From Deltaproteobacteria bacterium (lineage in GTDB: Bacteria; Desulfobacterota; Dissulfuribacteria; Dissulfuribacterales; QOAL01), in the NCBI GenBank assembly GCA_027028245.1, contig JALVJO010000038.1, positions 48,496 to 112,495 on the forward strand: DNA of 64,000 bases, written 5' to 3'. The notes below the pieces were generated by a model. That model was not told where the DNA came from and did not search any database. It saw only the letters and a list, made by a program, of their open reading frames with translations. Below, one piece after another: positions 1 to 64,000 of this stretch. The position numbers and the translations under genes were made by a program. Each line of letters begins with the position of its first letter. Within the stretch, counting starts at the first letter, position 1.

Positions 1-460
1 ATAGGTTCCTGAGATTGCGGCCGTATCTCCTGACGCGTCCGAGAAAAAACCGGAGCAGAAATCTTACAATAATCATCAAGGTTATATTTGCAGCACAAAA
101 TACTATTATAAAAAGCGTATTGACCAGGACTATATTGAATAGGAAGGCGGCCACGTAGAGAAATCCTGTTGCCAGCGCATTGGCCTTAATTATGTCAACG
201 ACCTCCATCCAAAAGGATGAAAGTCTTCTGGAATAATAAAGACCAGACATGGAAAAGATGATGTGCCAGGAGAGGAGAAGACCGCAAAACAGAAGCAGGT
301 TTTGCAGACTTATTCGTATGGCCAGAAACTCTTCCAGGGAAACTATGCCCAGTTCATTTTTTACAGCAAGGGTGGCCAGTGAAAATGAACAGACAAGAAT
401 AAAGGTATCAGCAAGCTGGAAGCTTCGAAGCAGTATATCTCGACGTTCCAAGATCACCAT
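1..460 (-). CDS. Polyprenyl (undecaprenyl-phosphate) glycosylphosphotransferase, N-terminal part; truncated by window edge
   Basis: Own translation of minus strand from ATG at 460 (absent from ORF track because it runs off the edge): MVILERRDILLRSFQLADTFILVCSF...LLSWHIIFSMSGLYYSRRLSSFWMEVVDIIKANALATGFLYVAAF...FFLGRVRRYGRNLRNL. TM-rich N-terminus followed by the GRNLRN segment typical of EPS sugar transferases. Confidence 0.7.
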   Translation of the reverse strand, partial: MVILERRDILLRSFQLADTFILVCSFSLATLAVKNELGIVSLEEFLAIRISLQNLLLFCGLLLSWHIIFSMSGLYYSRRLSSFWMEVVDIIKANALATGFLYVAAFLFNIVLVNTLFIIVFCAANITLMIIVRFLLRFFLGRVRRYGRNLRNL

Positions 461-972
461 AAAACACCCTTGATGGCATGTAATGTCGGCATGAACTGGA
501 GATTATTTCGGAGTGTCCAAAAATATCGAGAGAATCTGCGGAAAAATTCGGCTAAATTGCCTGGAGATACAAAGAGATTGAAACAAATAAATAAGAGATT
601 CATATGCCGCATCTAAAAATCTCCCCCTGCCTCACATCTCGAGGATTCTTGAATAGGTAAAAAATTATAAGAACTATATCATTTCATGGAACCTAACAAA
701 AGGAATTTTCTGGGGCAACAGGCCAAGGAGCTGGTGCTGTTCAAGGCAGATTGCTCTCTGAAGTCCTATTCCACAGGCCAGCTGGACGATAAATTTGAAC
801 ACACTTCAAGAACGTTCCGGCATGGAGCCTTTTGACCTGAGGGTATCTGATGTATTCTGGGAAGGGCAGAAAAAAAGCGGAAGGCCGGAAAAGACCTGCC
901 TGATAAACAGTTGGCTGTTGCCTTACAAAAGCTGTACCGTATAATAGAACAATTTTTCCAAAGGCAGCATCA

Positions 973-2172
973 ATGGATATCCTTTTTCTTATAATCGGAG
1001 TGGTTTTTTTCCTTTCCCTTATATATCTCTATTTTCTGGCTGCAGCATCCCTGTGGCCCGGGGGAAAGACCCTGGATAAGACCAAAAAGAAGATCAAATT
1101 TGCCATTCTTATTCCTGCCCATAATGAATCGAACATACTTTTGCGGACCATAAATAGTATAAGAAACGTCGATTATCCGTCGGATCTCTACCAGATATTT
1201 GTTGTAGCAGACAACTGCGATGATAATACCGCTGAAATTGCCAGAAGGGCAGGAGCTGTATGCTGGGAAAGGAAATCACGTGACTTCGGAAAGGGATTTG
1301 CCCTTAAATTCGGCTTTGAAAAATTGCTGGAATACGAAAAGGCTGCAGCAGGCAACCCTGCTGACAATTCAAAACTGTTTGACGCGTATTTGCAAATTGA
1401 CGCCGATACATTCATAGACAAAGGATTTCTACAGGCATTAAGTCACCGCATCCAGAATGGGGCCAAGGCGGTACAGTGCAATGCCATTATTCTCCACCCT
1501 GAACGTTCGCCCATGGAAAGCCTTGCCTATCTTGGCTCGGTCCTTAACCGAACCCTCCGATATAAAGGAAGAACCAGATTAGGATTTACCACAAATTTGA
1601 TCGGAACAATGTGTTTCGCCAGCGAAGTAATCAGGAAATTCGGCTGGACTGCCACGTCTTTGGTGGAAGACATGGAATATACCATGTTCCTCCACTTGAA
1701 CGACGTCAGGGTTGTTTTTGCACCTGAAGCGAAGATTTATATTGAAATACCCAAAACCTTCAAGGAAGCAAGACATCAGAGAAAACGCTGGGACGGCGGA
1801 AAATTCAAAATTCGAAACAGCTATCTTGCCAAGCTCATTTTGGAAGGGATTAAAAAACGGGATATGAGTTATTTTGACAGCGCCATGGAGCTGCTGATCC
1901 CGCCCTTTTCAATATACGCCTTTCTAATAATCTTCTTTTTTATTCTTTTTCTGCTCCTTGACTTCCATGGGCCCAATCTGAATTTTTTCATCTGGGTAAC
2001 AGTTATGTCAGGGCTGTTGATATATGTGGCTGCCGGTCTCATACTTGCCAGAACAAGCCTGAAAGTTTACCAGAATCTGCTCTATGCTCCCTACTATCTG
2101 CTTTGGAGAAGCTGGATAGTACTGCAGCACACATTAAGCAAAAAAGAACTTCAATTTTATGAGAACAAATGA
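973..2172 (+). CDS. Membrane-associated family 2 glycosyltransferase
   Basis: FAILIPAHNESNILLRTINSI, DADTFI, HQRKRWDGGK motifs and C-terminal TM segments. Confidence 0.8.
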   Translation: MDILFLIIGVVFFLSLIYLYFLAAASLWPGGKTLDKTKKKIKFAILIPAHNESNILLRTINSIRNVDYPSDLYQIFVVADNCDDNTAEIARRAGAVCWERKSRDFGKGFALKFGFEKLLEYEKAAAGNPADNSKLFDAYLQIDADTFIDKGFLQALSHRIQNGAKAVQCNAIILHPERSPMESLAYLGSVLNRTLRYKGRTRLGFTTNLIGTMCFASEVIRKFGWTATSLVEDMEYTMFLHLNDVRVVFAPEAKIYIEIPKTFKEARHQRKRWDGGKFKIRNSYLAKLILEGIKKRDMSYFDSAMELLIPPFSIYAFLIIFFFILFLLLDFHGPNLNFFIWVTVMSGLLIYVAAGLILARTSLKVYQNLLYAPYYLLWRSWIVLQHTLSKKELQFYENK

Positions 2173-2263
2173 GCACCAACAGTTGTAACAGTATGTTTGC
2201 GAAAGCTCCTGACTTTACTCGATCCTGTTCTCCAAGCATCATGATCATGAACCCGGATTATGC

Positions 2264-2361
2264 AGCTCGTAAGTTTGCCGAAGGTGCAAGGAGACGTACT
2301 ATAAGTACTTCAAGTGCCCGATCCCGCGGCACCGCGGGACAAATTCGGTGAAATTGCGAGC
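2264..2361. repeat. Hairpin-type dispersed repeat, copy 1
   Basis: Imperfect inverted repeat arms (gctcgtaagtttgccgaa / ttcggtgaaattgcgagc) around a core cgtactataagtacttcaag shared with copies at 47791 and 50605. Confidence 0.5.
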
Positions 2362-2371
2362 CTCTTGTGGC

Positions 2372-2489
2372 TCAAATGCCGAATGTTTTTGCTGTTGAAA
2401 CCTGTCACCATTTAAGTGAATATTTTCTGGCATAATATTAACGATAACCCACTTAAATTATTAAATAAAATATTTTGTTCGGCATTTGA
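2372..2489. repeat. 12-bp inverted repeat pair (TCAAATGCCGAA / TTCGGCATTTGA) bounding ~118 bp of AT-rich DNA
   Basis: Exact inverted arms at 2372-2383 and 2478-2489; the right arm lies inside the 35-bp dispersed repeat. Confidence 0.5.
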
Positions 2490-2506
2490 AGTGCATAATT
2501 TGGGAT
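2472..2506 (+). repeat. 35-bp exact dispersed repeat, copy 1
   Basis: attttgttcggcatttgaagtgcataatttgggat; reverse complement present exactly at 60164-60198. Confidence 0.8.
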
Positions 2507-2604
2507 GAAGGCCCCCCAAAAAGTCGAGCAGCATTTTTTAGCCCTGTATGTTAAAATCTATAAAATCAAAATCTATAAAATTTGTTGAGCAAAGGAGAAC
2601 AACC

Positions 2605-2997
2605 ATGGCGAAATCCGAGGGGAGATTATTTGACAAAGTCAGTGTCTGCAAAATACTGCTCTGTTCTGTTGTCTTATCTGTCTTCATGATGGGCTCAGCA
2701 TACGGCCATTCTCCAGTACTATGGTGCTACGTGCAAGACGGGCAAGTTCATGTAGAAGCATTTTTCATGGGTGGGACCAAGATACAAAACGCCAAGATAT
2801 ACGTGGTGGACAAGAACGGCAATAAACTCCTGGAAGGAAAGACCAATGAAAAGGGATTATTCCATTTCACCCCGCCGGTGAAAGATGATATGACCATACT
2901 TCTTAGGATAGATTCCGGACACAGTGCCGAGTTCACAATTACAAAACAGGACTTCCTGGATGCTGAAAAAGAACAGGAACGGGCGACACCAAAATGA
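2605..2997 (+). CDS. Small secreted carboxypeptidase-regulatory-like / NikL-CbiL-like protein
   Basis: RBS aaaggag before ATG 2605; signal peptide; GHSPVLWCYVQDGQVHVEAFFMGGT...LLEGKTNEKGLFHFTPP fold resembles NikL-type proteins. Confidence 0.45.
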   Translation: MAKSEGRLFDKVSVCKILLCSVVLSVFMMGSAYGHSPVLWCYVQDGQVHVEAFFMGGTKIQNAKIYVVDKNGNKLLEGKTNEKGLFHFTPPVKDDMTILLRIDSGHSAEFTITKQDFLDAEKEQERATPK

Positions 2998-3012
2998 GCC
3001 TCTCTTATCTTA

Positions 3013-4023
3013 TCAGTCCCGGGTTAAAACCCGTCCTCCACGGACAGCACGTACAAAATAACGCCTGTTCTTGAATCCGCCCCTGTAAGGCTTTCCGTTT
3101 GAAAAATCCACAACCCAGGCCATATAGGGTGCATCCTCGCAGGTCGTGCTAGACCAATAGGCTCCGGCCCTTGCTCCTGGAAAAAACCTGCTGTTTACAA
3201 GGGGCAGCTTATCACGGAAAACCACTATACTTAATAATTCCTTGATATTGGGAAGTCTCCAGTCTGTAAAACCCCCGAGCTGGAGACCTTGGCAATATTT
3301 TAGTGCCTGTTTCCATGTCATGGGTTCCTGTTCATCGGCCTGAAACATCAGGCCAGAGGTTTCATCAGTGACTGTTCCATTGGTGCTCTTTAGAAACCTT
3401 CCAGTGGTCAAAGACGCACCTTTTACCGCAAGAACCTTCAGTTTTTCATCTATGTCAAATATTTTTACCTCATTGGCAGCAGAGCAGTATCCAATGGCTT
3501 CCCGGGTATTTCCAAGACTGGTAACAGACCAGAAACAATCACTTACATCACCGGCTGCATTGAAAACAGCAAAGACTATTCCCTGGTCGGAACCGAATGA
3601 ACCAAGGGTTTCAAGTTCATATATAGTGGGAAGTCTCCACTTTTCTCCACTCTTACTACATTGGCTATCCACAGCATCCAGGGCCTCGCTCCAGGTTGCA
3701 CCCTGGGAGTTTATTTTCCTCCAGGTCAAACCAGTAACCTGATCCAATACGATGTACTCCTGACCCTGTTCAATCACCGAATAAGAAGGCTTATTGATGA
3801 GATAGTTTCCGTCTTCTCCGAAAAAGGCCTCACCGGGCTTAGGACATGGAATCAGCCTGGAATCGTCAAAACAATGTTGCTGGCCCGTATCCGGCAGGAA
3901 CATCTCGACAGCTGTGGTATTCGTACATTCAAGCCCGTGGTCCTGGTCACCAGCGTTGGCCTGAACAGTAATTATTCCTGCAGTCATGGTTACTGCAAGC
4001 CAAATATAAAGACACCTTTTCAT
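3013..4023 (-). CDS. DUF1566 (Lcl C-terminal-like) secreted protein
   Basis: Signal peptide MKRCLYIWLAVTMTAG; LPDTGQQHCFDD...CPKPGEAFFGEDGNY; WRLPTIYEL, WRLPNIKEL, AYWSSTTCEDAPYMAWVVDFSNG...YFVRAVRGG. Confidence 0.75.
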   Translation of the reverse strand: MKRCLYIWLAVTMTAGIITVQANAGDQDHGLECTNTTAVEMFLPDTGQQHCFDDSRLIPCPKPGEAFFGEDGNYLINKPSYSVIEQGQEYIVLDQVTGLTWRKINSQGATWSEALDAVDSQCSKSGEKWRLPTIYELETLGSFGSDQGIVFAVFNAAGDVSDCFWSVTSLGNTREAIGYCSAANEVKIFDIDEKLKVLAVKGASLTTGRFLKSTNGTVTDETSGLMFQADEQEPMTWKQALKYCQGLQLGGFTDWRLPNIKELLSIVVFRDKLPLVNSRFFPGARAGAYWSSTTCEDAPYMAWVVDFSNGKPYRGGFKNRRYFVRAVRGGRVLTRD

Positions 4024-4039
4024 GCCGTCTCCATGCCTG

Positions 4040-4882
4040 CTATTTGACGATACTGTGAGCCACACCGTGACACCTGCCGCAGGAACCGAATTTTTTGAAC
4101 ATGACAGAAGGATGAGGCTGGCCGTGGCATTGCCTGCACCTTTTTATGGTCTTGTGTTTGTCAGGATGACATCTCGTACAGGACAGGGCGGAATGTTTTG
4201 TTCGGCTTTTTTTCAGCATCTCGTAAGCCTTTCTGTGGCAGAGGGCACAATCCTCTGGGGATCTTTCATTGGAATACCTGACATTCAGTGCCTTGTGAGC
4301 TTGATGACATGCCTTACAGCCGTCAAGCGAAGTCGCAACCGGTTTGAAACCCGCCTTGACCAATACCACACCCTGATGAGGCTGGTGACATTCCAGGCAT
4401 TCCGGAATGTAACCATGCCTGGTGTGGTGACAAACCGTGCAGTGAAACTCAGAATGCTTGGTGGTAAAGGTCATGACCTCTTTATACAGCTTTTGGTGGC
4501 AGACCCGGCACCCCTCTGCCAGATACAGGGTTGCCGGGATATCAAGGGGAGTGTGGGCCTCAGTGTGACAGCTGCTGCAATCTGTCAACTCTTTCCCGTG
4601 CGGATGCCCATGGCACCTGGAACACTTGGGTAAAATATCCTGATAATCTGTCTTCCCCGGTTTATAAACGTGAAATTTCCGGTGGCAGCTCCTGCATGCC
4701 ACCCGTTTATGACCAGCCCCGTTTATCCTTAAAAGCTTTGCAATAATCGGATGACACCTCATACATTCCTGTCGTGTAAGCCTGTCAGGATGTGGAGGAT
4801 AAAGCCCATCTGCCCAGACAAATCCTGCCCCTGCCAGGAAACACAGCCAAAGGATAAAGACTGCCTGCAGGTTCATGGACAT
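4040..4882 (-). CDS. Twelve-heme c-type cytochrome
   Basis: 12 CxxCH motifs counted in the translation, N-terminal signal peptide. Confidence 0.85.
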   Translation of the reverse strand: MSMNLQAVFILWLCFLAGAGFVWADGLYPPHPDRLTRQECMRCHPIIAKLLRINGAGHKRVACRSCHRKFHVYKPGKTDYQDILPKCSRCHGHPHGKELTDCSSCHTEAHTPLDIPATLYLAEGCRVCHQKLYKEVMTFTTKHSEFHCTVCHHTRHGYIPECLECHQPHQGVVLVKAGFKPVATSLDGCKACHQAHKALNVRYSNERSPEDCALCHRKAYEMLKKSRTKHSALSCTRCHPDKHKTIKRCRQCHGQPHPSVMFKKFGSCGRCHGVAHSIVK

Positions 4883-6228
4883 GCTGCCCTTTTATCCATT
4901 CCGGGCACTAACAGTGCTCCCATGCATCTGTGATCAAAGGTCTTCAGATATGGTATATCCAGATACTTGCCGGCATCTACAGCCGGGGATGTGTCCAAAA
5001 TGGAAAAATCATAATTGTCAGGATCAGAAAAACGCGGATCTGCCAGTATATCTCCGCGGCCTTCAGACGGACAACCACCGTACTGCATCCTCCTTGAAAG
5101 GAAGGCGTGGTCCCTGTCCCGGTTAAATTCCGGGATCTGGCCGTTTGCAAAAATAAGATTGCTGGAAAAGTTGCCGCAGCGGGTTACCAGAAGGCCTGTA
5201 CGTATGTTGTAGACAATGATGTTATTTGCAATATCGGCCGTGGCATTGCTGTCAATTCTAACCCCTGCCCCTTCATTTCTGCTGCCGTTTGAAACTATGG
5301 TATTATGGTAAATATTAATGGGCCCTGGTGCGGAATAAGTATCCGTTGCGGAAAGACAGGCGATTCCCGATTCCAGGTTGTTGTAAATCCAGTTATTCAT
5401 GATTCCCAGGGAACCTGTACAGCCTCCACGGATAAAAATGCCCGCCTTCTTGTTGAAAAAGATTCGGTTTTCAACCACGTCTACGACAGGAAAACCAGAT
5501 GTCCTGCTTTGTCCGTAGACACCAGAAGTGCCGTTTGAGAAAATATCATTTCCGGCTGCGGCCAGTCGTACTCGGCCTTCAACACGCAGGCCTGCCCTTG
5601 CATTTTCATGGATCTGATTCATTGAAGCGTATATATGCAGGCCACTATCAGAGGAGACTGCGGCATACAGGCCGGCCTGGCCGTTTAAGAATATATCGCT
5701 CTCTATTATCCCAACCGAGGTTTCCCAGAAGCTTTCTTGTTCAATCTTCCTGATTCGTATCCCAGCGCCCTGGTTGTTAAATATACCCAAGTGCCTGCAA
5801 TCCAGTCTCAAAATATTCCTGGCATCCAAGCCTGCACGTTGATTTCCATAAATTCTGGAGTTTTCCACGTAAACATTTGCATTTTTTTCAATTCTGATGC
5901 CCCCTCTGCCGTTTCCATAAATATCGCATTCTGTCACCCTTACAGGCAGGGAACCGCGAATTCTCACGCCGCTTCTGTTGTTTTCATATATTTCATTTTT
6001 TTCCATGACCGCCTTGAATATTCCGGGATCAGGCAAAAAATTCCCTGTCTTCATCTCCCTTTTCACACCATCGGTACTGGTGGAGCCTGCTGCAGGAAAA
6101 AAACTCTGGAACTGACGCTCCTGAAGACTGCAGCCGGAAACAGGAATCAGGGGCACCAGACACAGCAAAAGAATCAGGCGAAAGTTGCGTTTGGTGCTGC
6201 TGCTCGGCTGGCCTTTTTTCATATCCAT
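4873..6228 (-). CDS. Right-handed parallel beta-helix lipoprotein
   Basis: Lipobox-like LIPVSGC; repeated NxIYxNxxxGIRI / GIYGNQRAGLDAR coils. Confidence 0.75.
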   Translation of the reverse strand: MDMKKGQPSSSTKRNFRLILLLCLVPLIPVSGCSLQERQFQSFFPAAGSTSTDGVKREMKTGNFLPDPGIFKAVMEKNEIYENNRSGVRIRGSLPVRVTECDIYGNGRGGIRIEKNANVYVENSRIYGNQRAGLDARNILRLDCRHLGIFNNQGAGIRIRKIEQESFWETSVGIIESDIFLNGQAGLYAAVSSDSGLHIYASMNQIHENARAGLRVEGRVRLAAAGNDIFSNGTSGVYGQSRTSGFPVVDVVENRIFFNKKAGIFIRGGCTGSLGIMNNWIYNNLESGIACLSATDTYSAPGPINIYHNTIVSNGSRNEGAGVRIDSNATADIANNIIVYNIRTGLLVTRCGNFSSNLIFANGQIPEFNRDRDHAFLSRRMQYGGCPSEGRGDILADPRFSDPDNYDFSILDTSPAVDAGKYLDIPYLKTFDHRCMGALLVPGMDKRAACP

Positions 6229-6231
6229 TTG

Positions 6232-7677
6232 TTAAAAAAACCTCTTGGACAGGCCTGCGTGTATGACATAATCTTCAATCCAGCCGTTCTCCTGTTTCAC
6301 CAACGGAACCCTGCCGCCTATCTCAAGTTTCAGGCCTTCGGCTACAAAAAACTGGAGACAGGGGGAAATAAAGAGACTGTTTCCGCCTTTGTCGGTCACC
6401 CAGGTATCTACAGGCACAGGACCTCCCGGGAGCCGCTGGGGTGTTATGACGTCCGGCCTTCCTTTCATTGCCAGGATGTGCTGCTTTCTTCTGACATGTC
6501 CCCGCCAACGGTAGTTGAATTCAAGATCTCCGTATACCGAAGGATTAAGGGGATACAGGAAGGCAGCTCCCATGTTGAATTCATCTCCGACATGCTGCCC
6601 GTTGGTAAACTTGTATGAAACGTTGATGTTTGTCTGGACTTTGTTCAGCTCTGTACTAAGGGCCAGTCCAGGCATGAAATCTACACTTCCGGAGCCCAGC
6701 GGAATCCAGCGCCAGACATCCTCCTGACGGACATCCTTGTCCTTGCCGATAGCATTTTGATCTCCAGTGGGAATGGACAAAAGGTGAAAAAAGGCAAGAT
6801 GAGTCTTTCTCTTGCCCCAAAGATGATATTTGGTGAAAAAAACAGTGTCGCCAAAGCCGGATACATTGAATTCTGCCTTTGCATCAGGGCCCGGCACCGA
6901 CTCCAGATTCACATCCACTGTTTTCCAGAAATATTTCCCGATAATACCCATGGTCAATTTGTCCGTCACCGCATACCGCATGCCCATAATCAAGGTCTTC
7001 ACATGAACGCTGCGTTCTTCTGCCGGGTAGAACAACGGAGAGCCTTGCTCGTACATATCGTCGGCAATGGTTGCAGTCTGGTGCCAGAAACGGAACAATG
7101 TGTCAAAAAGAAGTTTTCCCCTGGGCATGGGAAAGGCACTGATTCGATTGAAGGACGGATTGGTAACCATCCTGTGGTAAGGAAGCAGGTTCAGATCGAA
7201 ATTGTGCAGTCTTTTGTAAATGTATTGAAGATTATTCTGTGCTGCCCTGCAATCAGGAAAGCTTTCCAGGAGTTTCTCCAGCTGGCTGGCCGCTTCTTCC
7301 AGTTTTCCCTGCATCCGGTAGATTTCAGCCGTATTTAGCATGGAATCTACCAGCAGCTGCTTTGAGCCCGGCTGAGACATGAGAAAATCGCTGGAAAGGA
7401 TCTGGATCTTTACCTGTTCGAACTCTCTTCGGGCAAGCCCCAGCCGGCCCTGCTGCATGTGGATCTTTCCCAGCCTCAGCTTGGCTTCTACCAGAAGCGG
7501 ACACAGGTCAAGGGCTTTTTCCAGGCAGTATGTCTGGCGGTGGACATCGTGAAATGAGGCGGTTGCCTCCTGCAGCCATTCCCAGGCCTTGTCGCAATCA
7601 TCCGCTCGAAGCCCGCACGGGAAACTCCATTCCAATAAAATGGCCAGAATTATTATTGTCTTTTCCAGACGTGACAT
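6232..7677 (-). CDS. TPR domain plus C-terminal outer-membrane beta-barrel-like protein
   Basis: N-terminal signal peptide, TPR-like repeats (AKLRLGKIHMQQGRLGLARREFEQV), then alternating beta-strand rich region ending ...HAGLSKRFF. Confidence 0.6.
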   Translation of the reverse strand: MSRLEKTIIILAILLEWSFPCGLRADDCDKAWEWLQEATASFHDVHRQTYCLEKALDLCPLLVEAKLRLGKIHMQQGRLGLARREFEQVKIQILSSDFLMSQPGSKQLLVDSMLNTAEIYRMQGKLEEAASQLEKLLESFPDCRAAQNNLQYIYKRLHNFDLNLLPYHRMVTNPSFNRISAFPMPRGKLLFDTLFRFWHQTATIADDMYEQGSPLFYPAEERSVHVKTLIMGMRYAVTDKLTMGIIGKYFWKTVDVNLESVPGPDAKAEFNVSGFGDTVFFTKYHLWGKRKTHLAFFHLLSIPTGDQNAIGKDKDVRQEDVWRWIPLGSGSVDFMPGLALSTELNKVQTNINVSYKFTNGQHVGDEFNMGAAFLYPLNPSVYGDLEFNYRWRGHVRRKQHILAMKGRPDVITPQRLPGGPVPVDTWVTDKGGNSLFISPCLQFFVAEGLKLEIGGRVPLVKQENGWIEDYVIHAGLSKRFF

Positions 7678-7686
7678 CTCCTTTAA

Positions 7687-8412
7687 TCAACTCTGCCTGC
7701 ATATTGGACAGGATGGATTCCTGACAAGTTCCAGTTCCTGGAATTTCATGGCCTCAAAATCCATGATTAACATCCGGCCGGAAAGTGCCATTTTCCTGCC
7801 GGAGAGAAACTTTAAGGCCTCCATGGCCTGCATACTGCCGGTGGCACTGGTTACTGCTCCAAGGACAGGGGTGCATTCGGATTCCGGTGCGGACGGAAAC
7901 ACACAAGAAATACAAGGGGTGTGGGGAGGCTGAAAGACTGCCACACGTCCTTCCATACCCCAGACAGCCCCGTGGATCATGGGAATCCCCTTTTTAAGGG
8001 CACACTGGCTCAATGCATAACGGGCCTCAAAGTTATCCAGGCAGTCTATTATAATCTGGGCGTCGCCCACCAGTTCATTGACATTTTCAGAAGTGATCTT
8101 TTTATCGATTGTTTCGATTCCAGAGTCCGGGTTCAATCCCCTGAGGCATTCTTTGGCAGAACTCGTCTTTTTGGCCCCTATATGAACATCCCTGTGAAGA
8201 AACTGACGATTAAGATTGGTTATGTCCACCATGTCAGAATCACATATCCTGATTATGCCTATTCCTGCAAGTGCCAGGTTGAGTGCTACTGGACAACCCA
8301 GTCCTCCTATCCCGGCAACAAAAACCCTGCTGTTCCTCAGCCTTACCTGGGTGTCAACCCCCCAGCCCTCCAGCAGGATCTGCCTGTTGTATCTATCAAA
8401 TCTTTCCCTCAT
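7687..8412 (-). CDS. ThiF/MoeB/HesA-family E1-like adenylyltransferase
   Basis: YNRQILLEGWG, GIGGLGCP nucleotide-binding loop, DSDMVDITNLNRQ, two CxxC zinc pairs. Confidence 0.85.
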   Translation of the reverse strand: MRERFDRYNRQILLEGWGVDTQVRLRNSRVFVAGIGGLGCPVALNLALAGIGIIRICDSDMVDITNLNRQFLHRDVHIGAKKTSSAKECLRGLNPDSGIETIDKKITSENVNELVGDAQIIIDCLDNFEARYALSQCALKKGIPMIHGAVWGMEGRVAVFQPPHTPCISCVFPSAPESECTPVLGAVTSATGSMQAMEALKFLSGRKMALSGRMLIMDFEAMKFQELELVRNPSCPICRQS

Positions 8413-9852
8413 TTATGCGGCACTGCATGATCCATCTGGACTGGCCAAGGGACACAGCCTTTCAACTTCAACATCCTGCTCGCCTAGATCTTTTAAAACC
8501 TTTGCCGCAGCACCAGCTGCAAGTCTTTCTGAAAATCCAACATGGCTCTCCGGACTTATTATTGCCCTGATTTCCTCCTTGGAATATGAGCTGGCTATTC
8601 CCTCCTTTTTAAAGAGGATATCAAGAAATTCTCCCCTTTTTTCAGCAGCCTCCATGGCGGCTTCGTAAATCAACTGGTGGGCCCTGTCCTTCCCCATTTT
8701 TTCCCCGATATAAAACATCAAGGCCTCGCTGCATATCAGGGGTGCTGCATTCTTAACATTATCACGGATCCTGTCCGTATGCACAACCAGCTCGTTCAAA
8801 ATAAATTTCATTTGAGAAAGGGCAGAACAGGTATACTGGCATGAATCCGTTATGGCTGCCCATTCCACCCTGACAGCCCTGTAATCCCTCTCGTGTTCAT
8901 TTATAAGGCACTCCATGCCCAGACCGGCTTGAGCCCTGACAAGCTTGGCAAGTACTGCCACCTGTTCGCACATTTCCGGGTTTCTCTTGTGGGGCATGGT
9001 ACTGGAACCTATTTTACCATGGTGAAAAGGTTCTTCCATTTCACCCAGACTGCTTCTGGAAAGCCCCCTTATTTCTTCAGCAATCTTGGCAAGGGTTCCA
9101 CATATCAAAGCCAGCAAATTTAAAAATTCCGAAAAACGGTCCCTGGAGTTATGCCACGGAGTATCAGGCGGTTTTAGCTCCAGGCTGCGGGAGAACCTCT
9201 CCAACAGCTGCGGTGCCATTGGACCGAATGAATCCATGGTACCGACCCCTCCAAAGAGCTGGCTGACCAGGATTCTTTTTCTTGTCTCTTCCAGCCTTTC
9301 AAGGTGCCTGGCCAGCTCATCAAGCCATACGGCCATCTTGAGACCCAGTGTCATGGGAAGTGCATCCTGGGTGTGAGTACGTCCTACTGTTACCACGTCT
9401 TTGAAATGTTCCACCAAGGCAGCCAGCCGCCTCATTATAGAGACAAGATCCCTGTGAACTATTAAAAGGACATCCCTGATCTCAAGAACCTGGGCGGTAT
9501 CCTGGATATCCTGCGTAGTTGCCCCGTAGTGTATATATCCCCGGCTGGACTTTCTGCATTTCACAGCCAGGGCGTTCAAGAGGGGCAGGAGGGAATGACT
9601 GGTACTCTCAAGCTCTCTTTTTACTGTCTCAAGATCCAGTTTTCTTATGTCTGCATTGGAGCTTATGTCACGGGCTGCACTGTCTGGAATAATGGCCAAT
9701 GAGGCCTGAGTCACTGCCAATACGGCCTCGACATCAAGCCAGCGCTGATATCTGTATAAATCGCAAAAGATCCTCTTTACCTCAGGTGTTGCATATCCTC
9801 TGGAATAAAATCTTGAGTCTGTTATATGGCTTGCAGGACTGCACCTGGTCAT
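8413..9852 (-). CDS. Adenylosuccinate lyase / fumarate-lyase superfamily protein (lyase 2)
   Basis: Superfamily signature GSSTMPHKRNP; HYGATTQDIQDTA; GRTHTQDALPMTLG. Confidence 0.8.
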   Translation of the reverse strand: MTRCSPASHITDSRFYSRGYATPEVKRIFCDLYRYQRWLDVEAVLAVTQASLAIIPDSAARDISSNADIRKLDLETVKRELESTSHSLLPLLNALAVKCRKSSRGYIHYGATTQDIQDTAQVLEIRDVLLIVHRDLVSIMRRLAALVEHFKDVVTVGRTHTQDALPMTLGLKMAVWLDELARHLERLEETRKRILVSQLFGGVGTMDSFGPMAPQLLERFSRSLELKPPDTPWHNSRDRFSEFLNLLALICGTLAKIAEEIRGLSRSSLGEMEEPFHHGKIGSSTMPHKRNPEMCEQVAVLAKLVRAQAGLGMECLINEHERDYRAVRVEWAAITDSCQYTCSALSQMKFILNELVVHTDRIRDNVKNAAPLICSEALMFYIGEKMGKDRAHQLIYEAAMEAAEKRGEFLDILFKKEGIASSYSKEEIRAIISPESHVGFSERLAAGAAAKVLKDLGEQDVEVERLCPLASPDGSCSAA

Positions 9853-9923
9853 ATTCTTGGCCTTTGCACGTGGAAAAATGGTTTTAAATGTTTAAGGCAG
9901 CAGTCTGCCTCAATTGCAACAAA

Positions 9924-11297
9924 CTAAAGTTCCTGGGGGTCTTCAGCCCTTGATCTCCTGATTTGGCCTGCAACCTGGTTTATGATATTTACCGCCTGGC
10001 CCGTGTAGGCTTCGGGACTGTCCAGCATAAAAAGATCTCCTTTACTGAAAAGACCTCCTATCCCGGGATCTTCCATCACCAGCTCGCCAATGTTTCTGTC
10101 TTCTTTTTTTGCCTTTTCCACGATTTTGTTCAACTTTTCCATTGCATTCATCTTGCCTATCTTTTCTCCCAGCCTGAAAAGAAGCCATTCCCCAGCTATA
10201 AAATCACCTTTAGATCTCAAGTTTTCGTACATTCGTTTAGTGTCTATTTCCAATGAGGACAAGATTGATTTCATATAAGAGGCAGCCGCACCTGTATAAA
10301 TGCATATTTGAGGCATTGACAGCCATTCGGCCCACAAGCACCTTGGATCCCTTTCGTGTTCATGACACATGCTCTCTATTGCAACCGCAGAGAGAGCTCG
10401 AATGTGTTTTGAAAGTGCCTGAACCCTTTGACACAAAACGGGATTACGCTTGTGTGGCATGGTAGAACTTGCAGGCTGTCCCGGGGCCGCTTCAAAGAGT
10501 TCGGCGATCTCCGATTTCTGAAGTTGGTAAATCTCGTTTGCAATCTTTGAAAACGTGGAAGAAAGCATGGCCAGACAGCAGGCTGTATCCGCGATTGCAT
10601 CGCGCCGCGTATGCCATGCCAATGGGTCATGCTCGAGGCCCAAAAGCCTCAATGTATGGCTTGCAATTTCAAGGGCGTTTTCTCCGAGAGCTGCAAGGGT
10701 CCCAACCGCACCGCCGAACTGACCATATCTAAGCCCGGAATGGCGATCTCTTATCCTATGGATATGGGACCTGATCTCCTTAAGCCAGACGGCAGTCTTG
10801 AGACCGAATGTGATTGGAAGGGCCTGCTGACCATGTGTTCTTCCTGCCATGGGTGTGTCGGCGTACCGTTCTGAAAGAAGCAGGCAATTTGTTTCTATTT
10901 CTCGAAGATCCTTGTACATAAGTCCAAGGCTCAGGCGGATTCCAATGATTTCAGCAGTATCAATGACGTCCTGGGTTGTGGCACCGTAATGAACATATTG
11001 TCCAGCCTCGCTGCTGCAGGCATGTCTCAAGGCCTGTAAGAGAGGGACCAAAGAATTCCGGCTTTTTCCATAACCTTTTCTGATTAAAGACTTATCCAAC
11101 CGGTCAAAACGGGCATTTTCAACTATCTCCCGAGCTGCAGTCCCGGGGATAATGCCCTTGTCTCCAAGGGTTGAAGCAAGCGCTGCTTCAAAATCAAGCC
11201 ATCTCTGGAAAACAGCTTCTTCTTCGAATATCTCCCGTTGTTCCGGCGTACTGAAAACATCCTGATTCAGGTGAAAATCAATCGGATGAACAGACAT
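9924..11297 (-). CDS. Adenylosuccinate lyase / fumarate-lyase superfamily protein (lyase 1)
   Basis: SSTMPHKRNP; HYGATTQDVIDTA; GRTHGQQALPITFG; tandem paralogue of 8413-9852. Confidence 0.8.
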   Translation of the reverse strand: MSVHPIDFHLNQDVFSTPEQREIFEEEAVFQRWLDFEAALASTLGDKGIIPGTAAREIVENARFDRLDKSLIRKGYGKSRNSLVPLLQALRHACSSEAGQYVHYGATTQDVIDTAEIIGIRLSLGLMYKDLREIETNCLLLSERYADTPMAGRTHGQQALPITFGLKTAVWLKEIRSHIHRIRDRHSGLRYGQFGGAVGTLAALGENALEIASHTLRLLGLEHDPLAWHTRRDAIADTACCLAMLSSTFSKIANEIYQLQKSEIAELFEAAPGQPASSTMPHKRNPVLCQRVQALSKHIRALSAVAIESMCHEHERDPRCLWAEWLSMPQICIYTGAAASYMKSILSSLEIDTKRMYENLRSKGDFIAGEWLLFRLGEKIGKMNAMEKLNKIVEKAKKEDRNIGELVMEDPGIGGLFSKGDLFMLDSPEAYTGQAVNIINQVAGQIRRSRAEDPQEL

Positions 11298-11406
11298 GCT
11301 TAAGCCTCTTCCATAGGGTTAAAAACTGATCTTGATTCCATCTTACATGGAATCCCTGATATTAAGTAAGCGTCAGGATGCTCCCAAGGACAACATCGAC
11401 TGCAGG

Positions 11407-11976
11407 TCAACTGATAATAATGGGGACCTCTTTTTCCCTAATGCCTTCATAAAAGGCCCGAATAATCGGCCGTGATGGATCCACCAAGGAGATAATAAAG
11501 CTGAAAAGATTCGAATTTTTGGCCAGAATCATGTCCAGTTTGGTGGGCGTATCGCGCAGCCGATCATGATCCCATGGAACAATGTGCATGTGATAGGTGC
11601 CTATGGCAAGCAAATCATCTCTGTCGCATATTTCGTAACACTCCCTCAATTCTTCAGGGTCGGTTATCCATCCCCTCTGGGAAAGCGGGGTCTTGGAGGC
11701 CACGGCATATCTGTTCATAACGTCATCCATATAGCTCTTAAGTGGCTCGTGCATCCTGGCATTTTTCTTAAAATAAAAAATTTTCAGTACATGAGCCGCG
11801 TCACCATCCAATGTCCCTGCAAGCATGCCATAGGCTCGTTTCACCCTGGTTTCACCCGGCAGATATTCTCCCGCCAGTTTTCTTCGGCAGTGCGACTTTA
11901 CATCATCCCAGAGGGCCTCAGGGAGAAATATGTTTTTAAGACTTGATAAACCTGTCACAGAATTCGACCTTGTCAA
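11407..11976 (-). CDS. JAMM/MPN (Mov34/JAB) metalloprotease-like protein
   Basis: GTYHMHIVPWDHDRLRDTPTKLD resembles the JAMM HxH...D motif; 4-nt overlap with the upstream MoaD-like gene. Confidence 0.6.
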   Translation of the reverse strand: MTRSNSVTGLSSLKNIFLPEALWDDVKSHCRRKLAGEYLPGETRVKRAYGMLAGTLDGDAAHVLKIFYFKKNARMHEPLKSYMDDVMNRYAVASKTPLSQRGWITDPEELRECYEICDRDDLLAIGTYHMHIVPWDHDRLRDTPTKLDMILAKNSNLFSFIISLVDPSRPIIRAFYEGIREKEVPIIIS

Positions 11977-12236
11977 CCCCCCGCTATGGGAATAATAAGA
12001 GAAATCTCATCGTCTTGTTTAAGACTTATCTGAGACCAGTCCTTTTGCTGGACCTTGACAAGTCTGCCGTTTACAAAGATGGAAAGAAGCTTAGGCTGCT
12101 CAAAGAGCACGTTTAGACCTTCATGCATCTGGACAAGTCTTTTCATGGTCCCTTCCAGGTCAGGGGCATCGATGACAATTTCTCGCTCGTTGTCAGTATA
12201 TTTTCTATAAGGAAATGGAATTATAACGCGTGCCAT
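11973..12236 (-). CDS. MoaD/ThiS-family ubiquitin-like sulfur carrier with exposed C-terminal Gly-Gly
   Basis: MARVIIPFPYRKYT...FVNGRLVK...LKQDDEISLIIPIAGG*; start trimmed from the ORF-track start at 12332 to ATG 12236. Confidence 0.75.
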   Translation of the reverse strand: MARVIIPFPYRKYTDNEREIVIDAPDLEGTMKRLVQMHEGLNVLFEQPKLLSIFVNGRLVKVQQKDWSQISLKQDDEISLIIPIAGG

Positions 12237-12243
12237 GATATTC

Positions 12244-13107
12244 TTATCGTGATGATTCAAGCACTTCTGAAAGGGCCTGGGGAATATATGCCAGAATCTC
12301 CGAAATCTGCGTAGCAGGATTAGGTTGAGCAAGCTCTCCTGCTCTCCTGTTTGCCCTGCCTGCCACCATGCATGCCTCCACCGGAGTCTTTCCAGCGTAA
12401 ATCAGGCCGCTGATCATGCCGGTGATAAGGTCCCCGGTACCTCCTACCGCCTCCATGGTTTCTACACATGGAGAATCGATTGTATCCACCACATTGCCGT
12501 CATGACAGATGTAATCCACTTTCCCCTTTACAAACATGGTCTTTGGCGCATTTTTAGCCGCATAGGCCCGTTGAATCAGCTCCGTGACATTTTCTTCCAT
12601 ATGGAAAATAGCACCTCTGGTAAAAGCAGGATGGTCGGCCTTTTCATCAGCCAAAAAGGTCAGTTCTCCGATATCAGGTGTAAAAACATCGTAAAATACG
12701 GCATCTCCACCCGCCTTGGCCACATACATGGAACCGGCATCTGCTATGAGCACCGGTTTCCTGGGCATTTTTTTTACTGATTGCAGCACCCGTTTATTCA
12801 ATTTCAAATCAGGCATTATGTAATGGAGGGTCATTACACTAAGCTGGAGAATGGGAAGATTTTCCTCGAGATATCGATAAATGGCCTCGCTTCCTTCCCT
12901 TTTTCCTATATCACCGGCTACAAGACCTACTGGTCTTTCACATCCCAACAGCTCGCAAACCTGGCAGGCTGCAGTCATCATGGCTTCGTTGCCCCTGTTG
13001 ATTCCAAGTTTTCTGCCGCCAATCTCAATACCTTCAGGAGAATAATCGATGTGGCCCATGACAAGGGAAAGACCTTCCACGGGTACAGATCCTGCTAAAA
13101 GCAACAT
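12244..13107 (-). CDS. YjeF C-terminal / NAD(P)HX dehydratase-like (ribokinase fold) protein
   Basis: PVLIADAGSMY, VFTPDIGELTFLADE, AVGGTGDLITGMISGL, all typical of the fold. Confidence 0.65.
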   Translation of the reverse strand: MLLLAGSVPVEGLSLVMGHIDYSPEGIEIGGRKLGINRGNEAMMTAACQVCELLGCERPVGLVAGDIGKREGSEAIYRYLEENLPILQLSVMTLHYIMPDLKLNKRVLQSVKKMPRKPVLIADAGSMYVAKAGGDAVFYDVFTPDIGELTFLADEKADHPAFTRGAIFHMEENVTELIQRAYAAKNAPKTMFVKGKVDYICHDGNVVDTIDSPCVETMEAVGGTGDLITGMISGLIYAGKTPVEACMVAGRANRRAGELAQPNPATQISEILAYIPQALSEVLESSR

Positions 13108-13110
13108 CCG

Positions 13111-13656
13111 TCAGTCTCCTATGAGCCTGATCATTTCTTCTCTTGCCGTATTGAGAGAATATGCGCAAAGGGAAAATCCTACTTCACCCGGGTCCGGGGC
13201 TTCGCGGAGCCTTTTGCCCAGCATGGACGTGGCAAGAAATGGGACATCCGGGCAACCACCTCCCGAAATATTAACGATTTCGCGGCTTTCCTTGTCCACG
13301 GTAATCTTCATGTTGGCTGCACGCACCATAAGATACCTGCCGAAATCCTTCACCCTGACGAACTGGAGGGGCTCGGTGCCCTTGGATGTTATGGGCACCA
13401 CATCCATTGGTGGCAGTCCCACCCGGTGGAGAAGCTCAACTATTGCTGATTCTGCATCAAAGGGAAACTCGACGCTCAAATCGCAGCCTGTTCTGTATGT
13501 GGGAGGCGGACTGACCACCCTTATGTCATACCCTTCGTCTCTTAAAAGCTCCTGAACCGAAATTACCGTTGTGGGATGCGCAAAAATCAGGAGTCCGCGG
13601 TCAGGCTTTCCTGTGTATTCTTTCTTTTTTTCTTTTTTCTTTTTAAACCAGAGCAT
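13111..13656 (-). CDS. DUF3343-containing putative Se/S carrier-like protein
   Basis: GLLIFAHPTTVISVQELLRDEGYDIRVVSPPPTYRTGCDLSVEF; start trimmed to ATG at 13656. Confidence 0.65.
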   Translation of the reverse strand: MLWFKKKKEKKKEYTGKPDRGLLIFAHPTTVISVQELLRDEGYDIRVVSPPPTYRTGCDLSVEFPFDAESAIVELLHRVGLPPMDVVPITSKGTEPLQFVRVKDFGRYLMVRAANMKITVDKESREIVNISGGGCPDVPFLATSMLGKRLREAPDPGEVGFSLCAYSLNTAREEMIRLIGD

Positions 13657-13703
13657 TATCACCTTACCCCTATAAATTTTTCCTAAAAACAGGTTATCTG
13701 GCA

Positions 13704-14780
13704 CTACCTGACAGCCGCTGGAGACCTCCGATAATACATGACTAAAACTACACATGCCATGAGCCCTGCCAGCACGGCAATCTTTCCGTAAAAAGTCGGC
13801 CCTGCAGACGTTGATCTTATTGACCAACCAATGACCAAAGCCGCACCTGTGAGCATGCCAAAACACGTAACAGCCGAATCCACGTCCCCCTGGCCTGCCT
13901 TGATCACCTGTCTGAAGGGACAACCATCTATTATTACCGAGGCCAACCCTACCAGCATCATGGCTAAAAATGTCCACAGATGACTGGTATGAGAGGCGGG
14001 TTGACCGTTCAGACCCAGATGAAACTGTCCCAGCACAAGGCTGAGCACCAATGCCCCCAGAAACGCAGCCAGCACCCCCTTAAACAAGGTGCCCTCGCGA
14101 ACAAGAAACAGGTTTCTGAAGCCACCGGTTATGCACAATCCTGAACGCTGTGCCAGACAGCCGATTACGAAGCTCACTGCCAGGGAGATAGGTACAGGTG
14201 CGTGCAGTGCGGCAGGACCAGTCTGGCCGAATACGATGAAGGCAGGCTTCATAAATAGGAAAAGAAGCAGGTTCAGGGCAAACAACGGAAAGATGTATCC
14301 GTTTATCTTGGGAAGCTTTCTCACTCTATCAAGGGCAACCCCGGCCTTTATATACCTTGCCCCAAGCCATACACCAAGCATAAGACCCAGGAGGGCAGCG
14401 CAGGCCGTCAGGTCACCTGCAGCCAGCCGGTGAATCATCTTAATTGGGCATCCTATAAACACCGCACAGCCCACTATCATAAAAAAACCCAGAAAAAAAC
14501 GTATAATGGGAGAAGAGCCTCCAGTCACCTGAAAACGCCTTGTTGCCGTTGCCATGGCAAATGATCCAAGTACAAAACCGATCAATTCCGGCCTGAGATA
14601 GCTCATTCTGACATGAGAGTGAAGCTGCATGGCCCCGGCAAGGTTTTCCAGGAAACAGGAAAGACAGATACCTGAATTTACAGGGTTGCCCAGGTATGAA
14701 AGAACGACACAGCCGGCGCCAAGGACAGCACCGGTAATAATGGAAACGTCAAAGAAGCTCTTAAACACCTCTATTCGCAT
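13704..14780 (-). CDS. YedE/YeeE-family selenium/sulfur transporter-like membrane protein
   Basis: Multiple TMs with conserved Cys-Gly contexts: NSGICLSCF, FIGCPIKM, RSGLCITGGFRN, IDGCPFRQ. Confidence 0.75.
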   Translation of the reverse strand: MRIEVFKSFFDVSIITGAVLGAGCVVLSYLGNPVNSGICLSCFLENLAGAMQLHSHVRMSYLRPELIGFVLGSFAMATATRRFQVTGGSSPIIRFFLGFFMIVGCAVFIGCPIKMIHRLAAGDLTACAALLGLMLGVWLGARYIKAGVALDRVRKLPKINGYIFPLFALNLLLFLFMKPAFIVFGQTGPAALHAPVPISLAVSFVIGCLAQRSGLCITGGFRNLFLVREGTLFKGVLAAFLGALVLSLVLGQFHLGLNGQPASHTSHLWTFLAMMLVGLASVIIDGCPFRQVIKAGQGDVDSAVTCFGMLTGAALVIGWSIRSTSAGPTFYGKIAVLAGLMACVVLVMYYRRSPAAVR

Positions 14781-15334
14781 CCTCCGGCTATTCTGCGTTG
14801 AAGGTAGTAGATATCGTTTATGGCAGTTTGAATCTGTTTATCTTCAGGTTTCAGTTTTTTCTCCCTGTTCAGCTTTCCTCTGGCACTTGAAATCAGCTTC
14901 ATTATTTCGTCACCTATATAGAGAGGCGTGGTCTTGTCAACGTAATCCGGATCCAATTCTACAGCGCGGCGATAGCTGCGGACTGACTTAACAATTTGTC
15001 CCTGCTGGCTGTAAAGCCTTCCAAGCAGTACAAGGCCGTAGGCATCATCGGGATGATCTTTTAGGATTTTTAAAACCTTGGAAACGGCCTGATCGAAATC
15101 CCCTTTTTTTTCAAGATAAAGGACATCCTTATAAAGCCAGGCCTTCTTGGCCAGCTGTTCTTCATATCTCTTCTGAAGGGTATTTATACCTGGTGAGCCG
15201 TGGCTAGAGTCGGCCTTCAATTCAAGCTCGTGCTGCACAATCATGCCGGCAGTAACAGCAACAAGCACAATCAGAACAGCAGTATTCACTCGGAAAAACC
15301 AATCCACCCCTTCATTCTCCATATGGTTCGCCAT
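14771..15334 (-). CDS. Membrane-anchored TPR protein
   Basis: N-terminal TM; AYGLVLLGRLYSQQGQIVKSVRSYRRAVELDPDY. Confidence 0.7.
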   Translation of the reverse strand: MANHMENEGVDWFFRVNTAVLIVLVAVTAGMIVQHELELKADSSHGSPGINTLQKRYEEQLAKKAWLYKDVLYLEKKGDFDQAVSKVLKILKDHPDDAYGLVLLGRLYSQQGQIVKSVRSYRRAVELDPDYVDKTTPLYIGDEIMKLISSARGKLNREKKLKPEDKQIQTAINDIYYLQRRIAGGCE

Positions 15335-15373
15335 TTATGAAGTGGAGCAGCAATCTTGATCTAGATCCAGGGA

Positions 15374-16342
15374 CTAAAACCGTCCGGCTCCTGAAACGGG
15401 TTCATTGGCAAAGTTGCATATCCTGACTCGACCAAGGCCCTTATCACTGGATGCATCCTTGATGCTGCTTCTAATCTTTTTCAAATCAGTACTTCCCCAC
15501 CAGTTATAGCGGGCATCAACATCCTGCTCCTGACCTTCCAAGAGGGAGATGTTATAATCTGAGTTATCAAAGATATTGTTCTCTCTTAATATGAGCCGGG
15601 GGACGGAATACAAGATGATCCCTTTTGCGTTCTTGAAAATATTGTTGAAGCGGATGCAGCATGGACCGCTTTTCTTGGTAAAGATGCCGAAGAATTTATT
15701 TTCTGTGATTTGATTATGGGATATTATAGAATTGGCAGATCCCCCGATCAATATGCCGCCGCCATTTTGCCAGATCCTGTTGTAAACAACGGGTACAGCA
15801 CATTTTATATCCATACCCCGTATATTTTTCATTCCTATGGCAACACCATTGTCGTGCAGCCTGCAGCGGCTGACCAGCACCTGTGCTGAATGGCAGTGTA
15901 TTGAGGTATGACCGTAACTGATGCTGCAAAACTCCAGGATATTGTCCCTGCTGCCGATGAAATTAATGGCTCCCCAGTCTGAGACAGACGGCCTTTTTTC
16001 AGCGCTGGTAAAGGTGATCATCTTGTCCCTTAATCCCTGGGCGATAAGTCTGCCCCTGACAATCAGTTCGGCCCTGGGGAAATGATTTGCCTTATCAAGA
16101 CTGAGTTTATCAGGCCCGAAATCCTTAATCTTTTTAAATCTGATATTGGTCCCGGGAAGGATTATCAGAGTAGCCCCCCTGTTTATCCTCACATCCCCCT
16201 TCAGGAGGATGTCTCCCTGCCACACCGTGTCAGAAGTTATTTCCGTCTTGCTGTTTATTTCCTGGACTGCATAAGCTGGAGATGAATAAAGGAGAAAAAA
16301 AACATTCAGAACAAAGAAAAAGAATCTTGCCAGCTTTACCAT
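15374..16342 (-). CDS. Secreted right-handed beta-helix protein
   Basis: Signal peptide; GTNIRFKKIKDFG, NRIWQNGGGILIGGSANSIISHNQITENKFFGI, DARYNWWGS. Confidence 0.75.
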   Translation of the reverse strand: MVKLARFFFFVLNVFFLLYSSPAYAVQEINSKTEITSDTVWQGDILLKGDVRINRGATLIILPGTNIRFKKIKDFGPDKLSLDKANHFPRAELIVRGRLIAQGLRDKMITFTSAEKRPSVSDWGAINFIGSRDNILEFCSISYGHTSIHCHSAQVLVSRCRLHDNGVAIGMKNIRGMDIKCAVPVVYNRIWQNGGGILIGGSANSIISHNQITENKFFGIFTKKSGPCCIRFNNIFKNAKGIILYSVPRLILRENNIFDNSDYNISLLEGQEQDVDARYNWWGSTDLKKIRSSIKDASSDKGLGRVRICNFANEPVSGAGRF

Positions 16343-16872
16343 TAAGATCTCTCCGCTCCGGATTTGGTCAGCATCTTAATCTCGTCTTTTATCTTCTGCT
16401 TGTCTGCAGGCCCTTGGGCAAGGGTTTCAGCCCTGGAAAATTCCTGTTCAGCATCCACCTTCCTGCCCATTTTCTCAAAAACCACGGCCTTATGTACATG
16501 AACCAGGATATCAGAAGAATTTACCTTTTCTGCAATGTTGAAATATTGCATTGCCTTTTCAAGGGCATTCTTTTTCATGAAGACCAGCCCGAGACCATCC
16601 AACGCATTGAAGTTACGGGAATCCTTTTTCAGAACCTTTTCGAATTGTTTCTGAGCTTCTTCCATCTGTCCTGCCAGCCAGTATGCCATGCCAAGCTTGT
16701 TCCTGGTTTCCAGGTCATCAGGGTTCATGAAAAGGACCATGTTGTACTGCAAAATCTGTACGGAAGGGGGGAACTTAGATATGTCACCGTGGGCAAACAC
16801 CTGGGAGGGGCCGATACACATTGCAATACAGGCCAATATACAGACTGCAGCTTCAAAACATTTCATGGTCAT
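16342..16872 (-). CDS. Secreted TPR protein
   Basis: Signal peptide; consecutive TPRs (NKLGMAYWLAGQMEEAQKQFEKVLKKDSRNFNALDGLGLVF). Confidence 0.75.
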   Translation of the reverse strand: MTMKCFEAAVCILACIAMCIGPSQVFAHGDISKFPPSVQILQYNMVLFMNPDDLETRNKLGMAYWLAGQMEEAQKQFEKVLKKDSRNFNALDGLGLVFMKKNALEKAMQYFNIAEKVNSSDILVHVHKAVVFEKMGRKVDAEQEFSRAETLAQGPADKQKIKDEIKMLTKSGAERS

Positions 16873-16923
16873 CAGATCAGTATCAGAATCAAATTCCGCC
16901 TAAAACCAACGTCTCTTTCACAG

Positions 16924-17856
16924 TCAATCTTTACGATATGGAGCCATATTGCAGAGTTTCAGCCTATCGCGTATGGGGTCATATTCTTTATCTACGGCCT
17001 TGACGAAGCCGTCTATCCACATGCGCTTAAGCACCTTTAGTACCTCCCCGTCTACCAGGACTGTCTCATCCTTTTTCAAATTTAAAAGCAATTCCAAAAC
17101 CTGTTCCTGAAGAACAGGATCAACCTGGGGCATGGCACCAATGGTGCAGTATGGCATGGGTATGCTCTCGGCTATAATGTTGAAATCCTGTTTGCGAACC
17201 TTATGTTCTTCAATCATTTGGTCCAGATCGATCCTGGGAGCCGCCCCCACATCATATTTGCCAAAATAAACTCCATAAATCACCTTTTCATGCTTTGCAG
17301 AGCCCATGGGGATGGCATAAAGTGAAAAATCGATTTCCGGGTCAAATCCATGCTTCAAAAGCATTGCATATTGGGCCATAAAGCCGAAGGGAGCCAGGGC
17401 AGGTCCGAAAATCATGCTCTTTCCCTTCATGTCCTTTATGGTCTTTATACCGCTGTCTTTCAGCGAAATTATGGTTCCTGTTGACTTGTAGCCATTTCGT
17501 CCGCGAACATCTACTGCCAGAAGCTTCATGCCGAATCTCTTATTGAGCATTATGGCGATTATGGAATTGACATGGACAAAATCCACCTTCTTTTGCTGGG
17601 CCAGATCTTCAAATTCGAACGTATTTGCCAGGACCATTTCGAATTTCCTGCCTGTCTTTTCAGAAAGATAGGCAGTAAGAGGAGCAAATCTTGCCCGGGA
17701 CTGTTCCCGGCTGTCGCAAATCATGAAGCCTATGCGGACAGGTTTTTGACTGGTGAACTTGGAGCCCTTATCTTCTTTGCTGCACCCAGAAAGGGCGAAA
17801 ATAAAAACACCTAAAATTATTGTTATTGCCTTGATATATATATTATTGGGATCCAT
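16924..17856 (-). CDS. PhnD-like periplasmic substrate-binding lipoprotein
   Basis: Lipobox LSGCSKE; VRIGFMICDSREQSRARFAPLTAYLSEKTGRKFEMVLANTFEFEDLAQQKKVDFVHVN. Confidence 0.7.
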   Translation of the reverse strand: MDPNNIYIKAITIILGVFIFALSGCSKEDKGSKFTSQKPVRIGFMICDSREQSRARFAPLTAYLSEKTGRKFEMVLANTFEFEDLAQQKKVDFVHVNSIIAIMLNKRFGMKLLAVDVRGRNGYKSTGTIISLKDSGIKTIKDMKGKSMIFGPALAPFGFMAQYAMLLKHGFDPEIDFSLYAIPMGSAKHEKVIYGVYFGKYDVGAAPRIDLDQMIEEHKVRKQDFNIIAESIPMPYCTIGAMPQVDPVLQEQVLELLLNLKKDETVLVDGEVLKVLKRMWIDGFVKAVDKEYDPIRDRLKLCNMAPYRKD

Positions 17857-18197
17857 ATCAATGATAATCTGCCCGCGTTTCCGTTAGTACAAAAATACTA
17901 GTCTATTTTCCCAAACAAAAACATTATTGTCAAGTTAAACGCAATCTAACTGTTAGAGTTCTTCTTAAATTCCAGCTTCAACTACAAAGATAAAATATTA
18001 AAGAAAATTATTAAATCACAAAAAAATAATTGTTTATATAAGATATTGAGGAGAGTGATGGGTCGGCCGGCGCCAAACAAGAAGACTATTCCTTTAAAAC
18101 TGTCACTAGGACACAAAACTGGTTTCTCAATTGAATCAGGAAGACGGAAAGGGTGCTGCTGGAAGCCCGCTGAACAAGACGACTTTTGTGCTGCCAT

Positions 18198-18851
18198 TTA
18201 AATCAGGTTTCTCTGTTTGAGAAATTTTTTGATGGCAGCTTTATCTTTGCCTGAATCAGAACTTTGCACCAGCTCTTTTAAGACGGCATCGTCTATCTTG
18301 CCGCTCAACTTGTTTATCACCCTGTCGAGTACTGGAAACTTATTAAGGACCTTTCTGGTAATGACTGCTGCTGCCAGAGAATCTTGGTCAGAGTCTGATT
18401 GCAGGTACTGATCAACGGGTCCATGATAACCAAAAGGCCTAAGCCATATCATGGAATAATTATGTATAAAATACTGCTTTACCAGTGAATAGGTCTCCTG
18501 GGCAGTATTACCCTGCCTTATCCCGGGAATGGCTGAACTGGCAGGTCCTGTATAGCTGATGAATATATCCGCATCCCCCCTCTTAACCATATCCTGGCAT
18601 TCATGGATATCTGAGCACGATTTCAGATTCACCGTGGTACCAGTTCTTTCATTTATGAAAACTGCAAGAACATTGCCTACAGTCTGCTGATCAGGAGATG
18701 AATCTACAGCCAGATTCAATATTCGGCCTACACACGAAATAGCCGAATCGCAAATTATAAATTGCAAAAATATTATAGTAATGAAGATAAAGAAGAATTC
18801 TGTCCTTTTCATCATGAAAGCCTCCTGATCTGTCATATCAATAAAATTCAA
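18198..18851 (-). CDS. Small periplasmic substrate-binding-like protein (OpuAC-like)
   Basis: Signal peptide; ILNLAVDSSPDQQTVGNVLAVFINERTGTTVNLKSCSDIHECQDMVKRGDADIFISYTG. Confidence 0.5.
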   Translation of the reverse strand: MNFIDMTDQEAFMMKRTEFFFIFITIIFLQFIICDSAISCVGRILNLAVDSSPDQQTVGNVLAVFINERTGTTVNLKSCSDIHECQDMVKRGDADIFISYTGPASSAIPGIRQGNTAQETYSLVKQYFIHNYSMIWLRPFGYHGPVDQYLQSDSDQDSLAAAVITRKVLNKFPVLDRVINKLSGKIDDAVLKELVQSSDSGKDKAAIKKFLKQRNLI

Positions 18852-18954
18852 AGTTGGATGCGCTTATAAAAAACCTTATTAGCTGAATTGTCCAAGAAAA
18901 ATTGGATCTTTGTTTAGGTTTCTCTATCAAAGTATTTTAAGGCTGCATGGGATT

Positions 18955-20328
18955 TCATATCATATCCAGAAGTTTCCACCACAGAAAATCAAGTGGGAAC
19001 AGGACAACCACGGTGATGCCGGCCATGATAAGACAAATCCTCGTGGCATGGGAAAATTTCTCCCCTGCCAGCTGCATTCCTACCACTATGGGAGGGGCTT
19101 GGTAAGGAAAGAGTACGGTTGAAAAGCCCAGCACCTGGATGTTTAGAATGCTCGTAACAGGTATTCCTGCAGCCTTTGAAAGGGTTTCAGAAAACTGCGT
19201 GAATACTGCCGGCATTGCAGGCAATGTGGTTGCAACTCCTGTGGCTGTTGCTGCAACGCTTAGGGATAAATAATTTGAAAAATCATGCCCTGGTTTAAGG
19301 GGCAGCATTCCTAAAATCCTGTGTGCCAGGGCCTGGCCCGTACCCGAGCTGCTAATAAGCGAGCCCATTCCAAGAATTCCCGCCACAAAAATGATGGAAG
19401 CCCAGTTGATATCCCTGCTGAACCTCTTGCTGTCAAATACGGCCACGCCTGGAAACATGAGGAACACTGCTCCTGCCAGGGCAACCCATGCAGGAGATAC
19501 ATGATGCAGGAAATCTGACATCCACAGAAGGAGTAGTACGAACAAAGTAACGGTCAGCAGCCTCTCATCACGCGAAAGAGGCGGGATTCCACGGGTTTTG
19601 TTGTTCTTGACCTGCACCGGCCTGTCCGGGAAGAGCCAGACAATTAAAAGCACTATCAACAACCCCTTTAATAAGCCCAGGACAGGAAAATGAAGCAGGA
19701 GGTAGGGTCCATAAAGCAGGCTTTCATGAAACAGGTTTTCAGATACGCCGATTAAAACCATGTTGGGTACATTGGCAGGCAGAACGGCAAAGGCCGGCAG
19801 AAATGAACCCAGAATGACTGCCAGGACAATACCGGTACGCCCCCTGCGTCCCTTTTGAAATCCGAAAAAATCGGCAACAGCCAGGGATATGGGCACAAGC
19901 AGCACCACCCTGCTCATTGCAGAGGGCATCAGAAAGCTGAAAAAAACGCTGCCTGCCACCAAACCGGCAATGATCTTCACGTATGAGCCGTGCAGGTGCT
20001 GCGCAATGAACTTTCCCAGTCGCCTGCCCAGCCCGGTAGTGGTTATGGCAGAGCCTATAACAAGACCTCCAAAGATCAGCCAAACAGCCGAGGAGGCAAA
20101 TCCTGAAAATACAACTTCAGGCCTTGCAAGAGAAAACACAAGGCATACAACAAAAAAACAAAGGGCGGTTATGTGCTGGGGGATTATTCCAGTTGCCCAA
20201 AAAGAGATTGAAAGAAGGCAGACCGCAGCTATTTTTTCCTGGCTGCCGGAGAAAAAAGAGGGCTGAAAAATCAATATAAAGATAGAAGCTGCTATGGCCG
20301 CACCCAGGACGGCTGGCTTTAATTTCAT
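18955..20328 (-). CDS. DASS/SLC13-family anion:sodium symporter-like transporter
   Basis: ~12 TMs; ATGIIPQHITALCFF, VLPANVPNMVLIGVSE, TATGVATTLPAMPAVF. Confidence 0.75.
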   Translation of the reverse strand: MKLKPAVLGAAIAASIFILIFQPSFFSGSQEKIAAVCLLSISFWATGIIPQHITALCFFVVCLVFSLARPEVVFSGFASSAVWLIFGGLVIGSAITTTGLGRRLGKFIAQHLHGSYVKIIAGLVAGSVFFSFLMPSAMSRVVLLVPISLAVADFFGFQKGRRGRTGIVLAVILGSFLPAFAVLPANVPNMVLIGVSENLFHESLLYGPYLLLHFPVLGLLKGLLIVLLIVWLFPDRPVQVKNNKTRGIPPLSRDERLLTVTLFVLLLLWMSDFLHHVSPAWVALAGAVFLMFPGVAVFDSKRFSRDINWASIIFVAGILGMGSLISSSGTGQALAHRILGMLPLKPGHDFSNYLSLSVAATATGVATTLPAMPAVFTQFSETLSKAAGIPVTSILNIQVLGFSTVLFPYQAPPIVVGMQLAGEKFSHATRICLIMAGITVVVLFPLDFLWWKLLDMI

Positions 20329-20720
20329 GGTTTTTGGAATTTATCCCTGTTTATTCCGGGCTTATCTGAATTTACCTTGGAATTAGCCATTGTATCCAGG
20401 TTGTGAAATACATTGAAAGGACTGAAACATTACCCTGTTTAGTCGGTCTTGTGTATGCCAGGAATCTTAAACAAGAATTCAATTTCACCTCTCTTCAGTT
20501 CAAGGAATTTAAAACCAAAAAACTCCAGGCCCTTCGCCTGTAACAAAAAGCTTCAGGAAAAATATTGTAAACATTTTCAAGATTTGGTAAATAAAAAATT
20601 TAACAATGACAGAAGATAAAATAAAATTTTGTGTAAAAATATAAAAACAGACTGCCCTGCAGTTTCTCTGTTGGCAACACTTTTTTTACTTAGCTTCCCA
20701 AAGGAACAATACAGGCCTAG

Positions 20721-22139
20721 ATGGAATCAGTGACCACAAACCATACAGCGAACAGCAGCCTTCAGGATCTCCTTCAACTTGCGTCAAGGCGTAAGCGGGG
20801 CATGTTTTTCATATTTGCTGGAACAGTTCTCCTGGTGACAGTTTGGACATTTATCCAATCACCTGTTTATGAAATCAAATCAAAAGTAATGGTTAAATAC
20901 GGCAGAGAATATATTTACCGGCCGGTTGACCTGTTGCAGCAGGGAGACGTTCAGCCCATGCTCTCTTTCAACAGGGAGGAAATTATCAACACGGAACTCC
21001 AGATCTTTAAAAGTTCCGAATTGATATCCGAGGTTATAAAATCCGTTGGAATGGATAAACTTTATCCAAAGATATATGATGATAAAAGGAGCGACCAGGA
21101 AAAGCTCTCGCTCGCTGTTGCCAGGTTTAAAAAGGACCTGGATGTCATACACGTGAAGGGCTCGGGTGTAATACAGGTTACTTTCAGCCATAAAGACCCG
21201 GAAACCGCAGTCCAGGCCGTCAGCTGTCTCGAAGATCTTTTCAGGAATCGTCACTTGAAGATTTTCAAAAGTCCAAAGATAACATTTCTGGAAGAACAGC
21301 TTCAAACCTACAAGAACAAGCTGTTAAAATCACAGGCAGACTTGGAGGCGTTCAAACTAAAAAACCATATAATCTCATTAAAGGACCAAAAGCAGCTCCT
21401 GCTCCAGGAATATTCACGAATTCAGGCCCTTCTTGTTCAAGGGAAGGGACGTGTAAGACAGCTGGAACAAAAGATAGCGGCCCTCAAAAAACGGTCCACC
21501 TATGTGCCAGTTGATGTGGTTATCTTTAAGGAAAAGGCTGAAAGCAATAACATCGATACTGCCAAAGCCAGCCTCCTTGCCCTTCAGCTGGAAGAAAGAG
21601 ACCTTCTCCAGAGATACCCTGAAAATAACAGATTGGTTAAAAACGTAAGGGCGAAAATCCATACTGTGCAAAATTTCCTGGATACCCAGGCCCAAAACAG
21701 GACCGTCAACAATAGAAGGGGTAAGAATAATGTTCACCAATACCTCGAAAGGCTTTTGATCGAGGCTGAAGCTGACAAAAAAGGACAGGAAGCAGAAAAT
21801 GAGGTGTTGGAGAAGCAGCTTACAGAAATAGAAAATCAGCTCAAGGGATTCAGCAAAAAAGAAGCCGTGCTCAACATGCTCAAGGAGAACGTGGAAATAA
21901 ACGAAAAAAGCTATAAAAACTTCATTGGCAGGCTTGAAGAAACACGGATTCTGGAGGCCATGGATAATCAGAAGATGGTAAGCATTGCCGTTATTGAAAA
22001 ACCCTTCCTGCCAGTCAAGCCTGTAAGGCCCAAAAAAGGCTTGAATATTTTAATCGGAGTCATACTCGGGTCTGCCTTAAGCTTGTCTTATGCCTTGTTT
22101 TACGATTACCTGTTTGTCAGTAAAAAAGGAACTTCCTGA
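20721..22139 (+). CDS. Wzz/GumC-like chain-length determinant protein
   Basis: Wzz N-terminus with TM, long coiled coil, C-terminal VIEKPFLPVKPVRPKKGLNILIGVILG. Confidence 0.85.
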   Translation: MESVTTNHTANSSLQDLLQLASRRKRGMFFIFAGTVLLVTVWTFIQSPVYEIKSKVMVKYGREYIYRPVDLLQQGDVQPMLSFNREEIINTELQIFKSSELISEVIKSVGMDKLYPKIYDDKRSDQEKLSLAVARFKKDLDVIHVKGSGVIQVTFSHKDPETAVQAVSCLEDLFRNRHLKIFKSPKITFLEEQLQTYKNKLLKSQADLEAFKLKNHIISLKDQKQLLLQEYSRIQALLVQGKGRVRQLEQKIAALKKRSTYVPVDVVIFKEKAESNNIDTAKASLLALQLEERDLLQRYPENNRLVKNVRAKIHTVQNFLDTQAQNRTVNNRRGKNNVHQYLERLLIEAEADKKGQEAENEVLEKQLTEIENQLKGFSKKEAVLNMLKENVEINEKSYKNFIGRLEETRILEAMDNQKMVSIAVIEKPFLPVKPVRPKKGLNILIGVILGSALSLSYALFYDYLFVSKKGTS

Positions 22140-22921
22140 TGTTGATTATCCCTAAAGCAATATTTTCCATCCCTGGAAGCACCTTTTTGCCGAAAAAACC
22201 CGTATTGCTCTCAATTGCAGCTGCATTTTTTGCGGTATTGCTCCTTCAAGGCTGCAGTAATTCCCTGGTGAAAGAGCCCGTGGTTCCTGAGCAGGTTGGC
22301 AACATGCCCCTGCCTGACCAGTCCGTCAATGCCTCTATCCCTGAATATGTCATCCGCGCCGGAGATGAACTTGACATCAAGTTCTTTTATAACCGTGAAT
22401 TGAATGAAAGGGTGACAGTCAGGCCTGATGGCCGTATTTCTCTGCAGCTGGTTCATGATGTCCCTGCAGCAGGTCTGTCGCCTGAAGAATTGACCCGAAT
22501 CCTTTCAAGAAGGTATGCGGCTCACATCAAGGAGCCCGAAATCTCCGTAATTGTCAAGTCATCAGGATCCAGAAGGATTTTTGTTGACGGGCAGGTCAAG
22601 AACCCCGGACTGGTTGCCATGGGCGGCTACATGAATGTCCTTCAGGCACTGGCAAGCGCAGGTGGCGTGATGGATAGCGCACTTGAAAGCCAAGTCCTTG
22701 TAATACGCAGAAACGGCCTGGGAAAACCGTTTATAATTGCCGTAGACGTGGAAAAAATCCGCTCTGGAGAGGACACATCACAAAACATAGAGCTCAAACC
22801 CTATGATATAGTATTTGTTCCAAAATCCAGAATTGCACAGGTCAATACGTGGGTGGACCTGTACCTCAGAAAGAACATTCCCTTTGACTTCAGCGCAGGA
22901 GTCTACCGAAGTCTGGATTAA
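22139..22921 (+). CDS. Wza-like polysaccharide export lipoprotein (Poly_export/SLBB)
   Basis: Lipobox LLQGCS; YVIRAGDELDIKFFYNRELNERVTVRPDGRISLQLV; IFVDGQVKNPGLVAMGGYMNVLQALASAGG. Confidence 0.9.
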   Translation: MLIIPKAIFSIPGSTFLPKKPVLLSIAAAFFAVLLLQGCSNSLVKEPVVPEQVGNMPLPDQSVNASIPEYVIRAGDELDIKFFYNRELNERVTVRPDGRISLQLVHDVPAAGLSPEELTRILSRRYAAHIKEPEISVIVKSSGSRRIFVDGQVKNPGLVAMGGYMNVLQALASAGGVMDSALESQVLVIRRNGLGKPFIIAVDVEKIRSGEDTSQNIELKPYDIVFVPKSRIAQVNTWVDLYLRKNIPFDFSAGVYRSLD

Positions 22922-23364
22922 GACACACCCGTTTTTATATGCCTGGATGATTTTTTCATATCCCGGCAATTCCCTGTAAGCTCTTTTTGCCCACTTCTGG
23001 AAAAACGCCTTTCCTGCATTCCGGCCAATCATATTGCTTGAAATAACAAAGACTAAGGTGTAAAAATTGCGTTTTAAAGAAGCTTCATTGTCTTGACTTT
23101 GTGAAAAAATGGTGCTTTTATTTACTAAATATTAGACTATTTGTGTTTTCAGGCAACTGCCGGGCAGTGAGGGGAGAGTCTTTTGTCCTGTTTTTTATCT
23201 GAAAAAACTAAAATGGACTGCGTTCTTTAATTAAGGAAGTAAAAATATTTGCAACACAACATGAGTCATTATTCACTTTCAAAATGCTCCTGGTACATTA
23301 ACAGCTTATTGGGTCGGATTGCTTTTTAATTCGGCCTTAATCCTAAAGGGAAGAGGGAGGAGTT

Positions 23365-24165
23365 ATGAGGAAAACCGTTTTCATCGCTACAATCCTATTG
23401 GCCGCACTACTTTGTCTTTCTGCAGGAAATGGTTCATGTGGAGATGATAATTCTCAGACCAAGCTGCAGAACAGTGATTGTGTCAAATGTCATCCACAGG
23501 TAGTCCACGAGAACCAGGAGGCAGGGGGAAAGCATAAAACAGCGGTCGGATGCCTTGACTGCCACGAGGGAGGACATCCCCCGCTGGTGCCGGCAGAACA
23601 GATAATACCAGAGTGTTCAAAATGTCACCAGGGAGAAGCACATTTTGAGCTTAAGGGCTGCCTGAAATGTCATCAAAACCCTCATCAGCCACTAAATATC
23701 GTTTTCAGTGAAAAAAGCAATATCGCAGCCTGCAATACCTGCCACCCCGAGCAGGTGGAAGAGGTCAAGAATAATCCCAGCGCCCACAGCAAGATTGACT
23801 GTACTTACTGCCATACCAAGCATGGCTACATTCCAGACTGCATGAAATGCCATGAACCCCACCGTGAGGGGCAGCAGTTCAAGGATTGCGTCTCCTGCCA
23901 CAAGGTACACCAGCCTCTGAATGTTGCTTACGGCGATAATATTCCGAACCAGGATTGCGGAGCCTGCCATGGAGACCTGGTAGATGAACTCGAATCCAGC
24001 AATACCAAGCATTCCAAACTGAAATGTGTTTACTGTCATAAAGCCAAGCACGGTATGAAACCAGCCTGCCAGGATTGTCACGGAGTGCCTCATCCCGCTC
24101 CAATGATGCAGAAATTCAAAAACTGCACTGACTGCCATAATGACCCGCATGCGCTGGTCAAATAG
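23365..24165 (+). CDS. Twelve-heme c-type cytochrome
   Basis: 12 CxxCH motifs; signal peptide. Confidence 0.9.
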   Translation: MRKTVFIATILLAALLCLSAGNGSCGDDNSQTKLQNSDCVKCHPQVVHENQEAGGKHKTAVGCLDCHEGGHPPLVPAEQIIPECSKCHQGEAHFELKGCLKCHQNPHQPLNIVFSEKSNIAACNTCHPEQVEEVKNNPSAHSKIDCTYCHTKHGYIPDCMKCHEPHREGQQFKDCVSCHKVHQPLNVAYGDNIPNQDCGACHGDLVDELESSNTKHSKLKCVYCHKAKHGMKPACQDCHGVPHPAPMMQKFKNCTDCHNDPHALVK

Positions 24166-24181
24166 ATTGAAGGAGGAGATT

Positions 24182-25165
24182 ATGAAAAGCAAGATTTGGG
24201 CTGGTTGCCTTTTGGTTCTGGCTGCCATGTTTACCTTGTTCTTGTGTGCCGCCTGTGCAAAGCAGATTCAGGGGCCTGTCAAAACTGAAAAACATGCCCA
24301 GCCAGCAAAGGACACCCAGGTACAGAAGGAACAGCCTGCTGAAACTGTAGCAGAATCTGAACAAGAAAAATCAGATCAGACAGGAGCTGAGCTGTATCAG
24401 CAGGAACCAAGATCCATGAAACCGGTGGAATGCGGCGCCTGCCACAAGCGTGAATATACCAGGTTAAAGGAAAGCAACAGCAGGCACAGATTCGACTGTC
24501 TGAATTGTCACACCAAGCTTCATGCCTATATTCCTCCCAAAAACAATTATGCGGAGATAATGCCTAAATGCGCCAGGTGCCATGGTGCTCCTCACGGCAA
24601 GGCATTTACCAAGTGCCTCCAGTGCCACGAAGACCCTCATTCTCCAAAGGATATCCCCTTTTCCGCTGTGTCCAAAAAGATCAGGATAAAGGGCGGAAAA
24701 TCCGTGGTCGCCTGCCAGGTGTGCCATTACGAACCTGAAGGACGGGAAATGGAAACTCATCCCTGTAAGCACAACAAAGAGATGGGCTGTACAGGCTGTC
24801 ATGCCGACAAACACGGTGTCAAACCATCCTGTCTGGATTGTCATGAGCCGCATATTCCCGGGCAGACGTATGCTGACTGCCTTGTATGCCATCGTCCCCA
24901 CAGCGCTAAAAACATCCTGAAATATCCTGAAGATATGAACAACCAGGTGTGTGGTTCTTGTCACACCACCATTTATGAAGATCTGCAGAAAAACCATACC
25001 AAGCATTCGGAGCTGCATTGTGCAGAATGTCATGAACGGCACGGGCAAATACCAAAATGCCAGGATTGCCACGGGCTGCCTCATGGTGCTGCACTTCATA
25101 AAAAATTTCCAAACTGTCTGGAGTGTCATATTGACCCGCACAACCTGCCGGTTTTGAAAAAATAA
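24182..25165 (+). CDS. Twelve-heme c-type cytochrome, lipoprotein
   Basis: 12 CxxCH motifs; lipobox LFLCAAC; RBS gaaggaggag before ATG 24182. Confidence 0.9.
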   Translation: MKSKIWAGCLLVLAAMFTLFLCAACAKQIQGPVKTEKHAQPAKDTQVQKEQPAETVAESEQEKSDQTGAELYQQEPRSMKPVECGACHKREYTRLKESNSRHRFDCLNCHTKLHAYIPPKNNYAEIMPKCARCHGAPHGKAFTKCLQCHEDPHSPKDIPFSAVSKKIRIKGGKSVVACQVCHYEPEGREMETHPCKHNKEMGCTGCHADKHGVKPSCLDCHEPHIPGQTYADCLVCHRPHSAKNILKYPEDMNNQVCGSCHTTIYEDLQKNHTKHSELHCAECHERHGQIPKCQDCHGLPHGAALHKKFPNCLECHIDPHNLPVLKK

Positions 25166-25189
25166 TAACGGCATTACAAGCAGAACAAC

Positions 25190-25235
25190 AAAGGGCCCGG
25201 CTGCCCCTAAGAGGTATCCGGGCCTTTCCTTTTTC
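25190..25235 (+). terminator. Rho-independent terminator after cytochrome pair
   Basis: aaagggcccgg-loop-ccgggccttt followed by a T-rich tract. Confidence 0.75.
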
Positions 25236-25303
25236 ATTTTTTTCAAGTTACGAGCTTTAAAAGACGAACAGACCAATAAAAGACTGCCCAAGAGGATGGT
25301 TCT

Positions 25304-26731
25304 ATGAAACTGTTTGTCTCATGCCTTAATATTTCAATCTTTTTGACTGTACTCGTAGGATTGATGGTACCTGCCATTTCTTTTTGTGAAGACCTCTACG
25401 TGGATTGCTATTCCGGGAGAGATACAGGCAGGGCTTCTTCTCAAACACCATGGAAAACAATTGGGGCTGCATTAAAACATGCCAGAAATTCAGATGTAAT
25501 TTACATAGAGCCCGGCACTTATCACGAGTCCTTGAACCTTGCCATGATCCCCCTCAGGGGGGTCAGCCTTGTGGGAATATCTGACAACGGAAACAGGCCG
25601 GTTATTCACTCCGAATCTCCAGACACTGATACAATCTTTCTGGTCAACTATTATGGTGTGGTAAAAAATCTGGACATTACAGGTGCAGCAAACTCGCATG
25701 GAATAAACTGCATTGCAAATGGCGGCAGAAATCAGGCTGAAATCTCAAGATGTAATATTTACGGCAATAACGTGGGAGTGCATGTCACCACTGTTGGAAA
25801 CAGCAGTTCGGAGTGCATCCCTTTTATTCATGACAACAAAATATTTTCCAATGTCACACAGGGCATAGGAAATATGGGCCATTCAAGTGCCTTGATACAA
25901 AGAAATATTATAAATGACAATGGCAGCGGTGAGGCTGGAAATGGCGGCATCGGAAACAGGGATAATTCATCTGCTCAAATTATAGGAAATATCATTTATG
26001 CAAACAATCACTCAGGCATAGCAGTACGTGACCATGCCTCCCCCAAGATCGTGAACAACACCATATATAATCACAGTTTCTCCGGGAATCAGGCTGCTGG
26101 TATAAGGTTTGCCAACCCGCCCAATAATGACCCCACATCCATAATAAACAATATAATTGCGCAGAATACCTTTGGCTTACTTACAAAGCCTGGCAGTTCA
26201 TTGCCTGTCATTGATTATAATCTGGTTTGGAATAACTCGGCAGCCGACTATAAGGGATTCCAAAAGGGAGAACATGGCATATCTGCTGACCCGCTCATGC
26301 TGAATCCTGAAAATGGCGACTTTCATTTGACGGCAGATTCGCCATGCATAGATGCAGGCCTTACGAGCGATTTGTCAAAATATCCGGATTTTGACGGGAT
26401 CCAGCGGCCGGTTGGGGCCTCCACAGACATTGGTGCCTATGAATACATTGATGAGTCTGAATCTCCTTCAAGGCCGACGCCTCCAGTTATCGCAGCTGAA
26501 GTAAATGGACAGAATATAAATATCACCTGGAATCAGGTTCCATGGGCCAACCGTTATATTCTCTTTTATGCCCCAGAAGATATTAGTTACATAAACACCA
26601 TAAACTTGGAAAACCGCAAGGAATTTTCTACCAAATTATGGGATGGAGCCGCTTTTTTCGTGGCGGTTAAAGCATGCAATAATGAAGGATGCAGCGATTT
26701 TTCAGACATTAAATATCTTGAGATAAATTAG
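25304..26731 (+). CDS. Secreted right-handed beta-helix protein with C-terminal Fn3-like domain
   Basis: DUF1565-like N-terminus DLYVDCYSGRDTGRASSQTPWKTIGAALKHA; beta-helix coils; IDAGLTSDLSKYPDFDGIQRPVGASTDIGAYEY; Fn3-like tail. Confidence 0.8.
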   Translation: MKLFVSCLNISIFLTVLVGLMVPAISFCEDLYVDCYSGRDTGRASSQTPWKTIGAALKHARNSDVIYIEPGTYHESLNLAMIPLRGVSLVGISDNGNRPVIHSESPDTDTIFLVNYYGVVKNLDITGAANSHGINCIANGGRNQAEISRCNIYGNNVGVHVTTVGNSSSECIPFIHDNKIFSNVTQGIGNMGHSSALIQRNIINDNGSGEAGNGGIGNRDNSSAQIIGNIIYANNHSGIAVRDHASPKIVNNTIYNHSFSGNQAAGIRFANPPNNDPTSIINNIIAQNTFGLLTKPGSSLPVIDYNLVWNNSAADYKGFQKGEHGISADPLMLNPENGDFHLTADSPCIDAGLTSDLSKYPDFDGIQRPVGASTDIGAYEYIDESESPSRPTPPVIAAEVNGQNINITWNQVPWANRYILFYAPEDISYINTINLENRKEFSTKLWDGAAFFVAVKACNNEGCSDFSDIKYLEIN

Positions 26732-26865
26732 CCAGGACCCCAATCCGGTTTTGACCTGACGGGGTGAAAAATTTAGGCCCTAAACAGAGACCTTGGCATC
26801 ACTTTTAATTCTGGGCGGAAGGGGGAAGGCTGCACCTGCCCTCCCCGTCTCTTTGCAGTCTCCTT

Positions 26866-28275
26866 TTAGAAATCCAACTGGCTTCTGATACCCCATATAT
26901 ATATATCATCTATCCTGGAATTTCCGCCGGCATTATCTATCCATTGAAAATCTGCACTCAGTGCAAAATACTGGTTCATCATGAAACGGTAGTAGGCCTC
27001 CACGTAGTTCTCATTTGCAGTGTGGTCATTGTCATCCTCATAATCATCTGTGAGCAGTGTCTGGCCGTATGCAAAACCAAAGGCATCACCTCCCCTGTTC
27101 CATAGGCCTCCATCCAACTCAAAACCCGCTGACCACGTGCGGTTAAAGGGAATCATCTCCCATGCGTCATCATCGCTGTTCCACACAGCACGATCATCCG
27201 TAAGGGTCTGGCTGTAGCGGGCAAAACCCTTGAGGCCTTCTATAAGTTCCTGATCAAAGGAAAGGCCCCAGCCCGTAAGGGAACTATCAGCAAGTTTTCC
27301 GGCCTTTTCATGTTCCATGCCCGGGACCTTAGCAAGGTCCTTGTTCTTGAGATATCCCCTTTTGTCAACCCAGCCATAAAACCTGTAGTTGCCGTTTCTG
27401 CCGAAAAGACCGGGCATGACGTTCATCTGCCCGGCTATCATCCCATCGTCAAAGACATTGTGCCACACGGTATCTTCGCCATGAGCCCGGACGCTTGCCC
27501 CAACAACCTTGAATTCCAGTAGATCAACGGGTCTTGCCCGCAACTGGAACGCAGGGCAGTAAAAATTGTCAGGCTCCGGGATGTTCATGCCCATGCTCTT
27601 TACAAATATATTCGAACTGAACTGGCTGGTCTCGTCACCTGCTACCTCGTTTTCATCAAAAAGTACGCTTATATCCATTTTTCCAATATCAAAACCGTAC
27701 CTGTCATCCAGGAAAGAGAACTCATAAAAGGCCTCGGATATGGTAAGGGCAGCCTCATCAAGGGCCGTGGCTGTCTTATAGGCATCATAATTGGGCACAC
27801 TGAAGCTGGGAACGTCATTGTTCAGGCCGTCTCCGTCACCACCCTCGAAATGGATAAAGAATTTTCCCCACTTGGCAAAGTCTGCATCCAGGTTGAGATC
27901 AAGGGTGTAAGAGGCATCCTGGGTAGACCTGATGTCTTCCAAGCTGTCCGTATCCCCGAGGGTGCCCATCAAGATGCCCGTGGCACCTCCTCCCAGGCTG
28001 AACCTGTCATACCAGTGTTCTTGCGGCTCGGACTCTTGTACCTGTGCCTCAGCTGCTGGGAGCGCCTCCTTTTCACCTTGGTGCTTAATGCGTGAAAGCT
28101 CTTGTTCAACACTTTCCAGCCTCTTGCTGAGATTCCTGTTTTCCTTCATAAGCTGTTTTACCATTTCTTCCAGTCTCTGCTCCCTCGGCGAGACACCTCC
28201 CCCTGCAAAAACATCGGCAAAGGCACCAAAGAACAAAACGATAACAAAAAAACACACAATTCTTTTCATTTTCAT
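26866..28275 (-). CDS. OprB-like porin with N-terminal coiled coil
   Basis: Signal peptide; coiled coil EQRLEEMVKQLMKENRNLSKRLESVEQELSRI; GFDIGKMDIS, GRNGNYRFYGWVDKRGY, AEFxY strands, terminal F. Confidence 0.65.
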   Translation of the reverse strand: MKMKRIVCFFVIVLFFGAFADVFAGGGVSPREQRLEEMVKQLMKENRNLSKRLESVEQELSRIKHQGEKEALPAAEAQVQESEPQEHWYDRFSLGGGATGILMGTLGDTDSLEDIRSTQDASYTLDLNLDADFAKWGKFFIHFEGGDGDGLNNDVPSFSVPNYDAYKTATALDEAALTISEAFYEFSFLDDRYGFDIGKMDISVLFDENEVAGDETSQFSSNIFVKSMGMNIPEPDNFYCPAFQLRARPVDLLEFKVVGASVRAHGEDTVWHNVFDDGMIAGQMNVMPGLFGRNGNYRFYGWVDKRGYLKNKDLAKVPGMEHEKAGKLADSSLTGWGLSFDQELIEGLKGFARYSQTLTDDRAVWNSDDDAWEMIPFNRTWSAGFELDGGLWNRGGDAFGFAYGQTLLTDDYEDDNDHTANENYVEAYYRFMMNQYFALSADFQWIDNAGGNSRIDDIYIWGIRSQLDF

Positions 28276-28310
28276 CCCCCTCGGTTATACACGGTTATAT
28301 ATTTTGGAAC

Positions 28311-28345
28311 AAAAAACCCGAAGCCATTATCTGACGGCTCCGGGC
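28311..28345 (-). terminator. Intrinsic terminator of the cobalamin riboswitch
   Basis: Minus strand CCCGGAGCC-gtcagataat-GGCTTCGGG-TTTTTT. Confidence 0.8.
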
Positions 28346-28349
28346 TGCC

Positions 28350-28550
28350 CGCTAATCCCGTCCACCTCGGATCAGGTTCAGGTCTCCGCTGAATCAAATC
28401 CTTCATCTTCTGCCTCCAGGTATCCTGACTCGTGGATCAACCTAATTTCTGAGCCTTCCCGTTGCATGAACAGTGGCATCGTCAGATTTCGTCCCCACTC
28501 ACAGTGGCGGGCCCGCTCTGGATTTTCACCAGATTCCCTGAAAGACAGAA
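28350..28550 (-). ncRNA. Cobalamin (B12) riboswitch
   Basis: Minus strand GGGAAtctGGTGaaAATCCagaGCGGGCCCGCCACTGTGAGTGGGGACGAA...GCCACTG...GAGTCAGGATACCTGGAGGCAGAAG: canonical core including the B12-box-like segment. Confidence 0.9.
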
Positions 28551-28800
28551 TGAATGATTATTCATTTTAAGATCTTTGTGAAATATATGTCAACAGAAAT
28601 TCTTTACCATGACAAATATTTTTTGCAGTGAATCCGCCAAGACCTGGAGCAGTAATCTCCTGTCCCGGATTCGGCTCCAGTTTTTGCAGCAATCCAGATA
28701 AGTATGGGCAAGGCAGAATACTATCTTATCCGTTTACTGCTAAAATAATGCCTGCTGAAATGCCTACTGTTTGCCAAAGACTACTAAATAAGCAAACTAT

Positions 28801-29025
28801 GGGAGCATTCCTAATTTCCCCCCCATTTGTGCCATTGGCAAGGAAGGAGTGTTTCTTAAAAGGTTTCACCACAAGGAAGCCAACTTCAGCCGCAGTCAAG
28901 CCGCAAAGATTGGCCATGTCTGTATTCGAGAAGGATTTGAAATTTGCACAGCGTCTTGGTGAACCTTGAAAGAAATACACCCATCCTTGCCCTTCTTCAT
29001 CCAGGTACAAACCCGGAATGCCCCC
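28801..29025 (-). mobile_element. MITE-like non-autonomous element, copy A
   Basis: About 225 bp closely matching the reverse complement of 53750-53973; ends gggagcattcc / ggaatgccccc are inverted repeats. Confidence 0.6.
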
Positions 29026-29031
29026 CAGAAA

Positions 29032-30405
29032 CTACAGTCTGCCTTCCATAAAGTCGACCATGGACCGGGCGGCAATTCTTCCCTGGTAGGCTGCCTTTGC
29101 CACAGTCTGAGGGCCAAGAACATCGTCTCCGCCGGCAAATATCCAGGGGACAGAGGTCTGAAGGGTCTCAGGGTTCACTTCAAAGGTGCCCCATGGGGCC
29201 CTTTTAATTTCTATGCCCTTTACAGCAGTAGGATCCACGTTCTGACTGATGGCTGCAATTATACTGTCGGCCTGGATCATGAAATTGGAACCTTCAATGG
29301 GAACAGGCCTTCTTCTTCCTGATTCATCCGGCTCTCCAAGCTCCATCCTGATGCACTCTATCCTGTCAAGTCTTCCCTTGCTGCCGTGAATGGCCACGGG
29401 AGCTGCCAGGAATTCCAGGCGAACTCCTTCTTCCTCCAGGTGATGGATCTCGGCCTGGGATGCAGGCATTTCCTTCTTGGTCCGCCTGTAGAGGATAAAG
29501 ACATCCTTTGAACCAAGACGAAGGGCGGTGCGCGCCACATCGATTGCAACGTTTCCTCCGCCTACTACCACTACTCTTGCTCCCAGATCCAAGTCTGCAC
29601 CGAGGTTTACCTCCCTGAGGTAATCTACGCCGTGCATCACGCCCTTGAGATCTTCACCGGGTATGCCCAGTTTCCTGCTCTTGTGAGCTCCTATCCCAAC
29701 AAAGACCGCGTCAAAGCCCTCGGACTTCAATTCTTCCAGGGTCTTGTCCCTGCCGATGGTGATATTGCTTTTGATCTCAACGCCGCAGGCTTTGAGTGCA
29801 TCAAATTCGGCCTTTATGATATCCCTGGGCAGCCTGAAGGCAGGTATCCCCACACTCAGCATACCTCCAAGGACAGGAAGTGAATCGTAAATAGTGCATT
29901 TAACTCCTTTATGGGCAAGGTTGTAGGCCACGGTCATACCTGCCGGCCCGGAACCCACGATGGCCGCCTTCCTGCCGGTGGGAAGGGCACAGGGCTCCAT
30001 GAGGGTCTTGTTGTTTTCCACCATCCAGTCCACTATAAAACGCTCCAGCATGCCTATGGCCACTGGCTCGCCCTTTTTCCCCCTGATACAGTGTCCCTCA
30101 CACTGGAATTCGTGCGGGCAGACCCTTGAACAGACTGCGGGCATGGAACTTGTCTTTCTTATGGTCCAGTAGGCCTTTTCGATTTCGCCTTCCCTCAGAA
30201 GCTTTATAAAGGCGGGAATATCGTTATGCAGGGGACAGCCCTTCCTGCAGCCGGGTTTTTTACACTGGAGGCATCTTTCAGCTTCCATCCTGGCAGTTTC
30301 CGGGTCGTATCCAAAAACTATCTCGTCGAAATTGCGAATTCTTTCCTCCGGGGACAGTTCCTTGGGTTTGTGGCGCTGGATGGCCATCCTTTCCTTGGGC
30401 TTCAC
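29032..30405 (-). CDS. gltD: NADPH-dependent glutamate synthase small subunit-like oxidoreductase (GltD family)
   Basis: CLQCKKPGCRKGCPLHNDIPAFIKLL, AAIVGSGPAGMTVAYNLA, VVVGGGNVAIDVARTA, FAGGDDVLGPQTVAKAAYQGR. Confidence 0.85.
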   Translation of the reverse strand: MKPKERMAIQRHKPKELSPEERIRNFDEIVFGYDPETARMEAERCLQCKKPGCRKGCPLHNDIPAFIKLLREGEIEKAYWTIRKTSSMPAVCSRVCPHEFQCEGHCIRGKKGEPVAIGMLERFIVDWMVENNKTLMEPCALPTGRKAAIVGSGPAGMTVAYNLAHKGVKCTIYDSLPVLGGMLSVGIPAFRLPRDIIKAEFDALKACGVEIKSNITIGRDKTLEELKSEGFDAVFVGIGAHKSRKLGIPGEDLKGVMHGVDYLREVNLGADLDLGARVVVVGGGNVAIDVARTALRLGSKDVFILYRRTKKEMPASQAEIHHLEEEGVRLEFLAAPVAIHGSKGRLDRIECIRMELGEPDESGRRRPVPIEGSNFMIQADSIIAAISQNVDPTAVKGIEIKRAPWGTFEVNPETLQTSVPWIFAGGDDVLGPQTVAKAAYQGRIAARSMVDFMEGRL

Positions 30406-30484
30406 TCGATTCTCCTTGACAAGGTAATTGACTAATGTCTAAATGCTTTCAAAAATCAATGTATAAGGGTGTTTTCACAGAGAA

Positions 30485-30682
30485 ATGGAATATTACTGCG
30501 AAAAAGATAACCGCCAGACAGATATAAGTAAAGGGTGCAGGCATCCCAATGATTTCTGCCAGCACCGCCAGGCCTGCATGATTCATTTTCTGGAACAGGA
30601 AGAAAAGAGAAACCAAAAAATCGGGGAAGAAACGTCCCCGAAAACCCTTAGCGAGACCAAGGAAAATGACCAGAGAATGTAA
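30485..30682 (+). CDS. Small Cys-containing conserved-type protein
   Basis: MEYYCEKDNRQTDISKGCRHPNDFCQHRQACMIHFLEQE; lies directly upstream of the MBL-fold gene on the same strand. Confidence 0.4.
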   Translation: MEYYCEKDNRQTDISKGCRHPNDFCQHRQACMIHFLEQEEKRNQKIGEETSPKTLSETKENDQRM

Positions 30683-31511
30683 AATTACAGTACTTTGTGA
30701 AAACAGCGTGGCAGGGCCCTTCGGCCTTACGGGTGAGCACGGCTGGGCCGCATACGTGGAGACAGACGGATGCAGGATACTTTTCGATACCGGCCAGGGT
30801 CAGGGCCTGGTCCCCAACAGCCTCATCCTGAAAAAGGATCTTGGCAAGATAGATTCCATTGTGCTGAGCCACGGACATTATGACCACACCTCTGGGCTGC
30901 CCCAGGCAGTGCAGCTCAGGGGTGAAGTACCAGTCTATGCCCATCCCGATATCTTCCTGGACAGGTACTGGTCAAGAGGGGGACAGAAGAGACATATCGG
31001 AATAAGGTTCAAGAAATCCTGGCTGGAATCCCTTGGCTGCAGGTTTGAATTCAGGACAGGCTTTGCGGAGATTTATCCAGGGATCCATATAACAGGAGAA
31101 GTACCGAGAACTACCGATTTCGAACCACCTGATCCCAACATGAAGATACCCGGAGAAAAGCCGGGAGAAATGCTTCAGGACCAGCTTCGAGATGACCTGT
31201 CAATGGTGATAGATACCCGGGAAGGACTAGTGATCCTACTTGGCTGTGCCCATGCCGGGCTAGTAAACATCTTGAATTGGTGCTCTGAAAACCTGCCTGG
31301 AAGACCTTTTCACACGGTTATCGGGGGTACCCACCTGGGTTTTGCCGGAGCTGACCAGTTCGAGAAAACACTTGCGGCCCTGGACCAGTTCGATATCAAA
31401 AGACTTGGTGCGTCCCACTGTACCGGGCTTGAAAACAGTTCCAGGCTGTACTGTGCCCTGGGCAAGAGGTTTTTTCATGCCTCAGCAGGCATAACCGTGA
31501 CCATCGGCTAA
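30666..31511 (+). CDS. MBL-fold metallo-hydrolase
   Basis: ILFDTGQGQG, LSHGHYDHTSGL, GCAHAGLVNIL, IGGTHLGFAG. Confidence 0.85.
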   Translation: MTRECKITVLCENSVAGPFGLTGEHGWAAYVETDGCRILFDTGQGQGLVPNSLILKKDLGKIDSIVLSHGHYDHTSGLPQAVQLRGEVPVYAHPDIFLDRYWSRGGQKRHIGIRFKKSWLESLGCRFEFRTGFAEIYPGIHITGEVPRTTDFEPPDPNMKIPGEKPGEMLQDQLRDDLSMVIDTREGLVILLGCAHAGLVNILNWCSENLPGRPFHTVIGGTHLGFAGADQFEKTLAALDQFDIKRLGASHCTGLENSSRLYCALGKRFFHASAGITVTIG

Positions 31512-31526
31512 TTTGCATCCTTCCAT

Positions 31527-33707
31527 CTATTTAATGCCACCTGTACCCCAGCCGCCGATTCCAAGGAGTTCAACATTTACAAGGAACGAGGTATCATCGG
31601 AATCGGTCTTCAGCTTTCCTTCAACCGCCCAGCAGCTTGACTGGTATCTCAGGGCATAGCGAGATTCTATCTGGCGGGATTCCTCAAAATTCTGCTTGAT
31701 ATGAAACATGAATGACCATGCCTTGGTAAGTGCTGCCCGAAGGTCGCAGTTTAATTCGTTTACGTCTGTGACCTTGTGATACCTGTAATCGAGATCCAGG
31801 GTGCTTCCCAGATATCCTGTGTAGTGCCACCGGACGTTGTGAGTTCTGAAACCATCCCCATAGAAATTATAGGTGGTGTCGTACCTCATATAAAAACGCC
31901 GCAGGGGCCGGAAATCGATCTCCCCGTAAAGATCGGAGAGATTTCTTTTGGGCATGTCGTGAACAAGGTTCAGGGTGGGAACCTGTTCAAAGTTGTAATC
32001 CTCAAAGATTTTAATCCTGATGAGGTCGGAATAGGAAAAGTGACCGTGCCCCAGTTCCCCCTTGTTGCTCAGAAAGCTCAGCATGGAAAACCTGATCCTG
32101 TTGATCTGGTTGTAATAATCCTGGCGGTCGATCTGGGGAATATTGTCATCACGTTTATCAGGGGTGTAGAGGTACTGGATCCGGGGTATGATGCTGTGAC
32201 GCCAGAGCGAATGTCCGGAGAATTTATAATTCCTGGCAAAGGTCTTGCTGAGATCTGCCTGAAGGGTATAGCGGAACTTGTTGTCTGTATCATTGGGCCT
32301 GTCGCCAGTTTCTTCCTCCCCGTATGCCACGTATATTGTATCGTCAAGACTGCCGGTAAAAACCAGATCTCCCCAGTCAAAAAGGTCAAGAGGCATGCTG
32401 AGACAGGGCGACATCTTTATCCTGTGTTCCTTGGTACCCTGCTCACGCCAGTAATCCGTGTAATCGAAATCCATCTGGTAATAAAGGGGCGAATTAAAGA
32501 GCCTGGTCTTGAAGGCGTGGAACAAGACGCTGGGCAGTGTCTGAACTGTATATGCCCTTTCCCCAAAGTAGTGGTTGTCGTTGTATCTTCCGTGAAGTGC
32601 CAGGAAGGTATTTTCCGATTCCCTGGTTATCTGGGCAGTAGACGGACGGATTTCATCTGCGTCTTCTGCAAGGGAGCGATTGAAATACTTCTTGAACACG
32701 TCATTACTGGCATCAAAGCCCATTCGTCCATTGTCAAATTCCTGGAGGTAGTCCATATCACTCATGAGGTCCACGTCCAGCTTTGCGTGAAAACCCATGG
32801 GTAGTCCCTGATCCAGCTTCCCCCTTATCCACCACCTGAAATCATTGCCCCTGATCTGCCCGTCTCCGTTGAAGTCGTCATCGTCCTTTTTGTCATTTAG
32901 AAAATTGTAGCGGATCACAGCCTTGTCTTCCCCGGAAAATACATGCCTGTATTCAATGCCTTCCATCCAGCCGCGGCTGTACATGGGATGCTGGTAAAAG
33001 GTCAAATCCATGCTGTCGTTTAGGGCCAGAAAGAAAGGTATGTTGACGCCCACGCCATTTCGTTTTGAAGAGGTGAATTCCGGAATCAGAAAACCTGTCT
33101 TTCTGTACCTGTTTATGGGTACGTAAAGCCATGGGGTAAAAAATACCGGGATGTCCCGTATCTGAAAACTGCTGTTTCTGGCCTTTGCCTCACCGTTAAC
33201 AGTAAGGGTCAGGTCAGAACACTTGAATTTCCAAGCCTGTTTGGGCAGAGGACAGGTGCTGATGGTAGCCTCTGTGGCATGGTACTGCTCAGGTCCCACC
33301 TTCTCCAGGCGCTTTGCTGTAAGATGTATGTTGTTTCTCTTGAGATAGAGAAAGGCGCTGTCCATCCTCCCGGTTGAAGTCCTCAGGTCGATTTCTCCTC
33401 TTGAGCCCTTGAGGACATCCTGGTCCATGTGTATAACCACATGTCCCCTGGCCAGTATCTTCTGGCCCTCCTTGTCATAAAGGACCTGGTCTGCATAGAC
33501 CTTGAGCTTGTCCTTTATTATCTGGACCCTGCCCTTGGCAATAAAGACCTTAGACTGGTGAAAAAATATTATCCTGTCTGCCTTTATATCCCAGGGCTGG
33601 TCGGCAGATTTGGCAGCTGAAGAAACACCAGCACTAAGAATAATCAGGAAACCAAGAATTGATATGCACAAAGAGGCTGATATGAAGGCCGATCCACGTC
33701 CAGCCAT
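31527..33707 (-). CDS. lptD: LPS-assembly protein LptD (OstA/Imp)
   Basis: N-terminal OstA-like domain (ADRIIFFHQSKVFIAKGRVQIIKDKLKVYADQVLYD) and C-terminal barrel; start trimmed to MAGRGS. Confidence 0.85.
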   Translation of the reverse strand: MAGRGSAFISASLCISILGFLIILSAGVSSAAKSADQPWDIKADRIIFFHQSKVFIAKGRVQIIKDKLKVYADQVLYDKEGQKILARGHVVIHMDQDVLKGSRGEIDLRTSTGRMDSAFLYLKRNNIHLTAKRLEKVGPEQYHATEATISTCPLPKQAWKFKCSDLTLTVNGEAKARNSSFQIRDIPVFFTPWLYVPINRYRKTGFLIPEFTSSKRNGVGVNIPFFLALNDSMDLTFYQHPMYSRGWMEGIEYRHVFSGEDKAVIRYNFLNDKKDDDDFNGDGQIRGNDFRWWIRGKLDQGLPMGFHAKLDVDLMSDMDYLQEFDNGRMGFDASNDVFKKYFNRSLAEDADEIRPSTAQITRESENTFLALHGRYNDNHYFGERAYTVQTLPSVLFHAFKTRLFNSPLYYQMDFDYTDYWREQGTKEHRIKMSPCLSMPLDLFDWGDLVFTGSLDDTIYVAYGEEETGDRPNDTDNKFRYTLQADLSKTFARNYKFSGHSLWRHSIIPRIQYLYTPDKRDDNIPQIDRQDYYNQINRIRFSMLSFLSNKGELGHGHFSYSDLIRIKIFEDYNFEQVPTLNLVHDMPKRNLSDLYGEIDFRPLRRFYMRYDTTYNFYGDGFRTHNVRWHYTGYLGSTLDLDYRYHKVTDVNELNCDLRAALTKAWSFMFHIKQNFEESRQIESRYALRYQSSCWAVEGKLKTDSDDTSFLVNVELLGIGGWGTGGIK

Positions 33708-33709
33708 GG

Positions 33710-34813
33710 TCATACCACAGAAGAAGGCATGAAGATCCTGCTGTAAAGGTTCTGGGCATAACGATCGGTCATTCCGGCAATGAAATCGCATACATCCCTT
33801 TCATAGGGGGTATTGTCCTTTTCAACGCACCTTTCCTCTTCAAAAAGCCTGGAACGCTCTCTTATGAAGGCATCTTTGTCTTTTAGAAAGTATTGGTAGA
33901 GCTCCTGCAGGATCTTTCTGGCCTTTTCAAACTCATTGTGGACCTGGGGAGCCCGGTAGACATTGTCATAGAGAAATGCCCTTAGTTCCAGCATTGTATC
34001 CAGCATCAGGGGACTTATGTCGAGTTCCATCTTCTGGGGGGTGACCCTTGTACTGGCAATCACATCCTTTATCATGGAAGATATCCGGCTTCCATGGGTA
34101 TCCCCCAGAACCCTTGTCACATCCTCGGGTACCAGAGACGCCTTTATCACGCCGCTTCTTATGGCGTCGTCTAGGTCGTGACTCAGATATGCAATGACGT
34201 CTGCTATCCTTACAACCCTGCCCTCCATGGTCTTGGCACACTCTCCAGGGACCTTGGGGATGATATTGCCAAAGCCCTTGGAATGCTTCAGGATGCCGTC
34301 TCTTACCTCATAGGTCAAATTCAGACCCCTTCCGCCGTTTTCCAGCACGTCCACTACCCTGAGGCTGTGCCTGCAGTGACTGAAACCTCCCGGGACTATC
34401 TCATTCAAAATGGTCTCTCCGGCATGCCCAAAGGGAGTGTGTCCAAGATCATGGCCCAGGGCAATGGCCTCTGTAAGATCCTCGTTCAGTTTCAGAGCCC
34501 TGGCGATGGTCCTTGCAATCTCGGCAACTTCCAGGGTATGGGTAAGCCGCGTACGGTAATGGTCTCCCATGGGGGAAAGAAAGACCTGGGTCTTGTGCTT
34601 AAGCCTTCTGAAGGCCTTGCAGTAGACGATACGATCCCTGTCACGCTGAAACGCAGTCCTGATATTGCAGGACTGGGACTTGATGCGTCTTCCCCTTGTC
34701 TTACTGCTGAGACAGGCATGGGGGCTCAGCATCTCCCTTTCCCTGAGCTCTATCTCTTCCCTGACGGTGAGGAATTTGACCTTTGCGGTTTTGAGCCCTG
34801 AATCTATATACAT
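33710..34813 (-). CDS. dgt: dGTP triphosphohydrolase-like HD protein
   Basis: RDRDRIVYCKAFRRLKHKTQVF, RTRLTHTLEVAEIARTIAR, LGHDLGHTPFGHAGE. Confidence 0.9.
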   Translation of the reverse strand: MYIDSGLKTAKVKFLTVREEIELREREMLSPHACLSSKTRGRRIKSQSCNIRTAFQRDRDRIVYCKAFRRLKHKTQVFLSPMGDHYRTRLTHTLEVAEIARTIARALKLNEDLTEAIALGHDLGHTPFGHAGETILNEIVPGGFSHCRHSLRVVDVLENGGRGLNLTYEVRDGILKHSKGFGNIIPKVPGECAKTMEGRVVRIADVIAYLSHDLDDAIRSGVIKASLVPEDVTRVLGDTHGSRISSMIKDVIASTRVTPQKMELDISPLMLDTMLELRAFLYDNVYRAPQVHNEFEKARKILQELYQYFLKDKDAFIRERSRLFEEERCVEKDNTPYERDVCDFIAGMTDRYAQNLYSRIFMPSSVV

Positions 34814-34868
34814 GGTAAAATGTTATAATGGGAACAAATAGGCAAAGCAAGCCGCTCGAACGCCCATT

Positions 34869-35912
34869 TCAAAAAAATTCCCCCTTGCAAAACAATTCCC
34901 TGTGGAGCCAGATGTCAGCTGCCAGATAAAACAGCAAAGCAGCCGAGGCCAGGGTAAGAAACCATAACACCACTATAACCATCTTCACGCCGGCCAGAAG
35001 CAGGGCCGCAGACACTGCAAGCAATGCCGGAAGCAGGAATCTCTTCTTGAATATGGAGATATCCCGCCTGTTCTCCTGTGCAGCCCACATGTCAATACCC
35101 TGGACGGCAAATTCCACGGCCAGTATCAGCACCACCAGAAGGTGGGCGTTTTCCGGGGCAAAAGGAAGAAGGCCCAGGACGGAAAGAGGCAGCACCAGGG
35201 ATGAGGCCAGATGAAAAAGGCCCTTCCAGCCTGCCTTCAGGACAGAGGGAAGACAGGCCGTTACGTACTGGAAACCCGATGCCAGGGTTATTGCCAGGAC
35301 AATTGTGCCGTACAGCAGGTTTATGGTTCCGGGAGAAAAAATAAGGGCTATCAGCAGACCTGCTGTCTCAAAGGCCAGGGCTGTCTTCAACCTGCTGCTG
35401 AGCAGGCCGGTCTTGAAATATATGGCAATCCCCAGGAAAAGTGTGGCAACGAAAAGCCCTGAAAGAAAGGAGATGGTGATGAGCTTATCGGGAAACGTGG
35501 CTGTCAGTAGAATGAGGCCCACTCCCACCATCTGAATAGTGGTCTTGATCTTGGCAAGCTCGGTAACCTTGAGTTCCTTGCTCCCAGGGGTCATGAACCT
35601 TCTCATCTCGGTAACCAGGAATTCCCGAAGGAATATGGGCCACACTATCCACATGGGCAGAATGTTCAGATCTGCCAAAGGAACCAGGGTGACTGCTACA
35701 AATATCTTGTCGGCTATAGGGTCCAGAAGCTTGCCAAGGGCTGTAACACCATATTTCCTGGCCATGAGACCGTCCAGATAGTCTGTAAGGCCGAGAAAGG
35801 TCAATATCACCAGGGCCGTGAACCTGGAGGTCGTCCCCCCGTAAATGAGAAAAAGTGGCAGGGGCAGGAGAACAATTCTCAATGCCGTTATCTGGTTTGC
35901 ATTTATCTTCAT
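34869..35912 (-). CDS. pgsA: CDP-diacylglycerol--glycerol-3-phosphate phosphatidyltransferase with C-terminal multi-TM extension
   Basis: MKINANQITALRIVLLPLPLFLI; CDP-OH-P motif DYLDGLMARKYGVTALGKLLDPIADK; ~165 extra C-terminal hydrophobic residues. Confidence 0.8.
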   Translation of the reverse strand: MKINANQITALRIVLLPLPLFLIYGGTTSRFTALVILTFLGLTDYLDGLMARKYGVTALGKLLDPIADKIFVAVTLVPLADLNILPMWIVWPIFLREFLVTEMRRFMTPGSKELKVTELAKIKTTIQMVGVGLILLTATFPDKLITISFLSGLFVATLFLGIAIYFKTGLLSSRLKTALAFETAGLLIALIFSPGTINLLYGTIVLAITLASGFQYVTACLPSVLKAGWKGLFHLASSLVLPLSVLGLLPFAPENAHLLVVLILAVEFAVQGIDMWAAQENRRDISIFKKRFLLPALLAVSAALLLAGVKMVIVVLWFLTLASAALLFYLAADIWLHRELFCKGEFF

Positions 35913-36517
35913 TCCATGTCTCCCCCGAGCTCCTGCCAGAGGGGATAAAATGCCCTCATAAGATCTCCCCTGGTGCGACTGAGATCCTGGACGTCCTTGA
36001 TGAATTTCCTGTAGTGTTTTATAGGCCCCACGTCTATCTGCACCATCAAGGGGTCGCAGAAATACCAGGTGCACCTGTAAGGCCGCTGTATCCTTGGGAG
36101 AATACATCCCTTTTCACCAATAAACTGGCAAATTGCTTCCCCGTCAACATCAAGGTCGTATGGCGGTATAGAAAGCCCCAGAGACAGGAAGGTAATGATA
36201 TCGGCAAATTCGGGAAATCCGAACTTGTTGGCGCAGCAGACAGTGCCGCAGTAAGGACAAACCCTGGAAGTATAATACTGGATAAAGGGATCGAAGTCTT
36301 GGAAACACTTGTTCATTATCAACGCCTTTTCAAAGACTTCATCCAGCCTGTTTCTGTGCTGCGAAAAAAAATCTTGCAGAAACTGGATCTTGTTCCAGAA
36401 ATCCTCTGGTTTCCTGTAATCAAGCCTTGGGAAAACCGTGGTATCAAATCCTGCAATCATAGATCTTACCTTATTGAAAAAGGACACCCTGACAGGCTCG
36501 TCAGGTATATCTTTCAT
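35909..36517 (-). CDS. YkgJ-family Cys-cluster protein
   Basis: CPYCGTVCCANKFGFPEFADIITFLSLG ... GCILPRIQRPYRCTWYFC. Confidence 0.65.
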   Translation of the reverse strand: MKDIPDEPVRVSFFNKVRSMIAGFDTTVFPRLDYRKPEDFWNKIQFLQDFFSQHRNRLDEVFEKALIMNKCFQDFDPFIQYYTSRVCPYCGTVCCANKFGFPEFADIITFLSLGLSIPPYDLDVDGEAICQFIGEKGCILPRIQRPYRCTWYFCDPLMVQIDVGPIKHYRKFIKDVQDLSRTRGDLMRAFYPLWQELGGDME

Positions 36518-37622
36518 AACCCTTGTTCCTGAGTTCCTCTACCAGGTCTCGAACCCTGTCCAGCTGATCTCTGGGACAGACAAGGACCGCATCTCCTTCT
36601 GCCACTACTACTATATCGGAAAGCCCCACGGCAGCCACCAGCCCCGGGCCTTCAGATATCATGAGCATGCCCTTGCAGTCCAGTTCCACAGCATTTCCTC
36701 CAAGGGCGTTACCGTTTTCATCCTTGGGGGAAAGCTCGTAATAGCTTTCCCAAACACCCATGTCATGCCAGTCAAAGGAACATGGAAAGACCACCAGGGC
36801 CAGGTTTCCTGCACTGCCATTGGGCGGCTTGCACCTGGCCATCTTTTCCAGGACGGCGGTATCAAAGGCGTCGTCGGGAAGCCTGGCATATCTCCTCCGG
36901 GTAGAGCTTCCGGAAGCGCCAAGATCACCTGTTTCTGCAAGCTCCATCAGGGGGCTCCATATGGAAAAGGCATCCATGCTCAATGCCTCCTTCAACACAG
37001 GAGTCGAAAAGGAAAGCATGCCGCTGTTCCATAAAAACCGCTTGGAGCCCAAGTATGCTGAGGCTGTTTTCCTGTCGGGTTTTTCATGAAAGGCAGTGAC
37101 CTCCATACACTGATGTCCCTTGCACTGGTCCACTGTACTTCCCGCCTCTATGTACCCGTAGGAGGTTTCCACACGTCGGGGCCTTATGCCGTAAATTACA
37201 ATGGCCGGATTTTGGGAGGCCCATTCCATTCCTGCCTCCATGGTCTTCTTGAACTCCTCCAGGGGCCTTATAAGATGATCCGAGGGAAAGACAGCAACCG
37301 TTGATCCGGGAGATCTTTTATCTATGAGAAGGCTGCCGTAAATGACGGCAGCGGCAGTACCCTTTGGAGACGGTTCCACTATGATGTTTTCAGCCGGGAT
37401 ATCAGGCAGCTGGGAGGCAACTTCCCGCAGGTGATACGACTTGCAGAGAATCCATATGTTTTCAGAGGGAAACAAGGCTTCCGCCCGCTCCACGGTGCGC
37501 ACCAGAAGCGTGACCTCGCTCTGTATCTTGAGAAACTGCTTGGGGCGGTGCCTCCGGCTCTTGGGCCAGAGCCTCGTTCCTATTCCCCCGGCCAGTATCA
37601 GGGCATGAAAATTCTTGTTCAT
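36501..37622 (-). CDS. Mannose-1-phosphate guanylyltransferase
   Basis: ALILAGGIGTRLWPKSRRHRPKQFL; FPSDHLI; GYIEAG; FHEKPDRKTA; WNSGM; DWHDMGVWESYYEL. Confidence 0.9.
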   Translation of the reverse strand: MNKNFHALILAGGIGTRLWPKSRRHRPKQFLKIQSEVTLLVRTVERAEALFPSENIWILCKSYHLREVASQLPDIPAENIIVEPSPKGTAAAVIYGSLLIDKRSPGSTVAVFPSDHLIRPLEEFKKTMEAGMEWASQNPAIVIYGIRPRRVETSYGYIEAGSTVDQCKGHQCMEVTAFHEKPDRKTASAYLGSKRFLWNSGMLSFSTPVLKEALSMDAFSIWSPLMELAETGDLGASGSSTRRRYARLPDDAFDTAVLEKMARCKPPNGSAGNLALVVFPCSFDWHDMGVWESYYELSPKDENGNALGGNAVELDCKGMLMISEGPGLVAAVGLSDIVVVAEGDAVLVCPRDQLDRVRDLVEELRNKGYERYT

Positions 37623-38368
37623 ATCTGCTTGGCACTCCAAAAAAATTGCGAAATGACCGCAGCACTGTACACGGCAGCCGTGCCACTCCTGAGAATCCTT
37701 GGGCCAAGGCCTGCGGGCTCAAACCCTCTGCCAATAAAACGGGCCGTTTCTTCACGGCTGAACCCCCCCTCAGGCCCCACTGCAGCGGTGATTGGAAAGG
37801 GCTGCTCCTTTCCCTGTAAAAGCTCAAGGAGGCTGATATCCATATGCTTCTCTGAAAGGACTATCTTGAAACCACTGCCAGAAAGGCCGGAAAGCACCTC
37901 CTGGACAGTACAGGGCTTAAGCACCCTGGCAGTCTTGATGCCGCGGCACTGCTTCAGGCCGTGAAGACTGAGTGACTGCCAGCGTTCCCACTTCCTGGAA
38001 AGGCGGGACGAGTCAGCCCGGACAATGGTCCTGCTGGTCAAAACAGGCTGTATCAGGCCGACCCCTATCTCGGAAAGCTGCAAGACTGCCTGATCCATCC
38101 TTTCGCCTTTTATTATTGGCAGAATCATCCTGAGAGGGACCAGATCATCTACTGTTTCAACCGGACCGCTCCTCTTAAGAATCACCCTGTCTGCATGTAT
38201 CTTTTTGATACGCGCATGCACCAGGCTGCCCAGACCGTCAACCAGCCTGACAACACTGCCCGCCTCAAGCCTCCTGACCCTGACCATGTGGAAATGCTCC
38301 CGGCTGTCAAGGCAGATGTCTTCATCCTTCAGTATTTCCGGGGAAACAATGAATTCAGGCGCCCTCAT
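37619..38368 (-). CDS. rsmE: 16S rRNA m3U1498 methyltransferase
   Basis: HFHMVRVRRLEAG; ITAAVGPEGGFSREE; LGPRILRSGTAAV. Confidence 0.9.
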   Translation of the reverse strand: MRAPEFIVSPEILKDEDICLDSREHFHMVRVRRLEAGSVVRLVDGLGSLVHARIKKIHADRVILKRSGPVETVDDLVPLRMILPIIKGERMDQAVLQLSEIGVGLIQPVLTSRTIVRADSSRLSRKWERWQSLSLHGLKQCRGIKTARVLKPCTVQEVLSGLSGSGFKIVLSEKHMDISLLELLQGKEQPFPITAAVGPEGGFSREETARFIGRGFEPAGLGPRILRSGTAAVYSAAVISQFFWSAKQI

Positions 38369-39306
38369 CCAGTCTTTTCAAATTTCAGCAGGAGCCACTC
38401 CGGCTCCTTGACATCATTTTTTGTAGATACCAGGGCCAGACCTTTTTCCCTGTACGATTCAATTATTTCAGCATCCTGGCCCTGGATGATACCGGATGCC
38501 AGCAGCACGCCCCCTTCTGCAACAAGCCGTGCTATTTCCCTGGAAAGAAACAGCAGGGTATCCCGGTCCAGGTTTGAAAGCACCAGGTTGAAGGGACCTT
38601 CCAGCTCCCAAATAGGGGTACTGCTGACAAAGACGCGTTGATGAACATGATTCAGGTGAATATTCTTCCTTGCCGTATCTACTGCATCCTGGTCGATATC
38701 CACGGCCATGACATCGCTGGAACCAAGCTTTGCAGCAGCAATAGCCAGTATTCCCGTGCCTGTGCCGATATCAAGTACGGCTGCATCCTTGAGAAATCCC
38801 GACACGGCCAGCTCCTCAATTGCCTCGAGCATCAACCTGGTGGAGGCATGTGTGCCCACACCGAAGGCCCGGCCTGGATCTATCTCAATGACTACCTCCT
38901 CCTCATCCGGTACCCAGGGCTCCCAGCTGGGTTTTACCACAAGACGTTTTCCCAGCCTTAAAGGTTTGAAATACTTCTTCCAGCCATCAGCCCAATCCTC
39001 TTCCACGATCTGATGCGTGCTCCAGCTGATCCTGGGATACTCGGAGTGGAGCTCGAGAATTTCATAAAAATAGGTTTCTATCCCCTTGAGCGCTCCAGAT
39101 TCTATGTCTTCCTCGTTCAAATAGGCCTTGATTACAAGATTTCCCTGGGTATGTGAATCCTTGTCTTGCTCTTCTTCCACGATTACGCCGCGATGGAGCT
39201 CGGATACCAGAAAGTCCACCAGGGCTTCTGAAAGATCCTCAGAGGTCCTTACCCGTAGTTCGATCCAGTATCTTTTCCCATCTTTGGTACCTGGTTTGCT
39301 AATCAT
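38365..39306 (-). CDS. prmA: Ribosomal protein L11 methyltransferase
   Basis: WADGWKKYFKPLRLGKRLVVKPSWEPW; DPGRAFGVGTHASTRLML; VLDIGTGTGILAIAAAKLG. Confidence 0.9.
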   Translation of the reverse strand: MISKPGTKDGKRYWIELRVRTSEDLSEALVDFLVSELHRGVIVEEEQDKDSHTQGNLVIKAYLNEEDIESGALKGIETYFYEILELHSEYPRISWSTHQIVEEDWADGWKKYFKPLRLGKRLVVKPSWEPWVPDEEEVVIEIDPGRAFGVGTHASTRLMLEAIEELAVSGFLKDAAVLDIGTGTGILAIAAAKLGSSDVMAVDIDQDAVDTARKNIHLNHVHQRVFVSSTPIWELEGPFNLVLSNLDRDTLLFLSREIARLVAEGGVLLASGIIQGQDAEIIESYREKGLALVSTKNDVKEPEWLLLKFEKTG

Positions 39307-39418
39307 AAATATGGTGATATTCCGATAATTTCAGTAGTTGCTTTGCAGGATTTAGATCCGGGGCATCAAGGCCGGATTATTCCATGCATGATAACAGATT
39401 GACCTTGGCCTACAAGAC

Positions 39419-41161
39419 ATGAATAACATTTACGAACAACCTGAATTCATTTTTCCGCTGCTGGAAAGAAACAGGCTGCTTCCACAGGAAAAAATAGAAG
39501 CCCTAAAGAAAAAGGCCCATATAGCCAAACGAATGGGCATAGATCTTATTCAATGGATTGACTCTCTGCAGGTGACCAGAAACGGTTCCAAGGATGAACT
39601 GCTGTCAGAAGCTGATATACTGGAGGCTGTCTGCAGCGAAAGGGGCTGGAGGTTCAAACGCCTGGACCCCCTCAAGCTCGACATAAATGTCGTAACCAAG
39701 ACCTTCCCCTCTTCCTTTGCCAGAACAAGACTGGTACTTCCTGTTGAATGGCATGGAAACATCCTGGAGGTTTGCTGCTACTACCCTGAAGACGATGAAC
39801 TCAAGGAAGACATAAAGAGGGCATGCCAGGCAGGCATCCAGTTCACCGTCTCTCCCAGGTCAGATATTGAACGTGTAATAGCCGAATTCTTTGATTTCAG
39901 AAAATCTATCGCCGCCGCCCAGGACGTATTGAGCGCTCCTGAAGTTGATATCGCAAACCTCGAACAGTATGTAAAGCTTTCTTCCCGAGACGGCGGGGCT
40001 TCCAGCGACAAGCATATCAACAAGGCTGTGGACCACTTGTTTCAGTATGCCCTGAACGAAAGAGCAAGTGACATCCACATAGAACCCAAGAGAGATGAGT
40101 CAGTGGTGCGCTTCCGCATAGATGGCCAGCTTCATACCATACACAGGCTGCCAAGGGTGGTCCATGAGGCACTGTGCACCAGGATAAAGGCCCTTTCAAG
40201 GCTGGATATAGCTGAAAAAAGACGCCCCCAGGATGGAAGGATAAAACTTTCCTGGAAGAAAGAGGACGCCGAGGTGCGCGTGTCAACGGTGCCGGTTGCC
40301 TTTGGAGAAAAGGTGGTATTGAGGCTTCAAAGCGCCGAGATACTCATGAGTGATCTGGAGGAACTGGGATTTTCCCCAAGAGATCTCAAGACCTACAAGG
40401 CCTTTCTCCAAAACACCTATGGGATGATACTAATGACAGGCCCTACTGGAAGCGGAAAATCCACCACCCTTTATTCCACCCTGAGATACCTGAGTTCTCC
40501 CGAGGTAAACATCGTTACCGTGGAAGACCCCATCGAGATGGTCTATGAAGATTTCAACCAGATTGCTGTCCAGCCTGGCATAGATGTTACCTTTTCCACA
40601 ATACTCAGGAACATACTGCGTCAGGATCCCGACATAGTTATGATAGGAGAAATCCGGGACCCTGAAACAGCACGATATGCCGTCCAGGCAAGCCTTACAG
40701 GCCACCTCGTTTTTTCCACCCTTCATACCAATGATGCTGCCGGGGCCATTACCAGGCTGCTGGACCTTGGCCTTGAGCCTTACCTCATTGCCTCTACGCT
40801 CATAGGGGTGGTGGCGCAGAGACTGGTCCGGATGATATGCAGAAGCTGCAGGGAGGAAAGGATTATTTCAGCCCGGGAACTGGCTGCCTTTGGATGCCGG
40901 ATAAATTCAGAAAAGACCCGGGCATGGAAGGGAAGCGGCTGCAGCATGTGCAGAAACACCGGCTATCACGGCAGAATTGGAATATATGAGGTCCTTTCCG
41001 TCTCTTCCAAAATCAAAAAGATGATCCACCAGGGCAGTTCTGAAGGCGCCATCAGGAAACAAGCCGTCAAGGAAGGTATGAAGAGCCTGAAATACGATGC
41101 CTGCATGAAGATGCTCTCTGGAATAACCACCATGGAAGAGATAGCACGGGTTACCTATTGA
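39419..41161 (+). CDS. GspE/PilB-family secretion/pilus ATPase
   Basis: SDIHIEPKRDESVVRFRIDG; MTGPTGSGKSTTLYSTL; IMIGEIRDPETARYAVQASLTGHLVFSTLHTNDA; CRSC/CSMC zinc site. Confidence 0.95.
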   Translation: MNNIYEQPEFIFPLLERNRLLPQEKIEALKKKAHIAKRMGIDLIQWIDSLQVTRNGSKDELLSEADILEAVCSERGWRFKRLDPLKLDINVVTKTFPSSFARTRLVLPVEWHGNILEVCCYYPEDDELKEDIKRACQAGIQFTVSPRSDIERVIAEFFDFRKSIAAAQDVLSAPEVDIANLEQYVKLSSRDGGASSDKHINKAVDHLFQYALNERASDIHIEPKRDESVVRFRIDGQLHTIHRLPRVVHEALCTRIKALSRLDIAEKRRPQDGRIKLSWKKEDAEVRVSTVPVAFGEKVVLRLQSAEILMSDLEELGFSPRDLKTYKAFLQNTYGMILMTGPTGSGKSTTLYSTLRYLSSPEVNIVTVEDPIEMVYEDFNQIAVQPGIDVTFSTILRNILRQDPDIVMIGEIRDPETARYAVQASLTGHLVFSTLHTNDAAGAITRLLDLGLEPYLIASTLIGVVAQRLVRMICRSCREERIISARELAAFGCRINSEKTRAWKGSGCSMCRNTGYHGRIGIYEVLSVSSKIKKMIHQGSSEGAIRKQAVKEGMKSLKYDACMKMLSGITTMEEIARVTY

Positions 41162-41177
41162 TTCAGGAACTATACAT

Positions 41178-42677
41178 TTATCCCTTTATGAAACTATGAA
41201 GCAGCCTGCTCTTACTGGGATGCCTGAGCTTCTTCAGGGCCTTGGCCTCTATCTGCCTGATGCGCTCCCTGGTAACTGCAAAATCCCTTCCTACTTCCTC
41301 CAGGGTCTTATTTGTGGTCTCTCCAATTCCGAACCTGAGTCTCAGGATCTTTTCTTCCCTGGGAGTAAGGCTGGAAAGCGCCAGACGCACCTGGTGAGTG
41401 AGGTTTGTCAGGATGGCCTGCTCATCCGGCTGAGGTGTCTTCTTGTCCTCTATGAAGTCGACAAGTTCACAGCCTTCATCGTCTCCTATGGGTGTTTCCA
41501 GGGATAGGGGCTGGTTCAGCAGCTTCAGGATGTTCTGAACCTTTTTAACCGGACAATCCAAAAGCTCGGCCAGCTGTTCCGGCGTGGGCTCCCTGCCCTT
41601 TTCCTGAACATATTCCTTGGCAGCCTTGCAAAGCCTGTTCAAGGTCTCGACCATATGCACAGGAATCCTGATGGTACGCGACTGGTCGGCAATGGCCCTG
41701 GTGATGGCCTGCCTGATCCACCAGGTGGCATAGGTGCTGAACTTGTAGCCCTTCCTGTATTCAAATTTTTCCACCGCCTTTATCAAGCCTATGTTGCCTT
41801 CCTGTATCAGATCCGAAAGATGCAGCCCCTTGTTCACATGTCTTTTTGCAATGCTGACCACCAGGCGAAGGTTGGCCTTTATGAGCTGTTCCTTGGCAAA
41901 ACGGGCCTGCTGCAGACCATTGTAGTAGCCGCGGACTATTTCGTGGAGAGATTTTTCCGAGAGCCCTGTGGTCCTGAAAAGATCCTTCATGCTTGTGGCG
42001 CCGGATTCATTCATGAACTGGTCAAAAGAGAGCCTTACCACATGAAGAAAATTCTTATCCAGCCTGCCTCCGCCAAGAAGTGAAAGCATTTTCTGGGGAA
42101 TGAGAAGCAGCTCCTGGTTTATTTTGCGCCTTTCGTCCAGGTCATCTGTCCGGTTTATTGCCTTTATCAGTTTTGAGCGTCTCTTTTCCAGGTAAGAAAT
42201 CTTTTTGACCGTTCGGAAAACCGGTCCCAGGGCAGCAGGATGGGTACTGAAGGTCTCCTTCTGATTCTCTTTTGATATGGCAGAGGAGCAGCTGTTGATC
42301 TGCTCCAGCATGAGACTTACCACCTGGGGAATATGGAGGGCGCAAAACACATAGTCTTTTTCGCTCTCCTCCAGGTGTTTTGCGATCTTCCCCTCCTCCT
42401 CCCTGTCCAGTATATCGCCGCTGCTCATCTCTCTGAGATAGAGCCTGATGGGATCAAGACGGGCCGACTTGGATACTGCCGCACCTGAACCTGGCGAAGA
42501 CAGATCAGCTTCGACATGTGCGGCCGGGTCCCTCTCAGCATCTGCAACCAGGTCACTCAGAATGGATACATCCATTGTCCCGCTGGATTCAGCCAGTTCG
42601 GCAACAGGATTTGGTGTTCCCAGGCCGGCGCCTTTGGGCTCTGTCTCCAAAGAAGCTTTGGTGTTTTTTTCAGTCAT
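41178..42677 (-). CDS. rpoD: RNA polymerase sigma-70 factor RpoD
   Basis: [78 protein letters not shown]; region 4.2 helix. Confidence 0.95.
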
Positions 42678-42727
42678 GGATCGTTCTCCCTCTCCCTTTA
42701 AGACTAAAGACCTTGCCTGTCTTCAGT

Positions 42728-44521
42728 TCACCTCAGGCCCTGGAGCTTTTTCAGAATCTCCGCTGCCTGATCCTCCTCTTGAGTTTGGCGCATTTCATCC
42801 ATGAGATGCATCCTGAGTGCCTTCTTTTTTCTGGCCCGGCAAAAATCCTTCAGCCCTGAGATCATCTCCTGCTGATCCCCGCACGGGGGAAATTCGGCAG
42901 ACAACCTAAGTGCAAGGGCCTTCAGGCCTGGTGCATCCTCTAATCTTCCGCATAACGATGACAGGTCGCACCTGCCTGATATATTATAAAGATTAACCAT
43001 TGATTCCCAGAGTTCCAGAAGCCCCCTGTCGGAAAGCCATATATCAAGGCCTTCATCCAGGAATTCTTCCATGAAATGAGGATAGCAAAGTATGAAACCC
43101 AGGAGTTTTCCTTCTGCCCTGTTGGAAATCCTGAAAACAGTCCTGACTGGTTTCTTTTCCTGACTCTCGTCTGCCTGAGGGGACCTTTTCAGCTGCAGTT
43201 TCCCGGAAGAGGCTCCTTGGTCCTGCTTGAGTTTCTGCCAGAGGCTTTCCTCTCTGATTCCCATCCTCTGGGCAATATGACCTACAAGCAGGGATTTTCG
43301 CACAGGATCTGAGATCTGTGAGACGGATTCCAGGACAATTTCCACCGCCTTGGCCTTGCCCTCCGTATCATTGCCGAATCTCTTCCTGCCGATTTCAAGC
43401 AGAAAGTCAATCCCGGATGGGGCATTTTCAGCCAGTTCTGACAGGCTGGCGGCCCCTTCCTTCCTGACAAAACTGTCCGGATCCTCTCCTTCGGGCAGGG
43501 TCAGCACCCTGGGCCGTATACCGAACCTGTAGCATACAGGAAGGGCCCTTGAGGCCGCCTTTATACCTGCTTCATCCGCATCAAAAAGAAGGATCCATTC
43601 CTTGGTGATGCCCTTCATCCTCCTTGCATGATCCTCTGTCAAGGCTGTGCCAAGGGTGCCCACAGCTTCCCTTATCCCGAACTGCCAGAGGCTTACCACG
43701 TCCATGTAGCCTTCTACTATCAGCCCGGCACCGGCTTTCCTGATGGAAGACTTGTTTTCAAAAAGGCCATAGAGAATCCTTCCCTTGTGATAGACCGGAG
43801 ACTCGGGTGAATTTATGTATTTTGGCTGCTGCTTTTCCGTCTCCTGAGAAATCACCCTGCCTCCAAAGGCAACTACGCGCCCTGCGTGATCCCTTATGGG
43901 AAACATGACCCTGCCCCTGAACCTGTCATACCATCCCGGCGCATTGGTCCTTTTAATTATCAGGCCTGCCTTTTCTGCCAGGGAAAGGGACTTGCCCCTG
44001 TCTTCAAGAAACTTGATGAGTCCGTCCCAGGAATCAGCGGCCCATCCCATGGAAAATTGCCTGATGGTCCTTTCCGAAAGGCCTCTGGCCTGAAGATATG
44101 TCCTTGCATCAAGGGCCGAGGCGGAATGGCTGAGCAGGTGGGAAAAATAATCTGCTGCTTCCTGATTTATGTCAATAAGGGCGTCTTTTTCCCGGATCTC
44201 TTTTTTGCGAAATCTTGATACAGGGCGTTCGGGGATCTCGATGCTGAGCCTTTCAGCAAGCTGGCGCACGGCTTCTACAAATGACAGCCCCTGGATCTTC
44301 ATAAGGAATTTAAAGACATTGCCGCCTTCCCCGCAGCCAAAGCAATAGAATATCTGCTTGTCTTCATTGACAGAGAAGGAAGGATCCTTGTCGGGATGGA
44401 AGGGACACAGGCCCACCCAGTTCCTGCCCCTCTTCTTGAGCGGCACATACTCCTGGATAATCTGCCTGATGTCGGCAGATTCGTGAATCTTCTGGAGTAT
44501 GTCTTCAGGAATGTAACCCAT
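42728..44521 (-). CDS. dnaG: DNA primase
   Basis: YVPLKKRGRNWVGLCPFHPDKDPSFSVNEDKQIFYCFGCGEGGNVF; RVVAFGGRVI; VEGYMDVVSLWQFG. Confidence 0.95.
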   Translation of the reverse strand: MGYIPEDILQKIHESADIRQIIQEYVPLKKRGRNWVGLCPFHPDKDPSFSVNEDKQIFYCFGCGEGGNVFKFLMKIQGLSFVEAVRQLAERLSIEIPERPVSRFRKKEIREKDALIDINQEAADYFSHLLSHSASALDARTYLQARGLSERTIRQFSMGWAADSWDGLIKFLEDRGKSLSLAEKAGLIIKRTNAPGWYDRFRGRVMFPIRDHAGRVVAFGGRVISQETEKQQPKYINSPESPVYHKGRILYGLFENKSSIRKAGAGLIVEGYMDVVSLWQFGIREAVGTLGTALTEDHARRMKGITKEWILLFDADEAGIKAASRALPVCYRFGIRPRVLTLPEGEDPDSFVRKEGAASLSELAENAPSGIDFLLEIGRKRFGNDTEGKAKAVEIVLESVSQISDPVRKSLLVGHIAQRMGIREESLWQKLKQDQGASSGKLQLKRSPQADESQEKKPVRTVFRISNRAEGKLLGFILCYPHFMEEFLDEGLDIWLSDRGLLELWESMVNLYNISGRCDLSSLCGRLEDAPGLKALALRLSAEFPPCGDQQEMISGLKDFCRARKKKALRMHLMDEMRQTQEEDQAAEILKKLQGLR

Positions 44522-44569
44522 GGGAACCCTGTCTGCCCTCCAGGCTCGCCGGCCAGGGGATGGTAGAGG

Positions 44570-45001
44570 TTATTGATTCACGGTTCGGCCAAGAGCCTCT
44601 ATAAGCCCTTGGGATAGTTTTGTCAATTTTCCTTTTCTGTCCGTGGATGCATGTTTGGTATGTCCCTGGACTACCAGCCTGCCGGAACGGGTAATCCTGT
44701 AACTGAATGTTATGGAATAAGACGAGATTTCCCTGATCCCCGTTTCTATTTCCAGAAGATCGTCATAGGTGGAGGAGGATTTGTAGCGCAGGTAGGCCTC
44801 CACTACCGGAAACAGTATGCCCTCTTCCTCCATGGCCCTGTAGGGCCTGTTAAGGACATTTCTCATGAACTCGGTACGCCCGATCTCAAAGAGCCTGAGG
44901 TAGGCCCCGTAGTATACCACCCCTGCCTTGTCCGTATCGCCGTAGATAACCCTGTAAGGCACGGTGAATCTGATGCCCCTGGGCCTGACTTCATTTTTCA
45001 T
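44570..45001 (-). CDS. YbgC/4-hydroxybenzoyl-CoA-type acyl-CoA thioesterase
   Basis: PYRVIYGDTDKAGVVYYGAYLRLFEIGRTEFMR. Confidence 0.85.
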   Translation of the reverse strand: MKNEVRPRGIRFTVPYRVIYGDTDKAGVVYYGAYLRLFEIGRTEFMRNVLNRPYRAMEEEGILFPVVEAYLRYKSSSTYDDLLEIETGIREISSYSITFSYRITRSGRLVVQGHTKHASTDRKGKLTKLSQGLIEALGRTVNQ

Positions 45002-46317
45002 TTTTTCTTCTTGGGATCAAGCTCCACATACCTGGGCTCCGCCCCTATGAAATGGGGCAGGATGCGAAAACCATCCTGGAAGACGATCCCAGTCTTTTTG
45101 GCTGCAGGCTCGTTAAAGGCCGCATGGGGATTATTCTTCACATCCAGACTGTCGTAAATGACAAAGGGCACCGGACTCTTGGCATGGGTCTTTATGGCAA
45201 CAGGGGTATAATGGTCGGTTACAATCATCATTCTGAAGGAACAGCCCATGTTCTTCAGCCCCTCGAAGACCGGCCCCACGACTTCCTTGTCAAAGTGTTC
45301 AATGGCCTTGATCTTTTCCTGGACATCTCCCAGATGTCCCGCTTCGTCCGGGGCCTCCACGTGAAGAAAGACAAAGTCCTTTTCCTTGAGTTCCCTGAGG
45401 GCTGCCCTGGCCTTGGCACCGTAATCGGTATCCAGAAAGCCCGTTGCCCCCTTGATGTCTGGTGCGTCCAGGCCTGCCCATATCCCAAGCCCCTTGATGA
45501 GATCCACTGCCGCTATGACGGTTCCTTCCAGGTCATACTGCTGGGGTATGGTGGCTACCACAGGTCTCCTGCCCTGGCCCCAGGGCCACAGGGCATTTGC
45601 AGGAAGCTTCCCCTCCTGCTGCCTCTTTTCATTAACCGGATGCCTGTGAAAGAAATTTATGGCCTTCTTGAGGACCTCGTAAAGAAGCGGTTCATCCTCG
45701 TAAACACGCCAGGCCTCGGTTACATCGTGGCCTGTGTAATCGTGGGGAGGAACAGTTGCAATGCCTTCAGGGCCCCCGCGCCAAAGCAGAAGATGACGGT
45801 AGCTCACCCCGGGGAAAAGCTCGAAAGACCTGCTTTTTACCAGCTCGGCAAGATCCGTTACGAGTATCCTGGCCTCTTCGGTGGAAATATGGCCTGCACT
45901 GTAGTCTTCCATAAAAACCCGGCCTTCCCTGAAGCTGAGTGTAACGAGATTGCACCTGAATGCCACGTCTTCCGGGTTCATGGCAACCCCCATGGCAGCG
46001 GCTTCCAGGGGCCCCCTACCCGTATAGTATTGAGCCGGATCGTAACCCAAAAGGGACATGTTGGCCACGTCACTTCCTGGTTCCATGTCGTCAGGTATGG
46101 TATTTACGAGGCCTAATTCCCCCATCCTCGTAATGAGGTCCATGAAGGGCGTTCTGGCTGCCTCCAGAACGGTCTTTCCCCCGAGTTCATCCAAGGGGAA
46201 ATCCCCCATCCCGTCTCCAAGAAGTATTATGTACTTGTCTGCTGGGTGGGGTATCCTTTTCTCTTCTATCTCCTTACCAGCTTCCTGGTCCTGCAGTTTT
46301 GCTTTTTCCTCATCCAT
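44998..46317 (-). CDS. apgM: Cofactor-independent phosphoglycerate mutase (ApgM-type)
   Basis: YIILLGDGMGDFPLDELGGKT; SLLGYDPAQYYTGRGPLEAAAMG; FVFLHVEAPDEAGHLGD; VTDHYTPVAIKTH. Confidence 0.9.
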   Translation of the reverse strand: MDEEKAKLQDQEAGKEIEEKRIPHPADKYIILLGDGMGDFPLDELGGKTVLEAARTPFMDLITRMGELGLVNTIPDDMEPGSDVANMSLLGYDPAQYYTGRGPLEAAAMGVAMNPEDVAFRCNLVTLSFREGRVFMEDYSAGHISTEEARILVTDLAELVKSRSFELFPGVSYRHLLLWRGGPEGIATVPPHDYTGHDVTEAWRVYEDEPLLYEVLKKAINFFHRHPVNEKRQQEGKLPANALWPWGQGRRPVVATIPQQYDLEGTVIAAVDLIKGLGIWAGLDAPDIKGATGFLDTDYGAKARAALRELKEKDFVFLHVEAPDEAGHLGDVQEKIKAIEHFDKEVVGPVFEGLKNMGCSFRMMIVTDHYTPVAIKTHAKSPVPFVIYDSLDVKNNPHAAFNEPAAKKTGIVFQDGFRILPHFIGAEPRYVELDPKKKK

Positions 46318-46322
46318 CCTGA

Positions 46323-47648
46323 TCAGTCCTCCAGTGCCTTTAGATCCTCTATTCTTATTATCATGGTCCTGTCCAGGACGAATTCCTGAGCATCTATTTC
46401 TTCCAGGGCCTTTCTGACCCGGCCTTCGTCGGCTTCGTGGGTAACCATGACTATGGGTACTGAGGAAGATTCCCGGCCCCTGCCCTTCTGGACCACAGAG
46501 GCTATACTTATCTGTTCTTCCCCAAGAATTCCTGCAATCCTGGAAAGCACTCCGGGCTGGTCCTTTACGGTGAAACGAAAATAGTATTTTACCCGCACCT
46601 CTTCCATGGGCCTGATCCTGGCAGATGCCACGTGTTCAAAGGGAATGGATAGGGCTGGCACCCTTTGGGTGCATCCCTTGACGAGGTTTCTGGCTATGTC
46701 CACCACGTCTGCCACGATGGCGCTTCCCGTGGGCATTTGTCCTGCACCCATGCCATAGAGCATGACCTTGCCAACGCTGTCCCCGGTAAAATAGAACGCA
46801 TTGTAAGCCCCGCGTACCTGGGACAGGAGATGATCATTGGATATCATGGTGGGGTGTATCCTCAGATCAACTATTCCGTTTTCCTGCCTGCCTATTGCAA
46901 GAAGTTTGATGCTGTAACCAAGTTCGGCTGCAAAACTTATGTCCACCGGCGTAAGGCGGCTTATGCCCTCGGTGTAAATGTCGGAAAGGCCTATCCTTTG
47001 TCCAAAGGCAAGGGTTGCCATGATTGCCAGCTTGTGGGCGGTGTCTACCCCTTCTATATCATAGGTTGGATCAGCCTCGGCATAACCCAGCCTCTGGGCC
47101 TCCTTCAAGGCATCCTGAAAAGGCAGCCCCTGGTCTGTCATACTTGTGAGGATATAATTGGCTGTGCCATTCATTATTCCCAGAACCGTGCTGATGTTGT
47201 TGGCCGCCAGCCCTTCCTTCACAGCCTTTATGCAGGGTATGCCACCGCCTACGCTTGCCTCAAAGCCTATCTCAACTCCGGCCCTTGAAGCAGCCTCAAA
47301 GATCTCGAAACCGTGTGTGGCAAGAAGGGCCTTGTTGGCCGTCACCACGTGTTTTCCACTCTCGATGGCCTTGAGCACAAAGGTCCTTGCAGGCTCCAGG
47401 CCGCCAATGAGTTCTATGAATATGTCAAGATCAGGGTCCTGAAAGAGCCTTTCAACATCATCGGTGAGAATATCAGGCGGGACGGCAAAACCGCGATCCG
47501 TTTCAAGATCCTTGTCACAGATCCACTTAAGGTTTACCGGACACCCTGCCCTTTCCTCAAGCATATCCTTTCCAGACAGCAGTATCTTGGCCGTACCGCT
47601 TCCCACTGTTCCAAAACCAAGAAGTCCAACATTCAACGTCTGTTTCAT
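46323..47648 (-). CDS. hom: Homoserine dehydrogenase with ACT domain
   Basis: VGLLGFGTVGSGTAKIL; VVTANKALLATHG; GIMNGTANYILTSM; AEADPTYDIEGVDTAHKLAIMA; ACT-like C-terminus. Confidence 0.95.
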   Translation of the reverse strand: MKQTLNVGLLGFGTVGSGTAKILLSGKDMLEERAGCPVNLKWICDKDLETDRGFAVPPDILTDDVERLFQDPDLDIFIELIGGLEPARTFVLKAIESGKHVVTANKALLATHGFEIFEAASRAGVEIGFEASVGGGIPCIKAVKEGLAANNISTVLGIMNGTANYILTSMTDQGLPFQDALKEAQRLGYAEADPTYDIEGVDTAHKLAIMATLAFGQRIGLSDIYTEGISRLTPVDISFAAELGYSIKLLAIGRQENGIVDLRIHPTMISNDHLLSQVRGAYNAFYFTGDSVGKVMLYGMGAGQMPTGSAIVADVVDIARNLVKGCTQRVPALSIPFEHVASARIRPMEEVRVKYYFRFTVKDQPGVLSRIAGILGEEQISIASVVQKGRGRESSSVPIVMVTHEADEGRVRKALEEIDAQEFVLDRTMIIRIEDLKALED

Positions 47649-47790
47649 TTCCCGCTCCAGTTACCGGACCTGTCCCGGACAGGATATTTTTTATGAAGCC
47701 AAGATAGAGATGGAAAAGGTCCTCGAACCTGCAAAAGGCCTAAAAGGATTAATTTCCATAATTTCACAATAAGTCTGTGCAAATTCTCAT

Positions 47791-47898
47791 GTATCTGCTT
47801 ACAAGGTACGGAAGATACAAGACGGAGGTCGCGCTGGAGGTACAACGCGTACTTCAAGCGTCTGATCCTGCCAGATGCGCCTGCCTGTGAGCAGATAC
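47791..47898. repeat. Hairpin-type dispersed repeat, copy 2
   Basis: Outer inverted arms gtatctgct / agcagatac; core gtacaacgcgtacttcaagcg shared with the 2264 and 50605 copies. Confidence 0.55.
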
Positions 47899-48075
47899 TA
47901 ATTTCCAGGTCAGGATACTCTAAACATTTAAAAACCTTGAAGCAACCCTTTGGATGCTAACCGTTTTTTTCATCCTCTTTTGGAGCCAGGCGGATTGCAG
48001 GCTGAAGATTTCGTTTGAACCATCAGAAACCAGTCAGCACTCAGCTTCAGCCATGAAACAGCCGATAAATATTAT

Positions 48076-49053
48076 GTGAATTGCAGCCCTAAAAAATATA
48101 AGATATCACCTGAAGCCGGTGCGCTCCTGGCAGCATCTGCATGGATCGTATTGATCTCGTGCCTGCATCTTTTCATAACTGCCCAGGGGAATCCCGGGAA
48201 AAAAATACGGGTGGGTTTTCTGCCCATTACCTGTCACCTCCTGCTGCCTGTGGCAATGGAACGAAACAAGTGGTTTGCAAAACGGGTGGAAACCGTAAAA
48301 TTCACGTCCTGGCCCGACATGATCGAATCCATAAAGGGAAAGGAGCTGGATGCGGCCTTTATTCTGGCACCAATTGCCCTTTCCCTCATGAGCCAGGATG
48401 TGCCGGTAGATATAGCGCTCCTCGGTCACAGGAACGGGACATGCCTGGTCACGTCCAAAAAGGAAGATATAAAGACTGCCAGGGAACTTTTGGGGAAAAC
48501 AGTTGCAATACCAATAAGATTCAGCACCCAGAATCTGGCCCTTCAGCAGTTTCTGCGGAAAAACGGCGTTGACCCCAAATACCTGAACCTCGTGGAGCTT
48601 CCTCCTCCTGATATGCCCTCGGCACTGGCATCAGGTGCCATAGACGCCTACATAGTAGGAGAGCCATATGCAGCCCAGGCGGAAATTGCCGGAGCCGGAA
48701 AAATACTCCACCGTATCCAGGACCTTTGGCCCAATTTTATTTCAAGTGTCCTGATAGTCAGGAACGATGCCCTTGAGGAACACAAAAAAGAGCTAAACCA
48801 GATTATCAGCATACTCTATTCCCAGGGTGAATGGATAGAAAACCACCGGGACAGTGCAGCGCAGATAGGGGCAGCATTTTTTGGCCTTCCCGATGAACTG
48901 CTCTTAAGGGTGCTTGAGGCCTCTCCCAGGCGCGTGAGCTACCGGGCTCTTACGCCCAAGCTCCGTGAATTGAACGAGATTGGAGGCCTCATGGTAAAAT
49001 ACGGCCTGTTGAAGCAAAGGCCGCCTTGCAGGATCTATAAAAAATGGCACTGA
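48076..49053 (+). CDS. ABC transporter substrate-binding protein (nitrate/sulfonate/taurine, NMT1/SsuA-like)
   Basis: KIRVGFLPITCHLLLPVAMERNKWFAKRVETVKFTSWPDMIESIKGKELDAAFILAPIAL; GTG start. Confidence 0.85.
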   Translation: MNCSPKKYKISPEAGALLAASAWIVLISCLHLFITAQGNPGKKIRVGFLPITCHLLLPVAMERNKWFAKRVETVKFTSWPDMIESIKGKELDAAFILAPIALSLMSQDVPVDIALLGHRNGTCLVTSKKEDIKTARELLGKTVAIPIRFSTQNLALQQFLRKNGVDPKYLNLVELPPPDMPSALASGAIDAYIVGEPYAAQAEIAGAGKILHRIQDLWPNFISSVLIVRNDALEEHKKELNQIISILYSQGEWIENHRDSAAQIGAAFFGLPDELLLRVLEASPRRVSYRALTPKLRELNEIGGLMVKYGLLKQRPPCRIYKKWH

Positions 49054-49802
49054 ACCACATGAAATTCTTCTATGGGTTTATCCTGATTATTGCCGTTTGG
49101 ACAGGGATCCGGCAGGCCTTTGAGATTCCTTCATATCTTCTGCCAGGACCAATGGAAGTCAGCAGGGCGCTCTTGGAAACGGCAGAAAGCGGTCAGCTGT
49201 TCAGGAGCACTGTGGCAAGCCTTTACAGGGTCACCTGGGGCTTTTATCTGGCAGTGCTTACCGCTGTGCCCCTTGGCCTGGCAATGGGACGCCTGGAGAA
49301 GCTCAGGGATATAATGAACCCGGTGATACAATTTTTAAGGCCCATATCACCCCTGGCATGGATACCAATGGCCCTTATGTGGTTCGGCATCGGGGACAAG
49401 CCGGCCATTTTCCTCATCTATCTTTCTGCCTTTTTCCCCATGGTGGTCTTTACCGTAAGCGGTGTAGCCGGGATAAATAAGACTTTCCTGCGTGTTGCTG
49501 AAAATTTCGGACTAAAGGGCCGGCACCTTTACCTGAAGGTAATTCTTCCTGCAGCCATGCCGGAGATAATCGTAGGCCTGAGGATCACCCTGGGCACCGC
49601 ATGGCTCGTTATCGTTGCCGCAGAGATGATAGCAGTAAAATCCGGCCTCGGATACCTGATCATAGATGCCAGAAACTCTCTCAGGATGGACAAGGTAGTG
49701 GCAGGTATGTTTGTTATAGGGATCATAGGCTTGGCCCTTGATCACCTGATAAGACTCCTGGAGGAACTTCCCTGGGTTGAATGGAGCAGAAAGAGAAGAT
49801 GA
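49044..49802 (+). CDS. ABC transporter permease (SsuC/TauC-like)
   Basis: PLGLAMGRLEKLRDIMNPVIQFLRPISPLAWIPMALMWFGIG; overlaps flanking ABC genes. Confidence 0.9.
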   Translation: MALNHMKFFYGFILIIAVWTGIRQAFEIPSYLLPGPMEVSRALLETAESGQLFRSTVASLYRVTWGFYLAVLTAVPLGLAMGRLEKLRDIMNPVIQFLRPISPLAWIPMALMWFGIGDKPAIFLIYLSAFFPMVVFTVSGVAGINKTFLRVAENFGLKGRHLYLKVILPAAMPEIIVGLRITLGTAWLVIVAAEMIAVKSGLGYLIIDARNSLRMDKVVAGMFVIGIIGLALDHLIRLLEELPWVEWSRKRR

Positions 49803-50587
49803 CCAAGATCCTGGTAAAAGGGCTTAAAAAGACCTTTTTGGAACGGAGAAGCCGTCTCAGGTATCCAGGCCAGTGCCACCACCGTGAGACCTGCCTGGTC
49901 CTTGACAATCTGACCTTTTCCGTGGATCAGGGCAGTTTTACCTGTTTTGTCGGCCCTTCCGGTTGCGGAAAATCCACACTTCTAAGGATAATCGCAGGCT
50001 TTGAATCAAAGAATGAAGGAACAGTCCTTATTGATGGAAAGGTCCTCCATGCACCCAGTGAAAAACACGTGTTTGTATTCCAGGAAGACGGGCTCTTCCC
50101 CTGGCTCACTGCGTGGCAGAACGTGGCCATCGGGGCACGCCGCATAACTGATCCTGAGAAGAGAACCCACGAAATAGAAGAACACATTGAACTTGTGGGC
50201 CTTTCCGGCTTTGAAGATCACTATCCCCACGAACTTTCAGGCGGCATGAAAAGAAGGGCAGAGGTGGCCCGGGCTCTCATTGTGGAGCCGGATATACTTT
50301 TCATGGATGAGCCCTTTGGAGCACTGGATTTTGTCACCAGGCTTCAGATGCGCGAGGAAATGGTAAACGTCCATACCATGTACGACATGACCATCCTTTT
50401 CATCACCCACGACATTGATGAAGCACTTCAGCTCGGCGACCAGGTCATAGTGCTGAGCGATCGGCCTGCCAGGATAAATGCAGACATCAAGCTGGACTTT
50501 CCCCACCCCAGGGATCTGACCACCGGCTCCATTGCCGAGATCAGAAAAGAGATATACTACCAGATGGGACTGCACCCTGCCCTTTAG
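49799..50587 (+). CDS. ABC transporter ATP-binding protein (SsuB/TauB-like)
   Basis: FVGPSGCGKSTLLRIIAGF; ELSGGMKRRAEVARALIVEPDILFMDEPFGALD. Confidence 0.9.
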   Translation: MTKILVKGLKKTFLERRSRLRYPGQCHHRETCLVLDNLTFSVDQGSFTCFVGPSGCGKSTLLRIIAGFESKNEGTVLIDGKVLHAPSEKHVFVFQEDGLFPWLTAWQNVAIGARRITDPEKRTHEIEEHIELVGLSGFEDHYPHELSGGMKRRAEVARALIVEPDILFMDEPFGALDFVTRLQMREEMVNVHTMYDMTILFITHDIDEALQLGDQVIVLSDRPARINADIKLDFPHPRDLTTGSIAEIRKEIYYQMGLHPAL

Positions 50588-50604
50588 AACCAATCAGGCG
50601 TTAA

Positions 50605-50705
50605 GCGTTCAGAGGGTACCACATCTGCTGTGTTGGCGGGCGCTTGAAGTACAGGGAGTACGACTACACACCCGCCGCCTTGCATCTGCGGCACCTTCTG
50701 AACGC
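50605..50705. repeat. Hairpin-type dispersed repeat, copy 3
   Basis: Outer inverted arms gcgttcag / ctgaacgc within longer imperfect arms; core cgcttgaagtacagggagtacg is the reverse complement of the shared core. Confidence 0.65.
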
Positions 50706-50761
50706 TTATAGAATGGGGAGGGTATGCAACAAAACTCGACATAACCCTGTGATCAGTTACA

Positions 50762-51361
50762 TCAGGCGGCAAGGGCTGGCTTCACATAGGGCTGGACCCT
50801 GTAAGGTGCACCGGAGGGAAGGATGCCCCTGATCTTTTCAATATCCTCGTGGTCCAAGAGGCCGGGCACAAAGGTTGTCCTGAAAAGACACCTGATGCCG
50901 CAGTCCAGTATTAGCTTCACGGATTGTTCAAGGACGCCGGTATCTACGGGCCTTCCAGCCAGGACATGATATTTTTCCCAGGGCGCCTTTACATCCATTG
51001 CCACAAAATCCAGGAGATCTTTCTCTAAGAGCCTCTTTAGAACCTTGGGCCTGCTGCCGTTTGTATCCAGTTTGACCTTGAGGCCAAGGGCCTTGACCTG
51101 TTCCAGGAAATCGTCAAGATCTTGCTGAAGCGTGGGTTCTCCCCCGCTTACCACAAGGGCAGTGACCTTGCCCTTTCTTCGGGACAAAAAGCTTAGGATC
51201 TTCTCTGTCCCTGCTTCAGCAGCCTCAGGAGATGAACGGGGAATCAAAGGTCTGTTATGGCAAAAGGGGCAGGAGAAATTGCAGCCTTGTACAAAACAGG
51301 TAGCTGCAATCTCCCCTGGAAAATCCGACAGGGTAAAGGGAACAAGCCCTCCTATCTGCAT
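50762..51361 (-). CDS. nrdG: Anaerobic ribonucleotide reductase activating protein (radical SAM)
   Basis: GLVPFTLSDFPGEIAATCFVQGCNFSCPFCHNRPL; adjacent to nrdD. Confidence 0.9.
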   Translation of the reverse strand: MQIGGLVPFTLSDFPGEIAATCFVQGCNFSCPFCHNRPLIPRSSPEAAEAGTEKILSFLSRRKGKVTALVVSGGEPTLQQDLDDFLEQVKALGLKVKLDTNGSRPKVLKRLLEKDLLDFVAMDVKAPWEKYHVLAGRPVDTGVLEQSVKLILDCGIRCLFRTTFVPGLLDHEDIEKIRGILPSGAPYRVQPYVKPALAA

Positions 51362-51368
51362 GAATGAC

Positions 51369-53501
51369 TCAAGCCCCCTTGACCCTGAATCTCTTCCTGA
51401 TGGTAAACTCTGCCCGCTTTCCGTCGTTCCACTGGTTCACAGGGCGAAGATAACCCACCACCCTTGAATACACCTCGGTATTCTGCCCGCAGTCCGGGCA
51501 GATCTCCTTTTCTCCGCTGAGATAGCCGTGCTCCGGACAGATGGAAAAGGAAGGAGTTATGGTGAAATAAGGAAGAGAATAATTATGGCAGACCATTTTC
51601 ACAAAATTTCTCACGCTTTCAGGGTCAGGGGCTGCCTCTCCGAGAAACACATGAAGGACAGTACCGCCTGTATAGCGGGACTGGAGCGGCTCCTGCAGTT
51701 CCAGTACCTGTATGATATCGTCTGAGAAGTTCACAGGAAGCTGGGTTGAATTGGTATAGAAAGGGGTTCCGGTTGCTTCCATGTTGCCGACCCTTATGGC
51801 CGGAAACCTCTTCTGGTCAATCCTTGCAAGTCGGTAGGCGGTCCCTTCTCCAGGAGTGGCCTCCAGGTTGTAGAGGTTTCCCGTCTCTTCCTGAAAGACC
51901 ACCAGGCGGTCCCTGATGAAGTCCAGCACCTTCTGTGTGAATTCCACTGCCTCGGGGTCAGAAAGATCCTTGCCAAGGAAGTTCAGGCAGCCCTCGTTCA
52001 TGCCGATGAGGCCTATGGTTGAAAAGTGGTTGCTCCAGTATCTGTCAAAACGCCTCTTCACGTTTCTGAGATAGAATTTCGTATAGGGATAAAGACCCTG
52101 CTCGGCAAACTGTTCCAGCACCTTTCTCTTGCTCTCCAGGCTGGTTCGTGCAATCTCCATGAGCCTTTCCACCTGGTCCAGGAAATCGTCCTCGGTCCCG
52201 GCCCTGTAGCCTACAGCTGCCATGTTGAGGGTAACGACACCGATGGAACCGGTCAGGGGATTGGCTCCGAACAGGCCTCCGCCCCTTCTTTCAAGGGTCC
52301 TGACGTCCAGGCGCAGGCGGCAGCACATGGAACGGGCGTCATCGGGAGACATGTCGGAATTGACGAAGTTGGCAAAATAGGGAATGCCGTATTTTGCAGT
52401 GACCTCCCATAGTCGTTCTATGCCCGGGTTGTCCCAGTTGAAGTCCTCGGTGATATTATAAGTGGGTATTGGAAATGTAAAAACCCTGCCTCTGGCATCT
52501 CCCTCGGCCATGACTTCCAGGAATGCCTGGTTGAAGATATTCATCTCTTCCTGAAATTCAGAATAGGTCTCGGGCCTATACTCACCGCCTATTACAACGT
52601 GCTGGTCCTTCAGGGTCTCAGGCGGTTCAAGGTCCATTGTGAGGTTGGTGAAAGGTGTCTGGAAACCAACCCTTGTGGGCACGTTTATATTGAATACAAA
52701 TTCCTGGAGGGCCTGTTTCACCTCGCGGTAGGACAGATTGTCATAGCGTACAAAGGGGGCAAGCAGGGTGTCAAAATTGGCAAAGGCCTGGGCCCCGGCT
52801 GCCTCTCCCTGAAGTGTATAAAAAAAGTTGACAATCTGCCCAAGGGCACTTCTGAAATGTTTGGCAGGACTACTTTCCGCCTTGCCCGGCGCTCCGCGGA
52901 AGCCCGACAGCAAAAGATCCTGGAGATCCCAGCCCACGCAGTAGACAGAAAGCAGGCCCAGATCGTGAATGTGAAGATCCCCCGAGAGGTGAGCTTCCCG
53001 AACTTCCGGGGTATAGATCTTGTTCAGCCAGTAGGTCTTTGTGATCTCGCTTGATACATAGTTGTTAAGGCCCTGGAGGGAATAGGCCATGTTGCTGTTT
53101 TCCTTGACCTTCCAGTCCAGGCGTTCCAGGTATTTTTCTATCAGATCCATGTCTGCCTTCTGGATCATCTCCCTGATCCTGGCATGCTGGTCCCGGTAGA
53201 GAATATAGGCCTTTGCGGTACGCTTGAACGGAGATGCCAGAAGTACTTCCTCTACAAGATCCTGTATCTCCTCAACGCTTGGCAGGGATTGCTCAAATAC
53301 ATTCTGGGCCAGGGTCATGACCCGTATGGTAAGGCGGCGGGCTTCAACTTCACCAAATTCCCCCGTAGCCCTGCCGGCCTTCAAGATGGCACCTGTAATC
53401 TTCGAGCTTGCAAAGGGTACAACCCGGCCGTCTCTTTTTATTATCCTGTCAAAAATGACCGGAGAGCTTTCAACACCTGTCATCCCCTGTCTGATATTCA
53501 T
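51369..53501 (-). CDS. nrdD: Anaerobic ribonucleoside-triphosphate reductase
   Basis: ATP-cone N-terminus; TPFTNLTMDL; C-terminal CPEHGYLSGEKEICPDCGQNTEVYSRVVGYLRPVNQWNDGKRAEF; start reassigned to ATG 53501 because of the strong RBS gttcaggaggggttgATG. Confidence 0.95.
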   Translation of the reverse strand: MNIRQGMTGVESSPVIFDRIIKRDGRVVPFASSKITGAILKAGRATGEFGEVEARRLTIRVMTLAQNVFEQSLPSVEEIQDLVEEVLLASPFKRTAKAYILYRDQHARIREMIQKADMDLIEKYLERLDWKVKENSNMAYSLQGLNNYVSSEITKTYWLNKIYTPEVREAHLSGDLHIHDLGLLSVYCVGWDLQDLLLSGFRGAPGKAESSPAKHFRSALGQIVNFFYTLQGEAAGAQAFANFDTLLAPFVRYDNLSYREVKQALQEFVFNINVPTRVGFQTPFTNLTMDLEPPETLKDQHVVIGGEYRPETYSEFQEEMNIFNQAFLEVMAEGDARGRVFTFPIPTYNITEDFNWDNPGIERLWEVTAKYGIPYFANFVNSDMSPDDARSMCCRLRLDVRTLERRGGGLFGANPLTGSIGVVTLNMAAVGYRAGTEDDFLDQVERLMEIARTSLESKRKVLEQFAEQGLYPYTKFYLRNVKRRFDRYWSNHFSTIGLIGMNEGCLNFLGKDLSDPEAVEFTQKVLDFIRDRLVVFQEETGNLYNLEATPGEGTAYRLARIDQKRFPAIRVGNMEATGTPFYTNSTQLPVNFSDDIIQVLELQEPLQSRYTGGTVLHVFLGEAAPDPESVRNFVKMVCHNYSLPYFTITPSFSICPEHGYLSGEKEICPDCGQNTEVYSRVVGYLRPVNQWNDGKRAEFTIRKRFRVKGA

Positions 53502-53592
53502 CAACCCCTCCTGAACTCTTCCATTTTTTGAATACATCTTAAAATCGTTGATTTTCGACGCCCACATCATGTTGGATATCCTTTGATGGTGC

Positions 53593-53610
53593 ACCACTAT
53601 ATATCGTGGA
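53593..53610 (-). promoter_or_regulatory. Candidate NrdR box upstream of nrdD
   Basis: accactatatatcgtgga resembles the palindromic NrdR box (acactatatatagtgt-like). Confidence 0.5.
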
Positions 53611-53749
53611 ATAAACCCTTCGTCAAGGGGGCAAGATATTTCAGGGCAAATGATCAAAAAAGAGATTTGGGGGCTTGATAAAAACAGACAAAAATCGCCC
53701 CTTCTAGACCACAAACAGGAGCGTTTTCATAAGATTGGCAGATAAGGCC

Positions 53750-53973
53750 GGGAGCATTCCCAGTTTGTCCCTGGACGAAGAAGGGCAAGGATCGGTGCAT
53801 TTCTTTCAAGGTTCACCAAGCCGCTGTGCAAGTTTCAAATTCTTCTCGAATACAGACATCGCCAATCACAACGGCTTGACTGCGGCTCAAGTTGGCTTCC
53901 TTGTGGTGAAACCTTTCAAGAAATACCCCTTCGTTGCCAGTAGCACAAATGGGGACAAACCTGGAATGCTCCC
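53750..53973 (+). mobile_element. MITE-like non-autonomous element, copy B
   Basis: Terminal inverted repeats gggagcattcccagtttgtccc / ggggacaaacctggaatgctccc; closely matches the reverse complement of 28801-29025. Confidence 0.65.
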
Positions 53974-53990
53974 CATAGGCCAAAGGGAGG

Positions 53991-55928
53991 TCAGGAATTC
54001 CTGGCAGCTTCCTCAAGGGCATCTTCATCCACCTGGTATCTTTTCATGAAAGAATGCAGTTCTCCTGCAGAGGCCACGATTGTCTGGTGGGCGTTTATGA
54101 TTTCAGCTGCAACGTTGGACAGCAGTTTCGCATGGTCATACAGCTGGGCCGCACGCGACTGGAGATCTGCCATGATTTGTTCGGCAGTTTCCATGCTGCT
54201 GCTCATTTGGCCGAAGGTGGCATTCTGCTGTTCGGTTGCACCAGCCATATTCCCGGAAAGTTCATCTCCTCTTGCGATTATCCTGGCTATCTGCTCCACT
54301 GCCTCAACTGATGTAGAGGTATCCTTCTGGATATCTTCGATCATGGCCGTTATTTCATCAGTGGCCTTGCCGGTCTGCTTTGCCAGGTCCTTTACCTCGT
54401 TGGCCACAACAGCAAAGCCCTTTCCGGCCTCTCCTGCGCGGGCAGCCTCGATTGTGGCGTTAAGTGCCAGCAGGTTGGTCTGCTCCGAGATGCCCTTGAT
54501 CACCATGATGATATGGCTGATCTTTTCAGAACTCCTGGCCAGGCCGTGGATCACATCCAGGGTGGAGGAGGCCTTTTCATGGGCCTGGTTGGCAATATCT
54601 GCAGTTTCAACAATGTTCTGTGCAATTTCAGTTGAGGCAGATTCCATCATCCTGGCAGCCTCTCCTATGGAAGAAAGGGCATCATGGGCCTTTTTGGCAC
54701 TTTCAGAGACCTCCTGAGCATAAAGATTCAGGGTTTCTGACCCGCCCTTGAGGGAATCGCCGGCCTTTGCCAGATGCCCTGCCTCCTGGGCAAGCTTCCT
54801 GGCGTCGGCCTGGACCAGGCGGCAAAGGGTGCCGGTACTGTGCATAACCGCGTTTGCCATGCGGTGCAGGCGCCCGATCTCGTCCATGGATGAATATCTT
54901 GAAGCCGATGTGAACTCTCCCTTGGATACCTGCTTCATGAAGTCCAGGAGACCCTTAATAGGTCTTGTCATAAAACCTGTAAGAAGGGTGATGACCAGGC
55001 CAAAAAAAAGGGTCATAAGCAGAAAACCTCCCAGAAGCTTGTATATGACCGAATTGAGAGTCTGCCATCCCTGGGAGTCATCAAGGGCAAGGGCCATGAT
55101 ACCACCGTCCCTTCCGGAATAAAAATGCATTGGAAATAGAGAATAGGCCCTTACTCCTTCTACGGCAAAGACCCGGCCAGATGCAGCCTGGCTCAGGAGT
55201 TTGCCTTGGGGCAAATGGTCGAAGGCATCCCTGGAAGTTGCTCCCCCCATAACCAGGCCGCTTCGGCTGCTTCCTTTCCCGGCTGCCCATGTATTATCCC
55301 TGACGAACCAGGCCAGGTCCATGGTCTCTGAGTTTCCCTTCAACTTTCTGAATACGTTCATTACCGGGATATTGAATTCTATTATGCCTGAAAACATGCC
55401 GTTGTAGCTGACAGGGGAGAGGCTTCTCAGGAAAAGGCCGTCCGGACCGGGTTCAAGCCCGGCAAGTTTCTTTCTGTCTTTTATGGCATCCCTTAGCATG
55501 GGACGGTACACGGAGGCAGTAGCTCCCCTTTTCACAGCTGGATTTGTACTGAAAATGACCTTTCCAGCCGCATCGTAAAAGGTAAAAAAACCTGAAAGTG
55601 ACTTTGAGCCTGAAACAGTTTTAAGGAGAGGCTGAACAAATTTTTTCAGTATCTGGGCATCCTTCAAGGCAACGGCAAACTGGACATCGTTCATGCCGGT
55701 AAGGCTGTCTGCAAGAAGCTGTCCAGAGGATTCCGCATCAGAAAACTCAACAGGGATCCTGGCGTTCAGGACCTTTAGTTCCTGCACCAGCCTCTGGTTT
55801 TCTGCCTGGGACAGGGTGCGATCCAGGATCAGGGCCATTGCCGCGGCAAAAACCACCAGAAGGGCCAAGACCGGCAAGATGATCTTGGTTCGAAGTGATG
55901 CATCCCTTAACTTGAAAAATTGAATCAT
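53991..55928 (-). CDS. Methyl-accepting chemotaxis protein with periplasmic sensor domain
   Basis: TM-sensor-TM-HAMP; signaling hairpin [43 protein letters not shown]. Confidence 0.95.
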
Positions 55929-55981
55929 GTCTCAAGACTCCTGCGGAGATATGGGCACTGCTGCCCGGGCATGAAACAGGC

Positions 55982-56719
55982 CTAGTGGACTGGAAAGGAC
56001 ACGCTTATGGCACCCCTGAGGTCCCCTATCTTGTAACCCTCCTTTACGTGGCCTGATATGTCCTTCTGTCCCTTGGGGCCTCCATGGCATTTGAGGCAGG
56101 CCTTCTTGATGTAAATAGGCCTCATGTAACGGTAGAGGCCGTTCACGAACTCGCCATAACCTTTGCCCTTGGGATAATCAGGGGCCTCGAATTTTTCCAG
56201 GACCTTTTTTTCGAATGTGTCAGGCTGGTTGTATGCATTCCTGTACTTGAAGGTCGTCTGCTTGATGTTGATATCCGTTCTGGCCTTCAGGATCTGGCCA
56301 GTCTCCCTTCCGAACACGGCAGGTATGTACATTTTGAAGGCAGTTCCCTTCTTGTTGATTCTATCCTGGTTCATCTGAACGCTCATCCTGGCGGCGTCCA
56401 TCACCTGGTTCAATACACTTTGAACAGATGGTGGAAGCTCTGACACGTCTTTTCCAGTGATTTTTTTGAAATTCTCAAGCATGGCTGCCTGAACAAAATC
56501 CGGTGTAAAACCCTTGTTGCCCTTTGACGGATCGTTGATGAGATCCTGGTTCCTGGCCACCACGCCCCGTCCTGCCACAATCATGGCAGCAGTATACTCC
56601 CCGATCTGCTGGGCATCTGATTTCTGAAGCGGAGAAGCAAAAGGTGAAGGGCCTGGCATGGAAAAAAGGATGATTGATGCAAGAAAGCCTGAAAAAACTG
56701 TGGTGACGATCCTGGTCAT
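55982..56719 (-). CDS. DUF3365 (Tll0287-like) secreted heme-sensor-type protein
   Basis: Signal peptide; YRYMRPIYIKKACLKCHGGPKGQKDI (CxxCH); IGDLRGAISVSFPV; adjacent to MCP on the same strand. Confidence 0.75.
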   Translation of the reverse strand: MTRIVTTVFSGFLASIILFSMPGPSPFASPLQKSDAQQIGEYTAAMIVAGRGVVARNQDLINDPSKGNKGFTPDFVQAAMLENFKKITGKDVSELPPSVQSVLNQVMDAARMSVQMNQDRINKKGTAFKMYIPAVFGRETGQILKARTDINIKQTTFKYRNAYNQPDTFEKKVLEKFEAPDYPKGKGYGEFVNGLYRYMRPIYIKKACLKCHGGPKGQKDISGHVKEGYKIGDLRGAISVSFPVH

Positions 56720-56840
56720 ACTAACTCTCCCTGATATTTTTTTGCACTTTAAACCAAGCTGCATGGGGCCCTGATGGACTTTTCCGGCACCTGAAACCGG
56801 ATTCATCCTTTTAATCGTCCATGAGAAAAAAAATCTTTAA

Positions 56841-56875
56841 CCCAAATTGTGCACATTAAATGCCTTAAAAAATGA
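56841..56875. repeat. Diverged copy of the 35-bp dispersed repeat
   Basis: cccaaattgtgcacattaaatgccttaaaaaatga matches cccaaattatgcacttcaaatgccgaacaaaatga at 29 of 35 positions by hand count. Confidence 0.35.
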
Positions 56876-56907
56876 CTTTTCTTAATCCAATTTGATTTTG
56901 ACAAAGA

Positions 56908-58725
56908 TTGCTCCCCGCCCTAAAGTGCCTGTTGTCATGGCATATCCAATGCCCGGGAGCAGATTTGAATCACAACGGTTATTCTCTAACAAACAGGATC
57001 AAGAAACTCATACGGCCCTATGCCCCAAGGGTACTTGCCGCAGTCTTCTTCAGTCTCCTGGTCTCAGGGCTTAACGGCACCATTGCATGGCTTGTTAAGC
57101 CTGCCATGGATTATATCTTCGTTGAAAAACGCTACGAATATATTGCATTCCTGCCTTTAGGCCTGCTGCTTCTTTACATATTCCGGGGCGGGGCGAGCTT
57201 TATCCAATCCTATCTCATGAGAACTGCAGGCTTCAGGCTGGTCCGCGACCTCAGGAACAGCTTCTTTTCCAGAATGGTATATCTGCCGGTTACGGCTGTC
57301 AGCAGGCAGACCAGTGGCGACATGGTCTCAAGGCTGATGAACGATATCGGCATGCTGAGTGCAATCCTGTCTGACAGCTTCCGAAGCTTCCTGGTTCAAA
57401 TACCATCCATCATAGTGCTAATAGGCGTTGCCCTTTACAGGAAATGGGACCTTGCGGTCCTGAGTTTTCTGCTTCTGCCCTTTATCACCTATGGCACCAG
57501 GGTGCTGAGCAAGTATGTCAGAAAGAGGAGGAAGAAGGTTCAAAGATACCTTGCAAAACTCACCCACAGGATGAGCGAAACTGCCACAGGCATAAAGGTC
57601 ATCAAGATCTTCGGCATGGAGGATTACAAGATACAGCAGTTTCTCAGGGAAAATCAGAACGCCTACAGGCAGTTTTCCAGGGTTGTAAAACTCAAGGAGG
57701 GAACCAAGTTCCTCATAGACCTTTGTTCAGGACTGTCTGTGGCAATCATCCTGGGATACGGTGCCACCCTGGTGGTAAAGGGAGAGATGACCTCTGGAGA
57801 CTTCTTCTCAGTGCTTACTGCCATAGTCATGGCCTTTACCCCTCTAAAGAAACTTGGCGGGGCTTACAGCACGTTTCAGGAGTCCGTGGGGGTGCTTGAA
57901 CGCGTGGACAGGTTCCTGGAACTGGAACCGGAAAAAGGGGGCAGCATCAAGACTCCTCCCCTTGAACGGGAACTCCTATTTCAGAACTGCTCCTTTTCCT
58001 ATGACGGAAGGAACGAAATTCTGAGCCAAATAGATCTATCCATCCCAAGGGGGAGCGTGGTGGCTCTGGTTGGTCCAAGCGGAGCAGGGAAATCGACCCT
58101 TGTGGACCTGATCCCCAGGTTCATTTCCCCTACTTCGGGCCGCATCCTCTGGGACGATATCGACCTCCAGGACCTGGAGCTAAAGTCCCTCCGCAGACAG
58201 ATAGCAGTAGTAAGCCAGGATATCGTACTTTTTTCCGATACCATAAGAGAGAACATCTTGGCTGGAAAACCTGACTGCACAGACGATGAAATCATCAGGG
58301 CGGCCAGACTCGCCCATGCCCACGAGTTCATAATGGAACTTCCTGATGGCTATGATACAGTGCTTGACGAGAGGGGACTTAACCTTTCAGGGGGGCAGAG
58401 GCAGCGAATCGCATTTGCACGGGCAATACTTAAAGACGCCCCTGTTTTTATCCTGGACGAGGCCACAAGCTCCCTGGATACAGTCTCTGAGCAGGCAGTG
58501 CAGAGAGCGCTGAAAAACGTGGTGAAGGAAAGGACCACCATAATTGTTGCCCACAGGCTTTCCACCATTCAAAATGCAGACAAGATAGTAGTTATGGACC
58601 GCGGAAGGATACTGGCCTCTGGCACCCACGAAGAACTGATGAAAGATTCCAGCCTCTACCAGGACCTTTACAACACTACAGCAGCTTCACCGGATTCCGG
58701 CACCAGAATAGATGCAAGATATTGA
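56908..58725 (+). CDS. msbA: MsbA-like lipid A/ABC exporter (start uncertain)
   Basis: RTAGFRLVRDLRNSFFSRMVYLP; ALVGPSGAGKSTLVDLIPRF; LSGGQRQRIAFARAILKDAPVFILDEATSSLD. Confidence 0.9.
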   Translation: MLPALKCLLSWHIQCPGADLNHNGYSLTNRIKKLIRPYAPRVLAAVFFSLLVSGLNGTIAWLVKPAMDYIFVEKRYEYIAFLPLGLLLLYIFRGGASFIQSYLMRTAGFRLVRDLRNSFFSRMVYLPVTAVSRQTSGDMVSRLMNDIGMLSAILSDSFRSFLVQIPSIIVLIGVALYRKWDLAVLSFLLLPFITYGTRVLSKYVRKRRKKVQRYLAKLTHRMSETATGIKVIKIFGMEDYKIQQFLRENQNAYRQFSRVVKLKEGTKFLIDLCSGLSVAIILGYGATLVVKGEMTSGDFFSVLTAIVMAFTPLKKLGGAYSTFQESVGVLERVDRFLELEPEKGGSIKTPPLERELLFQNCSFSYDGRNEILSQIDLSIPRGSVVALVGPSGAGKSTLVDLIPRFISPTSGRILWDDIDLQDLELKSLRRQIAVVSQDIVLFSDTIRENILAGKPDCTDDEIIRAARLAHAHEFIMELPDGYDTVLDERGLNLSGGQRQRIAFARAILKDAPVFILDEATSSLDTVSEQAVQRALKNVVKERTTIIVAHRLSTIQNADKIVVMDRGRILASGTHEELMKDSSLYQDLYNTTAASPDSGTRIDARY

Positions 58726-59215
58726 AACAATCCTAGCAAGGGACTTTATCCTCCTGGCTCTCCTTGGAGCAAGCAATACCCTTCCCATTGTGGCCAGGCT
58801 CCTTCTTAAGGAACGCCTTGAGACGCCGGTGGACTTCAACAGGAATTTTCTGGACGGCAGACCGCTTTTCGGCCCGCACAAGACATGGAGGGGAATAGCA
58901 GCCAGCCTTTGGGGAACCGCCCTCCTGTCTTGGATGGTCCACATGGGTTTTGTCACTGGGTTGAAGCTTGCCCTCTTTTCCATGACTGGAGATCTTGTTT
59001 CCAGCTTCTTAAAAAGAAGAATGAATCTCAAGAGTGGTGCCCGGGCCACAGGGCTTGACCAGTCCATAGAGTCATTCCTGCCCCTTGCAGTGATGAAAGA
59101 TCAGCTTGGCATATCCTGGACTGAATGCCTTGGCATTACTATCTTGTTTACCATGCTGGAAATTATTCTTTCTCCAATCTTTTACCGCCTGGGTTTCAGA
59201 AGGCATCCCTATTGA
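58712..59215 (+). CDS. CDP-archaeol synthase (CarS/DUF46)-like membrane protein
   Basis: ANTLPIVARLLL, FGPHKTWRG, GDLVSSFLKRRMNLKSG. Confidence 0.65.
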   Translation: MQDIETILARDFILLALLGASNTLPIVARLLLKERLETPVDFNRNFLDGRPLFGPHKTWRGIAASLWGTALLSWMVHMGFVTGLKLALFSMTGDLVSSFLKRRMNLKSGARATGLDQSIESFLPLAVMKDQLGISWTECLGITILFTMLEIILSPIFYRLGFRRHPY

Positions 59216-59229
59216 ACAAGAATCCTGCC

Positions 59230-59925
59230 ATGGCCTGCCTGAAAGCCGACTTTCACATCCATACAGCCGAGGACCAAAAGGATCTGGTCCGCTACAGTGC
59301 CCTGGAACTTATAGACATGGCAAGGGAGAAGGGGTTTTCATGCCTGGCAATAACCAACCATGACATCTGTACATGGACCGAATATCTCAGGGACTATGCC
59401 AAAGAAAGGGGGATATGTCTCCTGCCGGGCATGGAGGCAACCATTGAGGGCCGCCATGTGCTGCTTATAAATTTCGATTTCAGGAATCTTCCTTCGATTT
59501 CGACATTTGAAGACCTCTACAGGATAAGGCGTCAAGATGCCCTCATAATCGCCCCCCATCCCTTTTATCCAAGCCTTGTGGCCCTTAGAAAAAAATTCAT
59601 AAAACACATCGGGCTCTTTGATGCTGCAGAATGGTCCCACTTCTTCTGCAAAAGGATAAACTTCAATATCAAGATGGAAAAGACCTCCAAAAGGGCAGGC
59701 CTTCCCATAATCGGAACCTCGGATGCCCATCAAAGAAAGCAGTTCGACACCACCTATACCTTAGTAGATGCCGAAACACCAGAGCCCGGGGCCGTGGTTC
59801 AGGCCGTCCGCCGCGGAAGGGTGGAGGTGGTTACAAGACCCCTTCCCCTTTTGAGACTTCTTGAAATCAACGTCAAGATGGCCCTCAGGAACAAGATTAT
59901 AAAAAGACTTGGATCTAAAAAATGA
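59230..59925 (+). CDS. PHP-domain phosphoesterase
   Basis: KADFHIHTAEDQ...CLAITNHDI...LLPGMEATIEGRHVLLI...IIGTSDAHQRKQ. Confidence 0.85.
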   Translation: MACLKADFHIHTAEDQKDLVRYSALELIDMAREKGFSCLAITNHDICTWTEYLRDYAKERGICLLPGMEATIEGRHVLLINFDFRNLPSISTFEDLYRIRRQDALIIAPHPFYPSLVALRKKFIKHIGLFDAAEWSHFFCKRINFNIKMEKTSKRAGLPIIGTSDAHQRKQFDTTYTLVDAETPEPGAVVQAVRRGRVEVVTRPLPLLRLLEINVKMALRNKIIKRLGSKK

Positions 59926-60124
59926 TCAGGCCTTAAGACATCAATAAACCGAAATTTCAATAAGATAGCCTAAAGACTTAAAGTATCTGTTTAGGTTTTT
60001 TCAGACGTAAACTCAGCTGTCATAAGTATAGTAACGGCAAGGTGAAGCAGAATGGTACGTCATCCCCCTTACAGCACCGTAAATACAAGCCTCGTTTACG
60101 GTACACAGTGTGTAAATCAAACAA

Positions 60125-60406
60125 TCAACGTTCCTCATGAAAGTATTTATCCTGCATCACATTATCCCAAATTATGCACTTCAAATGCCGAACAAAATGA
60201 TTTCTTTTGATATGATGCCACTGCTGTCGTAGATATGCGTCTTCTCCTCGTTCATCTTGAGTAAAAGTTCTTCTTCCGAATAGTGGCTGTTCCGCCTTCC
60301 AGGAACAGCACAAAACAACAATATCATCCGCATAAATTTCCTGGCTTCTGCTTGACTTCAGTCTCCGACACAGGCATAAAGTTATAAAATAAGGGTTATT
60401 ATTCAT
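60125..60406 (-). pseudogene. Degraded reverse transcriptase fragment (group II intron-like)
   Basis: EIYADDIVVLCCSWKAE in one frame, continuing after a frame change as YSEEELLLKMNEEKTHIYDSSG: the RT palm YADD followed by an (L..K)MNEEKTHI segment. Confidence 0.5.
60164..60198 (-). repeat. 35-bp exact dispersed repeat, copy 2
   Basis: atcccaaattatgcacttcaaatgccgaacaaaat, exact reverse complement of 2472-2506. Confidence 0.8.
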
Positions 60407-60456
60407 TATTCGTTATTCATTATTCACTGTTTGCTGTTCACTATTCGTTGCTAACT
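60401..60456. repeat. Degenerate heptamer tandem repeat (8 x 7 bp)
   Basis: attcatt attcgtt attcatt attcact gtttgct gttcact attcgtt gctaact. Confidence 0.7.
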
Positions 60457-60565
60457 ATTTTGTTTCAGGAAAAAGGATTAGGCAGAAGGAAAAGTGAATG
60501 GCGTTTTTGAGGCATTAGGCGGGCAAGCGCCTGGAAATACGAAAAACTTTTTTTCGGGGGTGTTT

Positions 60566-61222
60566 ATGATGAAAAAGATGGAAAAAGAAAGGAAAAAATG
60601 GGCGGGCGTCAAAATGGCTTTTTTGCCAGCTATATTTCTGGGCCTTTTGATGTGGACCGGGGCTGCCTGGGCCGCCGATTATAATCCTCTGCCCGACACC
60701 GGGCAGACCAAGTGCTATGATGAAGAAGGCAACGAAATAAATCCCTGCCCGGCCCCTGGCGATGATTTCTACGGCCAGGACGCAAATTACCAGGGTCTGC
60801 AGCCGTCATTCACTAAACACATAAATTTTAACGGCACCGGCGACGATGTAACTGTTGACAACAATACAAAATTGATGTGGATGACAGGCACTGCGGATAC
60901 TGACGGGGACGGGGATATTGATGGTGATGATAAAGTTGCCTGGCAGGATGCCGTTGATTACTGCGATGATCTTGTTTACGCAGGCTTTGACGACTGGTAC
61001 CTGCCTGACATCTTTATGCTTTTAACCATTGTAAATTATGGCACTTATAGCCCTGCCATAGACACCACGGTGTTTGACTGTGAGTTGTCCAATTACTGGT
61101 CTTCCACTACTGGCGCGTATAATGCCGATCACGCGTGGGACGTGCATTTCCGAAACGGCTACGACAATTGTTTCATTAAGACCAATTATTACTATGTCCG
61201 GTGCGTGCGAGACGGTTCTTGA
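60566..61222 (+). CDS. DUF1566 secreted protein with DGR-like C-terminal variable region
   Basis: Signal peptide; PLPDTGQTKCYDEEGNE; WYLPDIFML; VFDCELSNYWSSTTGAYNADHAWDVHFRNGYDNCFIKTNYYYVRCVRDGS*. Confidence 0.8.
   Translation: MMKKMEKERKKWAGVKMAFLPAIFLGLLMWTGAAWAADYNPLPDTGQTKCYDEEGNEINPCPAPGDDFYGQDANYQGLQPSFTKHINFNGTGDDVTVDNNTKLMWMTGTADTDGDGDIDGDDKVAWQDAVDYCDDLVYAGFDDWYLPDIFMLLTIVNYGTYSPAIDTTVFDCELSNYWSSTTGAYNADHAWDVHFRNGYDNCFIKTNYYYVRCVRDGS
61070..61211 (+). repeat. Candidate DGR variable region VR1
   Basis: Ungapped 142-bp alignment to 61895-62036 with 31 mismatches, 25 of them at codon positions 1 or 2. Confidence 0.65.
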
Positions 61223-61578
61223 GGGCATAAAGATCCATCTGATTCCGGCAAAGGAGGTAAAGCGTTCAACAGGCCGAAATCATTTTTTACATCGCTGAGT
61301 TTGACAGCGGCGTTGAGCCGTCAAAAAAAGTCATGGATTAAGAGTGTTTCTGGTTATTCTTCCAGGGAGCGGGCAAAGAGGCCGCGCGGGCCTTTCTCTC
61401 ATCACGGGGCTACGGAGCTTTAAGAGAGGCAATGTGGCTTTTACCATAGGTTTAAGCGGATTTCTTTTGAAGATAAGGCGGGCGGGCTTTCATGCTGTGA
61501 TAGTTGAGGAGGTGAAGTCTTTCTCAAAGGGCGTAGAACTCCAACCCCTGGCTTTTTATAGTTTGAAGGAGGCAAGGC

Positions 61579-63219
61579 ATGAAAAACTTTTTAATGATGC
61601 TGCTATGTTGGGTGGTTGTTTCAGGAGCAGGCCCTGCTTGGGCCATAGGGCCTTATGTTGATAATGGAGACGGCACGGCAACAGACCAGGGGACAGGTCT
61701 TATGTGGATGCAGTCCACGGCAGACATTAACGGGGATGAGGATATGGATGATAATGATAGACTTCCCTGGAAGGATGCCCTTGAGTACTGCGAGAATCTC
61801 AATTTTGCTGATTATACGGACTGGCGTCTGCCTAACGAGCGGGAACTCAGAAGCATTGTCAAAGACGATACCTTTAACCCTGCCATAGATCCGGTGTTTG
61901 ACTGTGAGTTGTCCCCGTACTGGTCTTCCACTTCTCTCGCGAGTGATGCCAGTTACGCCTGGTTCGTGAATTTCGCCGTCGGCGGCGATAATTGGCAGAA
62001 TAAGACCAATCATAACTATGTCCGGTGCGTGCGAGGCGGACTGTCCGGCAGTGGGCCATTTGATCTATCGATTATTTTAGCCGGCACAGGCGGGGGCACG
62101 GTAACCAGCAATCCCGCGGGCATAGATTGTCCGGGCGACTGCACGGAAAGTTACCCGAGCGGCCAGGCTGTCCAGCTCACGGCAACCCCTGATCCTGGAA
62201 GCGTGTTCTCAGGCTGGAGCGGGGATTGCGCAGGCACTGATCCTGATGTTACTGTTACCATGGATGGGGCAAAAAGCTGCACTGCTGCCTTTGATGTTGC
62301 TGTGTCTTCTTTCACCCTCACGGCAGCTGTTGATCCGGCAGGCGGGGGCACGGTAACCAGCAATCCCGCGGGCATAGATTGTCCGGGCGACTGCACCGAG
62401 GATTATAATGACGGAACCGCTGTTGCCCTTACGGCCAATCCGGCAGCGGACTATGCCTTTGACCACTGGACAGGTGATTGCGCCGGAAGTAACCCTGTGT
62501 GCGACCTTACCATGAACAGCGACAGGGATGCCACCGCCCACTTTGTCTGCACTGCCATAGGCGCGCCTGCTGCCAATGATCCAGGTAATACAATTTCCTC
62601 AGGCACAGCCTACCAGGTTAGCTGGGCTGCGGTTGATGGAGCCCAGGATTACGTGATCCAGGAGGCTACAGATGCAGCTTTTACCGCCATTGTGAGCACC
62701 CATACAGTTGCCACCACCCAGCAGCAATACACCCATGATGTTGCAGTGGATACCACCTATTATTACCGGGTGAGAGCCCGGCGGTCCTGCGGAAGCGAGA
62801 GCCCCTGGAGCAATGTGGTGGACATGACTGTGCTTACTCATGTACTTTCTCATTTTGACCTTACCGGCCAGTGGAATTGGTACTACAGGTTTGGCAACCT
62901 TATGTTGAGCGGTATTTTTGAGGTTCAAAACGTAGGGGACCAGGAATACCACGGCCTGGTCACCGTCGATTTTTATCTTTCCGATGACCGCCAGTTGGAT
63001 GGGAATGATCTCTTTCTTAACAGACGAACAGTAAATATTCAGGGTCATAGAACCCTGATATCTTCGTATGGGCATTGGTTGAGGGGGATATTGAGGTGGT
63101 GGTTGACGAGGAGAAGTTTGGGATTCCCTTCTATTCCCAATCAGATAATCGCCGTCATTGATCCTGACAATCTCATTGATGAAACCAATGAAGGAAACAA
63201 TGTTATTCCCAGTCCGTAG
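61579..63219 (+). CDS. Multidomain secreted protein: DUF1566 + two InlB-B-like repeats + Fn3-like + CARDB-like
   Basis: Signal peptide; WRLPNEREL; VFDCELSPYWSSTSLASDASYAWFVNFAVGGDNWQNKTNHNYVRCVRGG; two GGGTVTSNPAGIDCPGDCTE repeats; C-terminal CARDB-like HFDLTGQWNWYY...IAVIDPDNLIDETNEGNN. Confidence 0.8.
   Translation: MKNFLMMLLCWVVVSGAGPAWAIGPYVDNGDGTATDQGTGLMWMQSTADINGDEDMDDNDRLPWKDALEYCENLNFADYTDWRLPNERELRSIVKDDTFNPAIDPVFDCELSPYWSSTSLASDASYAWFVNFAVGGDNWQNKTNHNYVRCVRGGLSGSGPFDLSIILAGTGGGTVTSNPAGIDCPGDCTESYPSGQAVQLTATPDPGSVFSGWSGDCAGTDPDVTVTMDGAKSCTAAFDVAVSSFTLTAAVDPAGGGTVTSNPAGIDCPGDCTEDYNDGTAVALTANPAADYAFDHWTGDCAGSNPVCDLTMNSDRDATAHFVCTAIGAPAANDPGNTISSGTAYQVSWAAVDGAQDYVIQEATDAAFTAIVSTHTVATTQQQYTHDVAVDTTYYYRVRARRSCGSESPWSNVVDMTVLTHVLSHFDLTGQWNWYYRFGNLMLSGIFEVQNVGDQEYHGLVTVDFYLSDDRQLDGNDLFLNRRTVNIQGHRTLISSYGHWLRGILRWWLTRRSLGFPSIPNQIIAVIDPDNLIDETNEGNNVIPSP
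61895..62036 (+). repeat. Candidate DGR variable region VR2
   Basis: Partner of VR1 (61070-61211). Confidence 0.65.
62087..62144 (+). repeat. 58-bp exact intragenic direct repeat, copy 1
   Basis: caggcgggggcacggtaaccagcaatcccgcgggcatagattgtccgggcgactgcac; identical at 62339-62396. Confidence 0.9.
62339..62396 (+). repeat. 58-bp exact intragenic direct repeat, copy 2
   Basis: Identical to 62087-62144, spacing 252 bp (84 codons). Confidence 0.9.
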
Positions 63220-63231
63220 CCAGCTATTTTT

Positions 63232-63262
63232 AGAAAGCCCCTTTTTGAAGGGGCTTTCTTTG
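63232..63262 (+). terminator. Rho-independent terminator after the DUF1566/InlB-repeat gene
   Basis: gaaagccccttttt-gaaggggctttctttg. Confidence 0.75.
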
Positions 63263-63876
63263 TTCAAGGGACCTTGTTTACCTCAAAGCCGTAATCTTTC
63301 TCTCCTTCTTGTAACGGTGTCCCAAATAGCAAAACGGCAACAAAATTTTATATGTGCAAGTAAGGATTATGATATAGAGAGGCCGGATCAAGTCTGGTGC
63401 AGCTGATGTCACACATGTTTGAGTGTATCACGGCTTTATTCATTCTGATAGCCATTATGGACTGGTTTATCTATCCATCCCACCATCCCGGTTTTATCGT
63501 TCAAACTATTAACAGCCTTCACGGGCCAGGACTTCATCATTACTACGGACTCGTATGCCACCCTGCACCTCTCACTGAACCTTGGCTTTGGCCTTGCGCT
63601 TACCCATCCCCAAGAAGCGGGCAACAGTACATGCTTCCCTGGTTAAGACATTTACCCTCTAAGCAATCGCATCCTCAATCACACCACGTGCCTGACCAAG
63701 TATCTGGCTTCACGATATTTGGCACGTTTACCCTCCCGTAGCCCGAATCAGATCCGCTTGCACCGCATATCAGACCTGACCGTTACCAGCCATGTCCTTG
63801 CCATTCGTGTTGTCTGCTGGTGGGGTTAGGTCTGGGTGACGCAGGCTGGGTTTTCCCGCCATGCAAAACAAACAAC

Positions 63877-63909
63877 AAAAAGGCAGCCTTTCTACAGGCT
63901 GCCTTTTCT
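63877..63909. terminator. Bidirectional intrinsic terminator
   Basis: aaaaggcagcc-tttctaca-ggctgccttttctt; T-rich on both strands. Confidence 0.7.
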
Positions 63910-63941
63910 TATTTTTGTGCATTTTTTGAGCTGATAATCTA

Positions 63942-64000
63942 TCAGCTCTTTACTTCTATCTGTTTGGCCCTGCTTTCTTCTTTCTTGGGAAGTTTTACCT
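63942..64000 (-). CDS. C-terminal end of a probable Hsp20-family small heat-shock protein; truncated by window edge
   Basis: Own translation: ...VKLPKKEESRAKQIEVKS*; P-K-x-E-E...K-x-I-x-V-K tail typical of Hsp20. Absent from the ORF track. Confidence 0.45.
   Translation of the reverse strand, partial: VKLPKKEESRAKQIEVKS

Follow-up and report, generated by a model that had tools for sequence, protein, structure and literature searches.

Two Lcl_C lectin genes with probable DGR-type variable repeats in a Dissulfuribacterales draft assembly where no DGR reverse transcriptase was found

The question raised by this locus is how two neighbouring genes come to share a 142-bp block that differs between them in the manner of a variable repeat (VR) of a diversity-generating retroelement (DGR), and where the mutator responsible might be. 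In a DGR an RNA template is copied with errors at its adenines, so that one part of a protein becomes randomised. Both genes lie in the window (the whole 64,000-nucleotide stretch of DNA that was analysed); their coordinates, and those of the paired blocks VR1 and VR2, are collected in Table 1. The draft assembly from which they come (G000 in our numbering) comprises 2.86 Mb on 205 contigs and is 96% complete, and the contig that carries the genes ends 0.8 kb past gene 2.

Table 1. Features of the paired lectin genes and their repeats (window coordinates)
Feature	Position	Strand	Evidence
Gene 1, secreted 218-aa protein ending in Lcl_C (DUF1566)	60566..61222	+	ORF; PF07603 E 6.5e-29
VR1 (variable repeat 1), 142 bp	61070..61211	+	Pairwise alignment; template and control comparisons
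VR1 3' end, invariant, A-poor, TATGTCCGGTGCGTGCGAG	61193..61211	+	Shared unchanged by VR1, VR2 and the two sister-species VRs
Possible decayed C-terminal avd fragment, directly 3' of gene 1, KAFNRPKSFFTSLSLTAALSRQKKSWIK	61256..61345	+	Best window match of DGR Avd profile, 1.8 bits, E 3.5
Gene 2, secreted 546-aa protein, N-terminal Lcl_C, divergent InlB B-repeats (Flg_new_2), weak CARDB match	61579..63219	+	ORF; PF07603 E 5.1e-32, PF18998 E 2.4e-26
VR2 (variable repeat 2), 142 bp	61894..62035	+	Pairwise alignment; template and control comparisons
VR2 3' end, invariant, same sequence as that of VR1 (TATGTCCGGTGCGTGCGAG)	62017..62035	+	

Both proteins belong to the Pfam family Lcl_C (PF07603, formerly DUF1566), with scores of 101 and 111 bits against a curated cut-off of 34.9; their secretion was judged by eye from signal-peptide-like N-termini, and gene 1 has an alternative GTG start at 60494. 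VR1 forms the C-terminus of the gene 1 protein and VR2 is internal in that of gene 2, each gene remaining open and in frame across its block between flanks unique to it. The Lcl_C domain of gene 2, as predicted by an AlphaFold2 model (mean pLDDT 90.4), is a C-type lectin fold: its best PDB match in Foldseek is the C-terminal domain of Legionella pneumophila Lcl (8q4e; E 2.9e-4, TM 0.50; sequence profile E 2.8e-5), a likeness of fold and domain family only, and many C-type lectins match as well. The fold that the initial annotation had proposed for DUF1566 is upheld by this model and these matches, and the VRs thus lie in the kind of domain expected of a DGR target. Mtd, of the tropism-switching DGR of Bordetella phage BPP-1, is a target with the C-type lectin fold.

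Other Lcl_C domains are present in the same genome. A third, tandem Lcl_C gene, which lacks the VR signature, lies at window positions 3013-4065 on the reverse strand. Elsewhere an Lcl_C block is split by a contig break: the end of contig C179 (L014 6443-7486) and the start of C13 (L012 1-1014) overlap exactly over 108 bp, a stretch that begins at the W of YWSST and ends at the framework's RC; parts of the framework, among them 27 bp at YWSST, are identical between the two Lcl_C domains of C179.

VR1 and VR2 align with zero gaps and 31 mismatches, distributed 15/10/6 over the three codon positions, and 19 codons are changed, 17 of them nonsynonymously and two synonymously. The initial annotation had these counts right, and the gapless 142-bp pairing with them, but had set the second block one base too far along, at 61895-62036, a register that gives 111 mismatches. 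Among the 17 nonsynonymous codons, 13 have the same third base in both copies, a figure reached in 0 of 20,000 simulations with independent codon draws. The base-pair spectrum is uniform (AT7 AG6 GT5 CG5 AC4 CT4) and transitions account for 10 of the 31 mismatches; 14 of the 31 involve no A at all, five of these 14 being at third positions. As had been claimed from the first inspection, and as in DGR targets, the framework is shared down to its synonymous sites, with two synonymous differences among 23 same-residue codons. Block identity is 78%, against 63% in the upstream flank of gene 1 and gene 2, where 75 codons hold 32 third-position changes; since similarity between the genes drops markedly outside it, the block can be regarded as a shared module. 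At its 3' end, 19-22 identical bases give way to sharp divergence, a boundary of the IMH (initiation-of-mutagenic-homology) kind, and the invariant segment sits where the IMH segment of a DGR would, a role that it may well play. A downstream hairpin like that of BPP-1 was seen neither at VR1/VR2 nor in genuine DGR relatives, which makes this feature uninformative.

That both copies derive from a template of AAY codons mutated at adenine, as had also been proposed, is not shown by the pair alone, in which 14 mismatches are free of A. DUF1566 is a common DGR target (PMC4159848, PMC6642488). A search for DGR-type reverse transcriptases (RTs) in 396 genomes of the phylum returned about twenty strong DGR RTs; in several of these DGRs almost every mismatch between template and VR is at a template adenine, and four (L082 in G224, L078 in G186, L076 in G347 and L083 in G214) target Lcl_C domains. 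These four share with VR1/VR2 the target domain, the framework YWSST...AW.V.F..G......K....YVR.VR and variable codons at template AAY codons, and the VR of L082 has the same length of 142 bp; they differ in that RT, template and avd adjoin the target. The RT of L078 (1069-2592, reverse strand) carries a C-terminal fused MutS domain I (PF01624).

When VR1 and VR2 are aligned with the L082 template (SNYWSSTTNANNTNNAWNVNFNNGNVNNNNKTNNNYVRAVR), which is heterologous and not their own, AAY codons of the template underlie 16 of the 17 nonsynonymous variable codons (enrichment of codons starting with AA, p 2e-7). The 33 mismatches placed on this template, a homologue rather than the source of the VRs, fall 26 times on its 47 adenines and seven times on its 88 other bases (p 2.6e-9), a strong enrichment rather than a strict confinement. 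Adenine is kept at 26 of the 47 template-adenine sites in VR1 and at 25 of the 47 in L082's own VR.

Natural variability of Lcl_C domains at these residues was controlled for with two such domains (d1 and d2) of another protein of the same genome, on C179. The odds ratio at template adenines is 2.7 for this control pair, 14.9 for VR1/VR2 and 90 for the genuine DGR pair of L076, and the changed codons with an unaltered third base number 7/15, 13/16 and 14/15, respectively. Outside template adenines VR1 and VR2 differ at 5 of 73 sites, all of them third positions, against 1 of 78 in the genuine pair. By these sequence comparisons VR1/VR2 are clearly DGR-like, though less clean than the L076 cassette and, at third positions, less clean than the Lcl_C DGRs of the phylum.

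A sister species of the same genus (G002) provides a measure of how recently the blocks have changed. Its orthologue of the pair is a single gene with two Lcl_C domains and two VRs in the same order. In the 483 bp downstream of the VR, the backbone of gene 2 has nine differences from G002 (dN 0.011, dS 0.045), and the region of gene 1 upstream of VR1 is 92.5% identical, whereas the VRs are 72-74% identical to the G002 VRs (p 7e-5 and 3e-8), with dN 0.34-0.36, about 30 times that of the backbone. The four VRs of the two genomes are about equidistant (32-39 differences in 144), a paralogous VR in the same genome being no more distant than the orthologous VR in G002; one G002 VR has a 6-nt insertion. 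Because VR paralogues are as close as orthologues while the backbone is nearly unchanged, at least part of the copying apparently took place after the species split, from a shared template. This is evidence of rewriting between species rather than within a population. Rewriting so recent would place a mutator in the genus after the split.

Searches of the G000 assembly for that mutator were negative throughout. RVT_1 had no match at E<=0.001, and two DGR RT queries at relaxed thresholds found no DGR-type RT, the sole weak match being to the MutS part of a query RT. A template repeat or third VR copy was sought with a DNA query, with a degenerate pattern allowing three mismatches (the non-A framework of VR1, taken as template pattern, is TNCTGGTCTTCCNCTNCTNNNGCGNNTNNTGCC) and with a heterologous template, and only VR1 and VR2 were retrieved. 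A DGR Avd query reached E 0.07 and no Avd gene was found. Of a complete DGR cassette, G000 thus shows neither the RT nor the template repeat nor Avd, the last of which is common rather than universal. DGR-type RT, Avd and template were not found in the G002 assembly either; VR and template searches of IMG/VR and of phage and plasmid sequences returned nothing, and a single scan of genome contigs returned only a distant homologue in Chromatium okenii.

Several candidates for the missing components were rejected. The possible avd remnant 3' of gene 1 (Table 1) is below significance and is a weak lead at most. A 23S_rRNA_IVP (S23-type four-helix) protein on C196, considered as Avd, adjoins restriction-modification-type genes and has no repeat nearby. 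The sole RT of G002 (on C67), which is CRISPR-associated, and the RTs of G014 and G018 lie beside or are joined to Cas1/Cas2-type genes and have QG...SP motifs, and so do not count as DGR RTs. On C67 of G002 (L051 1-2830), where Cas names were assigned by eye, the RT and a Cas1-like part share one open frame, followed by Cas2-like genes, the whole lying at a contig start.

Under the refutation test set by the initial annotation, the missing RT and template would tell against its proposal; given a fragmented draft and a contig that ends so soon after gene 2, they are not counted as a refutation here. The locus is not classed as a DGR, since both were searched for and not found; the blocks are described as DGR-type variable repeats on account of their sequence behaviour. 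We put at about 0.82 the probability that VR1 and VR2 owe their sequence, as variable repeats, to a DGR acting in trans on two Lcl_C target genes. Such a DGR would reverse-transcribe a single adenine-rich (AAY-rich) template, making errors at its adenines, and the mutagenised cDNA would replace the C-terminal part of each lectin domain, presumably by mutagenic retrohoming; about 17 putative ligand-face residues, with a probable role in ligand binding, would be randomised while the scaffold is kept. The signature, the match to the template adenines of a genuine Lcl_C DGR, the post-split rewriting and the fold all argue for this origin. Against it stand the lack of RT, Avd and template in either assembly, the third-position differences, the 14 A-free mismatches among 31, the 6-nt insertion and the heterologous nature of the template used. 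The initial annotation had made both genes targets of one DGR with its template and RT elsewhere in the genome: the first half is sustained by the template-adenine match, the weaker control and the fold, and the second half has not been, as the assembly yielded no RVT_1, no DGR-type RT and no further copy of the repeat.

For a DGR acting in trans, the RT, Avd and template may sit on an element, perhaps a mobile one, that escaped assembly or binning, or may have been lost recently with orphan VRs left behind; these we consider about equally likely. Related genomes bear on both. Two tandem VRs in G018, of the same family, also show the signature (odds ratio 14.4), and G036, of the same order, has at least five Lcl_C VRs on C68, C113 and C158 (L122, L139, L123), including the pair C68a/b with the adenine signature (odds ratio 22.4) and a C158 VR 75% identical to VR1 over 93 bp; no DGR RT was found in either assembly. 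Some G036 VRs, unlike VR1 and VR2, are followed by a recognisable start of avd (its first 20-30 residues), which is then disrupted. Two share a decayed tail, GGL*.ILIFEYLVIFMARYE(H/R)LPIF, corresponding to the start of avd, which suggests from sequence that duplication of the VR-avd unit preceded its decay or accompanied it. Elsewhere in the order, G035 has a DGR on C26 (L121 4412-6155) with template and VR, 21/21 mismatches being at template A, an avd with a stop and an RT that reaches the contig end, and G045 has a DGR RT fragment at a contig end. DGRs therefore occur in the order, and draft assemblies cut them.

That a DGR of the genus has since been lost, both VRs now being fixed and evolving conventionally, is a version of the trans-acting reading that we find quite possible, if short of even odds. 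It would suit the absence of a DGR-type RT from all four VR-bearing assemblies (G000, G002, G018, G036), the avd fragments that stand beside VRs in G036 and the third-position differences between VR1 and VR2. These last cannot be used as proof of frozen VRs, a use contradicted by the low backbone dS between species. Moreover, the rewriting postdates a split of dS about 0.02-0.05, so that the machinery was there recently and would have to have been lost in both lineages, and a cassette can be missed in fragmented drafts. A wider conjecture, which we think unlikely, has the DGR residing not in the host chromosome but on an exchangeable plasmid, phage or integrative element, from where it would act in trans on lectin VRs across the order, the mutator coming and going while the host keeps the targets.

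The two blocks could also have arisen without a retroelement, in ordinary paralogues whose lectin ligand face is under strong diversifying selection and whose framework is preserved by gene conversion. This would agree with the failure to find an RT or template and with some third-position changes, and Lcl_C domains at large, C179 d1/d2 among them, vary at the same positions; that control pair, however, has the signature weakly. Selection on paralogues fits poorly with the many codons in which positions 1 and 2 changed jointly and the third base did not, with a uniform spectrum in which a third of changes are transitions, or with the excess of VR over backbone dN between sister species, and gene conversion would erase variable sites rather than spare them; we regard this origin as distinctly improbable. 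A chimera of misjoined reads from several strains deserves next to no weight: although a contig break does fall within another Lcl_C block (C179/C13), neither reading frame is interrupted at its block, the two blocks have different, unique flanks, and two VRs occur in the same order, independently, in G002.

Against this background the trans-acting reading can be compared with the BPP-1 DGR (Brt, Avd, TR, mtd; AY029185), whose VR, of comparable size (134 bp), likewise occupies the C-terminal end of its target; that system has been expressed in laboratory E. coli (PMC12875486). Unlike that system, VR1 and VR2 are on a bacterial chromosome, in two secreted Lcl_C targets, with no RT, Avd or TR found. 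Comparable as well are the VR-avd remnants of G036, likewise Lcl_C VRs, one pair of them with the adenine signature, and no RT. A large DGR survey states that targets remote from the RT escape its detection (PMC8144416). What is new here is that a target pair was recognised without its retroelement and validated by the templates of relatives, and that VR sets without an RT recur in the order. Recognition used the VR signature alone, and four genomes whose assemblies lack a DGR RT carry that signature. If confirmed, this would mean that surveys undercount DGR-diversified proteins, and recent VR rewriting without a resident RT would raise the question of whether the mutator has been lost or is travelling.
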